Positions 1 to 64,000 of a DNA stretch of 64,000 nucleotides are shown here, piece by piece. The notes under the pieces were generated by a model, which saw nothing but the letters and a program-made list of their open reading frames with translations, did no database searches and had not been told where the DNA came from. The stretch lies in assembly GCF_000022325.1 (NCBI RefSeq), contig NC_012034.1:1568501-1632500 (forward strand), given 5' to 3'. The translations under genes were made by a program, and so were the position numbers. Origin of the DNA: Caldicellulosiruptor bescii DSM 6725. GTDB taxonomy: Bacteria > Bacillota > Thermoanaerobacteria > Caldicellulosiruptorales > Caldicellulosiruptoraceae. Position 1 is the stretch's first letter. Each line of letters starts with the position of its first letter.

Positions 1-379
1 CTGCATACAAAAAGTAATGCCCCAGTGTTTTGCTCCTTCTCATCGAAAACTCTACTTTTCCAAAAACTCTATTGGCATTTGCAATCTCTGGTCTTTTTAA
101 GTGATTTTCCATTTTCTTTACATTTGCTTCAGAGTCGTAAAGAACAACCCCACTGCTACCAACAATAGTTACTCTAAAATCGCCCTTGTTATAGATATTA
201 TTCAGTTTATCAACACCAAAAGAATAAATGTATTTTTCAACTTCATTTATTTTTGCAACAAGCCACTTTTTGTTTTCCTCTATATATATGTTTTTATAAG
301 TCTCATATGAAAGAATTCCTTGAAGAAGTGTTATAACTACCACAACTAATATAGTATAACCAAAAAGCTTCGACCTCAT
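1..379 (-). CDS. Sensor histidine kinase, PhoR/ResE-like (N-terminal part only)
   Basis: The gene enters from the left edge of the window, so only about 126 N-terminal residues are visible. Translation from the ATG at 379 gives a membrane segment at residues 5-22 followed by an extracytoplasmic stretch with a GSSGVVLYDSE motif and an ENHLKRPEI motif. Both resemble the sensor region of PhoR-type kinases. The HAMP, dimerisation and ATPase domains lie outside the window. The start is 3 bases past the response-regulator stop, so the two are co-transcribed partners. By family this would be the membrane kinase that phosphorylates the regulator. The signal is unknown, and a phosphate role is only inferred from similarity. 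Confidence 0.8.
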   Translation of the reverse strand, partial: MRSKLFGYTILVVVVITLLQGILSYETYKNIYIEENKKWLVAKINEVEKYIYSFGVDKLNNIYNKGDFRVTIVGSSGVVLYDSEANVKKMENHLKRPEIANANRVFGKVEFSMRRSKTLGHYFLYA

Positions 380-382
380 GCT

Positions 383-1081
383 TTACTCAGACCTTTCATT
401 AAACCTGTAACCCACGCCTCTAACTGTTTCTATGTATCGTGGATTTTTCTCATCGTCCTCAAGTTTTCTTCTCAAAAATCGTATGTGTACATCAACCGTT
501 CGTGTGTCTCCATCAAACTCGTATCCCCATACCCTTTGCAAAATAAAGTCTCTGTCCAACACCCTGCCTCTGTTTTCGATAAGAAGCTTTAAAAGCTCAA
601 ACTCTTTGAATGAAAGAGATACATCCTGGTTATTTTTCTTGACAGTTCTTTTCGAAAAGTCCACTTCTATATCTCCAAACTTGACCTTATCTTCCACCTC
701 AGGCCTTAAACTCTCTACTCTTCTCAAAAGTGCCTTTACTCTTACAACCAGCTCTTTTACACTAAAAGGCTTTGTTATATAGTCATCTGCGCCAAGCTCA
801 AGCCCAAGTATCTTATCAATCTCCTCAGATTTTGCAGATAGTAAAATCACTGGCAAATTTTTTGTATCTTTATTAAATCGAATCTCTTTTAAAACTTCAT
901 ATCCGTCCTTGTCACTCATCATAATATCGAGTATAACAAGGTCAACTTTATTATGCTTTAAAATCTCAAGTGCTAATATGCCACTATCTGCTTCAAATGT
1001 ATTATATCCTTCTTTTCTAAGATTAAATTTAAGAAGCTCAAGAATATGCTGCTCATCATCAACTATTAAAATATTCTTCAT
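383..1081 (-). CDS. Two-component response regulator, OmpR/PhoB family
   Basis: This 232-residue protein has a complete receiver domain (residues 1-120) with the acidic pair D8/D9, phospho-acceptor D52 in VILDIMM, S82 and K104 (TKPF). An OmpR-type winged-helix DNA-binding domain follows at about 130-228, with the RTVDVHIRFLRRKLE recognition-helix region and the C-terminal RGVGYRF hairpin. It is a DNA-binding transcription regulator activated by phosphorylation from the kinase encoded just downstream. Its ATG directly abuts the stop of the pgeF-like gene. Similarity to PhoB/PhoP/WalR is clear at family level, but the regulon cannot be read from the sequence. Confidence 0.92.
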   Translation of the reverse strand: MKNILIVDDEQHILELLKFNLRKEGYNTFEADSGILALEILKHNKVDLVILDIMMSDKDGYEVLKEIRFNKDTKNLPVILLSAKSEEIDKILGLELGADDYITKPFSVKELVVRVKALLRRVESLRPEVEDKVKFGDIEVDFSKRTVKKNNQDVSLSFKEFELLKLLIENRGRVLDRDFILQRVWGYEFDGDTRTVDVHIRFLRRKLEDDEKNPRYIETVRGVGYRFNERSE

Positions 1082-1876
1082 TTACCTTCTCACCATCCTC
1101 AAGATTGCCACCATACTTCCCAATTTCTCTGGTCTGTTTAGGTCTCTTCTGTACGAAAAGAATAGGTCTGCATCTTCATATGTGCACATATCGCAGGATA
1201 TTATCTGACAGCTCTCAATACCATTCTTTTTCAAGTCAATCATTATTGCTTTTTTCAAATCGATAAAAAAACTCTCTTTAGACTCCAAACAAACCTCATC
1301 TCCAAACTCTCTCAAAAACATCTCGTAAACATCTTTACCCACCTCAAAATGTCTTTTACATATCCCTGGACCAATCGCCACAAGTAAATCTTCAGCTGAA
1401 GATAAAAATTTCTTCTTTAGAATCTGGAGAGCATTTTCGGTTATATGCTGCAAAGTCCCTCTCCAACCAGAATGAATCAGAGAAATTACTCTTGTCTTTG
1501 TATCGACAATATAAACAGGAAAACAATCAGCATGCATTGTTATAAGTGCAATTCCATGGACATTTGTTACAAGTCCGTCAGCCTCTACCTCTTGATTATA
1601 TTCAAAAAAGTCAAATCCTCTTTCTACAATTATTATATCATTTTTATGCACCTGTTTTGCATAGAAAATATTTCTATGGTCTATTTTTAAAGCCTCAAAA
1701 AGAATGCGAAAGTTTTTGTCCACTTCATCTTTCTGTGCAGTCCATTTATAGCTCAGATTGAAACTATCGTGTCCACAACCCTTTCGTGTTGTAAAAAAAC
1801 CCTCTATACCATAATCTTCAAATTCACTTATTCTAAATATCTCTATCCCATTTATATTCTCTTTTACAAATCCCAT
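1082..1876 (-). CDS. pgeF: PgeF/YfiH family protein (multicopper polyphenol oxidase / purine nucleoside phosphorylase family)
   Basis: The 264-residue protein carries the YfiH/LACC1 signature: KQVH (H77), HADCFPV (C118) and IHSGWRGT (H135), the Cys/His zinc site of the family. Members have been reported as laccase-like enzymes, as purine nucleoside phosphorylases with adenosine deaminase activity, and in peptidoglycan editing, so the exact role is unsettled. The ATG at 1876 has a GGAGGGG ribosome site. The gene is first in a tight three-gene unit with the response regulator and histidine kinase. A terminator at 1901-1932 separates it from the upstream transaldolase gene. Confidence 0.85.
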   Translation of the reverse strand: MGFVKENINGIEIFRISEFEDYGIEGFFTTRKGCGHDSFNLSYKWTAQKDEVDKNFRILFEALKIDHRNIFYAKQVHKNDIIIVERGFDFFEYNQEVEADGLVTNVHGIALITMHADCFPVYIVDTKTRVISLIHSGWRGTLQHITENALQILKKKFLSSAEDLLVAIGPGICKRHFEVGKDVYEMFLREFGDEVCLESKESFFIDLKKAIMIDLKKNGIESCQIISCDMCTYEDADLFFSYRRDLNRPEKLGSMVAILRMVRR

Positions 1877-1900
1877 CTTTCCCCTCCAGTCAAAAATTTA

Positions 1901-1932
1901 AAAAAAACAGCAACCCTTCTTTCAGGGTTGCT
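1901..1932 (-). terminator. Rho-independent terminator after the transaldolase gene
   Basis: A 9-bp perfect stem (AGCAACCCT at 1909-1917 with AGGGTTGCT at 1924-1932) has a 6-base loop. On the minus strand it is followed by a run of T (the A run at 1901-1907). It sits directly past the transaldolase stop. Confidence 0.85.
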
Positions 1933-2586
1933 TTAACTTTTCTTGGGTACCTTTTCCCAGTCTTTCAAGAATCTTTCGATACCAACATCGGTCAGAGCAT
2001 GTTTTGTCATCTGCTCTAAAACTTTAAACGGCACTGTTGCTATATGAGCACCTGCTTTTGCAGCTTCAATAACATGTATAGGATGTCTTATACTTGCTGC
2101 AATTATCTCTGTTTTAATGTCAGGATAGTTCTTGAATATTTGTACAATCTCCTTTATAAGCTCTATACCATTTTGCCCAATATCGTCAAGTCTTCCCACA
2201 AATGGTGATACATAAGTTGCTCCAGCTTTTGCCGCTAAAAGTGCTTGAGCTGCTGAGAAGATGAGTGTAACATTTGTCTTAATACCTTCTTTCGAAAGAA
2301 CTGACACAGCTTTGAGCCCCTCTGCAGTCATTGGAATTTTAATAACTATATTTTTATGAATCTTTGCTAAATCTCTTGCCTCTTCAATCATACCTTCTGC
2401 TTTAAGAGAAATTACCTCTGCAGAGATTGGACCATCTACAATTGAACAAATCTCATTAACTACTTCTTTGAAATCTCTGCCCTCTTTCGCAATCAAAGAC
2501 GGATTTGTAGTAACACCACAAATTATTCCCCAAGAATGAGCTTCTCTTATCTCATTCACATTTGCAGTATCAATAAAAAGTTTCAT
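1933..2586 (-). CDS. tal: Transaldolase, TalC/fructose-6-phosphate aldolase family
   Basis: Numbered from the ATG at 2586 this is a 217-residue protein, the length of the small TalC/FSA-type transaldolases. It has FIDTAN at 4-9, the TTNPSL loop at 26-31, the Schiff-base lysine K83 in VIKIPMT, and [10 protein letters not shown]. It interconverts sugar phosphates in the non-oxidative pentose phosphate pathway in the cytoplasm. The upstream TTG at 2598 is rejected because it touches the AGGTG ribosome site, which is well spaced for the ATG at 2586. It appears monocistronic or the end of a folC-valS transcript, with its own terminator. A fructose-6-phosphate aldolase activity cannot be excluded. 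Confidence 0.9.
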
Positions 2587-2650
2587 TTCTGACAACACCT
2601 CTTTCTTTTAATTTTCTTCGTATTAATATTTTATAGCAATTGCTGTATAA

Positions 2651-3949
2651 TTACAACCTACTTAACATGCTTTTCAGAAAACCTCTTGCTGCCCCTACAA
2701 GATATAAAGAACCACAAATTATGACTGCATCATCTTCATTACACAAACCTAATGCATATTTAATTGCTTCTCTGAAATCTGGTACAAACTCAACACCACA
2801 CTTATGCGAAATTTCAAGAGCTTCTTTTTCAGAAAAAGCTCTCTTTTGGGAAGGAACAAGAGTAAATATAACCCTTTGCGCCACACTCTTTATCAACGAA
2901 ATCATCTTTTCATATTCTTTGTCCTTTAAAATTCCTACAACAGCCACAATCTTCTTATCATTTAAGTATATTTTGCAGTTTTCTACAAGCACTTTCATCC
3001 CATCTACATTGTGCGCACCATCTAATACAACCAAAGGTGTATCTATCAAAACCTCAAACCGACCGTTCCAGCGAGCATTCAATAGCCCTTTTATTAACGC
3101 TTCAGTTTTTATGTCATATTTTTCTTTCAAACATTCATACACATAAACACAATTTAGAGCATTTTCTACCTGATGTGTGCCAAGTAGCTTAATCTCAAGA
3201 TTTTTATAAATTCCTTTTGGAGTAACACAATCAAAAACAATTCCTTCCAGTGTGCTCTTCAATACATGATAATTTCTTTCTACCTCGATTAGCTGAGCAT
3301 TTTGCTCCTTGCACACTTTCGAAATAACCTCTTTTACCTCTTCATATCGCTGAAGTGCCAGTATTACTTTGGTATTTTGCTTTATTATTCCTGCCTTCTC
3401 GAAAGCAATTTTTTCAATTGTTGAACCTAAAATGTCCATATGATCAAAACCTATTGATGTAATTACGCAAATTTCAGGGTTTTCTACTACATTAGTTGCA
3501 TCAAATCTTCCACCAAGTCCAACCTCAAGAACAACAAAGTCTACATTTTTTCTTTTAAAAAACTCAAAACCAATGGCAGTTACAACCTCAAACTCTGTGG
3601 GATGTGAAAAACCTTGTCTTATCAACTCTTCAATTCTTTCTTTTACAAACTCTGTAATACTGGCAAGTTCTTGATTGTCTATTGGTTGATTGTTGAGTTT
3701 TATCCTCTCGTTAAAAGATTCAAGAAAGGGTGAGGTATAAAGCCCCACCCTAAAGCCTGCCTCAATCAACATCTGATTTATAAAAGCACATGTGGAACCT
3801 TTCCCATTCGTGCCCGCAACGTGAATAACCTTTAACCCTTTTTGAGGATTACCCATAAACTCAAGAAGTTTTGTTATATTCTCAAGACCAAGCTTTGTAC
3901 CAAATTTATAGGTTGAATGAATAAAATCTAAAGCTTGTTCATAAGTCAT
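2651..3949 (-). CDS. folC: Bifunctional dihydrofolate/folylpolyglutamate synthase FolC
   Basis: FolC adds glutamate to dihydropteroate and to folates using ATP. From the ATG at 3949 the protein is 432 residues. It has the ATP-binding GTNGKGS loop at 46-52, the YTSPFLESFNERI segment, the FVVLEVGLGGRFDATN Mur-ligase motif, and the LDGAHN motif of the C-terminal domain. A GTG at 3967 overlaps the valS stop and is also open, but AAGGA sits 5 bases before the ATG at 3949, which I prefer. The gene lies immediately after valS, an arrangement common in Firmicutes, and is probably cotranscribed with it. Confidence 0.93.
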   Translation of the reverse strand: MTYEQALDFIHSTYKFGTKLGLENITKLLEFMGNPQKGLKVIHVAGTNGKGSTCAFINQMLIEAGFRVGLYTSPFLESFNERIKLNNQPIDNQELASITEFVKERIEELIRQGFSHPTEFEVVTAIGFEFFKRKNVDFVVLEVGLGGRFDATNVVENPEICVITSIGFDHMDILGSTIEKIAFEKAGIIKQNTKVILALQRYEEVKEVISKVCKEQNAQLIEVERNYHVLKSTLEGIVFDCVTPKGIYKNLEIKLLGTHQVENALNCVYVYECLKEKYDIKTEALIKGLLNARWNGRFEVLIDTPLVVLDGAHNVDGMKVLVENCKIYLNDKKIVAVVGILKDKEYEKMISLIKSVAQRVIFTLVPSQKRAFSEKEALEISHKCGVEFVPDFREAIKYALGLCNEDDAVIICGSLYLVGAARGFLKSMLSRL

Positions 3950-3963
3950 GGGCATCCTTAACA

Positions 3964-6594
3964 TCACCTGAGACTTTCTAATCTTTCTATCTGCTGTACA
4001 ACTGAAAGAAGCATCTGCTTGTATCTCTCGTATTTTTCTTTTTCTTCATTTACAACCTTTTCAGGTGCTTTTTGTAAAAAGTTTTGATTGTTCAGCAGTT
4101 TCTCAGATCTCTCAACCTCTTTTAAAAGTCTTTCCTTTTCATCAAGTAGTCTTTTAAGCTCTGCTTGAACATCAACTATTTCTTTCAATTTCACATACGC
4201 AACTCCCCAAGACAGTACTAAAGCTACGCTATCTTCTGGAGCTTCATTTGAGATTATAACCTGATCAAAATTTGCAAGTCTTTTGAGGTAAATCTCCCAT
4301 AAGCTCAATTGATTTGCCATTGAAAGGTCATCAGTCTTTATATATACCTTAGGCTTGATATCAGGCTTGATGTTTTTCTCTAATCTCAAATTTCTCAGAC
4401 TTCTTATGAGTTCTATAAGTTTTTCAACCATTTGAATGTCTTCAGTAAATTGATATCCCCTTGGCTTTGGCCAGGTTGCTATCACAAGACTCTCTTCAAC
4501 ATGTGGAAGGTTCAAATAAATTTCCTCTGTTACAAATGGCATAAACGGATGCAATAGTTTCAGAACATTTGTTAATACTGTCAACAATACATATTGAACT
4601 TCTTTATTGTTCTCGGCTTCTTTATTGTAAAGTATTGGTTTAGACATTTCAATATACCAATCGCAAAATTCATCCCATATAAAGTCATATAACTTTTGAG
4701 CAGCAATCCCAATTTCAAACTTTTCAAGGTTTTCTGTAACTTCGCTGATAAGTGTATCAAGCCTGGAAAGAATCCATCTTTCGGTAAATGTAAACTTGCT
4801 TTCATCAGGTTTAAAACTTGTGTCAATGTCAAGGTTCATGATCACAAATCTTGCAGCATTCCAAATCTTGTTTGCAAAGTTTCTATTAGCTTCAACCTTT
4901 TCCATATGAAATCTTGTGTCATTTCCAGGAGATATACCAGTGACAAGTGTAAATCTGAGCGCGTCAGCACCGTACTTTTCTATTACCTCAAGGGGATCTA
5001 TACCATTGCCCAAGGATTTGCTCATCTTTCTCCCCTGAGCATCTCTTACAATACCGTGTATCAAAACATACTTAAAGGGTTCTTTACCCATATGCTCTAA
5101 ACCAGAAAAAATCATCCTTGCAACCCAGAAGAAAATGATATCATATGCAGTTACCAAAACATCTGTTGGGTAGAAATACTTCAGGTCTTCTGTCTCCTCA
5201 GGCCAGCCAAGCGTAGAAAATGGCCACAGAGCAGACGAAAACCAAGTGTCAAGCGTGTCCTCATCTTGATACACGTTGGTAGAACCGCATTTTGAACATA
5301 CCTTTACTTCTTCTCTGCTGACCATCATATTTTCGCAATCACGGCAATAATAAGCAGGAATTCTGTGCCCCCACCACAGCTGTCTTGATATACACCAGTC
5401 TTTTATATTCTCCATCCAGTTAAAGTATATCTTTTCAAATCTTTCAGGTATAAATTTAATCTTTCCTTCCTTCACAACTTTTATTGCAGGCTCTGCTAAA
5501 GGTTTCATCTTGACAAACCACTGTTTTGAGACAAGAGGCTCTATTACAGTTGAACATCTATAACAGTGTCCCACATTGTGAGTATAGTCCTCTTCTTTCA
5601 CAAGAAGACCAAGATCTTTTAAGTCCTTTACAATATTCTTTCTTGCTTCATACCTCTCCTGCCCTGCATATTTTCCTGCATTTTCGTTCATATACCCTTT
5701 TGTGTCTATCACCTGAACCATTGGAAGGTTGTGTTTTTGCCCAATCTCAAAGTCGTTCGGGTCATGGGCAGGAGTTATCTTTACAACACCTGTTCCAAAT
5801 TCCATGTCAACATAATCGTCTGCAATTATTGGTATTTCTCTATTCACAAGAGGAAGCACAACTGTCTTCCCAATCAAATGCTTGTATCTTTGGTCATTAG
5901 GGTTTACTGCAACGGCAGTATCACCCAGCATTGTTTCAGGCCTTGTTGTAGCCACAATCACATAGTACGAATTATCTTTTGCAGGGTATTTTATATAGTA
6001 GAGCTTTCCTTTTTTCTCCTCATATTCAACTTCGGCATCAGAAATTGTAGTGTGGCAGGTTGGACACCAGTTAATCATCCTCTCGCCTTTATATATAAGT
6101 CCTTTTTCATAAAGTCTTACAAAAACTTCTTTTACAGCATTTGAAAGTCCTTCGTCCATTGTGAACCTTTCTCTGTCCCAGTCACAAGATGCCCCCAGTT
6201 TCTTGAGTTGTTCAATAATCCTGCCACCATATACTCTTTTCCACTCCCACGCACGCTCTAAAAACTTCTCTCGCCCTATCATCTCCTTCGTTAAGCCTTC
6301 TTCTTTCATCTTTTCAACAATCTTTGCCTCTGTTGCAATGCTTGCATGGTCAGTACCAGGAAGCCAAAGTGCACAGTATCCCTGCATTCTTTTGAACCTA
6401 ATAAGAATATCTTGGATGGTATTGTTCAGTGCATGGCCCATATGTAACTGCCCTGTAATATTTGGAGGTGGAATAACAATTGTAAAAGGTTTTTTTGAAT
6501 AATCAATCTTTGCATGGAAATACTTTTTATCAAGCCACATTTTGTAGAGCCTGTCTTCTACCTCTTTCGGATTATATACTTTTTGCACTTTCAC
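3964..6594 (-). CDS. valS: Valyl-tRNA synthetase
   Basis: This 876-residue class I aminoacyl-tRNA synthetase charges tRNA-Val. Visible signatures are the HMGH motif at 51-54, the editing domain with [13 protein letters not shown] near 216-230, zinc-ribbon-like CxxC pairs (CPTC near 177; CRDC and CSKC near 417-437), KMSKS near 523-527, and a C-terminal coiled coil rich in Lys/Glu (about 810-876) typical of ValRS. The length is normal for the family. It is divergent from the desulfoferrodoxin gene. No T-box leader is visible in the short 145-base upstream gap, so T-box control is not supported here. Confidence 0.97.
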
Positions 6595-6739
6595 ATCCCC
6601 CTTAAAATGTTTTTATTTCATATTTTATATTATTTCAATTTTAATTTTGTTTCAAACTTTGTGTTAGGAATATTAATTTGGTGGGTATAAAGTAATTGTA
6701 ATTTAAAAAATTAATTTTTACAAGGGAGGGTCTTAATCA

Positions 6740-7117
6740 ATGATTAAAAGAGGAAATGTATACAAATGTGAAGTCTGTGGAAACATAGTAGAGGTTTTGT
6801 ATGCGGGTGGTGGCCAGCTTGTATGCTGTGGACAACCTATGACGCTGCTTGAAGCTAACACAGTTGATGCAAGTTTAGAAAAGCATGTCCCTGTTATCGA
6901 AAAGACAGAAGAGGGCATCTTGGTCAAAGTAGGTGAAGTTGCTCATCCAATGGAAGAAAAACACTACATCATGTGGATAGAACTTATTGCCGACGATAAA
7001 GTCTACAGAAAATATTTAAAACCAGGTGATGAACCAAAGGCATTGTTTGAGGTCTCGGCTGAGAATGTAGTGGCGTATGAATACTGCAATTTACATGGAT
7101 TGTGGAAAAAAGAATAA
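6740..7117 (+). CDS. dfx: Desulfoferrodoxin (superoxide reductase)
   Basis: The 125-residue protein reduces superoxide to hydrogen peroxide without making oxygen, an oxidative-stress defence of anaerobes. It is the two-iron form. The N-terminal desulforedoxin-like Fe(Cys)4 site is C10, C13, C29 and C30. The C-terminal SOR site is H49, H69, H75, C116 and H119, with the catalytic E47-K48 in EKHVP. It has a good AGGGAGG ribosome site, stands alone on plus between divergent valS and convergent ackA, and ends in a strong hairpin. Rubredoxin or rubrerythrin partners are not in this window. Confidence 0.96.
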
Positions 7118-7123
7118 TAAACA

Positions 7124-7184
7124 ATAGGGGGTTGCATAAAAAGCTTTTGTTTTTCTTCTTATATTTGCAACCCCCTATCTTTTT
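7124..7184 (+). terminator. Terminator after desulfoferrodoxin
   Basis: A 13-bp perfect inverted repeat (7124-7136 with 7166-7178, core GGGGGTTGCA/TGCAACCCCC) has a 29-base loop and a CTTTTTC tail on plus. It lies between the convergent dfx and ackA stops and may slow transcription from both sides. Confidence 0.75.
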
Positions 7185-7193
7185 CATGAAAGC

Positions 7194-8393
7194 TTATTTT
7201 GAAAGAAGTCTTTTTGTCTCTCTTGCAATCATAAGTTCCTCATTTGTAGGAACTATTAAAACCTTTACCTTACTCTCAGGTTTGTTTATTTCAAAAACCT
7301 TGCCTTTTTCTACATTGAAGTTTCTTTCTCTATCGTACAGGACACCCATATACTCTAAATCAGTCAAACATTTATCTCTCACAAGAGCATTATTTTCACC
7401 TATTCCAGCAGTAAATATTATTGCATCTACTCCACCCAAGACCGCTGCGTACTCACCAATATACTTTTTAACCCTGTAACAGAACATGTCAATTGCAAGC
7501 TGTGCTCTTTCATTACCCTCATTTGCAGCTTTTTCTAAATCTCTAAAGTCACTGCTCACACCTGATATACCAAGCACACCCGACTTTTTATTCAGAAAAT
7601 CATTCATCTGCTTTACATCCATTTTTTCTTTTTCCATAAGATAGAGTATCACAGCAGGGTCAATTGTTCCGCTTCTTGTTCCCATTGCAAGACCAGCCAA
7701 AGGAGTAAATCCCATGCTTGTATCAACTGATTTTCCGTACTTTATTGCACATACACTCGAACCATTTCCAAGATGACATGTTATAAGTTTTAACTCCTCA
7801 AGAGGTCTTCTTAAGTACTCTGCAGCTTTAATTGCAACATATTTGTGTGATGTTCCATGGAATCCATATTTTCTAATTTTATATTTTTCATACACCTCAT
7901 ATGGAAGCGAATACATATACGCATATCTTGGCATTGTTTGATGAAATGCTGTATCAAATACAGCCACATTAGGTTTCCCAGGAATCTCTTTTTCACATGC
8001 TTCAATCCCCATTAAATTAGCAGGATTGTGAAGAGGCGCAAGTTCAATACATTCCCTTATTGCTTTCTTTACCTCTTCATTGACAATTACCGCATCACTA
8101 AAATATTCCCCACCATGAACAACCCTGTGACCAATTGCATCAATTTCATCCATGGAATGGATAATACCAGCTTCTTCATGTGTAAGCATCTCTAACACAA
8201 GCTTAATAGCAACATTGTGGTCATTTATTTCCTGTTCTTTTACAATCTCTTGACCATTCTTTTGATGTCTAATAAATGCCCCCGGCAAACCAATCCTGTC
8301 AACAACACCTTTACAAAGAGCAACCTCTGTATCGGTATCAATAAATTGATACTTTAAAGATGAACTTCCTGAATTTAATACTAAAACCTTCAT
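7194..8393 (-). CDS. ackA: Acetate kinase
   Basis: AckA converts acetyl phosphate plus ADP to acetate plus ATP, the energy-conserving last step of acetate fermentation. From the ATG at 8393 it is 399 residues, the family length. It shows the N-terminal [10 protein letters not shown] nucleotide/phosphate motif, the GHRVVHGG motif with the catalytic-region Arg, the [10 protein letters not shown] segment, TCHLGNGSS, and [17 protein letters not shown] two codons upstream is open but sits only 3 bases from the AGGGG ribosome site. The gene follows pta in the usual pta-ackA order and is probably one transcript with it. Confidence 0.96.
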
Positions 8394-8419
8394 TTCCACA
8401 TTCCCCTTCTATCAATAAT

Positions 8420-9418
8420 TTATTTCATCATAGCCTGTACAGCAGTAATAGCAATAACCCCCACAATGTCTTCAGCTTTGCAACCTCGGGACAAATCATT
8501 TACAGGTTTTGCTATTCCCTGGGTAATAGGTCCGTACGCTTCTGCTTTTGCAAGCCTTTCTGTAAGTTTGTATGCAATGTTGCCAGCATCCAAATCAGGG
8601 AAGATTAGAACATTTGCTTGTCCTGCAACAGGACTTCCTGGCGCTTTCAGCTTTGCAACAGAAGGAACTATTGCTGCGTCTGCTTGAAGTTCGCCATCTA
8701 TTAAAATGTCTGGTGCTTTCTCTTTTGCAATCCTTGTTGCCTCAACAACCTTGTCAACCATCTCAGACTTTGCAGAACCTTTGGTTGAATATGAAAGCAT
8801 TGCTACTTTTGGAGTTTTACCAACTAAAGCTTCAAAGCTCTTTGCAGATGTAATAGCTATATCAGCAAGCTCTTCTGCTGTTGGATTTGGATTCAAACCT
8901 GCATCAGCATATACAAAAACTCCATTTTCACCATATTCGCAGTTTGGTACAACCATAATAAAGAAGCTTGAAACAAGTTTTACCCCAGGTGCAGTTTTTA
9001 ATATCTGCAGAGCCGGTCTTAATGTATCTGCTGTTGAGTGAATAGCACCAGACACCATACCATCTGCCAAACCTTTGTACACAAGCATAACACCAAAATA
9101 CATCGGGTCTTTCATAAACTTTTTTGCATCTTCCAATGTTACACCCTTGTTTTTTCTTAGTTCATAAAATTCATTTACAAATTCATCAAATCTATCAAAA
9201 TTGTCTGGGTCAATAAAAATAGCTTCATCTACATCTGCACCAAACTTTGTTGCCTCTTTTTTTATCTCATCTTCTTTGCCAATCAAAACTATCTTAGCTA
9301 TCTTTTCTTTCAAAGCTATAGAAGCAGCCTTTAAATTTCTTTCTTCGTAGCTTTCGGGTAGTACAATTGTTTTTATATCTGATTTTGCTTTTTCTATGAT
9401 TGTATCAATAAATGCCAT
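8420..9418 (-). CDS. pta: Phosphate acetyltransferase
   Basis: The 332-residue protein is a short-form phosphotransacetylase (no N-terminal DRTGG regulatory domain). It converts acetyl-CoA plus phosphate to acetyl phosphate, which feeds ackA 26 bases downstream. Visible family features are IVLPESYEERNLKAA, the DGMVSGAIHSTADTLRP segment, AMLSYSTKGSAKSE, DGELQADAAIV and the C-terminal PVNDLSRGCKAEDIVG. The start has an AAAGGAG site. A consensus-like promoter and a 14-bp palindrome lie upstream, suggesting that the acetate pathway is regulated at this point. Confidence 0.96.
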   Translation of the reverse strand: MAFIDTIIEKAKSDIKTIVLPESYEERNLKAASIALKEKIAKIVLIGKEDEIKKEATKFGADVDEAIFIDPDNFDRFDEFVNEFYELRKNKGVTLEDAKKFMKDPMYFGVMLVYKGLADGMVSGAIHSTADTLRPALQILKTAPGVKLVSSFFIMVVPNCEYGENGVFVYADAGLNPNPTAEELADIAITSAKSFEALVGKTPKVAMLSYSTKGSAKSEMVDKVVEATRIAKEKAPDILIDGELQADAAIVPSVAKLKAPGSPVAGQANVLIFPDLDAGNIAYKLTERLAKAEAYGPITQGIAKPVNDLSRGCKAEDIVGVIAITAVQAMMK

Positions 9419-9465
9419 TTTTTAATACTCCTTTCGTTTATTATTTGACATATTGCACCTTATAT

Positions 9466-9495
9466 ATTATAAAACAAATTGTATCTTGTATACAA
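9466..9495 (-). promoter_or_regulatory. Sigma-A type promoter of pta-ackA
   Basis: On the minus strand a TTGTAT -35 (9490-9495) is separated by 18 bp from a perfect TATAAT -10 (9466-9471). This is about 48 bases upstream of the pta ATG. Confidence 0.65.
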
Positions 9496-9497
9496 GA
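9484..9497. promoter_or_regulatory. 14-bp palindromic operator candidate over the pta -35
   Basis: TCTTGTATACAAGA is a perfect palindrome covering the -35 element of the pta promoter. It is like the TTGTATACAA dyads bound by some GntR-family repressors, and a GntR-family gene lies at 54795-55475, but no link is shown by the sequence. The site does not match a Rex operator (TTGTGA-N6-TCACAA). Confidence 0.5.
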
Positions 9498-9547
9498 ATT
9501 ATTTTACTTTTAAAATAAATTTCCGCCTTAAAATACTAAACAAAAGT

Positions 9548-9576
9548 TTGAAGAATGTATGTTTTTGTGTTATAAT
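9548..9576 (+). promoter_or_regulatory. lexA promoter with a LexA-box-like spacer
   Basis: TTGAAG (9548-9553), a 17-bp spacer and TATAAT (9571-9576) lie 43 bases before the lexA ATG. The spacer contains GAATGTATGTTT (9553-9564), close to the Firmicutes GAAC-N4-GTTC SOS box with two mismatches, which would give autorepression. Confidence 0.55.
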
Positions 9577-9618
9577 TATCTCAAAATAATAATGCTTAAA
9601 GAAGGGGAAATAAGTATT

Positions 9619-10227
9619 ATGAAAAAACAGCTTACAAAAAAGCAAGAGGAAATATTAGAGTTTATCAAAAAGAGAATCAAGGAAAAAGGCTACCCTCCTG
9701 CGGTGAGGGAAATTTGTGAGGCAACAGGTCTGAAGTCTACCTCAACAGTCCATGGTCACCTGACACGACTTGAAAAGAAAGGTTATATTAGACGCGACCC
9801 ATCCAAACCAAGAGCCATAGAAATAGTAGATGAAGAATTTTATGTTCACAGAAATGTTGTTCAACTTCCTCTCGTAGGAAAGGTAACAGCAGGTGAACCA
9901 ATCTTAGCAGTGGAAAATATAGAAGAAACTATGACCCTGCCGTACGACCTTGTTGGGACAGAAGATGCATTCTTACTCCGAGTTAGGGGAGATAGCATGA
10001 TTGAGGCAGGAATTTTCGACAATGATATAATAATTGTCAGAAGACAAAATGTAGCTGAAAATGGAGATATTGTTGTTGCCTTAATTGATGATGAAGCAAC
10101 AGTAAAAAGATTCTATAAAGAACACGACCATATAAGACTTCAACCAGAAAATAAGGCTATGGAACCAATTATCGTCAAAGACGTAAAAATCCTTGGCAAA
10201 GTAATAGGACTTATCAGGAGGATGTAG
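9619..10227 (+). CDS. lexA: LexA repressor, SOS regulator
   Basis: LexA represses DNA-damage genes and cleaves itself when RecA is activated. The 202-residue protein has an N-terminal winged helix (residues 1-66; [17 protein letters not shown] recognition region), the cleavage site A91-G92 in VTAGEP, and the S24-type peptidase dyad S126 (RGDSM) and K163 (ATVKRF). The ATG at 9619 follows a GAAGGGGA ribosome site. The longer frame from 9559 would begin upstream of the -10 and is rejected. The gene converges on the PLP enzyme gene with a 3-base gap, and its last codons form half of a terminator stem. Confidence 0.96.
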
Positions 10228-10250
10228 CAATTACATCCTCCTGATATTTT
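10212..10250 (+). terminator. lexA terminator embedded in two coding ends
   Basis: A perfect 15-bp stem (10212-10226 with 10232-10246) and a 5-base loop are followed by TTTTC on plus. The left arm encodes the last codons of LexA and the right arm the last codons of the convergent gene, so both proteins end in Ile-Arg-Arg-Met. Confidence 0.75.
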
Positions 10251-11511
10251 CTATAGCATGCAAAATCCCAACAAGCCCAGTTTCAAATGAAGAACTACCT
10301 TGAAGGTATGCGGCAAAAGGCTCTCTGATTGGCGCATCACAAGAAAGTTCCAAAGACGTACCCTGTACAAATCCGCCTGCTGCCATTATTACTTTATGAG
10401 AATATCCCGGCATATCCCAAGGTTCAGGCAAAACATTGCTGTCGACAGGACAGCCTTTTTGCACCCCTTGACAAAATCTTATAAGTTCGTATTGGTTTTT
10501 AAACACAATTGTCTGAATTATATCTGTTCTTTTTTCATTAAATCTTGGTAAAACCTCATATCCTAACTTTTCCATTATATATGAAGCAAATATAGCCACT
10601 TTCAAGCTTTCAGCAACAAGATATGGTGAGAATAAAAGTCCTTGTAAAATCTCTTTGTTAAATCCAAGAGACGGTCCAACTTCTTTTCCCATGCCGGGAG
10701 AATTCAGCCTATCTGCACACATTTCAACAAGTTCTTTTTTCCCTGCGATATAGCCGCCACACGAAGCAATTGTTCCACCAGGATTTTTGATAAGTGAACC
10801 TGCTATCAAGTCTGCTCCTATTTCGGTTGGTTCCAATTTTTCCACAAATTCACCGTAACAGTTGTCAACTACAACAAATGTTTGTGGAGAAATAGATTTT
10901 ATATAGTTAATTACCTTTTCTAACTTTTCAATTGAAATTGATTCTCTCAACGAATATCCCCGTGAACGTTGAATGAAAACTACTTTTATAAAATTTTCTT
11001 TTAAAGCATTCTCTATTTTCCCAAAGTCAAAGTCATTTTTCTTCAAATCGATTTCTTGGTATTTTATTCCAAATTCAATAAGGCTTCCATATCCACCCTC
11101 TTTTATTCCTATCACCTTTTGTAATGTATCATATGGTTTTCCGCAGATTGAAAGAAGGATATCACCCGGCCTGAGCAGAGCAAATAGCATTGTTGCAATT
11201 GCCTGTGTCCCAGAAATAAATTGGATTCGAACAAGTGCATCCTCACATCCGAAAACCTGTGCAAAGATTTTTTCAATCACATCTCGCCCGCTATCTGAGT
11301 ATCCATATCCATCTGTCTTATTCAGATGAGTGTATGAAAGCCTGCTGTGGTGAAAAGCATTTAAAACCTTTAGCTGATTGAAGGATTTTATTTCCTCTAT
11401 ATATTCGAAATTCTCTTTTAAATCTTCTAAAGCTTGCTCTGTTAAGCTTAGTAAATCATGAGAAAAATTATAAAATTTTTTTAATGCCTCGATATCTATC
11501 TTCAATACCAT
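10231..11511 (-). CDS. ynbB: PLP-dependent enzyme of the YnbB / methionine gamma-lyase (aluminium resistance) family
   Basis: From the ATG at 11511 this is a 426-residue fold-type I PLP protein. It has the SRLSYTHLNKTDGYGYSDSG region, SGTQAIATMLFALLRPGD near the cofactor phosphate, VVDNCYGEF with the Asp that would contact the pyridine ring, and a SLIKNPGGT motif holding the likely Schiff-base lysine. Annotators call this family methionine gamma-lyase-like or aluminium resistance protein; its true substrate is unproven. It lies downstream of hfq, as ynbB does in Bacilli, with a terminator in between. The start is chosen for a GAGAGG site 5 bases before the ATG; an open GTG lies two codons earlier. 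Confidence 0.82.
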   Translation of the reverse strand: MVLKIDIEALKKFYNFSHDLLSLTEQALEDLKENFEYIEEIKSFNQLKVLNAFHHSRLSYTHLNKTDGYGYSDSGRDVIEKIFAQVFGCEDALVRIQFISGTQAIATMLFALLRPGDILLSICGKPYDTLQKVIGIKEGGYGSLIEFGIKYQEIDLKKNDFDFGKIENALKENFIKVVFIQRSRGYSLRESISIEKLEKVINYIKSISPQTFVVVDNCYGEFVEKLEPTEIGADLIAGSLIKNPGGTIASCGGYIAGKKELVEMCADRLNSPGMGKEVGPSLGFNKEILQGLLFSPYLVAESLKVAIFASYIMEKLGYEVLPRFNEKRTDIIQTIVFKNQYELIRFCQGVQKGCPVDSNVLPEPWDMPGYSHKVIMAAGGFVQGTSLELSCDAPIREPFAAYLQGSSSFETGLVGILHAIENIRRM

Positions 11512-11540
11512 TGGCACCTCTCTTTTAAATTCTGATTGTC

Positions 11541-11586
11541 AAAAATTAAAGAAAGCTCATGAAACACTCGTTCATGAGCTTTCTTT
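11541..11586 (-). terminator. Terminator after hfq
   Basis: A 16-bp perfect stem (11548-11563 with 11571-11586, core GAAAGCTCATGAA) has a 7-base loop. On the minus strand it is followed by a short T-rich run. It lies between hfq and the PLP enzyme gene. Confidence 0.8.
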
Positions 11587-11612
11587 TGAAATTGTGCGTT
11601 CTATTTTGTCTC

Positions 11613-11891
11613 TTAACCTTGATTATTATTTGATTGTTGAGAAGCTTGTTGATTATTCTGTGCCTGAGCCATATAGTTTATTGGCTTTGAGGGCATGATT
11701 GAAGATATAGCGTGCTTGTAAATTAGTTGCTGCTTGTTATTGTCAGTCTCTACAATCAATGTAAAGTTATCAAAACCCTTGATAACTCCTTTTAACTGAA
11801 AACCGCTGAGCAGAAAAATTGTAACATTCACTTTTTCTTTTCTTAACTGATTTAAAAATAAGTCCTGCAAGTTTAAACTTCCTTTCGCCAC
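11613..11891 (-). CDS. hfq: RNA chaperone Hfq
   Basis: The 92-residue protein has the Sm1 segment (residues 8-50, [22 protein letters not shown] region) and the Hfq-specific Sm2 motif [10 protein letters not shown] with the KH pair. A Gln/Asn-rich tail at about 75-92 ([13 protein letters not shown]) is likely disordered. Hfq forms hexameric rings that bind small RNAs and A-rich RNA. The gene follows miaA, the widely conserved miaA-hfq order. A GGAGG-like ribosome site precedes the ATG, and a strong terminator follows. Confidence 0.95.
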
Positions 11892-11955
11892 TTTATGTAT
11901 TCCTCCCCAAACTTAAAAGTTTTTTATATTATAATTTTTATATGTTTTTCTTAAA

Positions 11956-12894
11956 TTATACCACACTTTTGCAAAGTTCAAAACATTTTTTCACAACTTC
12001 TTCAAACCTCATACCTGTCACATCCAAAAATACAAATTCTCCCTGATATTTAAACCAAATCCTCTGCCTTTTAGCAAACTGTCTTGTCCTTATTTTAAGC
12101 TCTTCTTTCGCCTCTTGCAAAGAAATCTTCCCTTCAACATACGGTATTACCTGCTTATATCCAAGCCCCTGCATAGATTTTAAATCCTTTGAATATCCCA
12201 TATCAAGAAGCATCTTTACTTCATCTGCAAGTCCCATATCAAACATCTTTTCAACCCGCTGGTCAATTCTCTGCCAGAGAGCTTCTCTTTCCATTATAAA
12301 ACACAGAGGCAATACATTATACCTTTCGCTTCCCTTTCTTCTTACCTTGTCTAAAAACTCTGTTGGTTTTTTGCCAGTCAAAAAATAGATTTCTAAATAT
12401 CTTATCACCCTTTTTACATTGTTTGGATGAACAGAATTTGCAGCATCTTTGTCTATTTCTTTAAGAAGTTCGTAAAGATACATATTGCCTTTATTATTAA
12501 GCTCATCGAAAAGCTTTTTTCTAACTTGTTTTGAATCCCCCATCTCAGGAAATTCAATATCGTCCACAACTGACTTTATATAAAAGCCAGTGCCGCCCAC
12601 AAGCAAAGGCACCTTACCTCTTTTATAAATATCCAAAATTGCATTCGTTGCATCCTTTTGAAACATCGCCACATTATAGTCCTCATCTGGAAATACTACA
12701 TCAATAACATGATGTCTGACAGCTTCTCTTTGCTCCTTTGTAGGCTTTGCTGTACCAATATCCATAAGCTTGTATACACACATCGAATCTGCAGACACAA
12801 TCTCGCCATTTACAAGCTGAGCCAGCTCCACTGCAACATCTGTTTTACCCGTGGCAGTAAGTCCTGCAATAACAATTAAAGGTATTTTCTCCAT
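11956..12894 (-). CDS. miaA: tRNA dimethylallyltransferase
   Basis: MiaA transfers a dimethylallyl group to A37 of tRNAs reading UNN codons. The 312-residue protein has a P-loop at 11-18 (GLTATGKT), the VSADSMCVYKLMDIGTAKP substrate motif near 34-52, HHVIDV, and LLVGGTGFYIKSVV. The C-terminal IRTRQFAKRQRIWF motif is typical of the family. Its product i6A37 is the substrate of MiaB, encoded upstream in the same run of genes (miaB-mutS-mutL-miaA-hfq). The gap to mutL is 23 bases, consistent with one operon. Confidence 0.96.
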   Translation of the reverse strand: MEKIPLIVIAGLTATGKTDVAVELAQLVNGEIVSADSMCVYKLMDIGTAKPTKEQREAVRHHVIDVVFPDEDYNVAMFQKDATNAILDIYKRGKVPLLVGGTGFYIKSVVDDIEFPEMGDSKQVRKKLFDELNNKGNMYLYELLKEIDKDAANSVHPNNVKRVIRYLEIYFLTGKKPTEFLDKVRRKGSERYNVLPLCFIMEREALWQRIDQRVEKMFDMGLADEVKMLLDMGYSKDLKSMQGLGYKQVIPYVEGKISLQEAKEELKIRTRQFAKRQRIWFKYQGEFVFLDVTGMRFEEVVKKCFELCKSVV

Positions 12895-12917
12895 TATTCT
12901 TTCACCTGCGCTGATAT

Positions 12918-14687
12918 TTATACAATTCTTTTGAACATTTTTTCAATTTCTCTCTTAGAAATCTCTACTACCACTGGTCTTCCATGCGGACAGTGAAAAA
13001 TTTCTTTTTTGATTAGCACAAGTTCAACTATTTCTTTTTTTTCTAAGTCTGAAATTTTACTATTTCCTTTTACTGCTGCTCTGCAAGCAATTCTTTTTAG
13101 CAGGTCCTCAGAAATTCCTACAAGACTCTTATCTTCAACCATTTGTTCGTATATCATCTCTATTATGTCAATTAAAAACATTTTTTCGATGTTCTCAGTC
13201 AGTATAGCAGGCCATGTCCTCACTAATATTTCATTTTTCCCAAAATCCTCAATTTCAAAACCCATCTTTTGAAAGATAGCTCGGTTTGAAATCACAAACT
13301 CTTTTCGTGAAGATGGAATCTGAACAATAACAGGAGAAACCAACACTTGGCTTTGAACATTTGAAGAATAAATTTGGCTTTTAAAATCTTCAAATAATCT
13401 TCTTTCGTGCACCGCGTGCTGGTCAATAAGGTATAAGCTGTCATCGCCTTGCACAATTATATAGGTATCAAAAGCGTAACCAACAATCTTGTAGTTTCCT
13501 GCATCAAAGTTTTCAAAGCCCTGTTGCTCAATTACAATCTCTTCACTCCTTGAAAACATTCCAAAGAAATTTGGCTGCTCTGAGATAACTAAAGATATAT
13601 CATTTTTTAAGTTATCAGATAAAACTCCAGTTTGTTTTCGCTCAGCAACAGCATCATTTCCAACATTAGCTTTACTTAAATCAGCTTTAGGAATCATTTT
13701 TTCCGATTTCAACGAATCTGTTATAGCTTTATAAATGGTATTGTAAACAAATCTTTCATCTCTGAACTTTATTTCGAGTTTTGATGGATGCACATTGACA
13801 TCAATCTCAGAAGGCGGAATTTGTATAAAAAGAAAAACTATTGGAAATCTACCTGTGATGACCGAATTCTTAAATGCCTCATCAATGCACGATGAAAGAA
13901 GTTTGCTTTTGATATATCTTCGGTTGACATAAAAATGATAACCTGAGCGTGTAGCTCTGCTCACAGTGGGGTTTACAAAATAACCCCAAACTTTTAAAGA
14001 TTCTTTCTCAAGAGAAAATTCAACAAGATTTTTTACTATTTCTATCCCAAATATAGAACCAATGGCAGATTCAATCTTATTATCTCCTGGTGTAAAAATT
14101 TGTCTTTTGCCATCTGCCTCTGCCCGAAATGAAATCTCCGGCCATGCAATTGCAATCTTTTCTACCACCTCAAGACAATACTTTTGTTCAGTTGTTGGAG
14201 ATTTTAAAAATTTTAACCTTGCAGGAGTATTGTAAAAAATATCTTCAACAACAATTCTTGTCCCCTCTTTAAAAGGACAAAAACTTTTAGAAAGGACTTT
14301 CCCACCTTCTACTTTTACCATGCACCCTTGTTCTTCTTCTAAATGCTTAGAAACAAGTGTCACCTTTGATACGCTTGATATTGCACAGAGCGCTTCCCCT
14401 CTAAATCCCATTGTTTTGATGCTAAATATATCCTCAAAAGATTTTATCTTGCTGGTTGTATGTCTTTCAAACACATATTCAATGTCATCAGGGTGAATTC
14501 CCTTCCCATTATCATATACCTCAATTCTCTTCATACCACCTTTTTCTATTTTAACATCAATTAAATTTGCTCCTGCATCTATTGAATTTTCCAAAAGTTC
14601 TTTAAGGCAGGATGCCGGTCTTTCTACAACCTCACCCGCTGCCAAGATGTGAGTTAACTGTTCAGGAAGTTTGTAAAGCTCTCTCAT
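12918..14687 (-). CDS. mutL: DNA mismatch repair protein MutL (endonuclease type)
   Basis: The 589-residue MutL couples mismatch recognition by MutS to strand incision. The GHKL ATPase motifs are LLENSIDAGA (about 31-40), DNGKGI (59-64) and GFRGEAL (95-101). The C-terminal domain has DQHAVHERRLFE at about 423-434, which fits the DQHA(X)2E(X)4E metal-binding nuclease motif, plus an ACRAAVKG segment and CPHGRPVVVE near the end. It therefore should nick DNA itself, as in bacteria without MutH. Its ATG overlaps the mutS stop by 4 bases, implying translational coupling. Confidence 0.96.
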   Translation of the reverse strand: MRELYKLPEQLTHILAAGEVVERPASCLKELLENSIDAGANLIDVKIEKGGMKRIEVYDNGKGIHPDDIEYVFERHTTSKIKSFEDIFSIKTMGFRGEALCAISSVSKVTLVSKHLEEEQGCMVKVEGGKVLSKSFCPFKEGTRIVVEDIFYNTPARLKFLKSPTTEQKYCLEVVEKIAIAWPEISFRAEADGKRQIFTPGDNKIESAIGSIFGIEIVKNLVEFSLEKESLKVWGYFVNPTVSRATRSGYHFYVNRRYIKSKLLSSCIDEAFKNSVITGRFPIVFLFIQIPPSEIDVNVHPSKLEIKFRDERFVYNTIYKAITDSLKSEKMIPKADLSKANVGNDAVAERKQTGVLSDNLKNDISLVISEQPNFFGMFSRSEEIVIEQQGFENFDAGNYKIVGYAFDTYIIVQGDDSLYLIDQHAVHERRLFEDFKSQIYSSNVQSQVLVSPVIVQIPSSRKEFVISNRAIFQKMGFEIEDFGKNEILVRTWPAILTENIEKMFLIDIIEMIYEQMVEDKSLVGISEDLLKRIACRAAVKGNSKISDLEKKEIVELVLIKKEIFHCPHGRPVVVEISKREIEKMFKRIV

Positions 14688-17275
14688 ATCAATTGCCTCT
14701 CTTTGGCTTTAATTATTTCATGTTTGAGCTCACTTAAAATGTTTAAAGCCTGGATAGGAGTTATATTTAAAATATCAAGTTTCTCAATTTTGTCTATTAT
14801 CTCTTCTTTTTTATAGGAAAAAAAATCTATCTGCTCAGTAAACTCCTTTTTGATTTCTCTTCTGAGTTTTCTGATATTTTTCCTATTTATATCAGCTTCT
14901 TCAAGCTGTTTTAGAATTTCCTCAGCCCTTTTTAATACCTCTTCTGGAATTCCAGCAAGCCGTGCAACATGAATCCCATAACTTGAGTCACATCCACCTC
15001 TAACAATTTTCCTTAAAAATATAATGTTTTTGCCCTCCTCCTTGACATCAACCCTATAGTTTTTTACACCTGGAATCCTCTCTTCAAGCTCTGTTAACTC
15101 ATGGTAATGAGTTGCAAAAAGGGTTTTTGCACCAATTTTAGATTTATCAGCAACATACTCTAAAACTGCCCATGCTATGGAAAGTCCATCATATGTGCTT
15201 GTTCCTCTTCCAACCTCGTCAAAAATTATAAGGCTTTTTGGCGTTGCATTTTTCAATATGTTCGCAACTTCTGACATCTCCACCATGAAGGTACTCTGCC
15301 CAGATGAAATATCATCAGATGCCCCTATCCGTGAAAAGATTTTATCAACTACACCAATGTGTGCCTCATCAGCAGGTACAAAACATCCCATCTGTGCCAT
15401 TATGACAATTAAGGCTACCTGTCTCATGTATGTAGACTTACCAGCCATATTTGGACCAGTTATAATCAAAACTCTGTTTTCTGCCTGATCAAGTTCAGTG
15501 TCATTTGGAATGAAATTGCCCCTGCCTATCATCTTTTCAACAACTGGGTGTCTACCGTTCTTAATATATATTCTATCCCCTAAGTAAACATTTGGCCTGA
15601 CATACTCATTGTCAATTGCAATACGGGCAAATGAACACAGAACATCCAAGTTGGCAATATTGCTTGCTGTCTTTTGAATTCTTTCAATCTGAGCCTCAAT
15701 CCTATCCCTTATTTCGCAAAAAAGCTGGTATTCAAGTTCGATAAGTTTTTGATCAGCACCCAATATTTCATCTTCCAATTTTTTGAGTTCCTCTGTTATA
15801 TACCTCTCTGCATTTGCAAGAGTTTGTTTCCGAATGTATCTGTCAGGAACAAGAGAGTAGTTTGACTTGGTCACCTCAATATAGTATCCAAAAACCTTGT
15901 TATAACCAATTCTGAGATTTTTTATACCTGTGAGGTTCCTCTCTTTTTCTTCATACTCAACTAAAAGCTCTTTGCTATTTTTAGATATATTTCTCAGCCT
16001 ATCTACTTCTTCGTTAAAACCCTCTTTAATTATTCCACCCTCTTTTAGGGACACAGGTGCATCCTCATTTATAGAACTGTCAATAAGCGCATATATATCT
16101 TCTAATGTATCAAGACCTTCATAAATCTCTTTTAATAATTCTGAATCAAATGAAGAAAGAAATTGTTTTAAAGTTGGCAACACTTCAATAGACTTTTTTA
16201 GACTCAGCAAATCTTTAGCATTCACATTCTTATATGCAAACTTTGAGGAAAGTCTTTCTATATCATACATTCTGCTCAAAAGTTCTTCTACCTGCACTAA
16301 AGTGGAATAGTTTGATTTGAGCTCCTCAACACTATCAAGCCTTTTATTAATCTCAATAATGTCAATAAGAGGTCTTTCAATCCATTTTTTCAATAGCCTT
16401 GAACCCATTGAAGTCTTCGTTTGATCCAAAATACCAAGAAGGCTATTCTTTCTGGAGCGCTGAATAATACTCTCTGTGAGCTCCAAATTTCGTTTTGTGT
16501 TTATGTCAATTTGAAGATAGTTTTGGACTCTGTAAAATTCAAACCTCCTTATATAATCAAAGGAAATTTTTTGGGTCTCTGTTAAGTATTTTAGCAAATT
16601 TCCTACGCTCAAAATCAGCTTCTCATCTATTTTGCCAACATTTATCTGATTTTCAATAATCTCATGGCACTTTTGTAAATCCACAAACTCTATCATCTGC
16701 ACAAAAGAAGTGCAGTTTTTCTTCAAAAATTCATAAAGCTCATCTTCTATATTTGAAATTAAAATTTCACTGGGACTGTATTTGCCAATTTCATTTACCA
16801 GTTTCTGAAGGTCCTCTTCAAGAAGGCAAGAGTACATCTCACCAGTTGAAACATCTACAAATGTCAGGGCAAATTCAGATCTGTCTTTTGATATACAACA
16901 TATGAAATTATTGGCTGTCGAAATATTATCGTCAATAAATGTGCCTGGAGTTATTATTCTTGTAATTTCCCTTTTAACAATTCCCTTTGCAAGCTTTGGG
17001 TCTTCCACCTGTTCGCAGATAGCAACCTTGTAACCTTTTTCGATAAGCTTTGCAATGTAACTGGTCGCAGAATGGTACGGCACACCGCACATAGGAGCTT
17101 TTTCATTGTTTCCACAATCTCTGCTGGTTAAAGCTATCTCAAGCTCTTTAGACGCCACAATCGCATCTTCAAAAAACATCTCATAAAAATCGCCAAGCCT
17201 AAAAAATAAAATACAATCTTTCACCTTCTGTTTTATTTCCATATATTGCTGCATCATAGGAGTTAACTCTTGCAT
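14684..17275 (-). CDS. mutS: DNA mismatch repair protein MutS
   Basis: The 863-residue MutS recognises base mismatches. The mismatch-reading Phe-X-Glu is F30-Y31-E32 in LGDFYEMF. The ATPase domain has Walker A GPNMAGKST and the FDEVGRGTSTYDG Walker B/D-loop region, with THYHEL just beyond. A Lys/Glu-rich C-terminal tail (about 790-863) matches the tetramer/beta-clamp region of the family. It lies 3 bases after miaB and overlaps mutL by 4, so miaB-mutS-mutL are almost surely cotranscribed. The length is normal and no key residue seems lost. Confidence 0.97.
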   Translation of the reverse strand: MQELTPMMQQYMEIKQKVKDCILFFRLGDFYEMFFEDAIVASKELEIALTSRDCGNNEKAPMCGVPYHSATSYIAKLIEKGYKVAICEQVEDPKLAKGIVKREITRIITPGTFIDDNISTANNFICCISKDRSEFALTFVDVSTGEMYSCLLEEDLQKLVNEIGKYSPSEILISNIEDELYEFLKKNCTSFVQMIEFVDLQKCHEIIENQINVGKIDEKLILSVGNLLKYLTETQKISFDYIRRFEFYRVQNYLQIDINTKRNLELTESIIQRSRKNSLLGILDQTKTSMGSRLLKKWIERPLIDIIEINKRLDSVEELKSNYSTLVQVEELLSRMYDIERLSSKFAYKNVNAKDLLSLKKSIEVLPTLKQFLSSFDSELLKEIYEGLDTLEDIYALIDSSINEDAPVSLKEGGIIKEGFNEEVDRLRNISKNSKELLVEYEEKERNLTGIKNLRIGYNKVFGYYIEVTKSNYSLVPDRYIRKQTLANAERYITEELKKLEDEILGADQKLIELEYQLFCEIRDRIEAQIERIQKTASNIANLDVLCSFARIAIDNEYVRPNVYLGDRIYIKNGRHPVVEKMIGRGNFIPNDTELDQAENRVLIITGPNMAGKSTYMRQVALIVIMAQMGCFVPADEAHIGVVDKIFSRIGASDDISSGQSTFMVEMSEVANILKNATPKSLIIFDEVGRGTSTYDGLSIAWAVLEYVADKSKIGAKTLFATHYHELTELEERIPGVKNYRVDVKEEGKNIIFLRKIVRGGCDSSYGIHVARLAGIPEEVLKRAEEILKQLEEADINRKNIRKLRREIKKEFTEQIDFFSYKKEEIIDKIEKLDILNITPIQALNILSELKHEIIKAKERQLI

Positions 17276-17278
17276 AAT

Positions 17279-18727
17279 CTAAATCACCTCGCCATACAGC
17301 CAATGCTCTGCAGCTTCAAATATCTTTACATTGACAAACTTAAACATAAACTCCTCAGAACATTTCACATTGACAACCTTGTTTGTTCTTGTTCTTCCAG
17401 CAAGCAAGTTATTTCTCTTAGAGTGACTATCAATAAGAATTTCATATGTTTTGCCAAGCATCTGCCTGTTCTTTTTCAAAGCTATTTCTTCAACAAGCTT
17501 TACAAGACGTTGAAATCTTTGGTATTTTATATCATCAGGAACCTGATTTGGCATTTTTTCAGCCGGTGTCCCTCTTCTTTTCGAATAGATAAAGGTATAT
17601 GCAGAGTCAAACTCTACTTTTCTGCACACATCAAGAGTATCTTCAAAATCTTCGTCTGTCTCCCCCGGAAAACCTACAATAATGTCAGTAGTAATTGCTA
17701 TATCAGGAATATTTGTTTTAAGCTTTTCAACAAGTCTAAGATAGTCTTCTTTTGTATAGTGCCTGTTCATAGCCTTCAATATCCTTGTTGACCCTGACTG
17801 AACTGGTAGATGTATATGTTCACAGACTTTCTCCAAATCCCTCATAGCCACAATAAGCTCGTCTGACAAATCCTTAGGATGAGAAGTTACAAATCTAATC
17901 CTCTCAATTCCTTTTATTTCATTTACCTTTTCAAGTAGCTTCGGGAAAGTAATACTATTTCCTAAGTCTTTTCCATATGAATTAACATTTTGCCCCAAAA
18001 GAGTAACTTCTTTTATTCCATTTTGAGCAAGCTGTTCAATCTCATAAATAATCTCTTCAGGTCGCCTGCTTCTTTCTCTTCCTCTGACATATGGAACTAT
18101 GCAATAAGAACAAAAGTTGTTACATCCGTAAATTATATTGACAAATGCACTAACTCCTTGCCTTCTTGCAGTTGGAATTCCCTCAACAACCACATCCTCA
18201 TCTTCTGAAACCTCAATAACAGTTTTTTTCTCGGTAATAGCAGTGTAAAGAAGTTGCGGAAATTTATGAAGACTTTTTGTTCCAAATATTATATCCAGAA
18301 ATGGAAACAATTTTGCAAGTTTTTGTGCAACTTCAACCTGCTGCGGCATACATCCGCACACACCAACTATCAAATCAGGCTTTTTTTCCTTTAGCCTCTT
18401 TAAAGGACCAATATTTCCATATACCCTTGACTCTGCATGTTCTCGCACGCTGCATGTGTTAAATATTATCAAGTCAGCTTCTTGAATGTTTTCAGTCTCA
18501 ATGTATCCCATTGCGTTTAGCATTCCAGCTAATTTTTCAGAATCATGAACGTTCATCTGACAGCCATATGTCACAATGTGATATTTTTTATTTTTGCCAT
18601 TTGCAAGGTAATACTCTGTATTCATTTTTTCAATCTCTTCAACAAACCGTGCCTGTGTTCCAAAATCTATATAATAAATGTTTTTGCTTTCCAATTTTAT
18701 CCCCCTCAAAACTTTTTTATTTGACAA
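17279..18727 (-). CDS. miaB: tRNA-2-methylthio-N6-dimethylallyladenosine synthase MiaB
   Basis: MiaB is a radical-SAM enzyme that methylthiolates i6A37 in tRNA. The 482-residue protein has the UPF0004 domain with cluster cysteines C56, C92 and C124/C126, the radical-SAM motif CNNFCSYC (C202, C206, C209), and a C-terminal TRAM domain (about 415-480). The N-terminal 45 residues precede the usual MiaB start region and are a variable extension. It opens the minus-strand repair/modification gene run and is divergent from the SASP gene. Its substrate is made by MiaA, encoded downstream in the same run. Confidence 0.96.
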   Translation of the reverse strand: MSNKKVLRGIKLESKNIYYIDFGTQARFVEEIEKMNTEYYLANGKNKKYHIVTYGCQMNVHDSEKLAGMLNAMGYIETENIQEADLIIFNTCSVREHAESRVYGNIGPLKRLKEKKPDLIVGVCGCMPQQVEVAQKLAKLFPFLDIIFGTKSLHKFPQLLYTAITEKKTVIEVSEDEDVVVEGIPTARRQGVSAFVNIIYGCNNFCSYCIVPYVRGRERSRRPEEIIYEIEQLAQNGIKEVTLLGQNVNSYGKDLGNSITFPKLLEKVNEIKGIERIRFVTSHPKDLSDELIVAMRDLEKVCEHIHLPVQSGSTRILKAMNRHYTKEDYLRLVEKLKTNIPDIAITTDIIVGFPGETDEDFEDTLDVCRKVEFDSAYTFIYSKRRGTPAEKMPNQVPDDIKYQRFQRLVKLVEEIALKKNRQMLGKTYEILIDSHSKRNNLLAGRTRTNKVVNVKCSEEFMFKFVNVKIFEAAEHWLYGEVI

Positions 18728-18872
18728 GCTTTATTATAGCATTTTATTTGTCAAATTATAATATCTTAAAGTCTCCCATTTTTTTCTTAATATTTCTTTA
18801 ATACTTGGTGCACACTTCTTTATTGAAAGCAGAAACAAAAATCTTCTTCAACAAAAAGGGAGGAAAACTAAA

Positions 18873-19070
18873 ATGCCAAGAAGAAAGAGACTTGTTCCAG
18901 AGGCAGCACCTCAACTTGACAAATTAAAACAGGAAACTGCCAGCGAAGTTGGTGTAACTCTTGACAACTACAATCCTAACATCACTGCAAAACAAGCTGG
19001 GACTGTCGGTGGATATATGGTTAAAAAGATGATACAGGACTATCAAAACAGGGCAAAAAATCAGCAATAA
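18873..19070 (+). CDS. Small acid-soluble spore protein, alpha/beta type
   Basis: This 65-residue protein has the alpha/beta SASP pattern. Around residues 18-29 is KLKQETASEVGV, resembling the GPR protease site (K-x-E-x-A-S-E). Further on come NPNITAKQAGTVGGYMVKKMI, matching the conserved G-x(2)G-GxM-VK half, and a basic tail. Such proteins coat spore DNA into an A-like form. The gene stands alone between divergent miaB and a terminator, with a strong GGGAGG ribosome site. I could not identify a sigma-G promoter with confidence. It implies at least a remnant of sporulation capacity. Confidence 0.9.
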   Translation: MPRRKRLVPEAAPQLDKLKQETASEVGVTLDNYNPNITAKQAGTVGGYMVKKMIQDYQNRAKNQQ

Positions 19071-19076
19071 GAAAAC

Positions 19077-19112
19077 GGGGAGGAAAGCCAAAACTTTCCT
19101 CCCCATCTTTTC
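19077..19112 (+). terminator. Bidirectional terminator between SASP and ACT genes
   Basis: A perfect 11-bp stem (GGGGAGGAAAG at 19077-19087 with 19094-19104) has a 6-base loop. ATCTTTTC follows on plus and CGTTTTC on minus. It serves the convergent SASP and ACT-domain genes. Confidence 0.85.
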
Positions 19113-19131
19113 AATTAGTAGAATAAAATTA

Positions 19132-19563
19132 TTACAATGCATATACCTCTTCAGCTGGAAGTATTTTTACATTGTTTTCTTTTAGCACTTCAATTGCCTC
19201 ATCAGCTTTCTCTACTTTTAGTATAACAAGAGCCTGGTCACTAAGCTTTCCGACAAAAGCATACATGTACTCTATCCCTATGTCTTTTTTGTAGAGTATT
19301 TCAAGAACCTTTGCAAGCCCTCCTGGTTTGTCTTCTACAGCAATGGCAATTACATCTGTTGCTGAAACTGTAAAACCACTTTCTTTTAAAACCTGCAAGG
19401 CTAAATCAGGCTTGTTAACAATCAGCCTCAAAATACCAAAATCGGTTGTATCAGCAATTGACAAAGCTGAGATGTCTATATCGTGCTTACCTAATATCCC
19501 TGTCACTTCTGCAAGCCTGCCTGATTTGTTTTCCAAAAAAACTGAGATTTGCTTTACAAACAT
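19132..19563 (-). CDS. Tandem ACT-domain protein
   Basis: The 143 residues form two ACT domains: residues 1-68 ([20 protein letters not shown], a typical ligand-loop start) and 69-143 ([18 protein letters not shown]). There is no catalytic domain. Stand-alone tandem-ACT proteins bind amino acids and are often encoded beside phenylacetate-CoA ligase and indolepyruvate oxidoreductase, exactly as here, where it is the last gene of that cluster. A regulatory or sensing role for aromatic or branched amino acids is inferred. A gap of about 65 bases separates it from the upstream ligase gene, and a GGAGG site precedes the ATG. Confidence 0.85.
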
Positions 19564-19628
19564 TTTAATTACCTCCTACAATCATAAACTTACCACTTTA
19601 CCTATTATATAGATACCCATTTTTTTAA

Positions 19629-20930
19629 TTATATTTTTCTCTTGTCAATAACTCTTTTCGCCTTTCCTTCACTTCTTTCAATTGTCTTTGGTTCAACAAG
19701 TCGAACCTTTACAGAAATTCCAAGAGTCTCTTCAATAGCTTTTGTTATTTTCTTCTCAAGCTGTTCAAGTTTTTTAACCTCATCAGAAAACATTCTTTCA
19801 GAAACTTCTACCAAAACCTCAAGAACATCAAGATTGTTAACCCTATCCACAATCAGCTGATAATGTGGCTCGACTTCTCCCATCTCAAGTAGGACGCTTT
19901 CTATCTGAGATGGGAAGACATTGACACCACGTATAATTATCATATCATCTGTTCTACCAATAACCTTTTCCATCCTTACTAATGTTCTACCACACTTGCA
20001 CCTATCATAGTGAAGAGCAGTTATGTCTCGTGTTCTGTATCTTATAAGTGGAAGTCCTTCTTTTGTAATTGTGGTAAATACAAGCTCACCATATTCTCCC
20101 TCGCCCAAAACTTCACCTGTTTCTGGATTGATTATTTCTGGTAAGAAATGGTCTTCATTTATATGCATTCCACACTGATATTCACATTCAAACGAAACCC
20201 CAGGTCCAATTATTTCTGAAAGACCGTATATATCGTATGCCTTGATATTCAATTTTGATTCTATCTCTTTTCGCATGTTTTCTGACCACGGCTCTGCACC
20301 AAATACCCCTGACTTTAGCTTAAGCTGAGATTTGTCAATTCCCATCTCTTCCATAGTCTCAGCAAGATAGAGAGCATATGAAGGTGTGCAAGCCAAAACT
20401 GTTGTTCCAAAATCAACCATAATCTGTATCTGTCTTCTCGTATTTCCAGATGAAATAGGTATTACTGATGCACCAATCCGCTCTGCTCCGTAGTGAACAC
20501 CAAGCCCACCTGTGAAAAGACCATAGCCATATGCTATCTGGACAAACGAGTGTTTGTCTGCTCCGGCTGCCACAAGTGTCCTTGCCATAACCTCAGACCA
20601 AATACCAATATCATGTTTTGTGTATCCGACAACAGTGGGTTTGCCTGTTGTTCCAGAAGAAGCATGAATTCTTACAATTTCGCTCAAAGGTACAGCAAAG
20701 AGTCCATACGGGTAGTTATCACGCAAGTCCTGTTTTGTAGTAAATGGAAGTTTCTTTAGGTCGTCCAAGCTCTTTATGTCTTCAGGGATAATACCAAGCT
20801 CTTGCATTTTTCGCCTGTAATACGGCACGCTCGTATATACTCTTTTTACAGTCTCAACAAGTCTTTTGAGCTGAATCTCCTGCAAAGTACTTCTGTCCAT
20901 GCACTCCATATGTTCATCCCAATATCTCAT
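19629..20930 (-). CDS. paaK: Phenylacetate-CoA ligase (copy 1)
   Basis: The 433-residue adenylate-forming enzyme activates aryl-acids with CoA and ATP. It shows the AMP-binding loop [14 protein letters not shown], the [18 protein letters not shown] motif, [37 protein letters not shown] and a C-terminal KRVIDKR. It resembles the second ligase at 23290-24591 in length and motifs, so the pair are paralogues flanking iorAB. The stop of iorB lies 2 bases upstream. In this setting it may act on arylacetyl-CoA made by IorAB, in either direction; substrate choice is not visible in the sequence. Confidence 0.93.
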
Positions 20931-20932
20931 CT

Positions 20933-21526
20933 TTACTTTTCCACCTCACACATTTTAATTCTTCTACCAAGCTCAAATGCTTTTAAATTAATTTCAATAA
21001 ACTCTTTTTTTACATTCCTCTCTATAGACTTTTTAAATAAAGCCTCATCTATATCCAAAAACCTGCTAAAAAATCCCAGCATCAAGATGTTTTGAGCCCT
21101 TGAATTTCCTAACTGAGAAAGCAGCTTTTTAACTTCAACCCTACAAGCCTTAACACCAACTGTTTGCAAGATTTTTTCTACATCAGGATATTCATAAGCT
21201 CCTGTTATTACACTCAGAGGAGGAATTTCATAATCTGAATATATCAAAATTCCATTATTTTTCAGATACTCAAGCCACCTTAAAGCTTCTAATTTTTCAA
21301 ACGCCAAAATATAATCAGCTTCTGCTTTGTCCACAAGAGGTGAGAATACTTTTTCGCCTGCCTTAACATATGTAACTACACTTCCACCTCTTTGTGCCAT
21401 ACCATGAACTTCAGAAATTTTTACATCATATCCAATATTTAATAAAACATCTCCCAAAATTTTGCTAAATAATATATTTCCCTGACCACCAACACCAACT
21501 ATCAATATATTTATATTCTTTTTCAT
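20933..21526 (-). CDS. iorB: Indolepyruvate:ferredoxin oxidoreductase, beta subunit
   Basis: The 197-residue protein is the gamma-domain type subunit of 2-oxoacid:ferredoxin oxidoreductases. It has the glycine-rich [18 protein letters not shown] near the N-terminus, then [18 protein letters not shown], which is diagnostic of IorB. With IorA it oxidatively decarboxylates aryl pyruvates (from Trp, Phe, Tyr) to aryl-CoA, reducing ferredoxin. The start is 4 bases past the iorA stop and the end 2 bases before paaK copy 1, so this is a tight operon. Confidence 0.94.
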
Positions 21527-21530
21527 GCAA

Positions 21531-23267
21531 TCACTGCTCCTTTTGACTTAAAATTGCTCCAAATTTACAAACATCTTCACACATTCCACATGCAAGACAT
21601 AAGTTAGTATCAATTGTAGGTTTATCTTTTAAGGAAATAGCGGGACAACCCAAACTCAAGCATAGTCTGCAATTTTTGCATTTTTCAAAATCAATATATC
21701 TTTTTGAAATTGAAAATTTATACCTTCGGTGCAGCCTGCATGGTGCTTTAGTAATCACAACCTTAACACCTGGGAGGTCTAATAATTGCTTTATTTTTTC
21801 TACATTTTCCTTTATTTTATACGGATTTACTTCCTCTACTGCAACGCAGCCTAAAGCTCTGCAAAGGCTCATAAGGTCAAGTTTGTAAGTTTGCTCTCCT
21901 TTTATTGTATATCCTGTTGCGGGATGGTCTTGATGCCCTGTCATTCCAGTTGTTGAGTTGTCTAAAATCATAACAAGTATATCAGAACCATTGTATACAG
22001 CATCAATAATACCTGTTATCCCTGAGTGAACAAATGTAGAATCTCCAATCACTGCGATAACCTTTTGCTTTTTATCTGATGCATTTGATATTCCGTGCGC
22101 CATTCCAATACTTGCACCCATGCAAACGCAACTGTCCATTGCATTAAAAGGAGATAGTGCCCCTAAGGTATAACATCCAATATCACCTGTGATGACAACA
22201 TCTTTTAGCCTGCTTAAAACATAAAAAATTCCTCTGTGGGGGCACCCAGGGCAAAGCACAGGAAGTCTTGGAGGAAGTGTTTGTTTTACTTTGTATGGAA
22301 CCTCAATTTCTTTGTTCTCTACCGCCCTTTTTATAAATGACGGCGAATATTCACCTGTTAATTTGAAAATCTCTTTTCCCACAATATTGTTTATTCCCAT
22401 TGCTTTTATATTCTCTTCCAAAAATGGGTCAAGCTCTTCAACTACATACACCTTTTCAAATTGAGAACAAAAATCTTTTATTAGTCTCTCTGGAAGTGGC
22501 CACACCATGCCAAGTTTCAAAACCCACGCATCAGGATAAGCTTCTTTGACATACTGGTAAGCTATCCCAGAGGCAATGAAAGCCATTTTCTCTGTTCCTT
22601 GTTCAATCTTATTAATTCCAATTGTCTCTGAAAATTCTTTTAAACTTTTTAATCTTTTTTCTACAAATTCATGACGTGGACGGGCCATTGCAGGCATCAT
22701 GACATATTTTTGTATATCTTTTTTGTATTCAAATTTTACTTCTTCTCGCTGCCCTTCTTCTACAACAGATTGAGAATGAGCAATTCTTGTAGTAAGTCGC
22801 AAAATTACAGGAGTATCAAACTTTTCGCTCATCTCAAAACCAATCTTGACAAAATCAATGCATTCCTGACTATCAGATGGCTCTAATACAGGTACTTTTG
22901 CTGCTTTTGCTATATTTCTGGTATCTTGCTCGTTTTGAGAAGAATGCATACCTGGGTCGTCTGCAACAGCTATCAAAAGCCCGGCATTTACTCCTGTGTA
23001 AGATGCAGTAAAAAGAGGGTCTGCTGCCACATTCAAACCTACATGTTTCATTGAACAGATGGCACGCCTGCCGTAAATAGCTGCACCAATTGCAACCTCA
23101 AGCGCTACTTTCTCGTTTGGCGCCCATTCACAATAGATTTCATTATACTGGGCTATTGCCTCTGTAATCTCTGTTGAAGGTGTGCCAGGGTAAGCTGTTG
23201 CAACCTTAACTCCTGCTTCATAACATCCTCTGGCAACAGCAAAATTTCCAAGCAAAAGCTTTTTCAA
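21531..23267 (-). CDS. iorA: Indolepyruvate:ferredoxin oxidoreductase, alpha subunit
   Basis: The 578-residue protein has the pyrimidine-binding domain at its N-terminus (GNFAVARGCYEAGVKVATAYPGTPSTEI region), a central TPP domain (CPGCPHRGIFYVL, then GDIGCYTLG and IGDSTFVHSGITG), and two C-terminal [4Fe-4S] motifs: CKNCRLCLSLGCP near 530 and CLACGMCEDVCKFG near 555. It is the catalytic partner of IorB, next downstream. This aryl-pyruvate oxidoreductase works in amino-acid fermentation or, in reverse, synthesis. It is flanked on both sides by phenylacetate-CoA ligase genes. Confidence 0.95.
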   Translation of the reverse strand: MKKLLLGNFAVARGCYEAGVKVATAYPGTPSTEITEAIAQYNEIYCEWAPNEKVALEVAIGAAIYGRRAICSMKHVGLNVAADPLFTASYTGVNAGLLIAVADDPGMHSSQNEQDTRNIAKAAKVPVLEPSDSQECIDFVKIGFEMSEKFDTPVILRLTTRIAHSQSVVEEGQREEVKFEYKKDIQKYVMMPAMARPRHEFVEKRLKSLKEFSETIGINKIEQGTEKMAFIASGIAYQYVKEAYPDAWVLKLGMVWPLPERLIKDFCSQFEKVYVVEELDPFLEENIKAMGINNIVGKEIFKLTGEYSPSFIKRAVENKEIEVPYKVKQTLPPRLPVLCPGCPHRGIFYVLSRLKDVVITGDIGCYTLGALSPFNAMDSCVCMGASIGMAHGISNASDKKQKVIAVIGDSTFVHSGITGIIDAVYNGSDILVMILDNSTTGMTGHQDHPATGYTIKGEQTYKLDLMSLCRALGCVAVEEVNPYKIKENVEKIKQLLDLPGVKVVITKAPCRLHRRYKFSISKRYIDFEKCKNCRLCLSLGCPAISLKDKPTIDTNLCLACGMCEDVCKFGAILSQKEQ

Positions 23268-23289
23268 TTTATCTCAACCTCCATTACAT

Positions 23290-24591
23290 TTAATTGGTTT
23301 TATTTCTCAAATCAATTACTCTTTTTGCCTTTCCAGTAGTTCTTTCTAAAGTTTTCGGTTCAACAAGTTTTACCTTAACATTTAATCCCAATACAGTAAA
23401 TATCCTGTGCTTTATCTTATTTTCTAATTTCTCGAGTTCAGCATATCTTTCCAAAAGTTTTCCATCAACAAGCTCTACATGAACTTCCAAATCATCCAAA
23501 TATCCTTTCTTTGTGACAACAAGTTGATAGTGAGGACCTATACCTTCAATTCCCATTAGAACACTTTCTATCTGAGAGGGAAATACATTGACACCTCGGA
23601 TTATTAGCATATCATCTGTTCTTCCTTTAACAGATGTCATTCTCACATTTGTCCTTCCGCACTTGCATGGCTCATATATAAGTGAGGTGATATCCCTTGT
23701 TCTATATCTTATAAGAGGCATACCTTCTTTTGTAATGGTTGTTAATACAAGCTCTCCTGTTTCTCCTTCTTCAAGAACCTCTCCTGTGTCGGGATTTATT
23801 ATCTCAGGATAGAAATGGTCTTCATTTATATGTAACCCTTCTCTATATTCACACTCTCCAGAAACCCCTGGACCAATTATTTCAGAAAGTCCATAATTTT
23901 CTGTTGCAAAAAGTCCCCACTTCTTTTCAATCTCTCTTCTCATCTCAACTGTTGAAGCTTCTGCACCAAAAAGGCCCAGTCTTAGTTTTATCCTTGACTT
24001 ATCAATGCCAAGTTCATTTGCAACCTCGTCTATGTAAAGTGCATAAGACGGTGTACATACCAAAACTGTAGCACCAAAATCCTGCATAACCATAAGCTGC
24101 TTTTCAGTATTACCACTTGAAATTGGAATTACTGTTGCACCAACTCTCTCTAAACCCTGGTGAAGTCCAAAAGCACCAGTAAAGAGTCCGTAACCAAAAG
24201 CAATCTGAGCAATATCATGTTCTCTGACACCTGCTGCTGTGACTATTCTTGCAACAACCTCTGTCCACACTTCCATGTCATGTTTTGTATATCCTACAAC
24301 GGTTGGCTTACCTGTTGTGCCTGAGGAGGCATGAATTCTAACAATTTTTGAAAGAGGGACAGTAAAAAGACCATACGGATAGTTTTCTCTCAGGTCATCC
24401 TTAGTTGTGAAGGGAAGAAGCCGAATATCTTTTAAATTCTTAATATGATGTGGCTTTACTCCTATTTCATCAAATTTTTTACGGTAAAAAGGAACATTTT
24501 CATAAACCCTTTCTACCGTTCTTTTAAGTCTTTCAAGCTGCAGTTCTTCATACTGTTTTCTATTGAGTTTTTCATATTCAGACCATATCAT
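23290..24591 (-). CDS. paaK: Phenylacetate-CoA ligase (copy 2)
   Basis: This 433-residue paralogue of the ligase at 19629 has the same motif order: [42 protein letters not shown] and [20 protein letters not shown]. It opens the aryl-acid cluster ligase-iorA-iorB-ligase-ACT. The strong resemblance suggests a tandem duplication later split around iorAB, or two ligases for different aryl acids. An upstream promoter is likely in the 24592-24690 gap, but I could not define one. Whether it makes or consumes aryl-CoA is not decided by the sequence. Confidence 0.93.
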
Positions 24592-24689
24592 CCCAACCTA
24601 CCATCCTTCCTACCTTTTATGTATAAATTCAAATATGCAAAAACCACAAACTTATTAAGTATTATATTTTAATATCTCATCTTTTTCAA

Positions 24690-24741
24690 GAAAAAAACTA
24701 AAAAAAGGCCATGTCAAACCTCACAAAATGTTCGACATGGC
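24690..24741 (-). terminator. Terminator after clpB
   Basis: An 8-bp stem, GCCATGTC (24708-24715) with GACATGGC (24734-24741), is followed on minus by two long T runs. The hairpin starts next to the clpB stop. Confidence 0.8.
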
Positions 24742-24742
24742 T

Positions 24743-27337
24743 CTACTTTACTATAACAAATTTTCCATTTTCAATATCTATATCAATACTGTCACCTTCA
24801 ACAATGGTACCCTTTAAAATTTCTTTTGCTATAAGTGTCTCAACATTTTTTTGCAAGAACCTTTTTATTGGCCTTGCACCAAAGTTTACATCAAAGGCAT
24901 TTTCCATAACAAACTCTTTTGCTCTTTGTGTCAGCCTTATTGAAATTCCTTTTTCTATTAGCTTCTGTTGGATTTCTGCAACTCGAAGGTCAATAATTTT
25001 TATAATCTGCTCTTTTGTGAGAGGTTTGAAGATTATAATCTCGTCAAGCCTGTTTAAAAACTCTGGCCTAAAATGTAATTTTAATTCTCTATCTATTAGT
25101 TTCCGTGTCTCTTCATCTATTTCACCATTTGAAATTTTTGCATTCAAAAGATACTCACTTCCCAAGTTAGAGGTCATTATTATTATTGTATTTTTAAAAT
25201 CCACAGTCCTGCCCTTAGAATCAGTAAGCCTTCCATCATCCATTATCTGAAGAAGAATATTAAAAACATCTCTATGAGCTTTTTCTATCTCGTCAAAAAG
25301 CACAACAGAATAAGGTTTTGTTCTAACAGCTTCTGTAAGCTGGCCTCCTTCTTCATATCCTACATATCCTGGTGGTGCTCCAATCAAGCGTGAAACTGAG
25401 TGTTTTTCCATATACTCTGTCATGTCAATTCTTATCATATTGTTTTCAGAGTCAAACAGAGCTTCAGCTAACGCTCTTGCAAGTTCTGTTTTACCAACAC
25501 CAGTTGGACCTAAGAACAAGAAGGTACCTATTGGTTTTCTCGGGTCTTTTATTCCAGCTCGTGCTCTCATTATTGCATTGCACACAGCTTCAATTGCTTC
25601 ATCCTGACCAACAACACGTCTGTGCAAAATTTTGTCAAGCTCTAAAATCTTTTGCCTTTCTGTTTCTACAAGCTTAGCAACAGGAATTCCTGTCCATTTT
25701 GATACAATCTTTGCAATCTCCTCTTCTGTTACTTCCTCTTTTAAAAGTCTTTTTTCCGGTGGAATCTTTTCTAATTCCTGACGTTTTCTATCTAAAGCTT
25801 TTTGGAGTTCTATTAACTTGCCATATTTTAGCTCAGAGAGCCTATTTAGGTCATAGTTTCTTTCAGCCTCTTCAATTTGAATTTTAACATTTTCAATCTC
25901 TTCTTTGATTCTTCTTACCTCTTTTATTAGCTCTTTCTCGTACTCCCACTGTGCCGAAAGTTCATCTGCCCTGCTTTGAAGCTGCGCAATTTCCTTTTCA
26001 ATTTCCTCTATGCGCTGTTTTGCGCTCGGGTTTTCTTCTTTTTGCAAAACATTATTTTCAATTCTCAGCTGCATAATTTTCCTTGTAATTTCATCCAGTT
26101 CTGTAGGCATAGAGTCTATCTCAGTTCTCAAAAGTGCAGCCGCCTCGTCAATCAAGTCGATTGCTTTATCAGGCAAGAATCTATCTGAAATATATCTGTC
26201 CGAAAGCTTTGCTGCTGCAATCAAAGCATCATCTGTGATTCGTACTCCGTGATGGATTTCAAATCTCTCTTTAAGTCCTCTCAAAATGGAAATGGTATCT
26301 TCAACAGATGGAGGATTTACTAAAACAGGCTGAAATCTCCTCTCAAGTGCAGCATCCTTTTCTATATATCTTCTATATTCGTCAATTGTTGTTGCGCCGA
26401 TACAATGCAGTTCTCCCCTTGCCAGCATGGGCTTTAAAAGGTTTCCTGCATCCATAGCACCTTCTGCTCTTCCTGCTCCAACTATGTTGTGTATCTCATC
26501 AATAAAAAGTATTATTCTTCCTTCAGAAGCAATGATTTCATTTAAAACAGCTTTCAGCCTTTCTTCAAACTCTCCTCTGTATTTTGCACCTGCAATGAGG
26601 GCACCCAAATCAAGAGCAAAAATTGTCTTGTCTTTAAGCCCCTCTGGAACATCTCCTTTTACAATTCTTTGTGCAAGCCCTTCAACAATAGCAGTTTTAC
26701 CAACTCCAGGCTCGCCAATCAAAACAGGGTTATTTTTGGTTCTGCGCGAAAGTATTTGGATAACTCTTCTTATCTCTTCATCTCTTCCAATTACAGGATC
26801 AAGCTTGCCTTTTCTTGCAAGTTCAGTAAGGTCGCGGCCATATTTCTTTAAAACTTCATAAACTTCCTCAGGATTTGGATTTGTTATTCTTTGATTTCCC
26901 CTAATTTTGTAAAGCTGCTGTAAAAATTTTTCGCGTGTAATTCCATATTTTCTGAATATATTCTTAGAAGAAGGGATATCTGAGTCTATCATAGCTAAAT
27001 AAACATGCTCAACGCTTATATATTCGTCTTTAAACTTTTTTGCTTCTTCTTCTGCCCTGATTAAAATCTCGTTTACATATCTATTTACGTATACCGTTGA
27101 AGCACCAGGTCCGTATACCATTGGAATCTTTTTCAGCTGCTCTTCAACATCTCTTTTATAAAGCTCTATGTCAATACCCATGTTTTTAAGAATCTTTGCT
27201 ACAAGTTTACCATCTTCATTCACAAGTGCATAATGGAGATGCTCTGGCCCTATTTCTTGATGCTTGTAAACAATAGCTGTATTTTGTGCATCTAAAAGAG
27301 CAGTTTGAAGACTTTGAGTAAATCTTTCCATATTCAT
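24743..27337 (-). CDS. clpB: ATP-dependent disaggregase ClpB
   Basis: This 864-residue Hsp100 chaperone resolubilises aggregated proteins together with DnaK. It has the double Clp N domain (1-145), AAA-1 with Walker A GEPGVGKT (about 203-210), the middle coiled coil (about 405-530, Lys/Glu/Arg heptads) that separates ClpB from ClpA/C, and AAA-2 with GPTGVGKT (near 605) and [14 protein letters not shown]. The first ATG at 27337 has a GAGGTG site. It lies downstream of hsp20, past a hairpin. I see no good promoter of its own, so it may depend on read-through from the CtsR-controlled hsp20 promoter. Confidence 0.96.
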
Positions 27338-27380
27338 CTCAAATCAACACCTCACGTAAAAAGTATTTAAAGGACAGTAT

Positions 27381-27413
27381 AAAACAATCAGGGAAGGTCT
27401 TTACCTTCCCTGA
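27381..27413 (-). terminator. Hairpin between hsp20 and clpB
   Basis: An 11-bp perfect stem (27388-27398 with 27403-27413) and 4-base loop are followed on minus by TTGTTTTATA, a weak T run. It could be a partial terminator that sets the clpB level relative to hsp20, or an mRNA processing or stability element. Confidence 0.7.
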
Positions 27414-27421
27414 GAATTTGC

Positions 27422-27868
27422 TTATTCTATATCAATTGTTCTTACATCTGGTTTTGAAGGTCTTTCTTTTGGAAGTACTATTCTCAAGATTCCGTCCTCG
27501 TATTTTGCTTTGATACCATCCTCTTTTACATTGTCAAGATAGAATGTTCGGGAAAATGCACCATATCTTCTTTCTCGTCTTATAAAGTTTTCTCTCTCTT
27601 CTTTTTCCTCTTTCTTTGTCTCTGCCTTTATTGTAAGTTTGTTATCATAAAGCTCTATCTTGATATCCTCTTTTTTGACCCCCGGAAGTTCTGCTTCAAT
27701 AATATACTCATTTTCAGTCTCCTTAATGTCAGTTCTCATGAATCTTGTACCTTTTTCAAATGGTGCAAAGAAATCTTCAAACCAGTCATCAATGTCAAAA
27801 AACTCTCTTTCAATCTTTCTCATAATGTCAAATGGTCTTTTGCCAAATGGAACTATGTCTCTGAGCAT
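27422..27868 (-). CDS. hsp20: Small heat-shock protein, Hsp20/alpha-crystallin family
   Basis: The 148-residue ATP-independent holdase has an N-terminal arm (1-40), an alpha-crystallin domain (about 42-135; TDIKETENEYIIEAELPGVKKEDI, then GIRIVLP-like IVLPKE), and a short tail. The ELPGVKKEDI and YEDGILRIVLPK motifs are family hallmarks. A CtsR-type operator overlaps the start site of its promoter, and clpB follows, so this is a heat-shock pair. A GGAGGGTGATG-type ribosome site precedes the ATG. Confidence 0.95.
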   Translation of the reverse strand: MLRDIVPFGKRPFDIMRKIEREFFDIDDWFEDFFAPFEKGTRFMRTDIKETENEYIIEAELPGVKKEDIKIELYDNKLTIKAETKKEEKEERENFIRRERRYGAFSRTFYLDNVKEDGIKAKYEDGILRIVLPKERPSKPDVRTIDIE

Positions 27869-27920
27869 CTCACATCACCCTCCTCTTTTCTATTTTTATT
27901 TTTAGGACGTTTTTTTTGAT

Positions 27921-27937
27921 TTTGACTATCTTTGACT
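27921..27937 (-). promoter_or_regulatory. CtsR operator
   Basis: On minus this reads AGTCAAAGATAGTCAAA, an exact match to the CtsR heptad repeat RGTCAAA-NAN-RGTCAAA. It starts about 10 bp past the -10 of the hsp20 promoter, so CtsR would block transcription until heat stress. Confidence 0.85.
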
Positions 27938-27947
27938 TTCAATTAAT

Positions 27948-27975
27948 ATTATATATCTTTTTCTTTTACTTTCAA
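27948..27975 (-). promoter_or_regulatory. hsp20 promoter
   Basis: TTGAAA (-35, 27970-27975), 16 bp, and perfect TATAAT (-10, 27948-27953) on the minus strand, about 80 bases before the hsp20 ATG, with the CtsR site just downstream. Confidence 0.75.
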
Positions 27976-28053
27976 TTCTCAAATTTGCCCAAAATCGACG
28001 ATTTTCTGTGATTTTTTGTACTCTACTTTTATTTTTCTCACTTTCTCTCAAGA

Positions 28054-28515
28054 TTATTCTATCTTTTCTGTTAAAAGCTTCTGAAGCTCTTCTATAAAGG
28101 TATTTATATCCTTAAACTGCCTGTAAACAGAAGCAAACCTCACATATGAAATCTCATCAATCTTCTTGAGCTTTTCCATAACCATCTCACCAATTTCTCT
28201 TGATGAGATTTCTTCGCGCATAGAATTATAAATCTCATTCTCAATTTCATCTACAATCTTATTCATCTGCTCAATAGAGACAGGTCTTTTCTGGCACGCT
28301 TTTATAATACCATTTAAGATCTTATTCCTGTCAAACTCTTCTCTTCTATTATCTTTTTTAATAACTAAAATTGGCTGTTTTTCTATTTTTTCGTATGTTG
28401 TAAATCTTTTTTGACATTTTAGACACTCACGTCTTCTTTTTATAGTTTTTCCTTCATTAGTTGGGCGAGTATCAACAACTTTACTGTCTTCATACCCACA
28501 AAAAGGACATCTCAT
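28054..28515 (-). CDS. nrdR: Transcriptional repressor NrdR
   Basis: The 153-residue NrdR represses ribonucleotide reductase genes in response to ATP/dATP. The N-terminal zinc ribbon has CPFC (C3, C6) and CLKC near 31-34 with a [15 protein letters not shown] core. An ATP-cone domain follows at about 49-139 ([17 protein letters not shown]). The gene start overlaps the GGDEF gene stop by 4 bases. No ribonucleotide reductase gene or clear NrdR box lies in the window, so it acts in trans. Confidence 0.96.
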
Positions 28516-30185
28516 ACTTTCATCTCCAATTCCTGATTATATACTACTGTGCAATTTTTCCCACTACTTTTTGCTCTATACATTGCAATATCTGCACATT
28601 TAATAAGATCTTTTACATTGTCAGCATGCAAAGGATAAGAAGCAATACCAAAGCTAACTGTCACTCGAGTCTGAATCAAATTATCTTCTATTATTTCACT
28701 TTCAATAGCTCTTCTGATTCTCTCAACTACCTTGTAAGCTTCATTACTTTCAAGGTGATTAAAGACTATTATAAATTCCTCTCCTCCATAACGTGCAACA
28801 ATATCACCTTTTCGCACCTTTTCTCTTGCTATTCTAACTATCGTTTGCAACACCTTGTCTCCGAACAAATGCCCGTATGTATCATTTAACTTTTTAAAAT
28901 TATCAACATCAAAAAGAGCAATGCTAATCGGATATCTTCCTGCAGATGCCTGAATCTCTCTTTCTAAGACTTCATAAAGATATATTCTATTGAAAGCACC
29001 CGTTAGCCCATCAACCATAGCCATTGACCTCATCTGCTGATACAAACTTGAGTTTTCCAATGCAATTGAAACTTGTGCAGCAATGGATGTTAAAAATCTA
29101 AGATTGTCTTCTGTAAATACATCTTCAAATATATGTTCGAGTAGTATTATTCCATACCTGTCATTTTTTGTTGCCAATGAAGCATACATTATCGACTTTG
29201 TAGCTCTTCCATTTATGAAAGGACAATCTTCACTGCTCACCTTATTCCTATAGCCATTTTCACAATTTAATGCAACACTTCTGAGCCACCCTATATTCTC
29301 CTGCTTAAAGCTTTCTTTTTGTTCGTTCTCTGGAAGGTTAGAAAATGCAACATAAAGCTCTGTTTTTTCTTTATTAAATAACAGTATAGAGCTTTTGTCA
29401 ACACCAGTGACTCCAATTAAAACATCATTAACAAACTTTAAAAGTTCATTAGTATCAAGTATTTGTGTTATTATTTTACTAATTTCCTGAAGGTTAAAAA
29501 ATTCCCCCAGAGAGATGTTTAGTCTTTTGTTAATCTCCTTCAGATAACTTATTTCCCTTTCCAATTCTTTAATTTTTGCATCTTTTGCCTCACTAAGCAG
29601 CTGTTGGTTTCTTAAATTTTCTTCGTACTGTTTTAGTTTTATACTAATTTCATTAGTTTGACTTTTTTCAAAGACCTCAAGTTTGTTAGAATAAGAAAAC
29701 CAAAAGATATAAAATAGAATATAAAATAGGTTTCTCAAATCTTCGCTGGTGATATTGTTTGTAATAAAATCGAGAAATATAAAAAATGTATATGAAAAAA
29801 TCAAAACCATTGCTACCTGCCTTAAATTTCTCATATTTATTCTTTCAATGTAAAATAGGAATACAAGCGATATGACAAACATCAAATCAAAAAGCCTCTC
29901 ATATCCGAAAAAGAATACAAGATTTACAACCTCAAAAAATTTCAAATACCTAAAAATCTCTTCATTAATCTGTCCATTCTTACCAAAAAGCCATATCTTG
30001 AATATATTGTAGGCTGATGAAATAAACAAAAATATTAGAGGAACAAGCCACTGTGAAAAAGAAAGTGTTTCTAAAGTAGGTGAAAATAACAGCTTATCAA
30101 AAAGTAAGTACACTGCAATTGATAAAATTAAAAACCATGAAATTTTTATGTATTCCCTTTCAATTGCTATTTTTTCAGTGCTCAC
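28512..30185 (-). CDS. Membrane GAF-GGDEF diguanylate cyclase
   Basis: From the GTG at 30185 (557 residues) the protein has about five hydrophobic segments in the first 160 residues, a coiled coil (about 165-225), a GAF-like sensor domain (about 230-380), and a C-terminal GGDEF domain (about 395-550) with the active motif GGEEF in [12 protein letters not shown]. It should make cyclic di-GMP at the membrane. No RxxD I-site is evident before the motif, so product inhibition is uncertain. An ATG five codons earlier overlaps the GGAGG site and is rejected. The gene is coupled to nrdR and has a 25-A run just after its likely transcription start. Confidence 0.88.
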
Positions 30186-30231
30186 AAGCCTTCCTCCCAT
30201 TTATAGCAATCCATTGTCTTCAAGTAACAAC

Positions 30232-30256
30232 TTTTTTTTTTTTTTTTTTTTTTTTT
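30232..30256. repeat. Homopolymer tract of 25 T/A
   Basis: Twenty-five uninterrupted T on plus (A25 in the transcript of the GGDEF gene). It lies between the predicted -10 (30265-30270) and the ribosome binding site. Confidence 0.95.
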
Positions 30257-30264
30257 ATTTATGC

Positions 30265-30293
30265 TATATATTGACAATAATCATAAAACACAA
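30265..30293 (-). promoter_or_regulatory. Promoter of the GGDEF-nrdR unit
   Basis: TTGTGT (30288-30293), 17 bp, TATATA (30265-30270) on minus. Transcription would start a few bases before the A25 run. Confidence 0.45.
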
Positions 30294-30811
30294 CACAAGT
30301 ATACTTCTTTTATCTTTATTATATTACATCTCACAAGCTCTGTCTATAAAAAGAAGTGACAAACCGTTAAAGGGAACTAATGGAATAATTGTACAAAGTG
30401 AAGCTTGACTTTTGCAGATAGTTAAAATAAAAATAGCTTGCAATCCCTTGTAAATAAAGGATTGGAGTCTATTTAAGTTTTAGCAAAATATCATAGTAAA
30501 AATTACTCTTTTTTGTCTCTTCCAAAATTTTCCTTATTTCTTTTAGTCTCATAAATTTCTTACTAAAATCTTTAAGTATCTTTAGCACACATTATTTTGT
30601 TTCAAAAATCGGGTATATCTTTCTATTGTCTTTTTGTCTATTTCATGAATATTGGTGTTTGCATCAATAAAACGAGTAAATTATTCAAAGTTTATGGTAT
30701 AATAATCAGGGAAGGTATTAGCTAAATTTTTGAGTTTGCAGTGTGTAATTAAATTCGTCGGATACTTGTTTGAATGTTTTACTTTCAATTTTACTACTCC
30801 TAAAAAGAAAA
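30294..30811. other. Gene-poor gap, possibly a decayed gene on minus
   Basis: No intact gene is visible between the GGDEF promoter and the tRNA-Leu terminator. On minus, three short stretches read like protein in different frames: one including SKTFKQVSDEFNYTLQT (about 30720-30790), one including TRFIDANTNIHEIDKKTIER (about 30600-30680), and one ending KEIRKILEETKKSNFYYD plus a stop at 30469. Stops and a shift separate them. I do not recognise the ancestor. A small dyad, CAATCC...GGATTG, lies at 30441-30464. Confidence 0.35.
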
Positions 30812-30847
30812 ACCTCACCAGATTTTTGTTCTGGTGAGGTCTTTTTT
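30812..30847. terminator. Bidirectional terminator after tRNA-Leu(CAG)
   Basis: An 11-bp perfect stem (ACCTCACCAGA at 30812-30822 with 30830-30840) has a 7-base T-rich loop. CTTTTTTC follows on plus and a TTTTTCTTTTT run on minus. Confidence 0.88.
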
Positions 30848-30872
30848 CTATATCTACCTCTCATTTTTTACA

Positions 30873-30959
30873 TGGTGCGGATGGGGGGATTTGAACCCCC
30901 ATGGGGAGAGCCCCACAAGATCCTGAGTCTTGCGCGTCTGCCAATTCCGCCACATCCGC
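30873..30959 (-). tRNA. tRNA-Leu (CAG)
   Basis: The minus strand folds as a class II tRNA: acceptor GCGGATG with CATCCGC, a long variable arm, anticodon CAG in ACTCAGGAT, the GGTTCAAATCC T-arm, and an encoded CCA end. It has its own promoter and a strong terminator. Confidence 0.95.
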
Positions 30960-30983
30960 AAAACTTTACTCTTTCTTTAATAT

Positions 30984-31013
30984 ATTTTAAGCTATTACCA
31001 CACGGTCTGTCAA
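30984..31013 (-). promoter_or_regulatory. Promoter of tRNA-Leu(CAG)
   Basis: Perfect TTGACA (31008-31013), 18 bp, TAAAAT (30984-30989) on minus, about 25 bases before the tRNA 5' end. It lies just past the ABC permease stop. Confidence 0.7.
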
Positions 31014-31030
31014 TAACATCATTTTTGGAT

Positions 31031-32140
31031 TTAATCAAGTTTTTTTGAAAATTTCTTTACAGAAACCAGCAAAAGAAGTATTCCAAGAAACACTAATACC
31101 AATACTTCTTTCCAAAGTTGTTCAACTCCTACTCCTTTTAAAACAATCCCTCGCAAAATTATAAGAAAATAAGTAAGAGGAACAAAATTACCTAAAAACC
31201 TTATCACAGGTGGCATTGCTTCTCTTGGAAACATAAAACCTGAAAGTAGAACGCTTGGAAGTAAAAACAAAAGTGCAAGTTGCATTGCCTGAAGCTGGGT
31301 CTTCGAAATAAAAGAGATAAGCATTCCTATCATAAGAGCACACAGGACAAATTCCAATCCAAAGAGCAAAAGTGAAAATATACTACCTCTCACTGGTACT
31401 TTAAACCAAGCAACACCAAATAATAGCGCCACCAAAAAATCTCCAAATCCAAGAAATATATAAGGTACAAGTTTACCCAATATCAGTTCAATTGATTTTA
31501 TAGGTGTTACAATCAGCTGTTCAATAGTTCCCTTTTCTCTTTCCCTCACAATAGCAAAAGCAGTTAATATAATTGTTATGTTCTGCATTATCAAACCCAT
31601 AAGACCGGGTATTGTAAAAAGTTCACTTTTCATTGAAGGGTTGTACTTAACTCTTGTTCTCAAATCAATAAAAGGCTTATTTAAAATACTTTGGTTATAC
31701 ATATTTTGTATTGTTAAAATACCACTTGTAAATACTGTCTTTGCTATTGTTGGGTCTGTGCCATCAACAATGAATAAAATTTGTGGACTTCTTTTTTGCT
31801 TTAGCTTTGTAGAAAAATTTGAAGGAATAATCAGGGCAGCTTTAATTTTTCCACTGTCAAGCCACTCATCAATTTCTTTCTGATTCTGCGCAAACAAATC
31901 TGGCTTAAAATACCTGGTATTCTGGAGTTTTTTAATAATTTCTCTGCTTTCAAGTGTATTTGACATATCAAGTATGCCGATTACAACATTCTCTATATCC
32001 ATTTTAACAGCGTATCCAAAGAGCATAAGCATAATAAACGGTGCTACAAATGCCAAAACAAAACTTGCTTTGTCTCTTTTTATTTGAATAAATTCTTTTT
32101 TAGCAATAGCAAAGAACCTTCTTGCTGAAAATCCTCTCAT
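31031..32140 (-). CDS. ABC-2 type export permease
   Basis: This 369-residue membrane protein has one N-terminal transmembrane segment (about 28-48), an extracytoplasmic domain of about 120 residues (NVVIGILDMSNTLESREIIK onward), then five hydrophobic segments with REREKGTIEQLIVTPIKSIELILGK, the ABC-2 signature of YbhS/YbhR-like permeases. With the fusion lipoprotein and ATPase encoded upstream it would form a tripartite-like exporter under TetR control. The partner ATPase gene 30 bases upstream is frameshifted, so assembly may fail in this genome. The substrate is unknown; drug or toxic-compound efflux is inferred from the TetR context. Confidence 0.88.
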   Translation of the reverse strand: MRGFSARRFFAIAKKEFIQIKRDKASFVLAFVAPFIMLMLFGYAVKMDIENVVIGILDMSNTLESREIIKKLQNTRYFKPDLFAQNQKEIDEWLDSGKIKAALIIPSNFSTKLKQKRSPQILFIVDGTDPTIAKTVFTSGILTIQNMYNQSILNKPFIDLRTRVKYNPSMKSELFTIPGLMGLIMQNITIILTAFAIVREREKGTIEQLIVTPIKSIELILGKLVPYIFLGFGDFLVALLFGVAWFKVPVRGSIFSLLLFGLEFVLCALMIGMLISFISKTQLQAMQLALLFLLPSVLLSGFMFPREAMPPVIRFLGNFVPLTYFLIILRGIVLKGVGVEQLWKEVLVLVFLGILLLLVSVKKFSKKLD

Positions 32141-32169
32141 AGCAAACTAACACCTCTTTTTGAACACTT

Positions 32170-32917
32170 TTACTCAGAAAATACCTTCACAAAGACATCC
32201 TCTATGCTGTCAGACATATACTTTTTCTTTACATTATAAGGCGTGTCAATCTCTTTTAAAATTCCATTGAACATAAATGCAACAACATCACATCTTTCTG
32301 CCTCGTCCATATACCTCGTCCATATAATGGGTTGTTACAAGCACTGTCACACCGCTGTTTGAAAAAAATTTTATCATTTCCCAATATTCCTTTCTTGAAA
32401 TGGGGTCAACTCCTGCTGTGGGCTCATCCAAAATCAGGATTTGCGGATTGTGCAGTGTGGCACATGCAAAAGCAAGTTTTTGTTTCATTCCGCCGGATAA
32501 GGTACTGACTTGAGACTTTTCCCTGCCTTCAAATTTGAAGAGTTTCATAAGTTGTTTCTTTTTTGTCTCAATTTCGTTTTTTGAAAGACCATACACAGCT
32601 CCATAAAAATTAATGTTCTCTTCAATCGTCAAATCCTCATACAAACTAAATTTTTGAGAAACATACCCAATATTTTGTCTTACTTCTTCAGGGTATTTTG
32701 AAACATCCTTTCCAAGAACTTCAACATAACCCTCTGTAGCTCTTAATACTCCGCAGATTATTTTTATAGTTGTGGTTTTCCCAGAGCCATTAGGGCCAAG
32801 CAGTCCAAAAATGCAACCCTTTGGAACCTCAAATGAAATATTATTCACCGCAACAAATCTACTGAATTTCTTTGTAAGTCTTTCAATTTTTATAGCTTTG
32901 TCCAAATCAACCTTCAC
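32170..32917 (-). pseudogene. ABC transporter ATP-binding subunit, frameshifted by a 13-bp tandem duplication
   Basis: The reading frame from the ATG at 32917 has Walker A (GPNGSGKTT), Q-loop, the LSGGMKQ signature, Walker B (LILDEPTAGVD) and the H-switch TTH. It then runs out of frame and stops at 32288. The 13 bases CCTCGTCCATATA occur twice back to back (32301-32313 and 32314-32326). Removing one copy restores HYMDEAERCDVV and a normal tail to a stop at 32170, giving 244 residues as expected. As written, the 209-residue product keeps all catalytic motifs but lacks the C-terminal part. It may be a recent mutation, a reversible switch, or a sequencing error. Confidence 0.9.
32301..32326. repeat. 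Perfect 13-bp tandem duplication
   Basis: Two adjacent identical copies of CCTCGTCCATATA. Since 13 is not a multiple of three, the repeat shifts the frame of the ABC ATPase gene. Confidence 0.97.
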
Positions 32918-32936
32918 CTACCTTTCTAAAAATGAT

Positions 32937-34034
32937 TTACAAGATTACGTCTACAATCATCCCAGGCTTGAGTATATCTTTATTCTTTGTAATGTTTATC
33001 TTTACCATAAAAACCATATTATGTCTTTCTTCTTTTGTTTCTACATTTCGCGGAGTAAATTCAGCTTTATCAGAAATATACACAATCTTTCCATATGCTT
33101 TCTGCCCTTCTTCAGAGACAATGTTAACCTCTTTCCCTATCTTTACTTTTCCAAGCTTAGTCGAGGGTACATAAATTTTAAGGTAGTAGTGGTCAAGAGA
33201 AATTTGAGCTACAAAACTACCAGGTCCAATAAATTGACCTTCTTCAACGCCCTTTATCGAAATAATACCATCTGCTGGTGAAATGATGGAGGCTTTTTTT
33301 AGATTTTCCTCACAAAGTTTCAAGTTCCCTTCTGCTATTTTTACATATTCCAAGGCTTGTGAATAATTCTTTTGAGCAATTTCGACTGATATCGCATATA
33401 TTGACTTGTCTTCAGGCATTACATTCTCGTTTTTTACCATTTGAAGCTGAACTTCAAGAGAATTAATTTGATGTGCCACACTTTCATTTTGCGCCTCCAA
33501 GGAATTCAGCTGAATTTTTAGTTCAGTCAAAGTTTTAAGCATTTCAGTGTTTGAAACCCTAACAGCTTTTAAATCTTCAATAGCTTTGCGAAGCAGAGAA
33601 ATGTTCTTTGTATTTCCTTCCTTAAGTGCTTCAAGTTGGAAAATATTTTCTTTCAACTGCTCTAACTGATATTTAGATGGCTTTTTGTTTACAAGAGCAT
33701 ATTTTAGCTTTGCAATTTCAAGATTTTCTTTTGCAATTTCAGAAGAAATCTTCGCAATTTCAAGATTGTACAAAGATAAGTTTTTTTGAATTTCCAAAAT
33801 ACCACTATCTAATTTGGCTATTACATCTCCTTTTTTTACTTTAGAACCTTCCTCAACATACACCTTTTCTACCCTGCCGGCAATTTCACTATTTATATCT
33901 ATGCTTTTTACCTCAACTGTCGACGAATAAATATCTTCATCATTTTTTGCTTTACATCCTGTCAAGAAAAACAAAAAAATTATACAAAAAGATGACAACA
34001 AAACCAATTTTGTTTTGATTTTTATACTTGCCAT
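32937..34034 (-). CDS. Membrane-fusion (HlyD/YbhG-like) lipoprotein
   Basis: The 365-residue adaptor protein has an N-terminal hydrophobic segment (about 9-25) ending in a lipobox LTGC with C27, so it is probably lipid-anchored outside the membrane. A biotinyl-lipoyl-like half (VKSIDINSEIAGRVEKVYVEEGSKVKKGD) is followed by a long coiled coil (about 90-235) and the second lipoyl half and beta-barrel (SPADGIISIKGVEEGQFIGPGS onward). It sits between tetR and the ABC ATPase gene, matching the ybhGFSR-type export operons. In a Gram-positive cell it would act at the outer face of the membrane. Confidence 0.88.
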   Translation of the reverse strand: MASIKIKTKLVLLSSFCIIFLFFLTGCKAKNDEDIYSSTVEVKSIDINSEIAGRVEKVYVEEGSKVKKGDVIAKLDSGILEIQKNLSLYNLEIAKISSEIAKENLEIAKLKYALVNKKPSKYQLEQLKENIFQLEALKEGNTKNISLLRKAIEDLKAVRVSNTEMLKTLTELKIQLNSLEAQNESVAHQINSLEVQLQMVKNENVMPEDKSIYAISVEIAQKNYSQALEYVKIAEGNLKLCEENLKKASIISPADGIISIKGVEEGQFIGPGSFVAQISLDHYYLKIYVPSTKLGKVKIGKEVNIVSEEGQKAYGKIVYISDKAEFTPRNVETKEERHNMVFMVKINITKNKDILKPGMIVDVIL

Positions 34035-34037
34035 TTT

Positions 34038-34649
34038 TTACTCCTCCCCAATTGCTTTTTTGAATACCAAAAGTACATTGTTAATCTCTCTATCCAGTTC
34101 ATCTTCAGAAGTCTCAATTCCCAAAATGTATTTTTGAATAAGAAAAGTCAACACCGTCCCTATTATTACCCTTGAAAGACCCTTTGCCATATCAGAACTG
34201 ATATCAGCTTTTTGCATAAGTATTCTTTCAATAAGCTGCTTTGATTGACAGGTTTTGGGTACCATTTTTTCACTTACCTCTTTTTTTAAAAGGTCATTGT
34301 ATTGTATTTCAATCAACACGACTTTGAAAATATCAATATTTTTTTCTGCCATCTCAAGTCTTTCACATATTAATGACTTTATAAAATCTGGAGTTTTTAA
34401 AGCCATACTCTTTTTAATATTTTCTTTTAATGGTAAAAGAGCAACCTGGCTAAGAATCTGTGTCACTCCTGCCTTGATAACCTCTTTGAGAAGGGTTTCT
34501 TTGTCTTTGAAATACTTAAAAAGTGTGGCCTCAGAAACTCCTGCTTCCTTCGCTATTTGAGCTGTAGTTGTAGCAGCATAACCATTTTGAGAAATAAGCT
34601 TTATAGCTGTTTGGATTATCTTGTTTTTTGTTACTTCACTCTTTTTCAC
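34038..34649 (-). CDS. TetR-family transcriptional regulator
   Basis: The 203-residue protein has a TetR N-terminal HTH (residues 7-55; AAQNGYAATTTAQIAKEAGVSEATLFKYFKDKETLL region), and the rest is a variable ligand-binding helical domain. It is the first gene of the export operon, 3 bases before the lipoprotein gene. A perfect 14-bp palindrome just downstream of a consensus promoter is an obvious operator, so it most likely represses its own operon until an inducer binds. The ligand is unknown. Confidence 0.93.
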   Translation of the reverse strand: MKKSEVTKNKIIQTAIKLISQNGYAATTTAQIAKEAGVSEATLFKYFKDKETLLKEVIKAGVTQILSQVALLPLKENIKKSMALKTPDFIKSLICERLEMAEKNIDIFKVVLIEIQYNDLLKKEVSEKMVPKTCQSKQLIERILMQKADISSDMAKGLSRVIIGTVLTFLIQKYILGIETSEDELDREINNVLLVFKKAIGEE

Positions 34650-34672
34650 TAATTTCTCACCACCTTTTATTA

Positions 34673-34686
34673 AGTAAGTACTTACT
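34673..34686. promoter_or_regulatory. TetR-type operator of the export operon
   Basis: AGTAAGTACTTACT is a perfect palindrome between the -10 and the tetR ATG, roughly over the transcription start. Confidence 0.75.
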
Positions 34687-34694
34687 CATTTCTT

Positions 34695-34723
34695 ATTATA
34701 AATTAATAGATTGGGAATGTCAA
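34695..34723 (-). promoter_or_regulatory. Promoter of the tetR-export operon
   Basis: Fully consensus TTGACA (34718-34723), 17 bp, TATAAT (34695-34700) on minus. It should be strong unless repressed. Confidence 0.85.
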
Positions 34724-34799
34724 TTTCAAAAAACGAAACATCACATTCGAAACTGTGGTGAAAAGGGAGAAGAAATATATTGAAAAGATTGTATAAAAT

Positions 34800-34829
34800 A
34801 AATAAAAGGGCCTTTTCAAAAGCCCTTTT
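34800..34829 (-). terminator. Terminator of the five-tRNA cluster
   Basis: AAAAGGGC (34804-34811) pairs with GCCCTTTT (34822-34829). On minus the stem ends in TTTTATTTATTTT, directly after tRNA-Glu. Confidence 0.75.
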
Positions 34830-34842
34830 CTCCTTTTTTATT

Positions 34843-34917
34843 TGGTGACCCCGAGGGGATTCGAACCCCTGTTACAGGCGTGAAAGGCCTGTGTCTTAAC
34901 CACTTGACCACGGGGCC
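34843..34917 (-). tRNA. tRNA-Glu (TTC)
   Basis: On minus: acceptor GGCCCCG with CGGGGTC (one G-U), anticodon TTC in CTTTCAC, T-arm GGTTCGAATCC, encoded CCA. It is the last of five tRNAs in a cluster. Confidence 0.95.
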
Positions 34918-34937
34918 ATACCTCTTTTTATATAAAA

Positions 34938-35014
34938 TGGTGGCGGCGAACGGATTCGAACCGCTGACACTGCGGGTATGAACCGCATGCTCTAGCCAAC
35001 TGAGCTACGCCGCC
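34938..35014 (-). tRNA. tRNA-Met (CAT), elongator type
   Basis: Acceptor GGCGGCG with CGCCGCC, anticodon CAT in TTCATAC, and CCA encoded. The body resembles Bacillus elongator tRNA-Met. A tRNA-Ile2 read through lysidine cannot be fully excluded. Confidence 0.88.
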
Positions 35015-35034
35015 ATTTTTACTATATTTATATT

Positions 35035-35110
<76 letters not shown>

Positions 35111-35115
35111 ACATC

Positions 35116-35205
35116 TGGTGCCGGAAACCGGACTTGAACCGGTACGACCTTATTCAGGTCCCAGGATTTTAAGTCCTGTGCGTCTGCCAGTTCCGCCACT
35201 CCGGC
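35116..35205 (-). tRNA. tRNA-Leu (TAA)
   Basis: Class II tRNA with a long variable arm, acceptor GCCGGAG with TTCCGGC, anticodon TAA in ACTTAAAAT, and encoded CCA. Confidence 0.95.
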
Positions 35206-35260
35206 ATCGCAATTATATATTTTAATGATTTCACTTGCTTTTGTCAAGATATTTTTCTCT

Positions 35261-35345
35261 TGGTGCGGGTAGAGGGACTTGAACCCCCACGGCTGTTGCC
35301 ACTAGATCCTAAGTCTAGCGCGTCTGCCAATTCCGCCATACCCGC
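35261..35345 (-). tRNA. tRNA-Leu (TAG)
   Basis: Class II tRNA: acceptor GCGGGTA with TACCCGC, anticodon TAG in ACTTAGGAT, long variable arm, encoded CCA. It is first in the cluster, next to the promoter. Confidence 0.95.
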
Positions 35346-35362
35346 TTGTTTTTGCGTATAAT

Positions 35363-35391
35363 ATTTTAACACAAGCTTTCTTCTTTGTCAA
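35363..35391 (-). promoter_or_regulatory. Promoter of the tRNA cluster
   Basis: TTGACA (35386-35391), 17 bp, TAAAAT (35363-35368) on minus, about 18 bases before tRNA-Leu(TAG). Confidence 0.75.
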
Positions 35392-35402
35392 ATGTAAAGG
35401 TT

Positions 35403-35460
35403 TTTGCTCCGAACACCTATCTTAATCCTTGCTATTGTTTCATGAGGTGTTCGGAGCAAA
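35403..35460. repeat. 16-bp perfect inverted repeat after the YjbQ gene
   Basis: TTTGCTCCGAACACCT (35403-35418) and its complement (35445-35460) have a 26-base loop. It has no strong T run on either side, so it is an unusual terminator at best. It lies between the YjbQ stop and the tRNA promoter. Confidence 0.85.
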
Positions 35461-35468
35461 TAAAAACT

Positions 35469-35861
35469 TTATTTTATATACACATATATCTTCCTTCTCC
35501 TTGGTCCATCAAACTCACAAAAGAACACTCCTTGCCATGTACCAAGCATCATCTCACCATTTCGAATTATAATATTAACAGATGAACCTATCAGGCTTGC
35601 CTTTATATGCGCATCAGAATTCCCCTCACTATGGCTATAGCCATTGTTCGCTGGCACTAACTTTTCAAGTTGTTTTTTTATATCACTTACAACTGACGGG
35701 TCAGCATGTTCATTGATTGTAATACCTGCAGTTGTATGTGGAACAAACACTGTCATGAGTCCTTCTTCAATATTAGACTGTCTAACAATTTCTTTTAATT
35801 TACTTGTAATATCAACAAAATCTACTCTATCTTTTGTTCTTATCTCAATTTCCCTAAACAA
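35469..35861 (-). CDS. YjbQ/UPF0047 family protein
   Basis: The 130-residue protein shows the UPF0047 pattern: EIEIRTKDRVDFVDIT start, MTVFVPHTTAGITINEHADPSV, GYSHSEGNSDAHIKASL and a LGTWQGVFFCEFDGPR end. The His residues in HTTAGITINEHAD and SDAHIK are the conserved metal-site candidates. E. coli YjbQ has weak thiamine-phosphate-synthase-like activity, and the true role is unclear. The gene follows the nitroreductase gene after about 20 bases and ends in a large inverted repeat. Confidence 0.88.
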   Translation of the reverse strand: MFREIEIRTKDRVDFVDITSKLKEIVRQSNIEEGLMTVFVPHTTAGITINEHADPSVVSDIKKQLEKLVPANNGYSHSEGNSDAHIKASLIGSSVNIIIRNGEMMLGTWQGVFFCEFDGPRRRKIYVYIK

Positions 35862-35881
35862 ATTAGAAATTCCCTCCCGTA

Positions 35882-36394
35882 TTATTTTCTTTGGTACTTA
35901 TTCCAGTGAAGTATTGAAGATAGGGGCTTTTTGTTTCTTACAGGTTCTTCATCAGCATAACCTATTGCAATGATCGCACAAAGTTCTAAATTGTCTGGAA
36001 CGTTTAGCAGCTTCTTGACATCTTCTGAATGCTCCTTTTTATAGCTTGCAACCCAACAGCTACCAAGTCCTAAAGCTTTTGCAGCCACTAAAATATACGT
36101 GGTCGCTGCTGACATATCTTCTAAAATATATTCGAAATCTTTCTCATAAAGCACAGCAACACAGCACGAAGCGTCTTCTATGAATTTGCCATATCGGGCT
36201 TTTTGAGCAATTTGTCTTTTAATGTTTTCATCTGTTACTACAACAAATTCCCAGCCTTCATTTCCTCTTGCAGTAGGTGCAAATCTTGCAGCATCAATTA
36301 TTTTTTCAATAACTTCTCTGTCAATAGCCATATTCTTTTTATATTTCCTGATACTTCTTCGAGACTTTAAAACTTCTAACATATCCATAGACAT
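35882..36394 (-). CDS. Nitroreductase-family FMN protein
   Basis: The 170-residue protein has the nitroreductase fold signatures: LKSRRSIRKYK at the N-terminus (the FMN-phosphate Arg pair), AARFAPTARGNEGWEFVVV, and LGLGSCWVASY in the second half. The short form is typical of Clostridia. These enzymes reduce diverse electron acceptors with NAD(P)H; the physiological substrate is unknown. An AAAGGAGAG site lies 10 bases before the ATG at 36394. It lies between the Lon-like protease gene and YjbQ, all close together on minus. Confidence 0.9.
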   Translation of the reverse strand: MSMDMLEVLKSRRSIRKYKKNMAIDREVIEKIIDAARFAPTARGNEGWEFVVVTDENIKRQIAQKARYGKFIEDASCCVAVLYEKDFEYILEDMSAATTYILVAAKALGLGSCWVASYKKEHSEDVKKLLNVPDNLELCAIIAIGYADEEPVRNKKPLSSILHWNKYQRK

Positions 36395-36414
36395 CTCAAA
36401 ATATCTCTCCTTTC

Positions 36415-38778
36415 TTACTCATCTTTTTTATCACTAAAACTTACCAAATTGTCTAAGTATCTTTTTAACTTTTGTCTTGCTAAAAGTACCACTTCATCAA
36501 ACTTTTTGCCTGTCAAAATCTCAATAGCTTCATCGATTGTTTTTACTGCCCAGATGTGAAAATTTTCTTTTCTAACTTCTTCTACCACCTCGTCACACAA
36601 TACTAAATTTTTTATATTTTGATGTGGGATTATAACACCCTGCTTGCCATTTAAACCTTTTTTCTTGCAAACATAATAAAAACCTTCTATCTTTTTTGTC
36701 ACACCGCCAACAGGCTGAATCACTCCTTTTTGGTTTACAGAACCTGTTATTGCTATTCCCTGATAGATGGGCATATCACTCAAGGCTGAAAGCAGGGCAC
36801 AAAGTTCAGCTGCTGATGCAGAATCACCTTCAATGCCAGAATATAGTTGTTCAAAACATATAGTTGCATTTAACGTAAGTGGCATATCTTGGGCAAACAG
36901 CTGGGAAATATACCCTGAGATAATCAAAATACCTTTGCTATGAGTTTTACCAGACATTTGTACTTCACGTTCAATATTTATTATACCACTTCTTCCGCTA
37001 CTTGTGGTAACAGTTATTAGAGAAGGTTTGCCAAAAACATAGTCACCAACATCCAGAATTGCAAGAGCATTTATTTGACCTACCTTATAACCATCTACAT
37101 CAACTAAAATAGTACCTTCCTCAATCATCTGGTTTATTTTTTCTTCATATTTTGCGCTTCTGTATTCTTTTTCACAAATTGCTTTGCTTACATGTTCCTT
37201 CCTCACCACATTACTTCTTTCCAGTTGAGCCCAGGTGTTAGCTTCTGCCAATATCTCAACAATTTCATTAAACCGTGTTGAAAGCTTTTCCTGGTTCTCA
37301 ACAAGTCTGCAGGAATATTCAATTACCTTCTCAACGGCATCCTTGGAAAATGGCAATGCATTCTCTTTTTTACAAAATGAACTAATAAACTGAATCATCT
37401 TATAGAGATTATCTTGATTGTAATCCATTTCGCTGTCAAAATCAGCTTTAATCTTGAAAAGTTTTTTAAAATCTTCATCGTATGTGTATAAGATGTTATA
37501 AATATACTCACTACCAATCAAAATAACCTTTAAATCAACTGGTATAGGTTCTGGTTTTAAAGAAGGAGTTATAAAAAGTCCATAAATATCCTTTAGATTT
37601 TCAATGTATATCTGACCTGTTTTTAGTACTCTTTTCAAGGCTTCCCATGCCTGTGGATAGCTTAGCAAATCTTTTGCCTGAAGGATGAGATATCCTCCGT
37701 TTGCTTTGTGAATTGCTCCCGCCTTGATTCTGGTGTAGTCTGTAACAAGAATGTTGCCCATCTCGTTATCATATTCAATTTTTCCTATGAGATTGTAATA
37801 AGTGGGATTTACTTCATAAACAACAGGCGCGCCATCTAATTCTGAATTGTCAACAATTACATTGACCTTATATTTATCAAGTCTTGAGAATTTTTTATAT
37901 GGAACAAATTGCAAAGGAATTTGTGTGTCTTCTTCTTCTTTGTCCAAAAAATCATCAAGATTTTCAATAATGTCATCTGTTACACTATCAATATAATCCA
38001 AGATTTTTATGTTATCTTTATACTTGCTTCTAATTTCATATACATAATGACTTATTGTAAAGACAGCTATCCTCTTTTGTAGTTCTTTTATTCTCTCTTT
38101 CAACTCTTTTTCAAGAACCTTTATCTTCTTTAAAACCTCTTGAGTTTCAAGTTGAAGCTTCTTGACCTTTTTTTCAATTTCATCTCTGATAGTCTTTTCT
38201 AACTCAGGATATTCCTCTTCTGAAATCGCCCTACCATTTACAATAGGAATAAAATACACACCGCTTGGAGTATATTTTATCTCAAAATCATATTCTCTTG
38301 CTTCTTCAGCTAACTTATCTAAAAGCTGTGTCCTTTTTTCCTGATATTCATTGTAAATATTATTTTTGTCATTTTCGTATTCCTCACTGTTAAAAACCTT
38401 CTTCAAATCATTAATTACAAATTCTAAGAAATCTGTCATATCCTTCCTGAAAACTTTGCCCATTCCTTTTGGCAGAGATATTGCAATAGGTGAATCATGA
38501 TTGGCAAAATTATAAACATAAACCCAGTCGTTCGGAGCAGGTTTGTTTTTTGCTATCTCCTTTAAATAATTTTCGGCAAAGCTTGTCTTACCTGTACCTG
38601 TGGGACCACACATGTAAATGTTGTATCCTTTTGTGGTAACGCTCAGTCCAAACTCAAATGCTCTTTTGGCTCTTTCTTGCCCAATTATGGTTGTTAAAGG
38701 TTCTATCTCATTTGTGGTTTTAAATTCAAAATTGGATAAATCTACATTCTTTTTTAATTTATCTGGTGTAAGTTTCAT
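36415..38778 (-). CDS. Lon-like ATP-dependent protease (LonB/COG1067 type)
   Basis: The 787-residue protein has an N-terminal AAA ATPase part with Walker A GPTGTGKT (58-65), an inserted charged coiled coil (about 190-250), and a C-terminal S16 peptidase domain with the catalytic Ser in EGDSASAAEL and Lys in GGVTKKIEGF. It lacks the N-terminal LON substrate domain of classic Lon, so it belongs to the AAA_32/COG1067 group found in Firmicutes. It would unfold and degrade cytosolic or membrane-near proteins. It is divergent from the Cys-rich DUF6062-like gene. Confidence 0.92.
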   Translation of the reverse strand: MKLTPDKLKKNVDLSNFEFKTTNEIEPLTTIIGQERAKRAFEFGLSVTTKGYNIYMCGPTGTGKTSFAENYLKEIAKNKPAPNDWVYVYNFANHDSPIAISLPKGMGKVFRKDMTDFLEFVINDLKKVFNSEEYENDKNNIYNEYQEKRTQLLDKLAEEAREYDFEIKYTPSGVYFIPIVNGRAISEEEYPELEKTIRDEIEKKVKKLQLETQEVLKKIKVLEKELKERIKELQKRIAVFTISHYVYEIRSKYKDNIKILDYIDSVTDDIIENLDDFLDKEEEDTQIPLQFVPYKKFSRLDKYKVNVIVDNSELDGAPVVYEVNPTYYNLIGKIEYDNEMGNILVTDYTRIKAGAIHKANGGYLILQAKDLLSYPQAWEALKRVLKTGQIYIENLKDIYGLFITPSLKPEPIPVDLKVILIGSEYIYNILYTYDEDFKKLFKIKADFDSEMDYNQDNLYKMIQFISSFCKKENALPFSKDAVEKVIEYSCRLVENQEKLSTRFNEIVEILAEANTWAQLERSNVVRKEHVSKAICEKEYRSAKYEEKINQMIEEGTILVDVDGYKVGQINALAILDVGDYVFGKPSLITVTTSSGRSGIINIEREVQMSGKTHSKGILIISGYISQLFAQDMPLTLNATICFEQLYSGIEGDSASAAELCALLSALSDMPIYQGIAITGSVNQKGVIQPVGGVTKKIEGFYYVCKKKGLNGKQGVIIPHQNIKNLVLCDEVVEEVRKENFHIWAVKTIDEAIEILTGKKFDEVVLLARQKLKRYLDNLVSFSDKKDE

Positions 38779-38965
38779 AAACTTTTCACTCCATCTTCAT
38801 AGTTTTGCTTTAAAAATTTTATACCCATTTTTTCGATATTTATTCTTTTTTATATAAACAACTTTGCAGTTGTTACAAAGAGAAAAAGACTGTAAAATAA
38901 ATGTTATGAACCATTTTAAAATTGGTAACAATTAATAAATAAAAAAATATAAGGAGTGGCTGAAA

Positions 38966-39724
38966 ATGGGGAAAGAAAAAATATACATGATTCCTGTCAA
39001 TGATGCTTTCTCGATAAATTGCGAATGTGCTTTTTGTTACCTTGAAAATAATTTTGAAAAACAATGCATTGAAATAGTGCTCGGTGAAAGTGTTATGGAA
39101 GTTGATGCAAGGATAGAAACTAATGAAAAAGGCTTTTGCAGAAGGCATTTTCACATGCTGCTTGAACAAAAAAATAAACTTCCTTATGGCCTTATATTGG
39201 AAACTCACCTTAATGAAATAAAAAAACATCTTGAAAAACTTATATATTCCAATTTCTCAGCGGCAACTTTGCAGCAAAAAGACAGATTTCTAAAAAAACT
39301 TCTGGGTAATCAAAATTTGAACAAAAACAAACTGACAGGTTTAATACAATACTTAGAAAACCTTTCTGTCCAGTGCATTATCTGTGAAAGAATTCAAGCA
39401 AGGATGAAAAATTATTTTGAAGTATTCTTTTTCATGTGGAAAAACCAAAAAGATTTTCAGCAAAAAGTTCTTTCTTCCAAAGGATTTTGCCTACATCATT
39501 TCAACGAACTTTTGAAGTATTCTTTAAATTGTTTGTCTAGAAAAGAACTAAACAATTTTGCCGAAAAAATTTGTAAAATTGAGCTTGATAATATCTCTCG
39601 AATTTATACAAACGTTTGTGACTTTAATAAACAGTTTGACTATCGAAATGCCAATAATACAGTGACTGAAGAGATAAGAAACTCTCTTTTGAATGCTACT
39701 GAAAAACTCGGAAAATACAAGTAA
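38966..39724 (+). CDS. DUF6062-like cysteine/histidine-rich protein
   Basis: The function of this 252-residue protein is unknown. It contains two similar halves, each with a Cys pair and a Gly-Phe-Cys-x-x-His unit: CECAFC (about 20-25) with GFCRRHF (about 56-62), and CIICER (about 138-143) with GFCLHHF (about 174-180). That spacing suggests two metal (zinc or Fe-S) or redox sites in an internal duplication. I relate it to DUF6062 from memory. It has an AAGGAG site, is divergent from the Lon-like protease gene and converges with the P-loop/Asp23 gene, leaving a 7-base gap. Confidence 0.75.
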   Translation: MGKEKIYMIPVNDAFSINCECAFCYLENNFEKQCIEIVLGESVMEVDARIETNEKGFCRRHFHMLLEQKNKLPYGLILETHLNEIKKHLEKLIYSNFSAATLQQKDRFLKKLLGNQNLNKNKLTGLIQYLENLSVQCIICERIQARMKNYFEVFFFMWKNQKDFQQKVLSSKGFCLHHFNELLKYSLNCLSRKELNNFAEKICKIELDNISRIYTNVCDFNKQFDYRNANNTVTEEIRNSLLNATEKLGKYK

Positions 39725-39731
39725 AACATTT

Positions 39732-40541
39732 TTACACCTGTACTCCTTTTGCAATGATATGAATGTATTCTACATTTATTGAGGTATAATATTCTATTTC
39801 TTCTTTTATCTCCCTTTGTATTTTTTCAAGCACAAATTTTATGTTGCAACCAAATTTTAGTATAACCTCTATTTTTATATACAACAGATTATTTTTGATA
39901 GCAAGGTCAATTGAAAGTATCTTAGCAATATCATTGCTTTTTTTGAGTACTCTGCGAATATACGCAATCAAGACATTTTCTGAAATAGTATATTCGCCCA
40001 AATAGCTAAAGGTAGGTCTTACTATAGTCTTTTCGGCAACAATATAATCGTTGAGGTTTATTCTTTTAAAAAGCTTTAAAGGATATATCAGCAAACCAGA
40101 AAAGTCTTTTTTTATTTCAAAAGTTGGAACAGGCACAACGTGTTTTCCTTCTTTATTTCGCATGGTTATTGCTTTTTTTATTTCAAAGTCATTCGAAACC
40201 TCTTTGATATCAACAAACCTTTCAATAGTTCCCAATTCTAATCTCCTTGCTATCATCTGTGCCATTTGCTTGGATGTAGCTAATATTAAAATTGAATCAA
40301 TGTTCAAATCCTTTATTGCCTTTTTCACTTCATTTGCATGATCATCTTCCATGAAAAGTGCTCTTCTTACCGAAGCCAAATATGTAGGTTCTTTCTTTGC
40401 AGACTTTCCTGCAACAAGCTTTGAGTTGTAAACCAAAATACCGTCGTCTATTATAGCACTTGCTCCCAGCATCTTCGCAACCACTATTGCCTTATAGCTT
40501 TTACCTGTACCACTTGGTCCAACTAAAGCATACACTTTCAC
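39732..40541 (-). CDS. P-loop ATP-binding protein fused to an Asp23/Gls24-like domain
   Basis: The 269-residue protein begins with Walker A GPSGTGKS (8-15) and a small nucleotide-binding domain (about 1-160) with ILILATSKQMAQMIARRLELG. The last 100 residues (about 165-269) read like an Asp23/Gls24 (alkaline shock) domain: GEYTISENVLIAYIRRVL, then IKIEVILKFGCNIKFVLEKIQREIKEEIE. Asp23 domains are usually stand-alone and membrane-associated. The combination is uncommon and its role is unknown. It lies 50 bases after ispD, probably in the same transcript. Confidence 0.75.
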   Translation of the reverse strand: MKVYALVGPSGTGKSYKAIVVAKMLGASAIIDDGILVYNSKLVAGKSAKKEPTYLASVRRALFMEDDHANEVKKAIKDLNIDSILILATSKQMAQMIARRLELGTIERFVDIKEVSNDFEIKKAITMRNKEGKHVVPVPTFEIKKDFSGLLIYPLKLFKRINLNDYIVAEKTIVRPTFSYLGEYTISENVLIAYIRRVLKKSNDIAKILSIDLAIKNNLLYIKIEVILKFGCNIKFVLEKIQREIKEEIEYYTSINVEYIHIIAKGVQV

Positions 40542-40591
40542 AGCCTCACAACCTTTTCAAAAAGTTTTAAAACCTTTCAAAAGATATTTTA

Positions 40592-41266
40592 CTACCAATA
40601 CCCCTTCTCTACAATAGCCTCCGCAATTAGAAGGTCTTCTTTTGTTGTTATCTTGAAGTTTATTCTACTATTTTCAATTATTTTAGGTTTTATACCTAAC
40701 CGTTCAACATACTGAAGATCATCTGTAAACAACTCATTTTTAAACATCTCATATCCCCTGTATATTAAATCAAATTTAAAAACTTGAGGTGTTTGTATCA
40801 AACATATATTAGACCGTGGCAATGTATTTTGAATGTGACCATCCACTACAAACTTTACAGTATCATTTGCCAAAATCCCTGGCGCAACTGCAAAATGAGT
40901 CTCAACATCAGCAATTAGTTTTTCAAGAAGTTCTAAAGTAATAAAAGGTCTTGCAGAATCGTGGATTGCAACAATATCACATTCTCCTTTTAAAATCTCC
41001 AATCCTCTTTTTACAGTGTCTGCTCTCTCGTTCCCACCATAATCCCAGAAAATAACCTTGCTAAATTTATCTTTTAAATATCTCGCAATATCTTCAAAAC
41101 CTTGAGGTACAAGTAGCACAATTCCATCAATAAAATGTGATTTTTCAAACACTTCAAGAGAATATTCAATTATCATTTTGTTCTTTAAAAATAAAAATTG
41201 TTTGGGGGTATTCCCCCCAAACCTTGTGCCTTTACCTGCTGCACATAGAATAGCACATGTTTTCAC
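40592..41266 (-). CDS. ispD: 2-C-methyl-D-erythritol 4-phosphate cytidylyltransferase
   Basis: IspD makes CDP-methylerythritol in the non-mevalonate isoprenoid pathway. The 224-residue protein has the CTP-binding LCAAGKGTRFGGNTPKQFL (about 7-25), VAIHDSARPFI near 105, and the TDDLQYVERLG end motif. An ispE gene of the same pathway lies at 55507. The start is 14 bases past the CoA-disulfide reductase stop. A typical glycine-rich loop and the Arg/Lys active-site residues are present. Confidence 0.95.
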   Translation of the reverse strand: MKTCAILCAAGKGTRFGGNTPKQFLFLKNKMIIEYSLEVFEKSHFIDGIVLLVPQGFEDIARYLKDKFSKVIFWDYGGNERADTVKRGLEILKGECDIVAIHDSARPFITLELLEKLIADVETHFAVAPGILANDTVKFVVDGHIQNTLPRSNICLIQTPQVFKFDLIYRGYEMFKNELFTDDLQYVERLGIKPKIIENSRINFKITTKEDLLIAEAIVEKGYW

Positions 41267-41280
41267 TCTTTTCCCCCCAC

Positions 41281-42933
41281 TTACTCTACCATATCAGGAT
41301 AGTACATTCTCCATGATGTCCAGCCACCACTCATATTCAAACAATCAAAACCATTTGCTTTTAAAATCAAACATCCATGATATGACCTAAATCCAACACC
41401 ACAGTAAACAATAATCTTCTTGTCCTTTGGAAGTTCGCTTAGTCTGTTTCTAAGCTCATCTACAGGAATATTTATCGCTCTCTTTATATGTCCAAACTCG
41501 TACTCTTCTGGTGTTCTTACGTCTAAGATAAGATACTCTGGATTATCAAGAAGCTCAAAAACTCTGTCAGGCAAAATATTCTTGACCTCTCCACGAATTA
41601 TATTAGAAGCTGTCATACCAGCCATTATAACAGGGTCTTTTGCAGATGAAAATGGCGGTGCATAAACAAGATCGAGATTTTCCAAGTCAAATACAGTCAA
41701 ACCTGCATATATTGCAGTTGCAATAACGTCTGCTCTTTTGTCAACACCCTCTTTCCCCACAACCTGTGCACCATAAATTCTGCCAGTTGAGTTGTCAAAT
41801 ATAAGTTTTATTGTTAGCTGTTTTCCCCCAGGATAGTAACCAGCATGATGAAGAGGATGAACAATTGTCACGTTATAATCAATTCCTTGGTCTTTGCATT
41901 CAGCTTCGCCAAGTCCAACCTTCGCCAAAGCCCAGTCAAATACTTTGATAATAGAACTGCCTATTACTCCTTTGAATTCCAAGTTTCCGCCTGCTGCATT
42001 GCACCCAGCAACTCTTCCCTGTTTGTTAGCAGGTCCCGCCAAAGGAATCCATACATTTTTGCCTGTAATAATACTCTTTACTTCAACTGCATCACCGGCT
42101 GCATAAATGTCAGGGTCAGAGGTCTGCATCTTGTTATTTACCACAATTCCCCTGTTCACTTCAAGGCCTGCTTCTCTTGCAAGCTCAACATTTGGTATCA
42201 CACCTGCTGTCTGGAAAACAACATCGCATTCTATCTCTTCGCCATTTGAAAGTTTTAATCTCTTTACAATCCCGTCAACAACATCTGCATCAACTACAGA
42301 TACCCCAGTTTTCACATCAATACCTTTTTCTTTTAACGTATACACAACAGGGTTTGTTATCTCTTTGTCAAACTGAGGTAAAATAGAACTTTTTAATTCA
42401 ACAATGGTACAATCCAAACCCAGAAGATTTAGTTGCTCAGCAAGTTCCATGCCAATATAGCCAGCTCCAATTACAATTGCTTTTTTAACTGGAGCTGCAG
42501 ATAAAGTCTCTTTTATTTTATCAACATCGTAGAGTGTAAAACATGTATAAGAGTTTTTGCAATCTTTCAAAAAGGGCAAAACAAAAGGCCTTGCACCTGT
42601 TGCAATAATAAGCTTATCATATCTTTCTTCATATGTTGTATTATTTCTTTTGTCTAAAACTGTCACAGTCTTCCTATTTCTGTTGATTTTCGTAACCTGG
42701 GATAACGTGCGAACATCAATGTTATATCTTTTCCTGAATAGCTCTTCTCTTACAACAAGCAAGCTATCTCTTTTTGGGATTGTTCCACCAACATAGTACG
42801 GAAGACCACAGTTCGCAAATGATACATATTCTCCCTGTTCAAATAGCACAATTTGAGCATGTTCGTTTGTTCTTCTGGCTTTTGTGGCTGCAGATGCTCC
42901 AGCTGCAACTCCACCGATTATTACAATTTTCAT
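41281..42933 (-). CDS. CoA-disulfide reductase-like flavoprotein with C-terminal rhodanese domain
   Basis: The 550-residue protein is a pyridine-nucleotide disulfide oxidoreductase: FAD motif GGVAAGASAATKARR at 7-21, single active cysteine C42 in SFANCGLPYYVGG, NAD motif IGAGYIGMELAEQLNLLG near 155, and YAAGDAVEV. A rhodanese domain (about 460-550) follows, with YCGVGFRS holding the catalytic Cys. CoADR-rhodanese fusions act on CoA persulfides/polysulfides and thiol redox balance. It is the upstream gene of the ispD unit. Electron donor choice (NADH or NADPH) is not visible. Confidence 0.9.
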   Translation of the reverse strand: MKIVIIGGVAAGASAATKARRTNEHAQIVLFEQGEYVSFANCGLPYYVGGTIPKRDSLLVVREELFRKRYNIDVRTLSQVTKINRNRKTVTVLDKRNNTTYEERYDKLIIATGARPFVLPFLKDCKNSYTCFTLYDVDKIKETLSAAPVKKAIVIGAGYIGMELAEQLNLLGLDCTIVELKSSILPQFDKEITNPVVYTLKEKGIDVKTGVSVVDADVVDGIVKRLKLSNGEEIECDVVFQTAGVIPNVELAREAGLEVNRGIVVNNKMQTSDPDIYAAGDAVEVKSIITGKNVWIPLAGPANKQGRVAGCNAAGGNLEFKGVIGSSIIKVFDWALAKVGLGEAECKDQGIDYNVTIVHPLHHAGYYPGGKQLTIKLIFDNSTGRIYGAQVVGKEGVDKRADVIATAIYAGLTVFDLENLDLVYAPPFSSAKDPVIMAGMTASNIIRGEVKNILPDRVFELLDNPEYLILDVRTPEEYEFGHIKRAINIPVDELRNRLSELPKDKKIIVYCGVGFRSYHGCLILKANGFDCLNMSGGWTSWRMYYPDMVE

Positions 42934-43020
42934 TTGTTTGCCATTCCCCTTTCTATCAGTAATTTTAAATTCTATATGTCATTTCTTTATCAAATTATCT
43001 TCTCATTTCATTTTATCACT

Positions 43021-45570
43021 TTAGATATTTTTTGCAAATATATTATGAAGCAAAGATGGAAATAATGAACAAATTATGGTGATACCCCATTCAAGACTTT
43101 TCAAGGAACTTACCTCAAATACTATACCCAGCTGTGGTATATATATTACCAGTAAAAATAAAACAAATGATGAAATTACAGCAATTGAGAGGTATATATT
43201 TTCAAATAACATTGAAAATACATTTCTTTTATTTGTCGAACACTCAAAAGCAAAAATAAGTTGAGATATTACAAGTGTAGCAAATGCAACTGTTCTTGCT
43301 GTTTTTAGATCATAGCCTTTAAAAAGAGGTAAGTAAAATGACAAGGTTGCAAAAATGCCGATTAAAAACCCTCTTATTACAATTTCTTGCATCAGTCCAC
43401 CTGCAAAAAAGCTTTCTTTTTTTGGTCTTGGCGGTCTTCTCATTAAGTTTTCATCACCTTTGGAAAGAGAAAGAGCTGCTGCTGGAAGACCATCTGTCAC
43501 AAGATTTACCCATAGAATTTGCAAGGGTAAGAGGGCAATTGGCAAATTTAATATTGAGGTAAAAAGCATTATCAATACCTCGCCAATATTACAAGCAATA
43601 AGATACTTAACAAACTTTTTTATGTTGTCGTAAATAATTCTTCCCTCTTCTATAGCATGAACAATCGTAGCATAATTATCATCAAGTAATACCATTGAAG
43701 CAGCTTCTTTTGTAACATCGCTTCCACTTATTCCCATGGCGATACCAATATCTGCTTCTTTGACCGCTGGTGCGTCATTTACTCCATCGCCTGTCATGGC
43801 AACAATGTTTCCTTTTCTTTTTAAAAGTCTTACAATTTTTAGTTTGGAAAGCGGGTCTACCCTTGCAAATACTGAAATATTGTCAATATTCTTCTCGATA
43901 AACTTCTCATCCTTTTGAAGTTCCTCGCCTGTGACAACCTCTTCAATGCTATCTGCAATTCCAAGTTCCCTTGCTATTGCAAACGCTGTAAGTTTATGGT
44001 CACCTGTTATCATAACTGTTTTAACTCCAGCTTTTTTTGCCTTGTTAATTGCCAGCTTGACACCTCTTTTAGGTGGGTCTATCATTCCAACAAGCCCCAA
44101 AAAAATCATATCATCTACATCTTGTGAATTAAATTTCATGCACATAAGCAAAACTCTCAATGCTGCACTACACATTAGTTCATTTTTCTTGGCAATTATC
44201 CGCTTTTCATAGGAGGTAAGTTCTTTTATTGTTCCATCTTGATACATATAAAACTTGCATCTTCCAATCAAGCTTTCATATGCACCCTTGACAAATAAAA
44301 TACTGCTATCACCATATTTTACTGTTACACCCATATACCGTTTGTTAGAATCAAAAGGTATTTCTGCTACTTTTTCTTTTCTTTTTATATACTCTTTATA
44401 TTTCTTTGCCAAAACCAAAAGTGCTATTTCAGTTGGGTCACCGTTTGTTTTTAAGTCATTTCTGATTTTTTCTAACTCTGCATTGTTGCAGTTAACAGCA
44501 CACATCATTATGTAATCAAGAAGCTGATTTTTTACAATTCGGCCGTTTAAAAGAATCCTTCCTTTCAAATCATACCCTGTCCCTTCAACCTCTATGCTCA
44601 TGTCAACTGTCTCTATCCTTTTCACAGTCATCTTGTTCTCTGTCAAAGTCCCTGTTTTGTCTGAACAAATAACATTCACACTCCCTAAGGTCTCAACAGA
44701 TGAAAGCTTTCTTACAAGTGCATTTTTCTTTGCCATACGTTGAACCCCTATTGCCAAGGTAATTGTTACAACAGCAGGAAGACCTTCAGGAATTGCTGCA
44801 ACTGCTAAACTTATTCCTATCATAAACATATCGTAGATATTTTGTTTTCTAATTATTCCCAGTATTACTATTACACTGCATATAGCAATACAAATTACAG
44901 CAAGTATCTTACCAAGCTGGCTTAATCTAACTTGCAAAGGTGTTTTAGTCTCCTGTATTTCTCCCAGTACCTTTGCTATTTGCCCCATTTTGGTGTTAAG
45001 CCCTATTGAAGTAACCCTCATCAAGCCCTTTCCTTTGACTACATATGTGCCCATAAAAAGCCTATTTTCACTGTGAACATCCTTGTCCACGGCTATAGAC
45101 TCACCTGTTAAGATAGATTCATCAACCTTCAGTGAATATCCTTCGACTAATACTCCATCTGCTGGAATTCTGTCTCCCTCTTCAATTACTACAATGTCAC
45201 CTACTGTTACATATTTTGCTTCAATTACTTCTAATTTTCCGTCTCTTATGACTTTTGATTTGTAGGAAATATATTTTTTTAAAGATTCTAAAGCTCTTTC
45301 GGCTTTGTATTCCTGAATAAACCCCAACGTTCCATTTAAAATTATAAGAAAAAAGATAGCAAAAGCATCTAAAAACTCGCCGAGCAAAAATGACAAAGCT
45401 GTAGATACAGCCAAAATCAGGACCAGAATGTCTTTGAACTGATCTAAAAATATTGACAGAGCTTTCTTTCTTTTTTCAATATCTATCTCGTTTATACCAA
45501 ATTCCTTCAAATTCTCTTCAGCTTCTTTGAAAGAAAGTCCTTTTTCAAAGCTTTTAAGATTATTCACCAT
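43021..45570 (-). CDS. Cation-transporting P-type ATPase, calcium type
   Basis: The 849-residue P2A-type pump has about ten membrane segments, the TGES motif (VDESILTGES), PEGLP in M4, the phosphorylation site DKTGTLT near 310, MITGDH, TGDGVNDAPAV and an M6 NLVTDGLPA (Asn and Asp of a SERCA-like calcium site). It should export calcium (possibly manganese) using ATP. It stands alone on minus, divergent from the ABC exporter pair. I see no clear terminator in the 87 bases before the CoADR gene. Confidence 0.93.
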   Translation of the reverse strand: MVNNLKSFEKGLSFKEAEENLKEFGINEIDIEKRKKALSIFLDQFKDILVLILAVSTALSFLLGEFLDAFAIFFLIILNGTLGFIQEYKAERALESLKKYISYKSKVIRDGKLEVIEAKYVTVGDIVVIEEGDRIPADGVLVEGYSLKVDESILTGESIAVDKDVHSENRLFMGTYVVKGKGLMRVTSIGLNTKMGQIAKVLGEIQETKTPLQVRLSQLGKILAVICIAICSVIVILGIIRKQNIYDMFMIGISLAVAAIPEGLPAVVTITLAIGVQRMAKKNALVRKLSSVETLGSVNVICSDKTGTLTENKMTVKRIETVDMSIEVEGTGYDLKGRILLNGRIVKNQLLDYIMMCAVNCNNAELEKIRNDLKTNGDPTEIALLVLAKKYKEYIKRKEKVAEIPFDSNKRYMGVTVKYGDSSILFVKGAYESLIGRCKFYMYQDGTIKELTSYEKRIIAKKNELMCSAALRVLLMCMKFNSQDVDDMIFLGLVGMIDPPKRGVKLAINKAKKAGVKTVMITGDHKLTAFAIARELGIADSIEEVVTGEELQKDEKFIEKNIDNISVFARVDPLSKLKIVRLLKRKGNIVAMTGDGVNDAPAVKEADIGIAMGISGSDVTKEAASMVLLDDNYATIVHAIEEGRIIYDNIKKFVKYLIACNIGEVLIMLFTSILNLPIALLPLQILWVNLVTDGLPAAALSLSKGDENLMRRPPRPKKESFFAGGLMQEIVIRGFLIGIFATLSFYLPLFKGYDLKTARTVAFATLVISQLIFAFECSTNKRNVFSMLFENIYLSIAVISSFVLFLLVIYIPQLGIVFEVSSLKSLEWGITIICSLFPSLLHNIFAKNI

Positions 45571-45766
45571 TTTGGTTTTCTCATCCTCATCTGAATATCT
45601 ATAAACAATATTATTAAAAAGTCCAATGTTTTATGAAGAACAAATAAAGGCTTAAAAAAGTGAGCTAAATATTAAAATTCTTATATTTATTTTCACGTAA
45701 AACAGGTTTATAATGTATTAAAGTGGCCAGCGAATAAAAATTTAAGTTTGGAAGGGTGCTGCTCAA

Positions 45767-47512
45767 GTGGATAATTTAAAAAGATTATTACCATATTTTC
45801 AAAAATATAAAAAACTTTTAATCCTTGGTTTTATTCTCATTTTCATATCTATAACCCTTGGAATGGTAAATCCATATATCTCTAAACTGATCATTGACGA
45901 AGCAATTTCAAAGAAAAAGTATCATTTGCTTTTACCATTTGTCATCACAATGCTCAGTGTAAGCTTAGTGCGGGGTGTTATAAGATATAGTCACTCATAT
46001 TTATTTGAAAACGTATCCCAGAATATACTGTATGAACTCAGAGAAACGCTTTACAATTTTTTGCAAAGACAGACCTACGAATTTTATGACAAAACTCGAA
46101 CAGGAGAACTCATGGCACGCATGACAGGTGACTTGGAAGGAATTAGAATGTTTTTCTCCACTGCCTTAGCTCTGCTTGCCGAAAATATTTTGAACTTTTC
46201 GATATCACTTACCATAATGTTCATTTTAAACGTAAAGCTCACATTTGCTCTACTTCTCTCAACGCCTATATTGCTAATTTTGGTTTATATTTTTGACAGA
46301 ACCATAAGACCAGAATTTATCAAGATACGAGAAAAGTATTCTAAACTCAACACAGCAACTCAGGAAAATATTACAGGTATCAGAGTTGTAAAGGCTTTCT
46401 CACAAGAGAACTTTGAAATAGAGAAATTTTCGTCTGCCAACAGCGAATACAAAGAACAAAATATAACAGTGGGACTTATCTGGGGCAAATTCTTTCCTAT
46501 GATTGAGGCAGTGACATCATTACTGGTTCTGATTATTTTCGCGCTGGGTGGTTTTATGGTAATTAAAAATTCAATCACAATTGGAACACTTATGGCTTTT
46601 CAAGGTTATCTATGGGCTATAATTTGGCCTTTGAGGTCATTGGGATGGATTATAAGCATGGTGGAAAGAGCAAACGCTTCTTGTGAGAGAGTGTTTGGAT
46701 TGCTCAGTACACCTGTCAAAATCAAAGGAAAGCCAACTCCATTTGAAGTTAAAGAAGGGTATGTAAGGTTTGAAAAAGTGTATTTCAAACACTTTGGAAA
46801 TCTTGTCTTAGAAAATATCAATTTTGAAGTAAAACCTAAAATGAAGGTTGCTATAATGGGACCAACAGGTTCAGGAAAATCTTCTGTGGTAAATCTTATA
46901 CCCCGTTTTTATGACGTATCAAGCGGAAGAGTACTAATAGACGAAATAGATGTAAGAGACTACGACCTAAAAAAACTCAGAGGTGCAATTTCTGTAATCC
47001 CTCAAGAGACATTTTTGTTTTCTGACACTATTGCAAATAACATAGCATACGGCGTGGAAAATGCTTCTTTGGAAAATATTATAAACGCCGCAAAACTTGC
47101 TCAGGCACATGAGTTTATTATCCAGTTCCCAGATGGATATGATACTCTTGTTGGAGAAAGAGGAATTGGCCTTTCAGGCGGTCAAAAACAACGAATTGCA
47201 ATAGCAAGAGCTCTTTTGAAAAAACCCAAGATATTGTTCCTCGATGATGCAACATCAGCGGTTGATATGGAAACAGAATATTTGATAAGCAAAGCGTTAG
47301 AAGAATATTTCAAAGATTGTACCGTATTTATCATTGCTCATAGGATTTCAATGGTAAAAGACTGCGACTTGATACTTTATCTTGAAAATGGAAAGATTGT
47401 AGAACAAGGAACCCACAATGAACTTTTAGCTAAAAAAGGCAGATATTACAATATATTTGTTCAACAATACAAAGATATTCTGAGTACACAAAAAGAAGGT
47501 GATAGGTTTTGA
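45767..47512 (+). CDS. Heterodimeric ABC exporter, subunit 1 (degenerate-site half)
   Basis: This 581-residue type I (ABCB-like) half-transporter has six membrane segments (about 15-290) and an NBD with Walker A GPTGSGKSS, signature LSGGQKQR, and Walker B ILFLDDATSAVD. Asp replaces the catalytic Glu right after Walker B, as in the TM287/BmrC-type partner of asymmetric exporters. The GTG start at 45767 has a GGAAGGG site. A TATAAT at 45709-45714 may be its -10. It overlaps the second half-transporter by 4 bases. Multidrug or lipid export is inferred. Confidence 0.92.
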   Translation: MDNLKRLLPYFQKYKKLLILGFILIFISITLGMVNPYISKLIIDEAISKKKYHLLLPFVITMLSVSLVRGVIRYSHSYLFENVSQNILYELRETLYNFLQRQTYEFYDKTRTGELMARMTGDLEGIRMFFSTALALLAENILNFSISLTIMFILNVKLTFALLLSTPILLILVYIFDRTIRPEFIKIREKYSKLNTATQENITGIRVVKAFSQENFEIEKFSSANSEYKEQNITVGLIWGKFFPMIEAVTSLLVLIIFALGGFMVIKNSITIGTLMAFQGYLWAIIWPLRSLGWIISMVERANASCERVFGLLSTPVKIKGKPTPFEVKEGYVRFEKVYFKHFGNLVLENINFEVKPKMKVAIMGPTGSGKSSVVNLIPRFYDVSSGRVLIDEIDVRDYDLKKLRGAISVIPQETFLFSDTIANNIAYGVENASLENIINAAKLAQAHEFIIQFPDGYDTLVGERGIGLSGGQKQRIAIARALLKKPKILFLDDATSAVDMETEYLISKALEEYFKDCTVFIIAHRISMVKDCDLILYLENGKIVEQGTHNELLAKKGRYYNIFVQQYKDILSTQKEGDRF

Positions 47513-49302
47513 GCAATTCCACAAAAAGACTTAGAATTGAAGAAGATGAACCAATAACAAAACCTTTTAACTGGTCACAGTTTGTAAGACTTTTGAGATA
47601 TATAAAACCTTATAGAAGGTACTTTATATATTCTTTTCTTCTAATGATACTTGCTACATTCTACAATCTTGCCGGACCTTATTTGATAAGATTGGTTATT
47701 GATATTGATATTCCCCACAGAAACATCCATGCTCTTTTGTATAAGGCAGTTTTCTATATTGTGCTTACCTTATTGTACGTAATAAGTCTTCGCGTGAGAA
47801 CAATCTTTATGACAAAACTCGGCAACAGTGTGGTCTCAGATATTCGAATGCATCTTTTTACTCATCTTCAAAAACTGTCTCTCAGCTTTTTCGACAGTCG
47901 ACCTGCAGGCAAAATAATGGTAAGAGTAATGAATGACGTGGATTCTTTATCTGAGCTTTTGTCTAATAGTATTTTAAATGTACTAGTTGACACTTTAAGC
48001 CTTTGGGCTATCATAGTAATAATGCTTTCAATTGATATAAAACTATCCATTGTTGCACTTGGTGTTCTTCCTTTGTTAATCTCAATAATCATGATATTAA
48101 AAAACTCAATAAGGACAAGATGGCAAGATGTTAGAAAGAAATCTTCTACTCTCAATGCTTATATACATGAAAGCATACAAGGAATGAAAATAACTCAGGC
48201 TTTTACAAGAGAAGAAAAAAACGCTGAAATATTTAAAAATTTAAACACCACATTCAAAAATACATGGATGAAAGCAATCAGAGTAAACAATCTATTTTGG
48301 CCAACCATAGAATTCACTGGAACTCTTTCGAGCGTTCTCATATTTCTTTTTGGCATCTGGATGATGAGAAAGGGGTACACAACACTTGGCACAATCATAG
48401 CATTTTCTAATTATATGGGAATGTTCTGGCAACCTATCAATAACATATCTAATTTTTACAATCAGCTGTTGGTTGCAATGGCATCAACCGAACGCATATT
48501 TGAAATTCTCGATATTCAACCGGATGTTCAAGATGATCCAGATGCATATGACTTACCACCAATTAGAGGTGAAATAACATTTGAAAATGTTTCTTTTTCA
48601 TACGACGAGGAAAAACCTGTTTTAAAAGATGTTTCATTCACCATTAAAGCTGGGGAGACAATTGCGCTTGTTGGCGAAACAGGTGCAGGAAAAACCACAA
48701 TAATAAATCTCATTGCAAGGTTTTATGATCCTCAAAAGGGAAGGATATTGATTGACGGGCATGACATTAAAAACGTAACCTTAAACTCTTTGAGAAAGCA
48801 AATGGGCATAATGCTTCAAGACACATTTATATTCTCTGGTACAATTGCAGACAACATTCGATATGCAAAACCAGAAGCCACAATGGACGAGGTAATCAGT
48901 GCTGCAAAGATTGTAAATGCTCATGAGTTTATCATGAAAATGGAAAAAGGATATGATACAGAGGTTAACGAAAGAGGAAGTCGCCTTTCTATTGGCCAAA
49001 GACAGCTCATTGCATTTGCCAGAGCACTTTTAGCTGACCCAAAAATATTGATATTAGATGAAGCAACCTCGGCAGTAGATACTCAAACAGAAGTCCTAAT
49101 CCAACAGGCTATTGAAAAGCTAACATCGGGCAGGACCTCAATTATTATAGCCCACAGACTGTCCACAATCAGAAATGCAGACAGGATATTTGTCATCCAC
49201 GATGGACAAATAGTTGAAGAAGGCAATCATGAACAGCTTATTGAGAAGAAAGGCTATTACTATAATCTCTATACCTCACAGTTTAAATATTTTGAAAAAT
49301 AG
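47509..49302 (+). CDS. Heterodimeric ABC exporter, subunit 2 (active-site half)
   Basis: The 597-residue partner of the preceding gene starts with TTG inside its stop (4-base overlap, so coupled translation). It has six membrane segments (about 35-320), Walker A GETGAGKTT, Walker B ILILDEATSAVD with the catalytic Glu kept, the H-switch IIAHRLST, and a changed signature RLSIGQRQ. The altered signature here and the Asp in subunit 1 are the two marks of one impaired and one working ATP site, as in TM287/288. A bidirectional terminator follows. Confidence 0.93.
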   Translation: MSNSTKRLRIEEDEPITKPFNWSQFVRLLRYIKPYRRYFIYSFLLMILATFYNLAGPYLIRLVIDIDIPHRNIHALLYKAVFYIVLTLLYVISLRVRTIFMTKLGNSVVSDIRMHLFTHLQKLSLSFFDSRPAGKIMVRVMNDVDSLSELLSNSILNVLVDTLSLWAIIVIMLSIDIKLSIVALGVLPLLISIIMILKNSIRTRWQDVRKKSSTLNAYIHESIQGMKITQAFTREEKNAEIFKNLNTTFKNTWMKAIRVNNLFWPTIEFTGTLSSVLIFLFGIWMMRKGYTTLGTIIAFSNYMGMFWQPINNISNFYNQLLVAMASTERIFEILDIQPDVQDDPDAYDLPPIRGEITFENVSFSYDEEKPVLKDVSFTIKAGETIALVGETGAGKTTIINLIARFYDPQKGRILIDGHDIKNVTLNSLRKQMGIMLQDTFIFSGTIADNIRYAKPEATMDEVISAAKIVNAHEFIMKMEKGYDTEVNERGSRLSIGQRQLIAFARALLADPKILILDEATSAVDTQTEVLIQQAIEKLTSGRTSIIIAHRLSTIRNADRIFVIHDGQIVEEGNHEQLIEKKGYYYNLYTSQFKYFEK

Positions 49303-49313
49303 TAATCCCAATT

Positions 49314-49347
49314 AAAAATGGCTGGTCCAAAGTAGCCAGCCATTTTT
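49314..49347. terminator. Bidirectional terminator after the ABC exporter
   Basis: A 12-bp perfect stem (AAAAATGGCTGG at 49314-49325 with 49336-49347) and 10-base loop lie between the convergent exporter and unknown gene. A T run closes it on both strands. Confidence 0.85.
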
Positions 49348-49353
49348 AATGAT

Positions 49354-49725
49354 TCATGCTTGATATTTGTTTATCGCACTTAGAAGCTGTGTCTGCCATT
49401 TTTCATAAACCGGTATTATTTCGTTTTGATACTTGGCAAGAAGTTTTTCAGCTAATGGCTGCTTGTAAATCTGAAGAAGTTCGCTCAACCTTTCTTGAAA
49501 TTCATTTTCTGTGTTCTGAAGACTTTCTACGTCAAACTCATCTTGAATTACTCTCAGAGCACTTGAAATGCTTAAGAATGCTTCAATGATATCGTTTAAA
49601 AGATAAAAAGAGTCTTCAAACCTCAGCTGCGGAATTTGAACATTCATGATATGATCAAAAGCTTCTGACATGGTAGAGGTAAGCTCATTTATCTTTTGGA
49701 CAATCTCTAAGTACTTTTCATTCAT
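49354..49725 (-). CDS. Hypothetical helical protein
   Basis: I do not recognise this 123-residue protein. It is predicted almost all alpha-helical, acidic, with heptad-like Leu/Ile spacing (about 1-60 and 70-115), no Cys, no signal peptide and no membrane segment. It may be a small coiled-coil or helical-bundle adaptor. It lies 130 bases past rplL, after the rplL terminator, and converges with the ABC exporter. A GGTTGGG-type ribosome site precedes the ATG. Coding potential is supported by codon usage like its neighbours, but function is unknown. Confidence 0.7.
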   Translation of the reverse strand: MNEKYLEIVQKINELTSTMSEAFDHIMNVQIPQLRFEDSFYLLNDIIEAFLSISSALRVIQDEFDVESLQNTENEFQERLSELLQIYKQPLAEKLLAKYQNEIIPVYEKWQTQLLSAINKYQA

Positions 49726-49810
49726 TTTTCTAACCCAACCTTCCCAAACTTAGTGTAAATTATGTATTTAATAATACCACAATAAACTCAAGATTTCATC
49801 AACTAAATTG

Positions 49811-49841
49811 AAAAAGGGCAGGATTACTTCCCGCCCTTTTT
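49811..49841 (-). terminator. Terminator after rplL
   Basis: AAAAAGGGC (49811-49819) pairs with GCCCTTTTT (49833-49841), extended inward by GGA/TCC across one mismatch. It ends on minus in a T run, 18 bases past the rplL stop. Confidence 0.85.
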
Positions 49842-49858
49842 TAATAATTTGACATTCC

Positions 49859-50248
49859 TTATTTGAGTTCAACTTTTGCTCCAACTTCTTCAAGTTTCTT
49901 TTTGATCTGCTCAGCTTCGTCTTTTGAAACATTTTCTTTGATTGGCTTTGGAGCACTGTCAACAAGGTCCTTTGCTTCTTTCAATCCAAGACCAGTTATC
50001 TCTCTCACAACTTTGATAACTTTGATTTTGTCGCTACCAGCGTCTGCTAAAATAACGTTAAATTCTGTCTTCTCCTCTGCAGCTGGAGCTGCTGACTGAG
50101 CACCAGCAACTGGAGCTGCTGCAACTGCAACTGGAGCTGCTGCTGTAACGCCAAACTCTTCTTCTAAAGCTTTTACCATTTCAGAAAGCTCTAACACTGT
50201 CAATGTTTTGATTTCTTCAATTAATTTTTGAACCTTTTCGCTTGCCAT
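49859..50248 (-). CDS. rplL: Ribosomal protein L7/L12
   Basis: From the ATG at 50248 the 129-residue protein is the acidic stalk protein. It has an N-terminal dimerisation helix pair ([31 protein letters not shown]), an Ala-rich hinge (about 40-58) and the C-terminal domain ([40 protein letters not shown]) that recruits elongation factors. An upstream frame start (50266) lacks a ribosome site; GGGAGG precedes the chosen ATG. It follows rplJ by about 40 bases, and its transcript ends at a strong terminator rather than running into rpoB. Confidence 0.97.
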
Positions 50249-50286
50249 CTTTAAACAACCTCCCATTTTAAAAATTTTTATTTATA

Positions 50287-50811
50287 TTAAGCACTCTGCT
50301 TTTTAGCAATAGCATCGAGTGCCAGAACAAGCTTCCTAATCGTACCAGAAAGTACATAAACAAGACCAGACATCGGCGCGTTCAAGCCGCCAAGCATCTT
50401 TGCAATAAGCTCTTCTCTTGATGGAAGTTTGGAAAGTGCGTCAACCTCTTTTGCAGAAATCACTTTACCTTCAATAAATCCGCCTCTTATTTCTAACTTT
50501 TCAAGGTCTTTTGCGCCTTCTTTTAATACCTTTGCAACCTTTACAGGGTCGTCGTATGAAAATGCAACGGCAATAGGTCCTTCAAAAAACTGTTCAAGCT
50601 CAGAAAGATTATTTTCCCTTACAGCAAAGGTAAACAAAGTCTTTTTTACAACCTTGTACTCAATTCCTGCTTCTCTTAATTTCTTTCTGAGTGCTGTGTC
50701 TTGTTCAACGGTAATTCCATGATTGCAAACAATCACACCAGCTTTTGCTTTGGACAGCTTTTCCTTGTATTCATTTAAAAGCTGTTCTTTTACCGCTCTT
50801 GACTTTGCCAA
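50287..50811 (-). CDS. rplJ: Ribosomal protein L10
   Basis: L10 anchors the L7/L12 dimers to the ribosome and represses its own mRNA. Using the TTG at 50811 (a GGAGGTG site 6 bases upstream) gives 174 residues, starting AKSRAVKEQLLNEYKEKL. The N-terminal RNA-binding domain (about 1-130) is followed by a C-terminal helix that holds L12. An ATG at 50838 is open but would put the GGAGG inside the gene, so I reject it. An L10 leader with an attenuator lies upstream. Confidence 0.95.
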   Translation of the reverse strand: MAKSRAVKEQLLNEYKEKLSKAKAGVIVCNHGITVEQDTALRKKLREAGIEYKVVKKTLFTFAVRENNLSELEQFFEGPIAVAFSYDDPVKVAKVLKEGAKDLEKLEIRGGFIEGKVISAKEVDALSKLPSREELIAKMLGGLNAPMSGLVYVLSGTIRKLVLALDAIAKKQSA

Positions 50812-50848
50812 CAAATTCACCTCCCTTTTGTATCCCATAAATTATTAA

Positions 50849-50877
50849 AGCCTCTTTAAGTTTACCTTAAAGAGGCT
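50849..50877 (-). terminator. Attenuator hairpin of the L10 leader
   Basis: A perfect 11-bp stem (AGCCTCTTTAA at 50849-50859 with 50867-50877) and 7-base loop are followed on minus by a T-rich stretch just before rplJ. It fits a regulated terminator. Confidence 0.8.
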
Positions 50878-51035
50878 GTAATTATCCTTCCCCCATTCAG
50901 CCAACAATAAAAGACAAATTCAAGTTATCCCGGCCGACGGGTTTTAAAATAATTACAACCTCGGTAGGCAAACCTTTAAGCAAAGTACTTTTAAAAAGTA
51001 CTTTGCACCTACTGTCTTCGGTTGTAGGCTATTCA
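50849..51035 (-). ncRNA. Ribosomal L10 leader (rplJL autoregulation)
   Basis: The 215-base gap between rplA and rplJ holds an L10-leader-like RNA on minus: CCTACAACCGAAGACAGTAGG near its start, a long 14-bp hairpin (about 50982-51010 on plus, AAGTACTTTT repeats), CTACCGAGGTTGT pairing back to CCTACAACC, and a distal terminator hairpin. In Firmicutes, L10 or the L10-L12 complex binds this leader to promote termination. Confidence 0.82.
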
Positions 51036-51054
51036 CTTTTTGAATTTTAGAACA

Positions 51055-51747
51055 TTATAATGGCTTCAATGGGTTTATTTTAATACCAGGTCCCATTGTT
51101 GTTGCCACTGTAATACTCTTTATAAACTGCCCTTTTGCAGCAGCTGGTCTTGCTTTAATAATTGCCTCAATAAGTGTTCTGTAGTTTTCAAGAAGTTTTT
51201 CTTTACCAAATGAAACCTTGCCAATTGGACAGTGGATTATAGCTGTCTTGTCAAGCCTAAATTCAACTCTACCAGCTTTTGCTTCTTTAACAGCTTTTGC
51301 AACATCCATTGTTACAGTCCCTGATTTTGGGTTTGGCATCAAACCTTTAGGACCTAAAATCTTACCAAGTCTTCCCACCAAACCCATCATATCGGGTGTT
51401 GCAATACATACATCAAAGTCTGTCCAGCCTTCATTCTGAATCTTTGCAACAAGCTCTTCTGCACCTACATAATCCGCTCCTGCTTCTTCTGCTTCTTTTG
51501 CCTTGTCACCTTTTGCAAAAACTAAAACCCTCACACTTTTACCTGTACCATTTGGCAAAACCACAGTGCCTCTTACTTGTTGGTCGGCATGTCTTGGATC
51601 AACATTTAATCTCACATGTACCTCAACTGTTTCGTCAAACTTTGCATAAGATGTTTTTAATGCAAGTTCAATTGCTTCTTCCGGGTCATAAAGCTTTGTT
51701 TTATCGACAAGTTTTGCAGCTTCTTGATATTTCTTGCCTCTGAACAT
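51055..51747 (-). CDS. rplA: Ribosomal protein L1
   Basis: The 230-residue L1 forms the mobile L1 stalk that helps tRNA leave the E site and can bind its own mRNA. Family marks are [35 protein letters not shown], and the signature [13 protein letters not shown] near 140, then IGKVSF and TMGPGIKIN at the end. It follows rplK by about 75 bases and precedes the L10 leader. The start has GGAGG-like bases (AGGGAGG) upstream. Confidence 0.97.
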
Positions 51748-51823
51748 TCTCTTTATAAACCTCCCTTGTGGTATTTGCGGCTATAAATTAACCTCCCACA
51801 CCCTGTCGTGTGTACAAAAAATA

Positions 51824-52249
51824 TTAATCTTCAACTACAATTCCCATACTCTTTGCAGTACCTTCAATAGTTCTCATAGCAGCCTCCAAAGATGCAGCAG
51901 TTAAGTCTGGCATTTTTTGCTCAGCAATCTTTTTAATTACATCCCTCTTTAATGTAGCCACCTTTTGCTTGTTTGGCTTTGGAGACCCGCTTTCAATCCC
52001 TGCAGCTTTTTTCAATAATACTGATGCTGGAGGTGTCTTTGTAATAAATGTAAAAGACCTATCAGAATAAACAGTTATAACAACTGGAATAATCAATCCA
52101 GCATCTTTCGCTGTTCTTTCATTAAACTCTTTGCAAAATTGCATAATGTTAACACCATGCTGACCTAACGCAGGTCCGACTGGTGGTGCTGGTGTTGCCT
52201 TACCTGCTGGAATTTGAAGTTTTATTTGCGTTAAAACTTTTTTTGCCAT
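51824..52249 (-). CDS. rplK: Ribosomal protein L11
   Basis: The 141-residue L11 is part of the GTPase-associated centre and is needed for the stringent response via RelA. It carries [25 protein letters not shown] at the N-terminal domain and the signature at residues 126-141 ([17 protein letters not shown]). The two-domain layout and length are standard. It lies in the conserved rpmG-secE-nusG-rplK-rplA order and has a GGAGGTG ribosome site. Confidence 0.97.
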
Positions 52250-52290
52250 TTTCCCTTTTCACCTCCTAGTCAACTTGAGTTTAAAATATA

Positions 52291-52815
52291 TTATAATCTT
52301 TCTACCTGATGGTAATCAAATTCCACAGGAGTTTCTCTTCCAAATAGGTTAAGCATTACTCTTACCTTTTTTCGTTCTTTATTTATTTCAACAACTGGCC
52401 CATAAAAATCAGCAAATGGACCAGATACAACCTTCACATTGTCACCAACCTCAATGTCAAATACCTCCACAACCTCTTCTTTAATACCCATTGCTTCTAT
52501 TTCTTCATCTGTAAGAGGTGTGGGCTTAGATTCAGGTCCCACAAAACCAGTCACGCCTCTGACGTTTCTTATCGTGTACCATATCTCATTGTCCATTACA
52601 GCTTTGATTAACACATACGACGGAAATTTCTTTTTTTCTTTAACAATCTTCTTTCCATCTTTAATTTCAGTAACAAGTTCAGTAGGAATCCGAATGTCTA
52701 AGATCCTATCAGACAAATTTCTATTTTCAATTATTTTTTCTAAATTAGCTTTCACTTTATTTTCATAGCCTGCATAGGTATGGACAACATACCATTTTGC
52801 TCTTTTATCACTCAT
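52291..52815 (-). CDS. nusG: Transcription elongation/termination factor NusG
   Basis: The 174-residue NusG binds RNA polymerase through its NGN domain (residues 1-110, WYVVHTYAGYENKVKANLEK start) and has a C-terminal KOW domain (about 125-174, VGDNVKVVSGPFADFYGPVVEI). An acidic linker of about 15 residues separates the two. It affects pausing, termination and coupling to translation. It lies between secE and rplK in the usual order. Confidence 0.96.
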   Translation of the reverse strand: MSDKRAKWYVVHTYAGYENKVKANLEKIIENRNLSDRILDIRIPTELVTEIKDGKKIVKEKKKFPSYVLIKAVMDNEIWYTIRNVRGVTGFVGPESKPTPLTDEEIEAMGIKEEVVEVFDIEVGDNVKVVSGPFADFYGPVVEINKERKKVRVMLNLFGRETPVEFDYHQVERL

Positions 52816-52862
52816 TTTGAAGGGCTAAAAGCCCGCCCTCCTTTTTTCTCAAGAATTGCTTT

Positions 52863-53132
52863 TTATTTTATCTTTAATAAAAGTTTGAAAATAAGCTGGT
52901 CGTATATAAGGTCAGCAAGCAAAATGAACACTGTGAAAAACAGTGTAAATGTCAACACCACAATCGTGTGCTTTACCACCTGTTTTTGTGAAGGCCACAC
53001 AACCTTCTTCATCTCTATTCTAACATCTCTGAAAAACTTGAGAGTCTTAGCCCACCAATCTTTAAAACTCAACTTTTTTTTGTTACCTTGGGGTTTTACA
53101 ACTACCTTTTCCACCTTTTTCTTCTCCACCAT
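52863..53132 (-). CDS. secE: Preprotein translocase subunit SecE
   Basis: The 89-residue single-span SecE stabilises SecY in the translocon. It has a basic N-terminal stretch (1-25), an amphipathic helix (KDWWAKTLKFFRDVRIEMKKVVWPS, about 24-48, with the conserved Lys-Val-Val-Trp-Pro) and one membrane segment (about 56-78). The start is about 22 bases after the rpmG stop. The small size is typical of Gram-positive SecE. Confidence 0.93.
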   Translation of the reverse strand: MVEKKKVEKVVVKPQGNKKKLSFKDWWAKTLKFFRDVRIEMKKVVWPSQKQVVKHTIVVLTFTLFFTVFILLADLIYDQLIFKLLLKIK

Positions 53133-53155
53133 TATTCACACATCCTCTTTCTTAA

Positions 53156-53320
53156 CTATTTAGTTTCTCTATGGATAGTGTGTCTTCTACAAAACTTACA
53201 ATACTTCTTTAACTCAAGTCTATCTGGGTCATTTTTCTTGTTCTTTTCTGTCGTGTAATTCCTGTTTTTGCACTCAGTACATTCAAGATGAATTATCATT
53301 CTCGCGCCTTTTGCCGCCAT
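53156..53320 (-). CDS. rpmG: Ribosomal protein L33
   Basis: This 54-residue protein has two zinc-binding CxxC pairs, CTEC (14-17) and CKFC (40-43), typical of the zinc-bearing L33 form. The motif [10 protein letters not shown] and the C-terminal [10 protein letters not shown] are family traits. The gene is the first of the rpmG-secE-nusG-rplK-rplA-rplJ-rplL unit, with a GGAGGTG ribosome site and a promoter about 140 bases upstream. As a zinc-binding protein it may be exchangeable with a zinc-free paralogue elsewhere; that is not visible here. Confidence 0.94.
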
Positions 53321-53459
53321 GTTTCTGTGTTCACCTCCATCTCAAACCTTCTATAAATTACCTCATCCTTCTTATCTTTTCTTTTTCAGAACAACACTTT
53401 GTATTATTCAACAATGAAAATTTGCAAAAAAAAATAACCCTTCTTTTCTTGACTTTTTA

Positions 53460-53488
53460 AATCTATCATAAACAATTAAAATTGTCAA
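53460..53488 (-). promoter_or_regulatory. Promoter of the rpmG ribosomal unit
   Basis: TTGACA (53483-53488), 17 bp, TAGATT (53460-53465) on minus, just past tRNA-Thr. Confidence 0.6.
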
Positions 53489-53496
53489 TAACCAAA

Positions 53497-53572
53497 TGGA
53501 GCCCACGACCGGGCTCGAACCGGCGACCTCCGCCTTACCAAGGCGACGCTCTGCCTGCTGAGCTACGTGGGC
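53497..53572 (-). tRNA. tRNA-Thr (GGT)
   Basis: Acceptor GCCCACG with CGTGGGC, anticodon GGT in CTTGGTAAG, T-arm GGTTCGAGCC, encoded CCA with T discriminator. Confidence 0.95.
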
Positions 53573-53584
53573 GCTTACAAAAAT

Positions 53585-53606
53585 AAAGGGGAGCATACCC
53601 CCCTTT
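53585..53606 (-). terminator. Hairpin between tRNA-Gly and tRNA-Thr
   Basis: AAAGGGG (53585-53591) pairs with CCCCTTT (53600-53606). On minus it is followed by ATTTTTG. It may end the tRNA-Gly transcript or act as a processing spacer. Confidence 0.5.
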
Positions 53607-53614
53607 TTGTCATT

Positions 53615-53688
53615 TGGAGCGGGTGATGGGAATCGAACCCACGCTGCCAGCTTGGGAAGCTGGTGTTCTACCATTGAACTACACCCGC
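53615..53688 (-). tRNA. tRNA-Gly (TCC)
   Basis: Acceptor GCGGGTG with CACCCGC, anticodon TCC in CTTCCCA, T-arm GGTTCGATTCC, encoded CCA with T discriminator. Confidence 0.95.
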
Positions 53689-53701
53689 ACTACCACTTAT
53701 T

Positions 53702-53730
53702 ATTTTAATACGATTTGCTTTAGATGTAAA
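53702..53730 (-). promoter_or_regulatory. Promoter of tRNA-Gly
   Basis: TTTACA (53725-53730), 17 bp, TAAAAT (53702-53707) on minus, about 14 bases from the tRNA. Confidence 0.6.
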
Positions 53731-53738
53731 GTATTTTT

Positions 53739-53957
53739 TTACTCATCCAAAAGACCTTTGCTCTTGAGATACTCGTTTAGCTCATCTACAAGCTTCTGCG
53801 CATCTATTCCATGAAGCGCACATGCCTCTTCAATGCTTTCTCCTTGAGCAGAAGGGCAACCCAAACAGTGAAGACCATTGTTCAAAAATATTGGAATGGT
53901 CCCTCTATCAATCCTCAATACATCTGCAATTATTGTATCTGTTGTAATTCTTGGCAT
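53739..53957 (-). CDS. DUF1858 redox-disulfide domain protein
   Basis: From the ATG at 53957 (AGGAGG site 11 bases upstream) this is a 72-residue protein of the DUF1858/hybrid-cluster-associated disulfide type. It has a start TTDTIIADVLRID, the conserved NNGLHCLGCPSAQGESIEEAC core with the CxxC pair (CLGC), then HGIDAQKLVDELNEYL. Members are thought to be small thiol proteins linked to nitrosative stress or Fe-S enzymes; a role is not proven. The 30-residue upstream extension of the frame lacks a ribosome site. It is the last gene of the ispE-gntR-transferase group. Confidence 0.85.
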   Translation of the reverse strand: MPRITTDTIIADVLRIDRGTIPIFLNNGLHCLGCPSAQGESIEEACALHGIDAQKLVDELNEYLKSKGLLDE

Positions 53958-54025
53958 TCCTATTTGCCTCCTTTTTGAGATAAAAGTATCACTTTTTATA
54001 TTATACCACAATTTCAATCGGAATT

Positions 54026-54787
54026 CTACCTCTTTTTTTCAAGATAGAACTTTGCCACCATAAGGTCAGAGTCTTTATCTACATCCTGCCCCAATTCAGG
54101 ATATGTAGAGATGATAGCTTTAGCTTTAACCTTAAACACCTTAGACACTCTTTTTTCAACTTTCTGTATTGAAAGTCTCTTAGTTAAAAAGAGCAATAAA
54201 ATGGTAGGTCCTATTAGCCGCGCCATAGCAATAGGATTTTTGCGCTTTTCCACAAGCTTTTCGGCAAGCGAATAACACTTTTCAAATACTGACGGAGTTA
54301 TTATAATGGCATTTCCACCAGTAAATGTTCCTTCTTTCACAGTCCCATATGTTCTTTTCATCTGAGGGTATTTCTCATCGTTTATGCTCTTTTCAACAAT
54401 TGGATAACATATATCTGCCCCAGATTTAATTGACTCTTCGATAAAATGATCTATTGCTTCAGCGGTAATAAAGGGCAAGTCGGCAGTTAAAAATAAAATT
54501 TTTTTGTTGTCGTTCAAAAATTCTATCGCTTTTTTGGCATTTCTCATTATTGAGGTATCTTCTTCAACAAATTCAACCTGTGGATACCTTGAAATTAAAA
54601 ATTCTCTTAATTGAACTGGACCTACAACAACTCTGCGCGAAATATGCTTGGAACTGCATACTGCATCAAGCACATATTCTATTAAAAATTTTTCTCCTAT
54701 TTTGATCAATGCCTTGCACTCATAAGGAGTACCTGATTTGTTTTTATCAGATCCAGCAAGTATTACAGCATTTATCATATTTTTCAC
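54026..54787 (-). CDS. MobA-like nucleotidyltransferase
   Basis: The 253-residue protein begins NAVILAGSDKNKSGTPYECKALIKIGEKFLIEYVL, a GT-A type NTP-transferase start with the PxxCKAL variant of the metal/NTP loop, and has ILFLTADLPFIT near 92, which contains the catalytic Asp. It probably transfers a nucleotide or sugar-phosphate group, but the substrate is unclear. It lies 8 bases after the GntR gene and is cotranscribed with ispE. It is not the molybdopterin enzyme itself on the basis of context. Confidence 0.78.
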   Translation of the reverse strand: MKNMINAVILAGSDKNKSGTPYECKALIKIGEKFLIEYVLDAVCSSKHISRRVVVGPVQLREFLISRYPQVEFVEEDTSIMRNAKKAIEFLNDNKKILFLTADLPFITAEAIDHFIEESIKSGADICYPIVEKSINDEKYPQMKRTYGTVKEGTFTGGNAIIITPSVFEKCYSLAEKLVEKRKNPIAMARLIGPTILLLFLTKRLSIQKVEKRVSKVFKVKAKAIISTYPELGQDVDKDSDLMVAKFYLEKKR

Positions 54788-54794
54788 CTTTTTA

Positions 54795-55475
54795 TTAAAA
54801 TTTTAAACTATTGATAAGCTCTATTTCCTGATTTTTTATGTGCTCTTCTGCTATTTTCTGGGCTTTTTCGACATCTCCACTTATAATTGCTTCTACAATC
54901 TCTTTGTGTTCTTTCAAAAGATTTTCACTTTTTCTGTAAATCTCTTTAAGATATATTATCCTAAACCGGGTTATTTGCTCGCGAAGGTTATTAATTATGT
55001 GCTGAAGTTTTTCATTCTTCGCACCCAAATATATCAAGTCGTGCAACTTTATATCGTCATTTATCATTCCTTCAATATTTCCCGACTTAAAATTCTTTTC
55101 AAATGAAGAGAGAACCTTTTTAAGCTGCTCCTTTTCAGATTTTGTCATTCGCTGGGCTGCAAGACCTGTCGCAAGCTTGTCAAGTGCAGCCCGTATCTCT
55201 AATACATCCATTATCTCTTTTTTGGAAATATCTGCAACATAAGCACCTTTTCGGGGAAGCATCACAACAAGTCCTTCAAGTTCAAGTTTTCTTATTGCCT
55301 CTCTGATAGGAGTTCTTGAAACACCAAGCATTTCTGCAAGTTTTATCTCCATAAGTCTTTCGCCAGGTTTTAAATCGCCGTTTACAATCATGTCTCTGAG
55401 CTTTTCAAACACAATCTCGCGCAGAGGTTTGTAATTCTCTATTAAAAAATAATGTGACTCATTCTTCTCATTCAT
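54795..55475 (-). CDS. GntR-family (FCD-type) transcriptional regulator
   Basis: The 226-residue regulator has an N-terminal winged helix (residues 14-80; MLGVSRTPIREAIRKLELEGLVVMLPRKGAYVAD, typical of FadR-subfamily GntR) and an FCD helical ligand domain (about 85-218) with His residues at HDLIYLGA and in HKEIVEAI fitting a metal-carboxylate site. It would bind DNA as a dimer and respond to a small acid. Its target is unknown. It lies between ispE and the transferase gene, about 30 bases after ispE. Confidence 0.88.
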   Translation of the reverse strand: MNEKNESHYFLIENYKPLREIVFEKLRDMIVNGDLKPGERLMEIKLAEMLGVSRTPIREAIRKLELEGLVVMLPRKGAYVADISKKEIMDVLEIRAALDKLATGLAAQRMTKSEKEQLKKVLSSFEKNFKSGNIEGMINDDIKLHDLIYLGAKNEKLQHIINNLREQITRFRIIYLKEIYRKSENLLKEHKEIVEAIISGDVEKAQKIAEEHIKNQEIELINSLKF

Positions 55476-55506
55476 TTTTTATCACAACTCCTACTATACT
55501 AAATTA

Positions 55507-56367
55507 CTAAAATCCGCTACCTTCACATGTTGTAGTCAAGATAATTTCTTTTATAAACACCTTGAGCCTCTCTGCAGCTTTTAAAGCATTATACTTGTTG
55601 CCAAAAATCCCAAATACAGCTGGTCCGCTTCCTGTCATAACTGTCCCAAGAGCATTGTTATTTCTCATAATGTCCTTGACTCTGTTTATGACTGGATACT
55701 GATTTACTGTAACCACCTCTAAAACATTGCAAAGATTCTTTGCTATCTCTTTTACATTACCTTCTTCAATTGCCGAAATCATAGCTTCAATGTTTGGTCT
55801 CTTTTTTATCTTGCTAAGATCCAATGCCTCATACACAGCCTGCGTAGAAACATATACCTCTGGCTTTGCAATGAGGATATTCATCTGAGGAGCTGATTTT
55901 AGCTTTATCACCTTTTCGCCAATTCCCTCACAAAGGGCTGTGCCGCCTACCAAACAAAATGGAACATCAGCACCAATCTCTCTTCCGATTTCCATAAGCT
56001 GCTGCTCAGAAAGATTTAGCTCAAATATTTCATTCAGACCTTTTAAAACTGCTGCTGCGTCAGTGCTTCCACCAGCTAAACCCGCAGAGACCGGAATGTT
56101 CTTTTCAATATGTATTCTCACACCTTGCTTTACGCCAAAACGCTCTTTTAAAAGTGAAGCTGCAATGTATGCATGGTTTTTATTGTCAGTTGGAATATTT
56201 TCACTTGAAGTTGTCACAATTATGTTGTCTTCTTCTATCTTTTCAATATTGATTATATCATACAAATCCACTGTTTGCATTATAGTTCTTATTTCATGAT
56301 AGCCATCTTCTCTTTTCGAAAGCACATCCAATGCTAAGTTGATTTTTGCATAAGCCTTGAGTTTCAA
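55507..56367 (-). CDS. ispE: 4-diphosphocytidyl-2-C-methyl-D-erythritol kinase
   Basis: IspE phosphorylates the IspD product in the non-mevalonate pathway. From the TTG at 56367 (AAAGGTG 9 bases upstream) it has 286 residues: KAYAKINLALDVLSKREDGYHEI at the start, the GHMP kinase motif PVSAGLAGGSTDAAAVL near 86-102, and VMTGSGPAVFGIF at the end. An upstream TTG (56388) is possible but has no good ribosome site. It opens the gene group ispE-gntR-transferase-DUF1858. Confidence 0.95.
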   Translation of the reverse strand: MKLKAYAKINLALDVLSKREDGYHEIRTIMQTVDLYDIINIEKIEEDNIIVTTSSENIPTDNKNHAYIAASLLKERFGVKQGVRIHIEKNIPVSAGLAGGSTDAAAVLKGLNEIFELNLSEQQLMEIGREIGADVPFCLVGGTALCEGIGEKVIKLKSAPQMNILIAKPEVYVSTQAVYEALDLSKIKKRPNIEAMISAIEEGNVKEIAKNLCNVLEVVTVNQYPVINRVKDIMRNNNALGTVMTGSGPAVFGIFGNKYNALKAAERLKVFIKEIILTTTCEGSGF

Positions 56368-56521
56368 CTCATTCCACACCTTTCGCAATGATGATTGTAA
56401 AGAGTTATTTTATTGTGTATATTGTATTCTTCTATTTAACCTCAAAAACTATATTATCACAAAATATAAAGAAATATGAGGAAATTGATTCTTACAATTA
56501 TAATCGCAAGATGAGATGTAA

Positions 56522-56551
56522 TAAAAAAAGACCATATTCTCTTCATGGTCC
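56522..56551 (-). terminator. Terminator of tRNA-Ser
   Basis: GACCAT (56530-56535) with ATGGTC (56545-56550) and a long T run on minus. The surrounding 56389-56646 gap holds nothing else I can support. Confidence 0.65.
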
Positions 56552-56646
56552 TTAAATACTTGTTCAATTATAATATTACACTATGTGTCCAAAAACTTGC
56601 AAGTACTTTTGTAGCGGTAACAAAAAAATCCTAATAAAAAATTAAA

Positions 56647-56738
56647 TGGCGGAAGGGGTGGGATTCGAACCCACGGCCCGCTTCAGGCGGGTCACTGGTT
56701 TTCAAGACCAGCTCCTTAAACCACTCGGACACCCTTCC
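56647..56738 (-). tRNA. tRNA-Ser (TGA)
   Basis: Class II tRNA with acceptor GGAAGGG/CCCTTCC, anticodon TGA in CTTGAAA, a long variable arm with CCCGCC and GGCGGG arms, G discriminator and encoded CCA. Confidence 0.95.
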
Positions 56739-56769
56739 GCTAAAATCTTCTTTTTTCGATGCAAGATTT

Positions 56770-56798
56770 ATTATAAAACATCTCAATTGATATGTCAA
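56770..56798 (-). promoter_or_regulatory. Promoter of tRNA-Ser
   Basis: Fully consensus TTGACA (56793-56798), 17 bp, TATAAT (56770-56775) on minus. Confidence 0.8.
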
Positions 56799-56878
56799 TA
56801 ACCCAAAACATCCTCATTCACCATCTTACCTTTTGCTTAATATATTAATACTGAAATTCTAAAATTGGATATAGGAAA

Positions 56879-58714
56879 ATGTGCGGATTTAGCGGATGGA
56901 TATGTTTTAGCTCAGACATTTCTGAATTCCAGGATGTAATAACAAAGATGACAGATGTACTTAGTCACCGCGGACCTGATGAAGAAGACTATTATATCAC
57001 CAAACATGCTCTGCTCGGGCACAAACGACTCACCATTATTGACCCTGAAGGTGGCAAACAGCCAATGATCAAATTTCATGGCCAAGAAAAATTCATTATA
57101 GTCTATAACGGTGAGCTTTACAATACTCAAGAACTTCGGGCAAAGCTTCAAAGCTTAGGGTATTATTTCAGTTCATACTCAGATACCGAAGTTGTGTTGA
57201 CTTCATATATTCAATGGAAAGAAGAGTGTGTGAAATATTTAAATGGTATATTTGCTTTTGCAGTTTTTAATGAAACCAAAAATGAGCTTTTTATATCTCG
57301 GGATCATTTAGGAGTAAAACCGCTATTTTTCTCTATTAAAAATGAGAATTTTATTTTTGCTTCAGAAATAAAAGCTCTTTTAAAGCACCCTTTAATATCC
57401 ACGAAGGTAAACAAAGAGGGTATTTTTGAGCTTATAGGTCTTTGTCCTGCAAGGTCTCCATTTTCAGCAATTTTCAAAGATATTATAGAACTTCCTCCCG
57501 CACATTATGTAATATACAGCAAAAATAGATATGAAATAAAAGAATATTGGCAGTTAAAACCCGAAAAGTTTGACAACACAGTAGATGAAACTATTGAGAT
57601 AGTTAAAAACCTTGTCACAGATACAATAACAAGGCAGCTTGTTTCTGACTTTGAAATATGTTGCTTTTTGTCAGGCGGGTTGGATTCAACCATTATTACA
57701 GCTATTTCTGCCAACCAGTTAAGAAAAGAAGGAAGAAGATTAAAAAGTTTTTCTATTGATTATAAGGATAACGCAAAATATTATAAATTAAATCAGTATC
57801 AACCTACCTTAGACAGCACCTATGCCAAGATAGCTTCAAAAAGTATAGGTACAGACCACATTGTAGTTGAAATTGACAATGAACTCTTATGCAATGCCCT
57901 CACCCTTGCCACAGTTGCAAATGACCTTCCTGGCATGGCTGACATTGACTCATCACTTCTCTTGTTTACAAATGAAGTGAGAAAATATGCAAAGGTTGCC
58001 CTATCGGGTGAGTGTGCTGACGAGATTTTTGGCGGATATCCTTGGTATTGGAGAGAGGATTACAAAAATTTCGAAACCTTTCCATGGTCGCCTTCATTAG
58101 AATTTAGAAAAAATCTTCTGTCACAAAAATATTCAAAATCAGAGCTTGAAGAGTATGTTAACTCAAAGTATAAAGAGTCGGTTGGAAAAGTAAACTATCT
58201 TGACAGTGACTCTCAGGAAGATGTAAGACAAAGAATTTTGTACTACTTGAACGTTAAGTGGTTTATGGTAACACTTTTAAACAGAAAAGATAGAATGAGC
58301 ATGGCAAATTCTTTGGAGGTAAGAGTTCCATTTGCAGATTATAGAATTGTAGAGCTTTTGTACAATGTTCCGTGGAAGATAAAATATCTTGAAAATATGG
58401 AAAAAGGACTTTTAAGACGCTCATTTGAAGGAATTATTCCTGATGAAATAAAGAATCGCAAAAAGAGCCCTTATCCTAAAACCTATAATCCAGAGTATTT
58501 TAAAAAAACAAAGCAAAAGGTTTTAGAGATTATAAAAAATAATTCTCCTATATTTGAGATAATAGATAAGACTTACTTGGAAAACATATCAGTGAAAGAA
58601 TATTTTCCTTTAGATAAACCTTGGTTTGGTCAACTAATGACCCTCCCACAGTTTTTTGGATATATCATCCAGCTTGATTATTGGGCACAGACCTACAATG
58701 TAGATTTCGAATAA
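56879..58714 (+). CDS. asnB: Asparagine synthetase (glutamine-hydrolysing)
   Basis: The 611-residue AsnB has an N-terminal class II glutaminase domain with nucleophile C2 (MCGFSGW), LSHRGPDEEDYY and the glutamine-site NGELYNTQELR, and a C-terminal synthetase domain with the PP-loop SGGLDST near 263-269 and ALSGECADEIFGGY. It converts aspartate and glutamine to asparagine with ATP. It stands as a single gene on plus between tRNA-Ser and the car operon. The ribosome site (TAGGAAA) is weak compared with its neighbours. Confidence 0.95.
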   Translation: MCGFSGWICFSSDISEFQDVITKMTDVLSHRGPDEEDYYITKHALLGHKRLTIIDPEGGKQPMIKFHGQEKFIIVYNGELYNTQELRAKLQSLGYYFSSYSDTEVVLTSYIQWKEECVKYLNGIFAFAVFNETKNELFISRDHLGVKPLFFSIKNENFIFASEIKALLKHPLISTKVNKEGIFELIGLCPARSPFSAIFKDIIELPPAHYVIYSKNRYEIKEYWQLKPEKFDNTVDETIEIVKNLVTDTITRQLVSDFEICCFLSGGLDSTIITAISANQLRKEGRRLKSFSIDYKDNAKYYKLNQYQPTLDSTYAKIASKSIGTDHIVVEIDNELLCNALTLATVANDLPGMADIDSSLLLFTNEVRKYAKVALSGECADEIFGGYPWYWREDYKNFETFPWSPSLEFRKNLLSQKYSKSELEEYVNSKYKESVGKVNYLDSDSQEDVRQRILYYLNVKWFMVTLLNRKDRMSMANSLEVRVPFADYRIVELLYNVPWKIKYLENMEKGLLRRSFEGIIPDEIKNRKKSPYPKTYNPEYFKKTKQKVLEIIKNNSPIFEIIDKTYLENISVKEYFPLDKPWFGQLMTLPQFFGYIIQLDYWAQTYNVDFE

Positions 58715-58727
58715 AAATAAATTTAAT

Positions 58728-58745
58728 GTTGTATTTTTATTCATT
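58728..58745. promoter_or_regulatory. ARG box (ArgR/AhrC operator)
   Basis: GTTGTATTTTTATTCATT; its core matches TGAAT-W4-ATTCA at all but one of 14 positions. It overlaps the -35 and spacer of the carA promoter, so arginine-bound ArgR would repress the operon. Confidence 0.72.
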
Positions 58746-58757
58746 TTGGTTTATAAT
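58729..58757 (+). promoter_or_regulatory. Promoter of carA-carB-argF
   Basis: TTGTAT (58729-58734), 17 bp, perfect TATAAT (58752-58757). It is 83 bases upstream of the carA ATG and lies under the ARG box. Confidence 0.65.
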
Positions 58758-58840
58758 TTATTTGACAACATTTTAGTATTGAACTTAAGACGAGATTTTG
58801 ATACTCTTTTATTTAAAAATGCTCAAGAAGGAGAATGAAA

Positions 58841-59911
58841 ATGAAAAAAGCGGTACTTGTTTTAGAAGACGGGCTGACATTTGAAGGAATTTCACTTGGT
58901 AGTGAAGGTGAAACAATTGGTGAAATTGTATTCAATACATGCATGACAGGATACCAAGAGGTACTGACTGACCCTTCCTACAATGGTCAGATTGTCACAA
59001 TGACCTACCCTCTTATAGGCAATTACGGAATAAATGGTGAAGATGTGGAGTCATACAAACCTCATGTTGAAGGTTTTATTGTAAGAGAGGCATGTAAAAC
59101 ACCTTCAAATTTCAGGGCTCAGAAGACATTGCATGAATATTTAAAAGAGAATAATATTGTGGCAATTGAGGGTGTTGATACACGAGCTATAACTGAACAC
59201 ATACGAAATAAAGGCTCAATGCTTGGTATTATCTCAACAGAGACCGACAATAAAGAGATACTTTTGAGCAAAATATTTGAGTATAAAAAACAAAAGCCAT
59301 CTTTGGTAAAAGAAGTTTCGACCACTCAGGTATACAGAATTGAAGGCAGTGGCAAGAAGGTTGCTGTTTTAGACTTTGGAATAAAGCAAAACATCTTGAG
59401 AGAACTTTCAAAAAGAGGGCTTGATTTATATGTGTTTCCGTATAATAGCTCTCTTGACCAAATCATGAATATTAATCCAGAAGGGTTTGTGTTCTCAAAC
59501 GGACCGGGTGATCCTACTGACTTAGAAGAATTCTTCCCCACTTTGAAACAAATAATAGAGCTAAAAAAACCTATCCTTGGAATCTGTCTTGGCCATCAGC
59601 TTTTAGGTTTGTGTTTAGGACTTAAGACATACAAGCTGAAATTTGGTCACCATGGTGGAAACCACCCGGTTAAAGATTTAATTTCCGGCAAGGTTTATAT
59701 AACCTCACAGAATCATAACTATGCAATTGAATATAAAGAATATGAAAAAATAAAAATCACACATGTAAATGTAAATGATAAAACTGTTGAGGGGTTTGCT
59801 CATCTTGATTTGCCTATAGTATCTGTTCAATACCATCCTGAGGCAAGCCCGGGTCCACATGACTCAAAATATATATTTGACCAATTTACTAAGCTTTTGA
59901 ATGGAGTGTAG
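58841..59911 (+). CDS. carA: Carbamoyl-phosphate synthase small subunit
   Basis: CarA hydrolyses glutamine and channels ammonia to CarB for carbamoyl phosphate. From the ATG at 58841 the protein has 356 residues: an N-terminal CPSase domain (FNTCMTGYQEVLTDPSYNGQ) and a class I glutaminase domain with FSNGPGDPTD, the nucleophile Cys in GICLGHQLLG near 248, and HPEASPGP. An ATG two codons upstream is too close to AAGGAG, so the second is used. It is the first gene of the arginine/pyrimidine-linked operon with carB and argF. Confidence 0.95.
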   Translation: MKKAVLVLEDGLTFEGISLGSEGETIGEIVFNTCMTGYQEVLTDPSYNGQIVTMTYPLIGNYGINGEDVESYKPHVEGFIVREACKTPSNFRAQKTLHEYLKENNIVAIEGVDTRAITEHIRNKGSMLGIISTETDNKEILLSKIFEYKKQKPSLVKEVSTTQVYRIEGSGKKVAVLDFGIKQNILRELSKRGLDLYVFPYNSSLDQIMNINPEGFVFSNGPGDPTDLEEFFPTLKQIIELKKPILGICLGHQLLGLCLGLKTYKLKFGHHGGNHPVKDLISGKVYITSQNHNYAIEYKEYEKIKITHVNVNDKTVEGFAHLDLPIVSVQYHPEASPGPHDSKYIFDQFTKLLNGV

Positions 59912-59917
59912 AAAAAG

Positions 59918-62900
59918 ATGCCAAAGAGAAAAGACATAAAAAAGGTTTTGATAATAGGCTCTGGTCCGATAGTAATTGGGCAGGCTGCTGAGTTTGACTA
60001 TTCAGGAACTCAGGCCTGCCGCGCTTTAAAAGAAGAAGGAATAGAAGTTGTGCTTGTAAACTCCAACCCCGCAACAATCATGACTGATACAGAAATTGCT
60101 GACAGGGTATATATTGAACCAATTTCAGTTGACTATATCGAAGAAATAATCAAAAAAGAAAGACCACAAGGACTTTTGGCTGGACTTGGTGGTCAGACAG
60201 CACTCAATATGGCATTTGAGCTTGCCGAAGCAGGAATTTTGGAAAAGTACGGAGTTTGCCTTCTTGGAACATCGCTTGAAACAATTAAAAAGGCAGAAGA
60301 CAGGGAACTTTTTAAAAAGACCATGATTGAAATTGGAGAACCTGTGCCAAAAAGCATCATAGCACACTCTGTACAAGAAGCTATAGAATTCGCAAGAGAA
60401 GTTGGATACCCTGTTATTGTTCGTCCTGCCTATACCCTTGGCGGCACAGGCGGTGGAATTGCTTACAATGAAGAAGAATTAAGATATATTGCAAGCAAAG
60501 GATTGAAACTTTCTTTAATTCATCAAGTATTGATTGAACAAAGTGTCCTTGGCTGGAAAGAAATAGAATATGAGGTCATGAGGGACAGCAACGACAATTG
60601 CATCACTGTGTGCAACATGGAAAACATAGACCCTGTGGGAATTCACACAGGTGACAGTATTGTTGTTGCCCCATCTCAAACTCTTTCTGATAAAGAGTAT
60701 CAGATGCTGCGAAGTGCTTCTTTAAACATAATAAGAAGTCTTAAAATTGAGGGCGGATGCAACGTTCAGTTTGCACTAAATCCAAACAGTATGGAATATG
60801 TGGTAATTGAGGTAAATCCAAGAGTGAGCCGTTCGTCTGCCTTAGCATCAAAAGCAACAGGATATCCTATTGCCCGAATTGCTGCAAAAATAGCAATTGG
60901 GCTTACACTTGATGAAATAATAAATCCTATCACCCAAAACACATATGCAAGCTTTGAACCGTCTATAGACTATGTTGTTGTAAAAGTGCCCAGATGGCCG
61001 TTTGACAAGTTCGAAAAGGCAGACAGACGACTTGGCACACAAATGAAGTCAACTGGCGAGGTCATGGCAATTGGAAGAACATTTGAAGAAGCATTTTTAA
61101 AAGCAATAGATTCACTGGATGTCAAGATTAATTATCAGCTCGGTCTTAAGAAATTTGAAGAAATGCCAGATGATCAGCTTTTAGAGTATATAAAAACTCC
61201 AAACGATGAGAGAGTTTTCGCAATATGCGAAGCTCTTTCTCGAAATTATGACTGCAAGTTCATCTCAGACCTCAGCAAGATTGATTACTTCTTTATTGAA
61301 AAGTTCAAAAACATAGTTGATATGTCAAAACAGCTCAAAAAATATGACATTGAATCACTGCCATATGACCTTTTACAAAAAGCTAAAAGGCTTGGGTTTG
61401 GTGACTCATACATTGCAAATCTTTTAAAAGAAGATGTGGACGAGGTAATAGAAATAAGAGAGAAATGTAAGCTAAAACCTTCTTTCAAGATGGTTGACAC
61501 CTGTGCAGGTGAGTTTGAAGCAAAAACACCATATTTTTATTCCACATACGAAAAAGAAACTGACTTAGTTGTAAGTTCAAAGCCCAAGGCAATTGTAATA
61601 GGTTCAGGACCAATTCGAATTGGTCAGGGAATTGAATTTGATTATTGCTGTGTTCATTCAATATTCGCGTTAAAAGAAGAAGGAGTTGAAGCTATAATCA
61701 TCAATAACAATCCTGAAACAGTATCAACTGACTTCGATACATCAGACAAGCTCTTTTTTGAACCTCTTACAAAAGAATGTGTTTTAGACATAATAAAACA
61801 GGAAAAACCAATGGGCGTAATAGTTCAATTTGGTGGTCAGACTGCAATAAATATGGCTTCATACCTTGCAAAAAACGGTGTGAAGATTTTAGGAACTTCT
61901 ATGGAAAGTATTGACACTGCAGAGGATAGAGACAAGTTTTTGAATCTTCTTAAAAACCTCAATATTCCTTATCCTCCAGGTGGGGCTGCATACAGCTTGG
62001 AAGATGCGGTAAAGGTTGCTCAGCAAATTGGCTATCCTGTTCTGGTAAGACCATCTTATGTTCTTGGCGGAAGGGCAATGGAGATTGTCTACAGCCGCGA
62101 GGAGCTTGAAAAATATATCAAAGCTGCAATTGAGATATCAATAAAGCATCCTATTTTGATCGACAAATACATCCTTGGAAAAGAAGCGGAAGTTGATGGA
62201 ATCTCGGATGGAGAAGATGTGTTAATACCTGGAATCATGGAACATATTGAAAGAGCTGGTGTTCATTCTGGCGACAGCATGGCAGTATTCCCACCCCATA
62301 CACTCTCTGAGAGGGTTAAAGAAAAAATTGTTGATTATACTATAAAACTTGCCCGCGCCTTGAGAGTTGTAGGACTTTTCAATATTCAATTTGTAATTGA
62401 TAAAGATGAAAATGTATATGTAATAGAAGTAAATCCTCGCGCAAGCAGAACTGTGCCAATTTTGAGCAAGGTTACGGGAATTCCTATGATAAAGATTGCA
62501 ACTAAACTCATACTTGGCAAGAAGCTCAAAGATTTGGGATACCAAACTGGCCTTGTAAAAGAACCAGACTTTTTTGCAGTAAAAGCTCCTGTATTTTCGT
62601 TTTCCAAATTATCAAAGGTTGATGCATATTTAGGTCCAGAGATGAAATCCACTGGCGAAGTTCTTGGTATCTCCAAAAACCTAAAAGTTGCTCTTTATAA
62701 AGCTTTTATATCCTCCAATCATAAATTTACAAAAAACGGAAGCTGCTTGATTTTAGCACCTGAAAGCGAAAGGGATGCTATACAGCAGATCATAAGAAAA
62801 CTATATGAAGTAAACTTCAAAGTGTTCCTCTTAGATAGCATGAAGGATTATATAAAAGGCTTAAATGTAGAGTTTATAAACAAAGAGACTGCTCAAAAGT

Positions 62901-63151
62901 TGCTACTTGAAGACAAATTCTCGTTTGTAATAAATATTCCATCCAAAGACAAAATGCAAGAGTTTGGTTTTGTTTTGCGAAGGCTTTCTGTTGAGTTTGG
63001 AATCACAACATTGACATCGATTGACACAGCACTGTATTATGTGGACGTTTTATCTTCACTGGATGAGATTGAAAAAGATATCTATTGCTTGAATGATTTA
63101 TTTAAAGATGAAAGGATGAAGTGTTATGAGACATTTTCTTCATCTAAATGA
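59918..63151 (+). CDS. carB: Carbamoyl-phosphate synthase large subunit
   Basis: The 1077-residue CarB has two homologous ATP-grasp halves (about 1-400 and 550-935), each with a LIIGSGPI-type start ([19 protein letters not shown] near 10; [15 protein letters not shown] near 560) and a [18 protein letters not shown] motif. An oligomerisation domain (about 400-545) joins them, and a C-terminal MGS-like allosteric domain (about 940-1070) follows. The start is 6 bases after carA. Its last 26 bases overlap argF. Confidence 0.97.
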
Positions 63152-64000
63152 CCTTTCAAAAGAAGATATTCTGTATTTGATTGAACTTGCAAGTAAGTTA
63201 AAAAAAGAAGCTAAAAGAGGTTTTTATTTCCCTTACTTAAAGAACAAAGCGTTGGGACTTATATTTACAAAGGCTTCAACAAGGACACGTGTATCATTTG
63301 AAGTGGGAATCCATCAGCTTGGCGGATATTCACTCTATCTTGGAAAAAATGACCTTCAGCTTGGCAGAGGTGAAACAATAGAGGATACAGCAAAGGTTCT
63401 GTCTCGATACCTTGACCTAATTGTTATAAGAACATATGAACAAAAAGAGGTTGAAGCGTTTGCAAAATACTCTTCTATCCCAGTTATAAATGGGCTTACT
63501 GATGATTATCATCCAACCCAAATCATAGCTGATTTTCAGACAATTTTTGAGGAGAAAGGAAGGCTCAGTAATCTAAAAATTGCATATGTAGGAGACGGCA
63601 ACAACGTAGCAGCCACACTTTTGGTAGGCGCAGCAAAACTTGGTATCGACATTGCAGTTGCAACTCCACCCGGCTATGAAATAAAGAAGGAAGTTGTAGA
63701 TTTTGCACTTGATGAAGCAAAAAACAGCAAAAGCAACGTCATCTTTACTTATAGTCCAAAAGAGGCTGTAAAAGATGCTGATGTTGTCTATACAGACACA
63801 TGGGTTTCGATGGGGCAGGAAGAAGAAAAGGAAAAAAGAATAAGGGATTTTGAAGGATATCAGGTAGACAGCACCCTTATGAAATTAGCAAAAGATGATG
63901 CGATATTCTTGCATTGTCTTCCAGCATACAGAGGGTTCGAAGTAACCTCAGAGGTTATAGACGGTCCACAATCGAGGGTATTTGATGAGGCAGAAAATAG
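63126..64000 (+). CDS. argF: Ornithine carbamoyltransferase (C-terminus cut by window end)
   Basis: ArgF joins carbamoyl phosphate and ornithine to citrulline. The open frame from the ATG at 63126 shows the carbamoyl-phosphate loop [11 protein letters not shown] near 50, [21 protein letters not shown] near 137, [11 protein letters not shown] near 157, [16 protein letters not shown] and [11 protein letters not shown]. About 292 residues are visible; the family length is about 305-310, so only the tail is lost. The start lies inside carB (26-base overlap), which suggests coupled translation. It shows that the operon serves arginine synthesis, in line with the ARG box. Confidence 0.95.

Follow-up and report, generated by a model that had tools for sequence, protein, structure and literature searches.

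The A25 tract ahead of the GGDEF gene and nrdR, in the 64-kb stretch of Caldicellulosiruptor bescii DNA analysed here (the window), appears to be a slippage-prone SSR in the operon leader, and its most likely role is to tune the GGDEF-nrdR operon in a graded way and not to switch it on or off. This reading draws on analogy with known systems, and we place its probability slightly below one half (about 0.48). The operon would be transcribed from promoter P1 (30346-30318) and through the tract within the 5′ untranslated leader, and replication slippage would alter the tract length but leave the operon and the remainder of its leader unchanged. Tract length would then tune the operon in small steps, either as RNA polymerase crosses the tract or by way of a factor that binds poly-A in the RNA. 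Variation between species points to slippage as the cause of the length differences, whereas we infer an effect of length on expression purely by analogy with sabA and tlpB of H. pylori.

The sequence-only reading had described a diguanylate cyclase paired with nrdR, and this was supported by a Pfam GGDEF match and by the 4-nt overlap between the GGDEF stop and the nrdR start in 12/12 genomes of the genus (11 from a motif search; the twelfth, G003, was missed by the motif and taken from the ORF coordinates of a longer stretch). The product of the first gene carries GAF and GGDEF domains with a GGEEF motif, and the overlap across the genus suggests that the two genes are probably co-expressed. 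Translation most likely starts from the GTG at 30185, which follows GGGAGGAAGG, since the distant clade does not conserve the ATG that lies farther upstream, at 30200. The genome of the sister genus (G012) keeps the pair with the same overlap, as judged from ORF coordinates, without the tract, which makes the gene pair the older of the two. A search for protein relatives of the GGDEF product kept 80 loci of general GGDEF similarity (29-43%), none from the genus, and a plasmid search returned four short matches of 3% of the query, which were uninformative. The features of the locus are collected in Table 1. Elsewhere in the window, an ATP-binding frame of an ABC transporter (ORF 32288-32917, minus strand) has, close to its end, a perfect 13-base tandem duplication (32301-32326), which seems to cut the frame short.

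Table 1. Features of the GGDEF-nrdR locus, in window coordinates.
Feature	Position	Strand	Basis or remark
P1 promoter (predicted): -35 TAGACA, 17-nt spacer, -10 TATAAT	30318..30346	-	11/12 consensus positions
Inverted-repeat-like segment TGTCAATATATAGCA, possible operator	30262..30276	-	adjoins tract; imperfect in window
A25 tract (T25 on plus strand)	30232..30256	-	length-variable part of leader; orthologue lengths compared
Conserved stretch of the leader, ACAATGGATTGC, with TGGAT core; possible CsrA site (weak candidate)	30206..30217	-	leader alignment
Shine-Dalgarno region GGGAGGAAGG and 3-nt spacer	30186..30198	-	leader alignment
GAF-GGDEF diguanylate cyclase gene, GTG start	28512..30185	-	Pfam GGDEF match
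nrdR (Zn ribbon and ATP cone)	28054..28515	-	4-nt overlap with GGDEF stop

The run of 25 bases was present as first described; it reads T25 on the plus strand (30232-30256) and A25 (30256-30232) in the sense of the GGDEF gene, which is encoded on the minus strand. It was also by far the longest in the window, where the second-longest homopolymer measured 9. With the tract left out, first- to fifth-order Markov models trained on the window put the number of runs of at least 25 of one particular base expected in 64 kb at 1e-9 to 2e-5; the conserved leader thus holds a homopolymer far beyond chance length at a 5′ regulatory position, as is characteristic of a mononucleotide SSR. Genome-wide, however, the A25 was unexceptional. 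The window chromosome (2,919,718 bases, within a 3-contig genome) carried 22 A/T runs of at least 12, and A58, A29 and A26 exceeded the GGDEF-leader A25. Low-order Markov models expected about 22 or more such runs and the order-5 model about 6, so that only the very long runs lay clearly beyond chance.

Alignment of the 12 orthologous upstream regions revealed T(A/G)GACA-N17-TATAAT in all 12 genomes, the only promoter kept throughout. Strong upstream conservation started at this promoter, P1, and the sequence farther upstream differed between clades. Transcription from P1 was predicted to start at about 30311; a public 5′ RNA-seq set of C. bescii is available as GSE163475 (PMC8579813). From the end of the P1 -10 to the tract there were 61 nt in the window and 56-69 nt in 11/11 tract-bearing genomes, and the distance from the 3′ border of the tract to the GTG was 45-47 nt in the same 11. 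With P1 at this position, the tract most likely falls inside the 5′ leader of the transcript and away from its start, and would be transcribed from about +55 (predicted). We counted the presence of P1 in 12/12 genomes, at this spacing, in favour of a tuner in the leader.

These distances do not support the placement of the tract in the sequence-only reading, right after the -10 at the transcription start. On that reading the tract forms the start region, where RNA polymerase could slip and add non-templated A. RNA polymerases slip on homopolymers, and an AT-rich stretch, TATAGCATAAAT, lies directly before the tract; against this, the sole promoter conserved in all 12 genomes lies well upstream, the promoter scan listed nothing promoter-like immediately ahead of the tract, and a homopolymer a few nucleotides after the -10, as in reiterative promoters, was found in none of the 11 tract-bearing genomes. 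Reiterative transcription at initiation is accordingly unlikely with P1 so far away, and we regard the start-region model as very improbable.

A tract of 7-30 A occupied the orthologous place in 11/12 genomes of the genus, and its length differed strongly between species. The lengths were 25 (G000), 12 (G006), 19 (G005), 23 (G001), 18 (G003), 30 (G004), 18 (G009), 7 (G010), 24 (G002), 11 (G011) and 7 (G008), and G007 had no tract in its leader. One genome per species was compared, so that all of this variation is between species, and the lengths come from related genomes and do not count as independent events. The closest pair, G000 and G006, shared 98% identity over most of the locus, yet carried 25 and 12 A, respectively; among the genus tracts, length difference showed no significant correlation with divergence. 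Homopolymers are error-prone, and the exact lengths (12 versus 25) could carry some error, but runs of at least 7 at the same place in 11/12 separately assembled genomes make a sequencing or assembly artefact scarcely credible. Loss of mismatch repair was rejected as the cause of the variability in a search for mutS1 alone: the gene lies in the same window (14723-17266, minus strand) and scored above the profile cut-off, so that slippage cannot be put down to a missing mutS1.

The flanks of the tract were conserved, which together with lengths that differ between relatives is the pattern of a mononucleotide SSR. With the tract collapsed, the leader of G000 was 64-68% identical to those of the distant clade, compared with 38-43% at four-fold sites in the gene, and GGGAGGAAG was present in 12/12 genus leaders. 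The higher identity of the leader indicates that the hypervariable run sits inside a leader otherwise held by selection, a pattern that fits a useful repeat and a tolerated one alike.

Several regulatory candidates in the leader were assessed. The leader was predicted to be almost unfolded at 70 °C, and the predicted accessibility of the Shine-Dalgarno sequence was unchanged with tract lengths of 0-58 at 37 or 70 °C. An RNA structure switched by the tract was therefore rejected, and the folding predictions offered no structural means of controlling translation. No curated Rfam match to a riboswitch, for c-di-GMP or another ligand, appeared in the leader up to E = 5. A search with the NrdR box consensus, allowing up to 3 mismatches, gave no box in the leader among the matches listed, and NrdR autoregulation through the leader palindrome was rejected on this ground; read by eye, the palindrome differs from that consensus at 5 positions. 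The palindrome itself (30262-30276, minus strand) shows compensating change between species, reading TGTAA-N5-TTACA in G002 and G011 and TGTTA-N5-TAACA in G008 in the alignment, and may possibly serve as an operator. The window genome also encodes a CsrA family member. The leader GGA motifs are TGGAT and GGGAGGA, the latter at the Shine-Dalgarno sequence, and the hairpin is weak, with few pairs in the window genome; CsrA control of the leader through the candidate site is an idea that these motifs suggest.

Promoter-proximal A/T repeats form a set found across the genus, and the GGDEF tract is part of it. The 12 genomes held 97 A/T runs of at least 12, all of which we examined in their sequence context. 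In G005, the GGDEF-leader tract was the sole run of this length in the whole genome, which we counted for the tuner. A chemotaxis-receptor gene with an MCPsignal domain (MCP1) was found in 7/12 genomes and carried A23-A58 in all seven. Its A58 (L045, G000:C1:647458-647515) lies directly upstream of the -35, and the orthologues L160-L165 had 25, 23, 34, 37, 55 and 48 A. In most genomes the MCP1 tract was followed directly by a (G)TTACA-like -35, with a deletion there in G001; the promoter spacer holds the palindrome CCACAANNTTGTGG in some species. A second chemotaxis-receptor gene (MCP2), behind a GGDEF-EAL gene, was found in 5/12 genomes, with A9-A26 in 5/5 followed by GTTTACA-N17-TATAT(A/T). 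In a family of 38 loci, the tract lay about 5 nt before TTGACA, often ahead of a C39-peptidase ABC exporter gene. A repeated promoter module, A(n)-CGRGATTGACA...TATAAGATAAAAT, was seen at L037, L039, L046-L049, L051, L053, L056 and their relatives, in many copies per genome and frequently ahead of genes for C39-peptidase ABC exporters or small peptides. At L138 (G008, A68), L041, L042 and L090, T-runs of 15-68 stopped 4 nt short of a TATAAT -10, giving a variable -35/-10 region; the downstream gene encodes a large protein of unknown family.

Long runs were also common across the class, with A/T runs of at least 18 in 33/37 genomes; the sister genus G012, of the same family, had none of this length genome-wide. 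Among class relatives outside the genus, tracts reached A113, upstream of other genes, in the 20 of 54 listed places that were examined. The flanks were similar at five loci there (L293, L294, L295, L298 and L299), whose A-tracts of 41, 20, 58, 113 and 43 precede a promoter with a LexA-box-like sequence.

Single-linkage clustering of the 40-nt flanks sorted the tracts into 26 families, each represented by its longest tract. A promoter matching at least 9/12 positions followed the A end in 7 families (background 3.5%; binomial 2e-5), a count that becomes 6/25 if MCP2, split across two families, is merged, and a 5-of-6 -10 followed the T end in 10 (background 12.4%; 7e-4). The background was drawn from the same flanks 60-600 nt away, coding DNA included, and the test thus shows an association of tracts with promoters, not with the GGDEF gene.

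An alternative reading places a second promoter, P2 (TTGTTA-N19-TATAAA; extended -10, TGC/TGT), directly after the GGDEF tract; the A-tract would then serve P2 as an UP element, in the manner of MCP1 and MCP2. The junction A(n)-G-TT is common to the three loci in the window genome, and an extended -10-like TG(C/T)TATAAA occurs in the 8 near-clade genomes. However, P2 scored 8/12 against the consensus, a value matched by 17% of background windows; the distant clade does not preserve its -10 (TATAAG, TAAAAA, TTAAAA, TAAAAA), and its start would fall in or beside the Shine-Dalgarno sequence. With the site at background level, P2 was set aside as unlikely, and the sabA mechanism is not directly transferable to this gene.

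A neutral, tolerated microsatellite is a serious rival and quite possible. An A-rich leader segment would grow and shrink by slippage with expression unaffected; its persistence would reflect the tolerance of leaders to changes in length and the re-purification of the run by slippage. The wide range of lengths, down to 7 and none, is consistent with this, as are the frequency of long runs in the class and the predicted indifference of Shine-Dalgarno accessibility. So is the absence of the tract from G012, in which a 6-kb stretch with the operon contained no A run of at least 8; together with its absence from G007, this indicates that the tract is dispensable, and we counted both genomes, along with the folding prediction, against the tuner. 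Neutrality sits less easily with unbroken runs at the same place in 11/12 genomes though four-fold identity is about 40%, with the 23 or more A held by MCP1 in 7/7, and with promoter-like hexamers adjoining tracts above background. The uninterrupted placement of the tract, its length variation and the parallels at MCP1 and MCP2 were counted for a graded tuner.

A broader, doubtful proposal is that in Caldicellulosiruptor, a host-free extreme thermophile, very long poly-A repeats in promoters and leaders serve as heritable rheostats for c-di-GMP, chemotaxis and secreted-protein genes, with clones drifting reversibly between attached and roaming states. If length sets expression, this would be a free-living thermophile with repeat-based bet-hedging, otherwise known mainly from host-associated pathogens. 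The bet-hedging would target attachment and motility signalling, coupled to the ribonucleotide-reductase repressor NrdR, and the loci might drift between C. bescii stocks, a warning for engineers. Even if neutral, the orthologous tracts form a natural series on homopolymer upkeep over large evolutionary distances.

Experimental precedent for a tuner comes from H. pylori, in the sabA T-tract and the tlpB leader G-repeat. The T-tract in the sabA promoter is described as an expression rheostat (PMC4081817), and the GGDEF tract resembles it as an intergenic A/T mononucleotide repeat near a promoter whose length varies at a fixed site. It differs in lying inside a predicted leader and in belonging to a thermophile, not a pathogen. 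MCP1 and MCP2 resemble the sabA placement more closely: by sequence, their tracts adjoin the -35, whereas that of the GGDEF gene does not. Table 2 of the same paper includes two tracts downstream of the -10 (frpB, 16T; fecA, 16A), and its lengths are 9-16, compared with 25-58 reached in Caldicellulosiruptor. In the leader of H. pylori tlpB, a chemotaxis-receptor gene, a G-repeat bound by the small RNA RepG is reported to give graded control (PMC8295292). The likeness would be a variable homopolymer in the leader (predicted in our case) of a signalling gene co-transcribed (here probably) with a second gene; the difference is poly-A in place of a G-repeat bound by a known small RNA. Poly-A tracts in prokaryotic genes are reported to vary at high rates and to affect expression (PMC2831843), but those tracts lie in coding genes and act by frameshift, while the GGDEF tract is non-coding. 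Going by titles and the openings of abstracts in the open-access papers searched, we recognised none on phase variation or homopolymer tracts in Caldicellulosiruptor; as evidence of absence this is weak. Promoters and leaders that hold a homopolymer of variable length are an already known kind; less usual here are the length, the thermophilic host and the link to c-di-GMP and chemotaxis genes kept throughout the genus.
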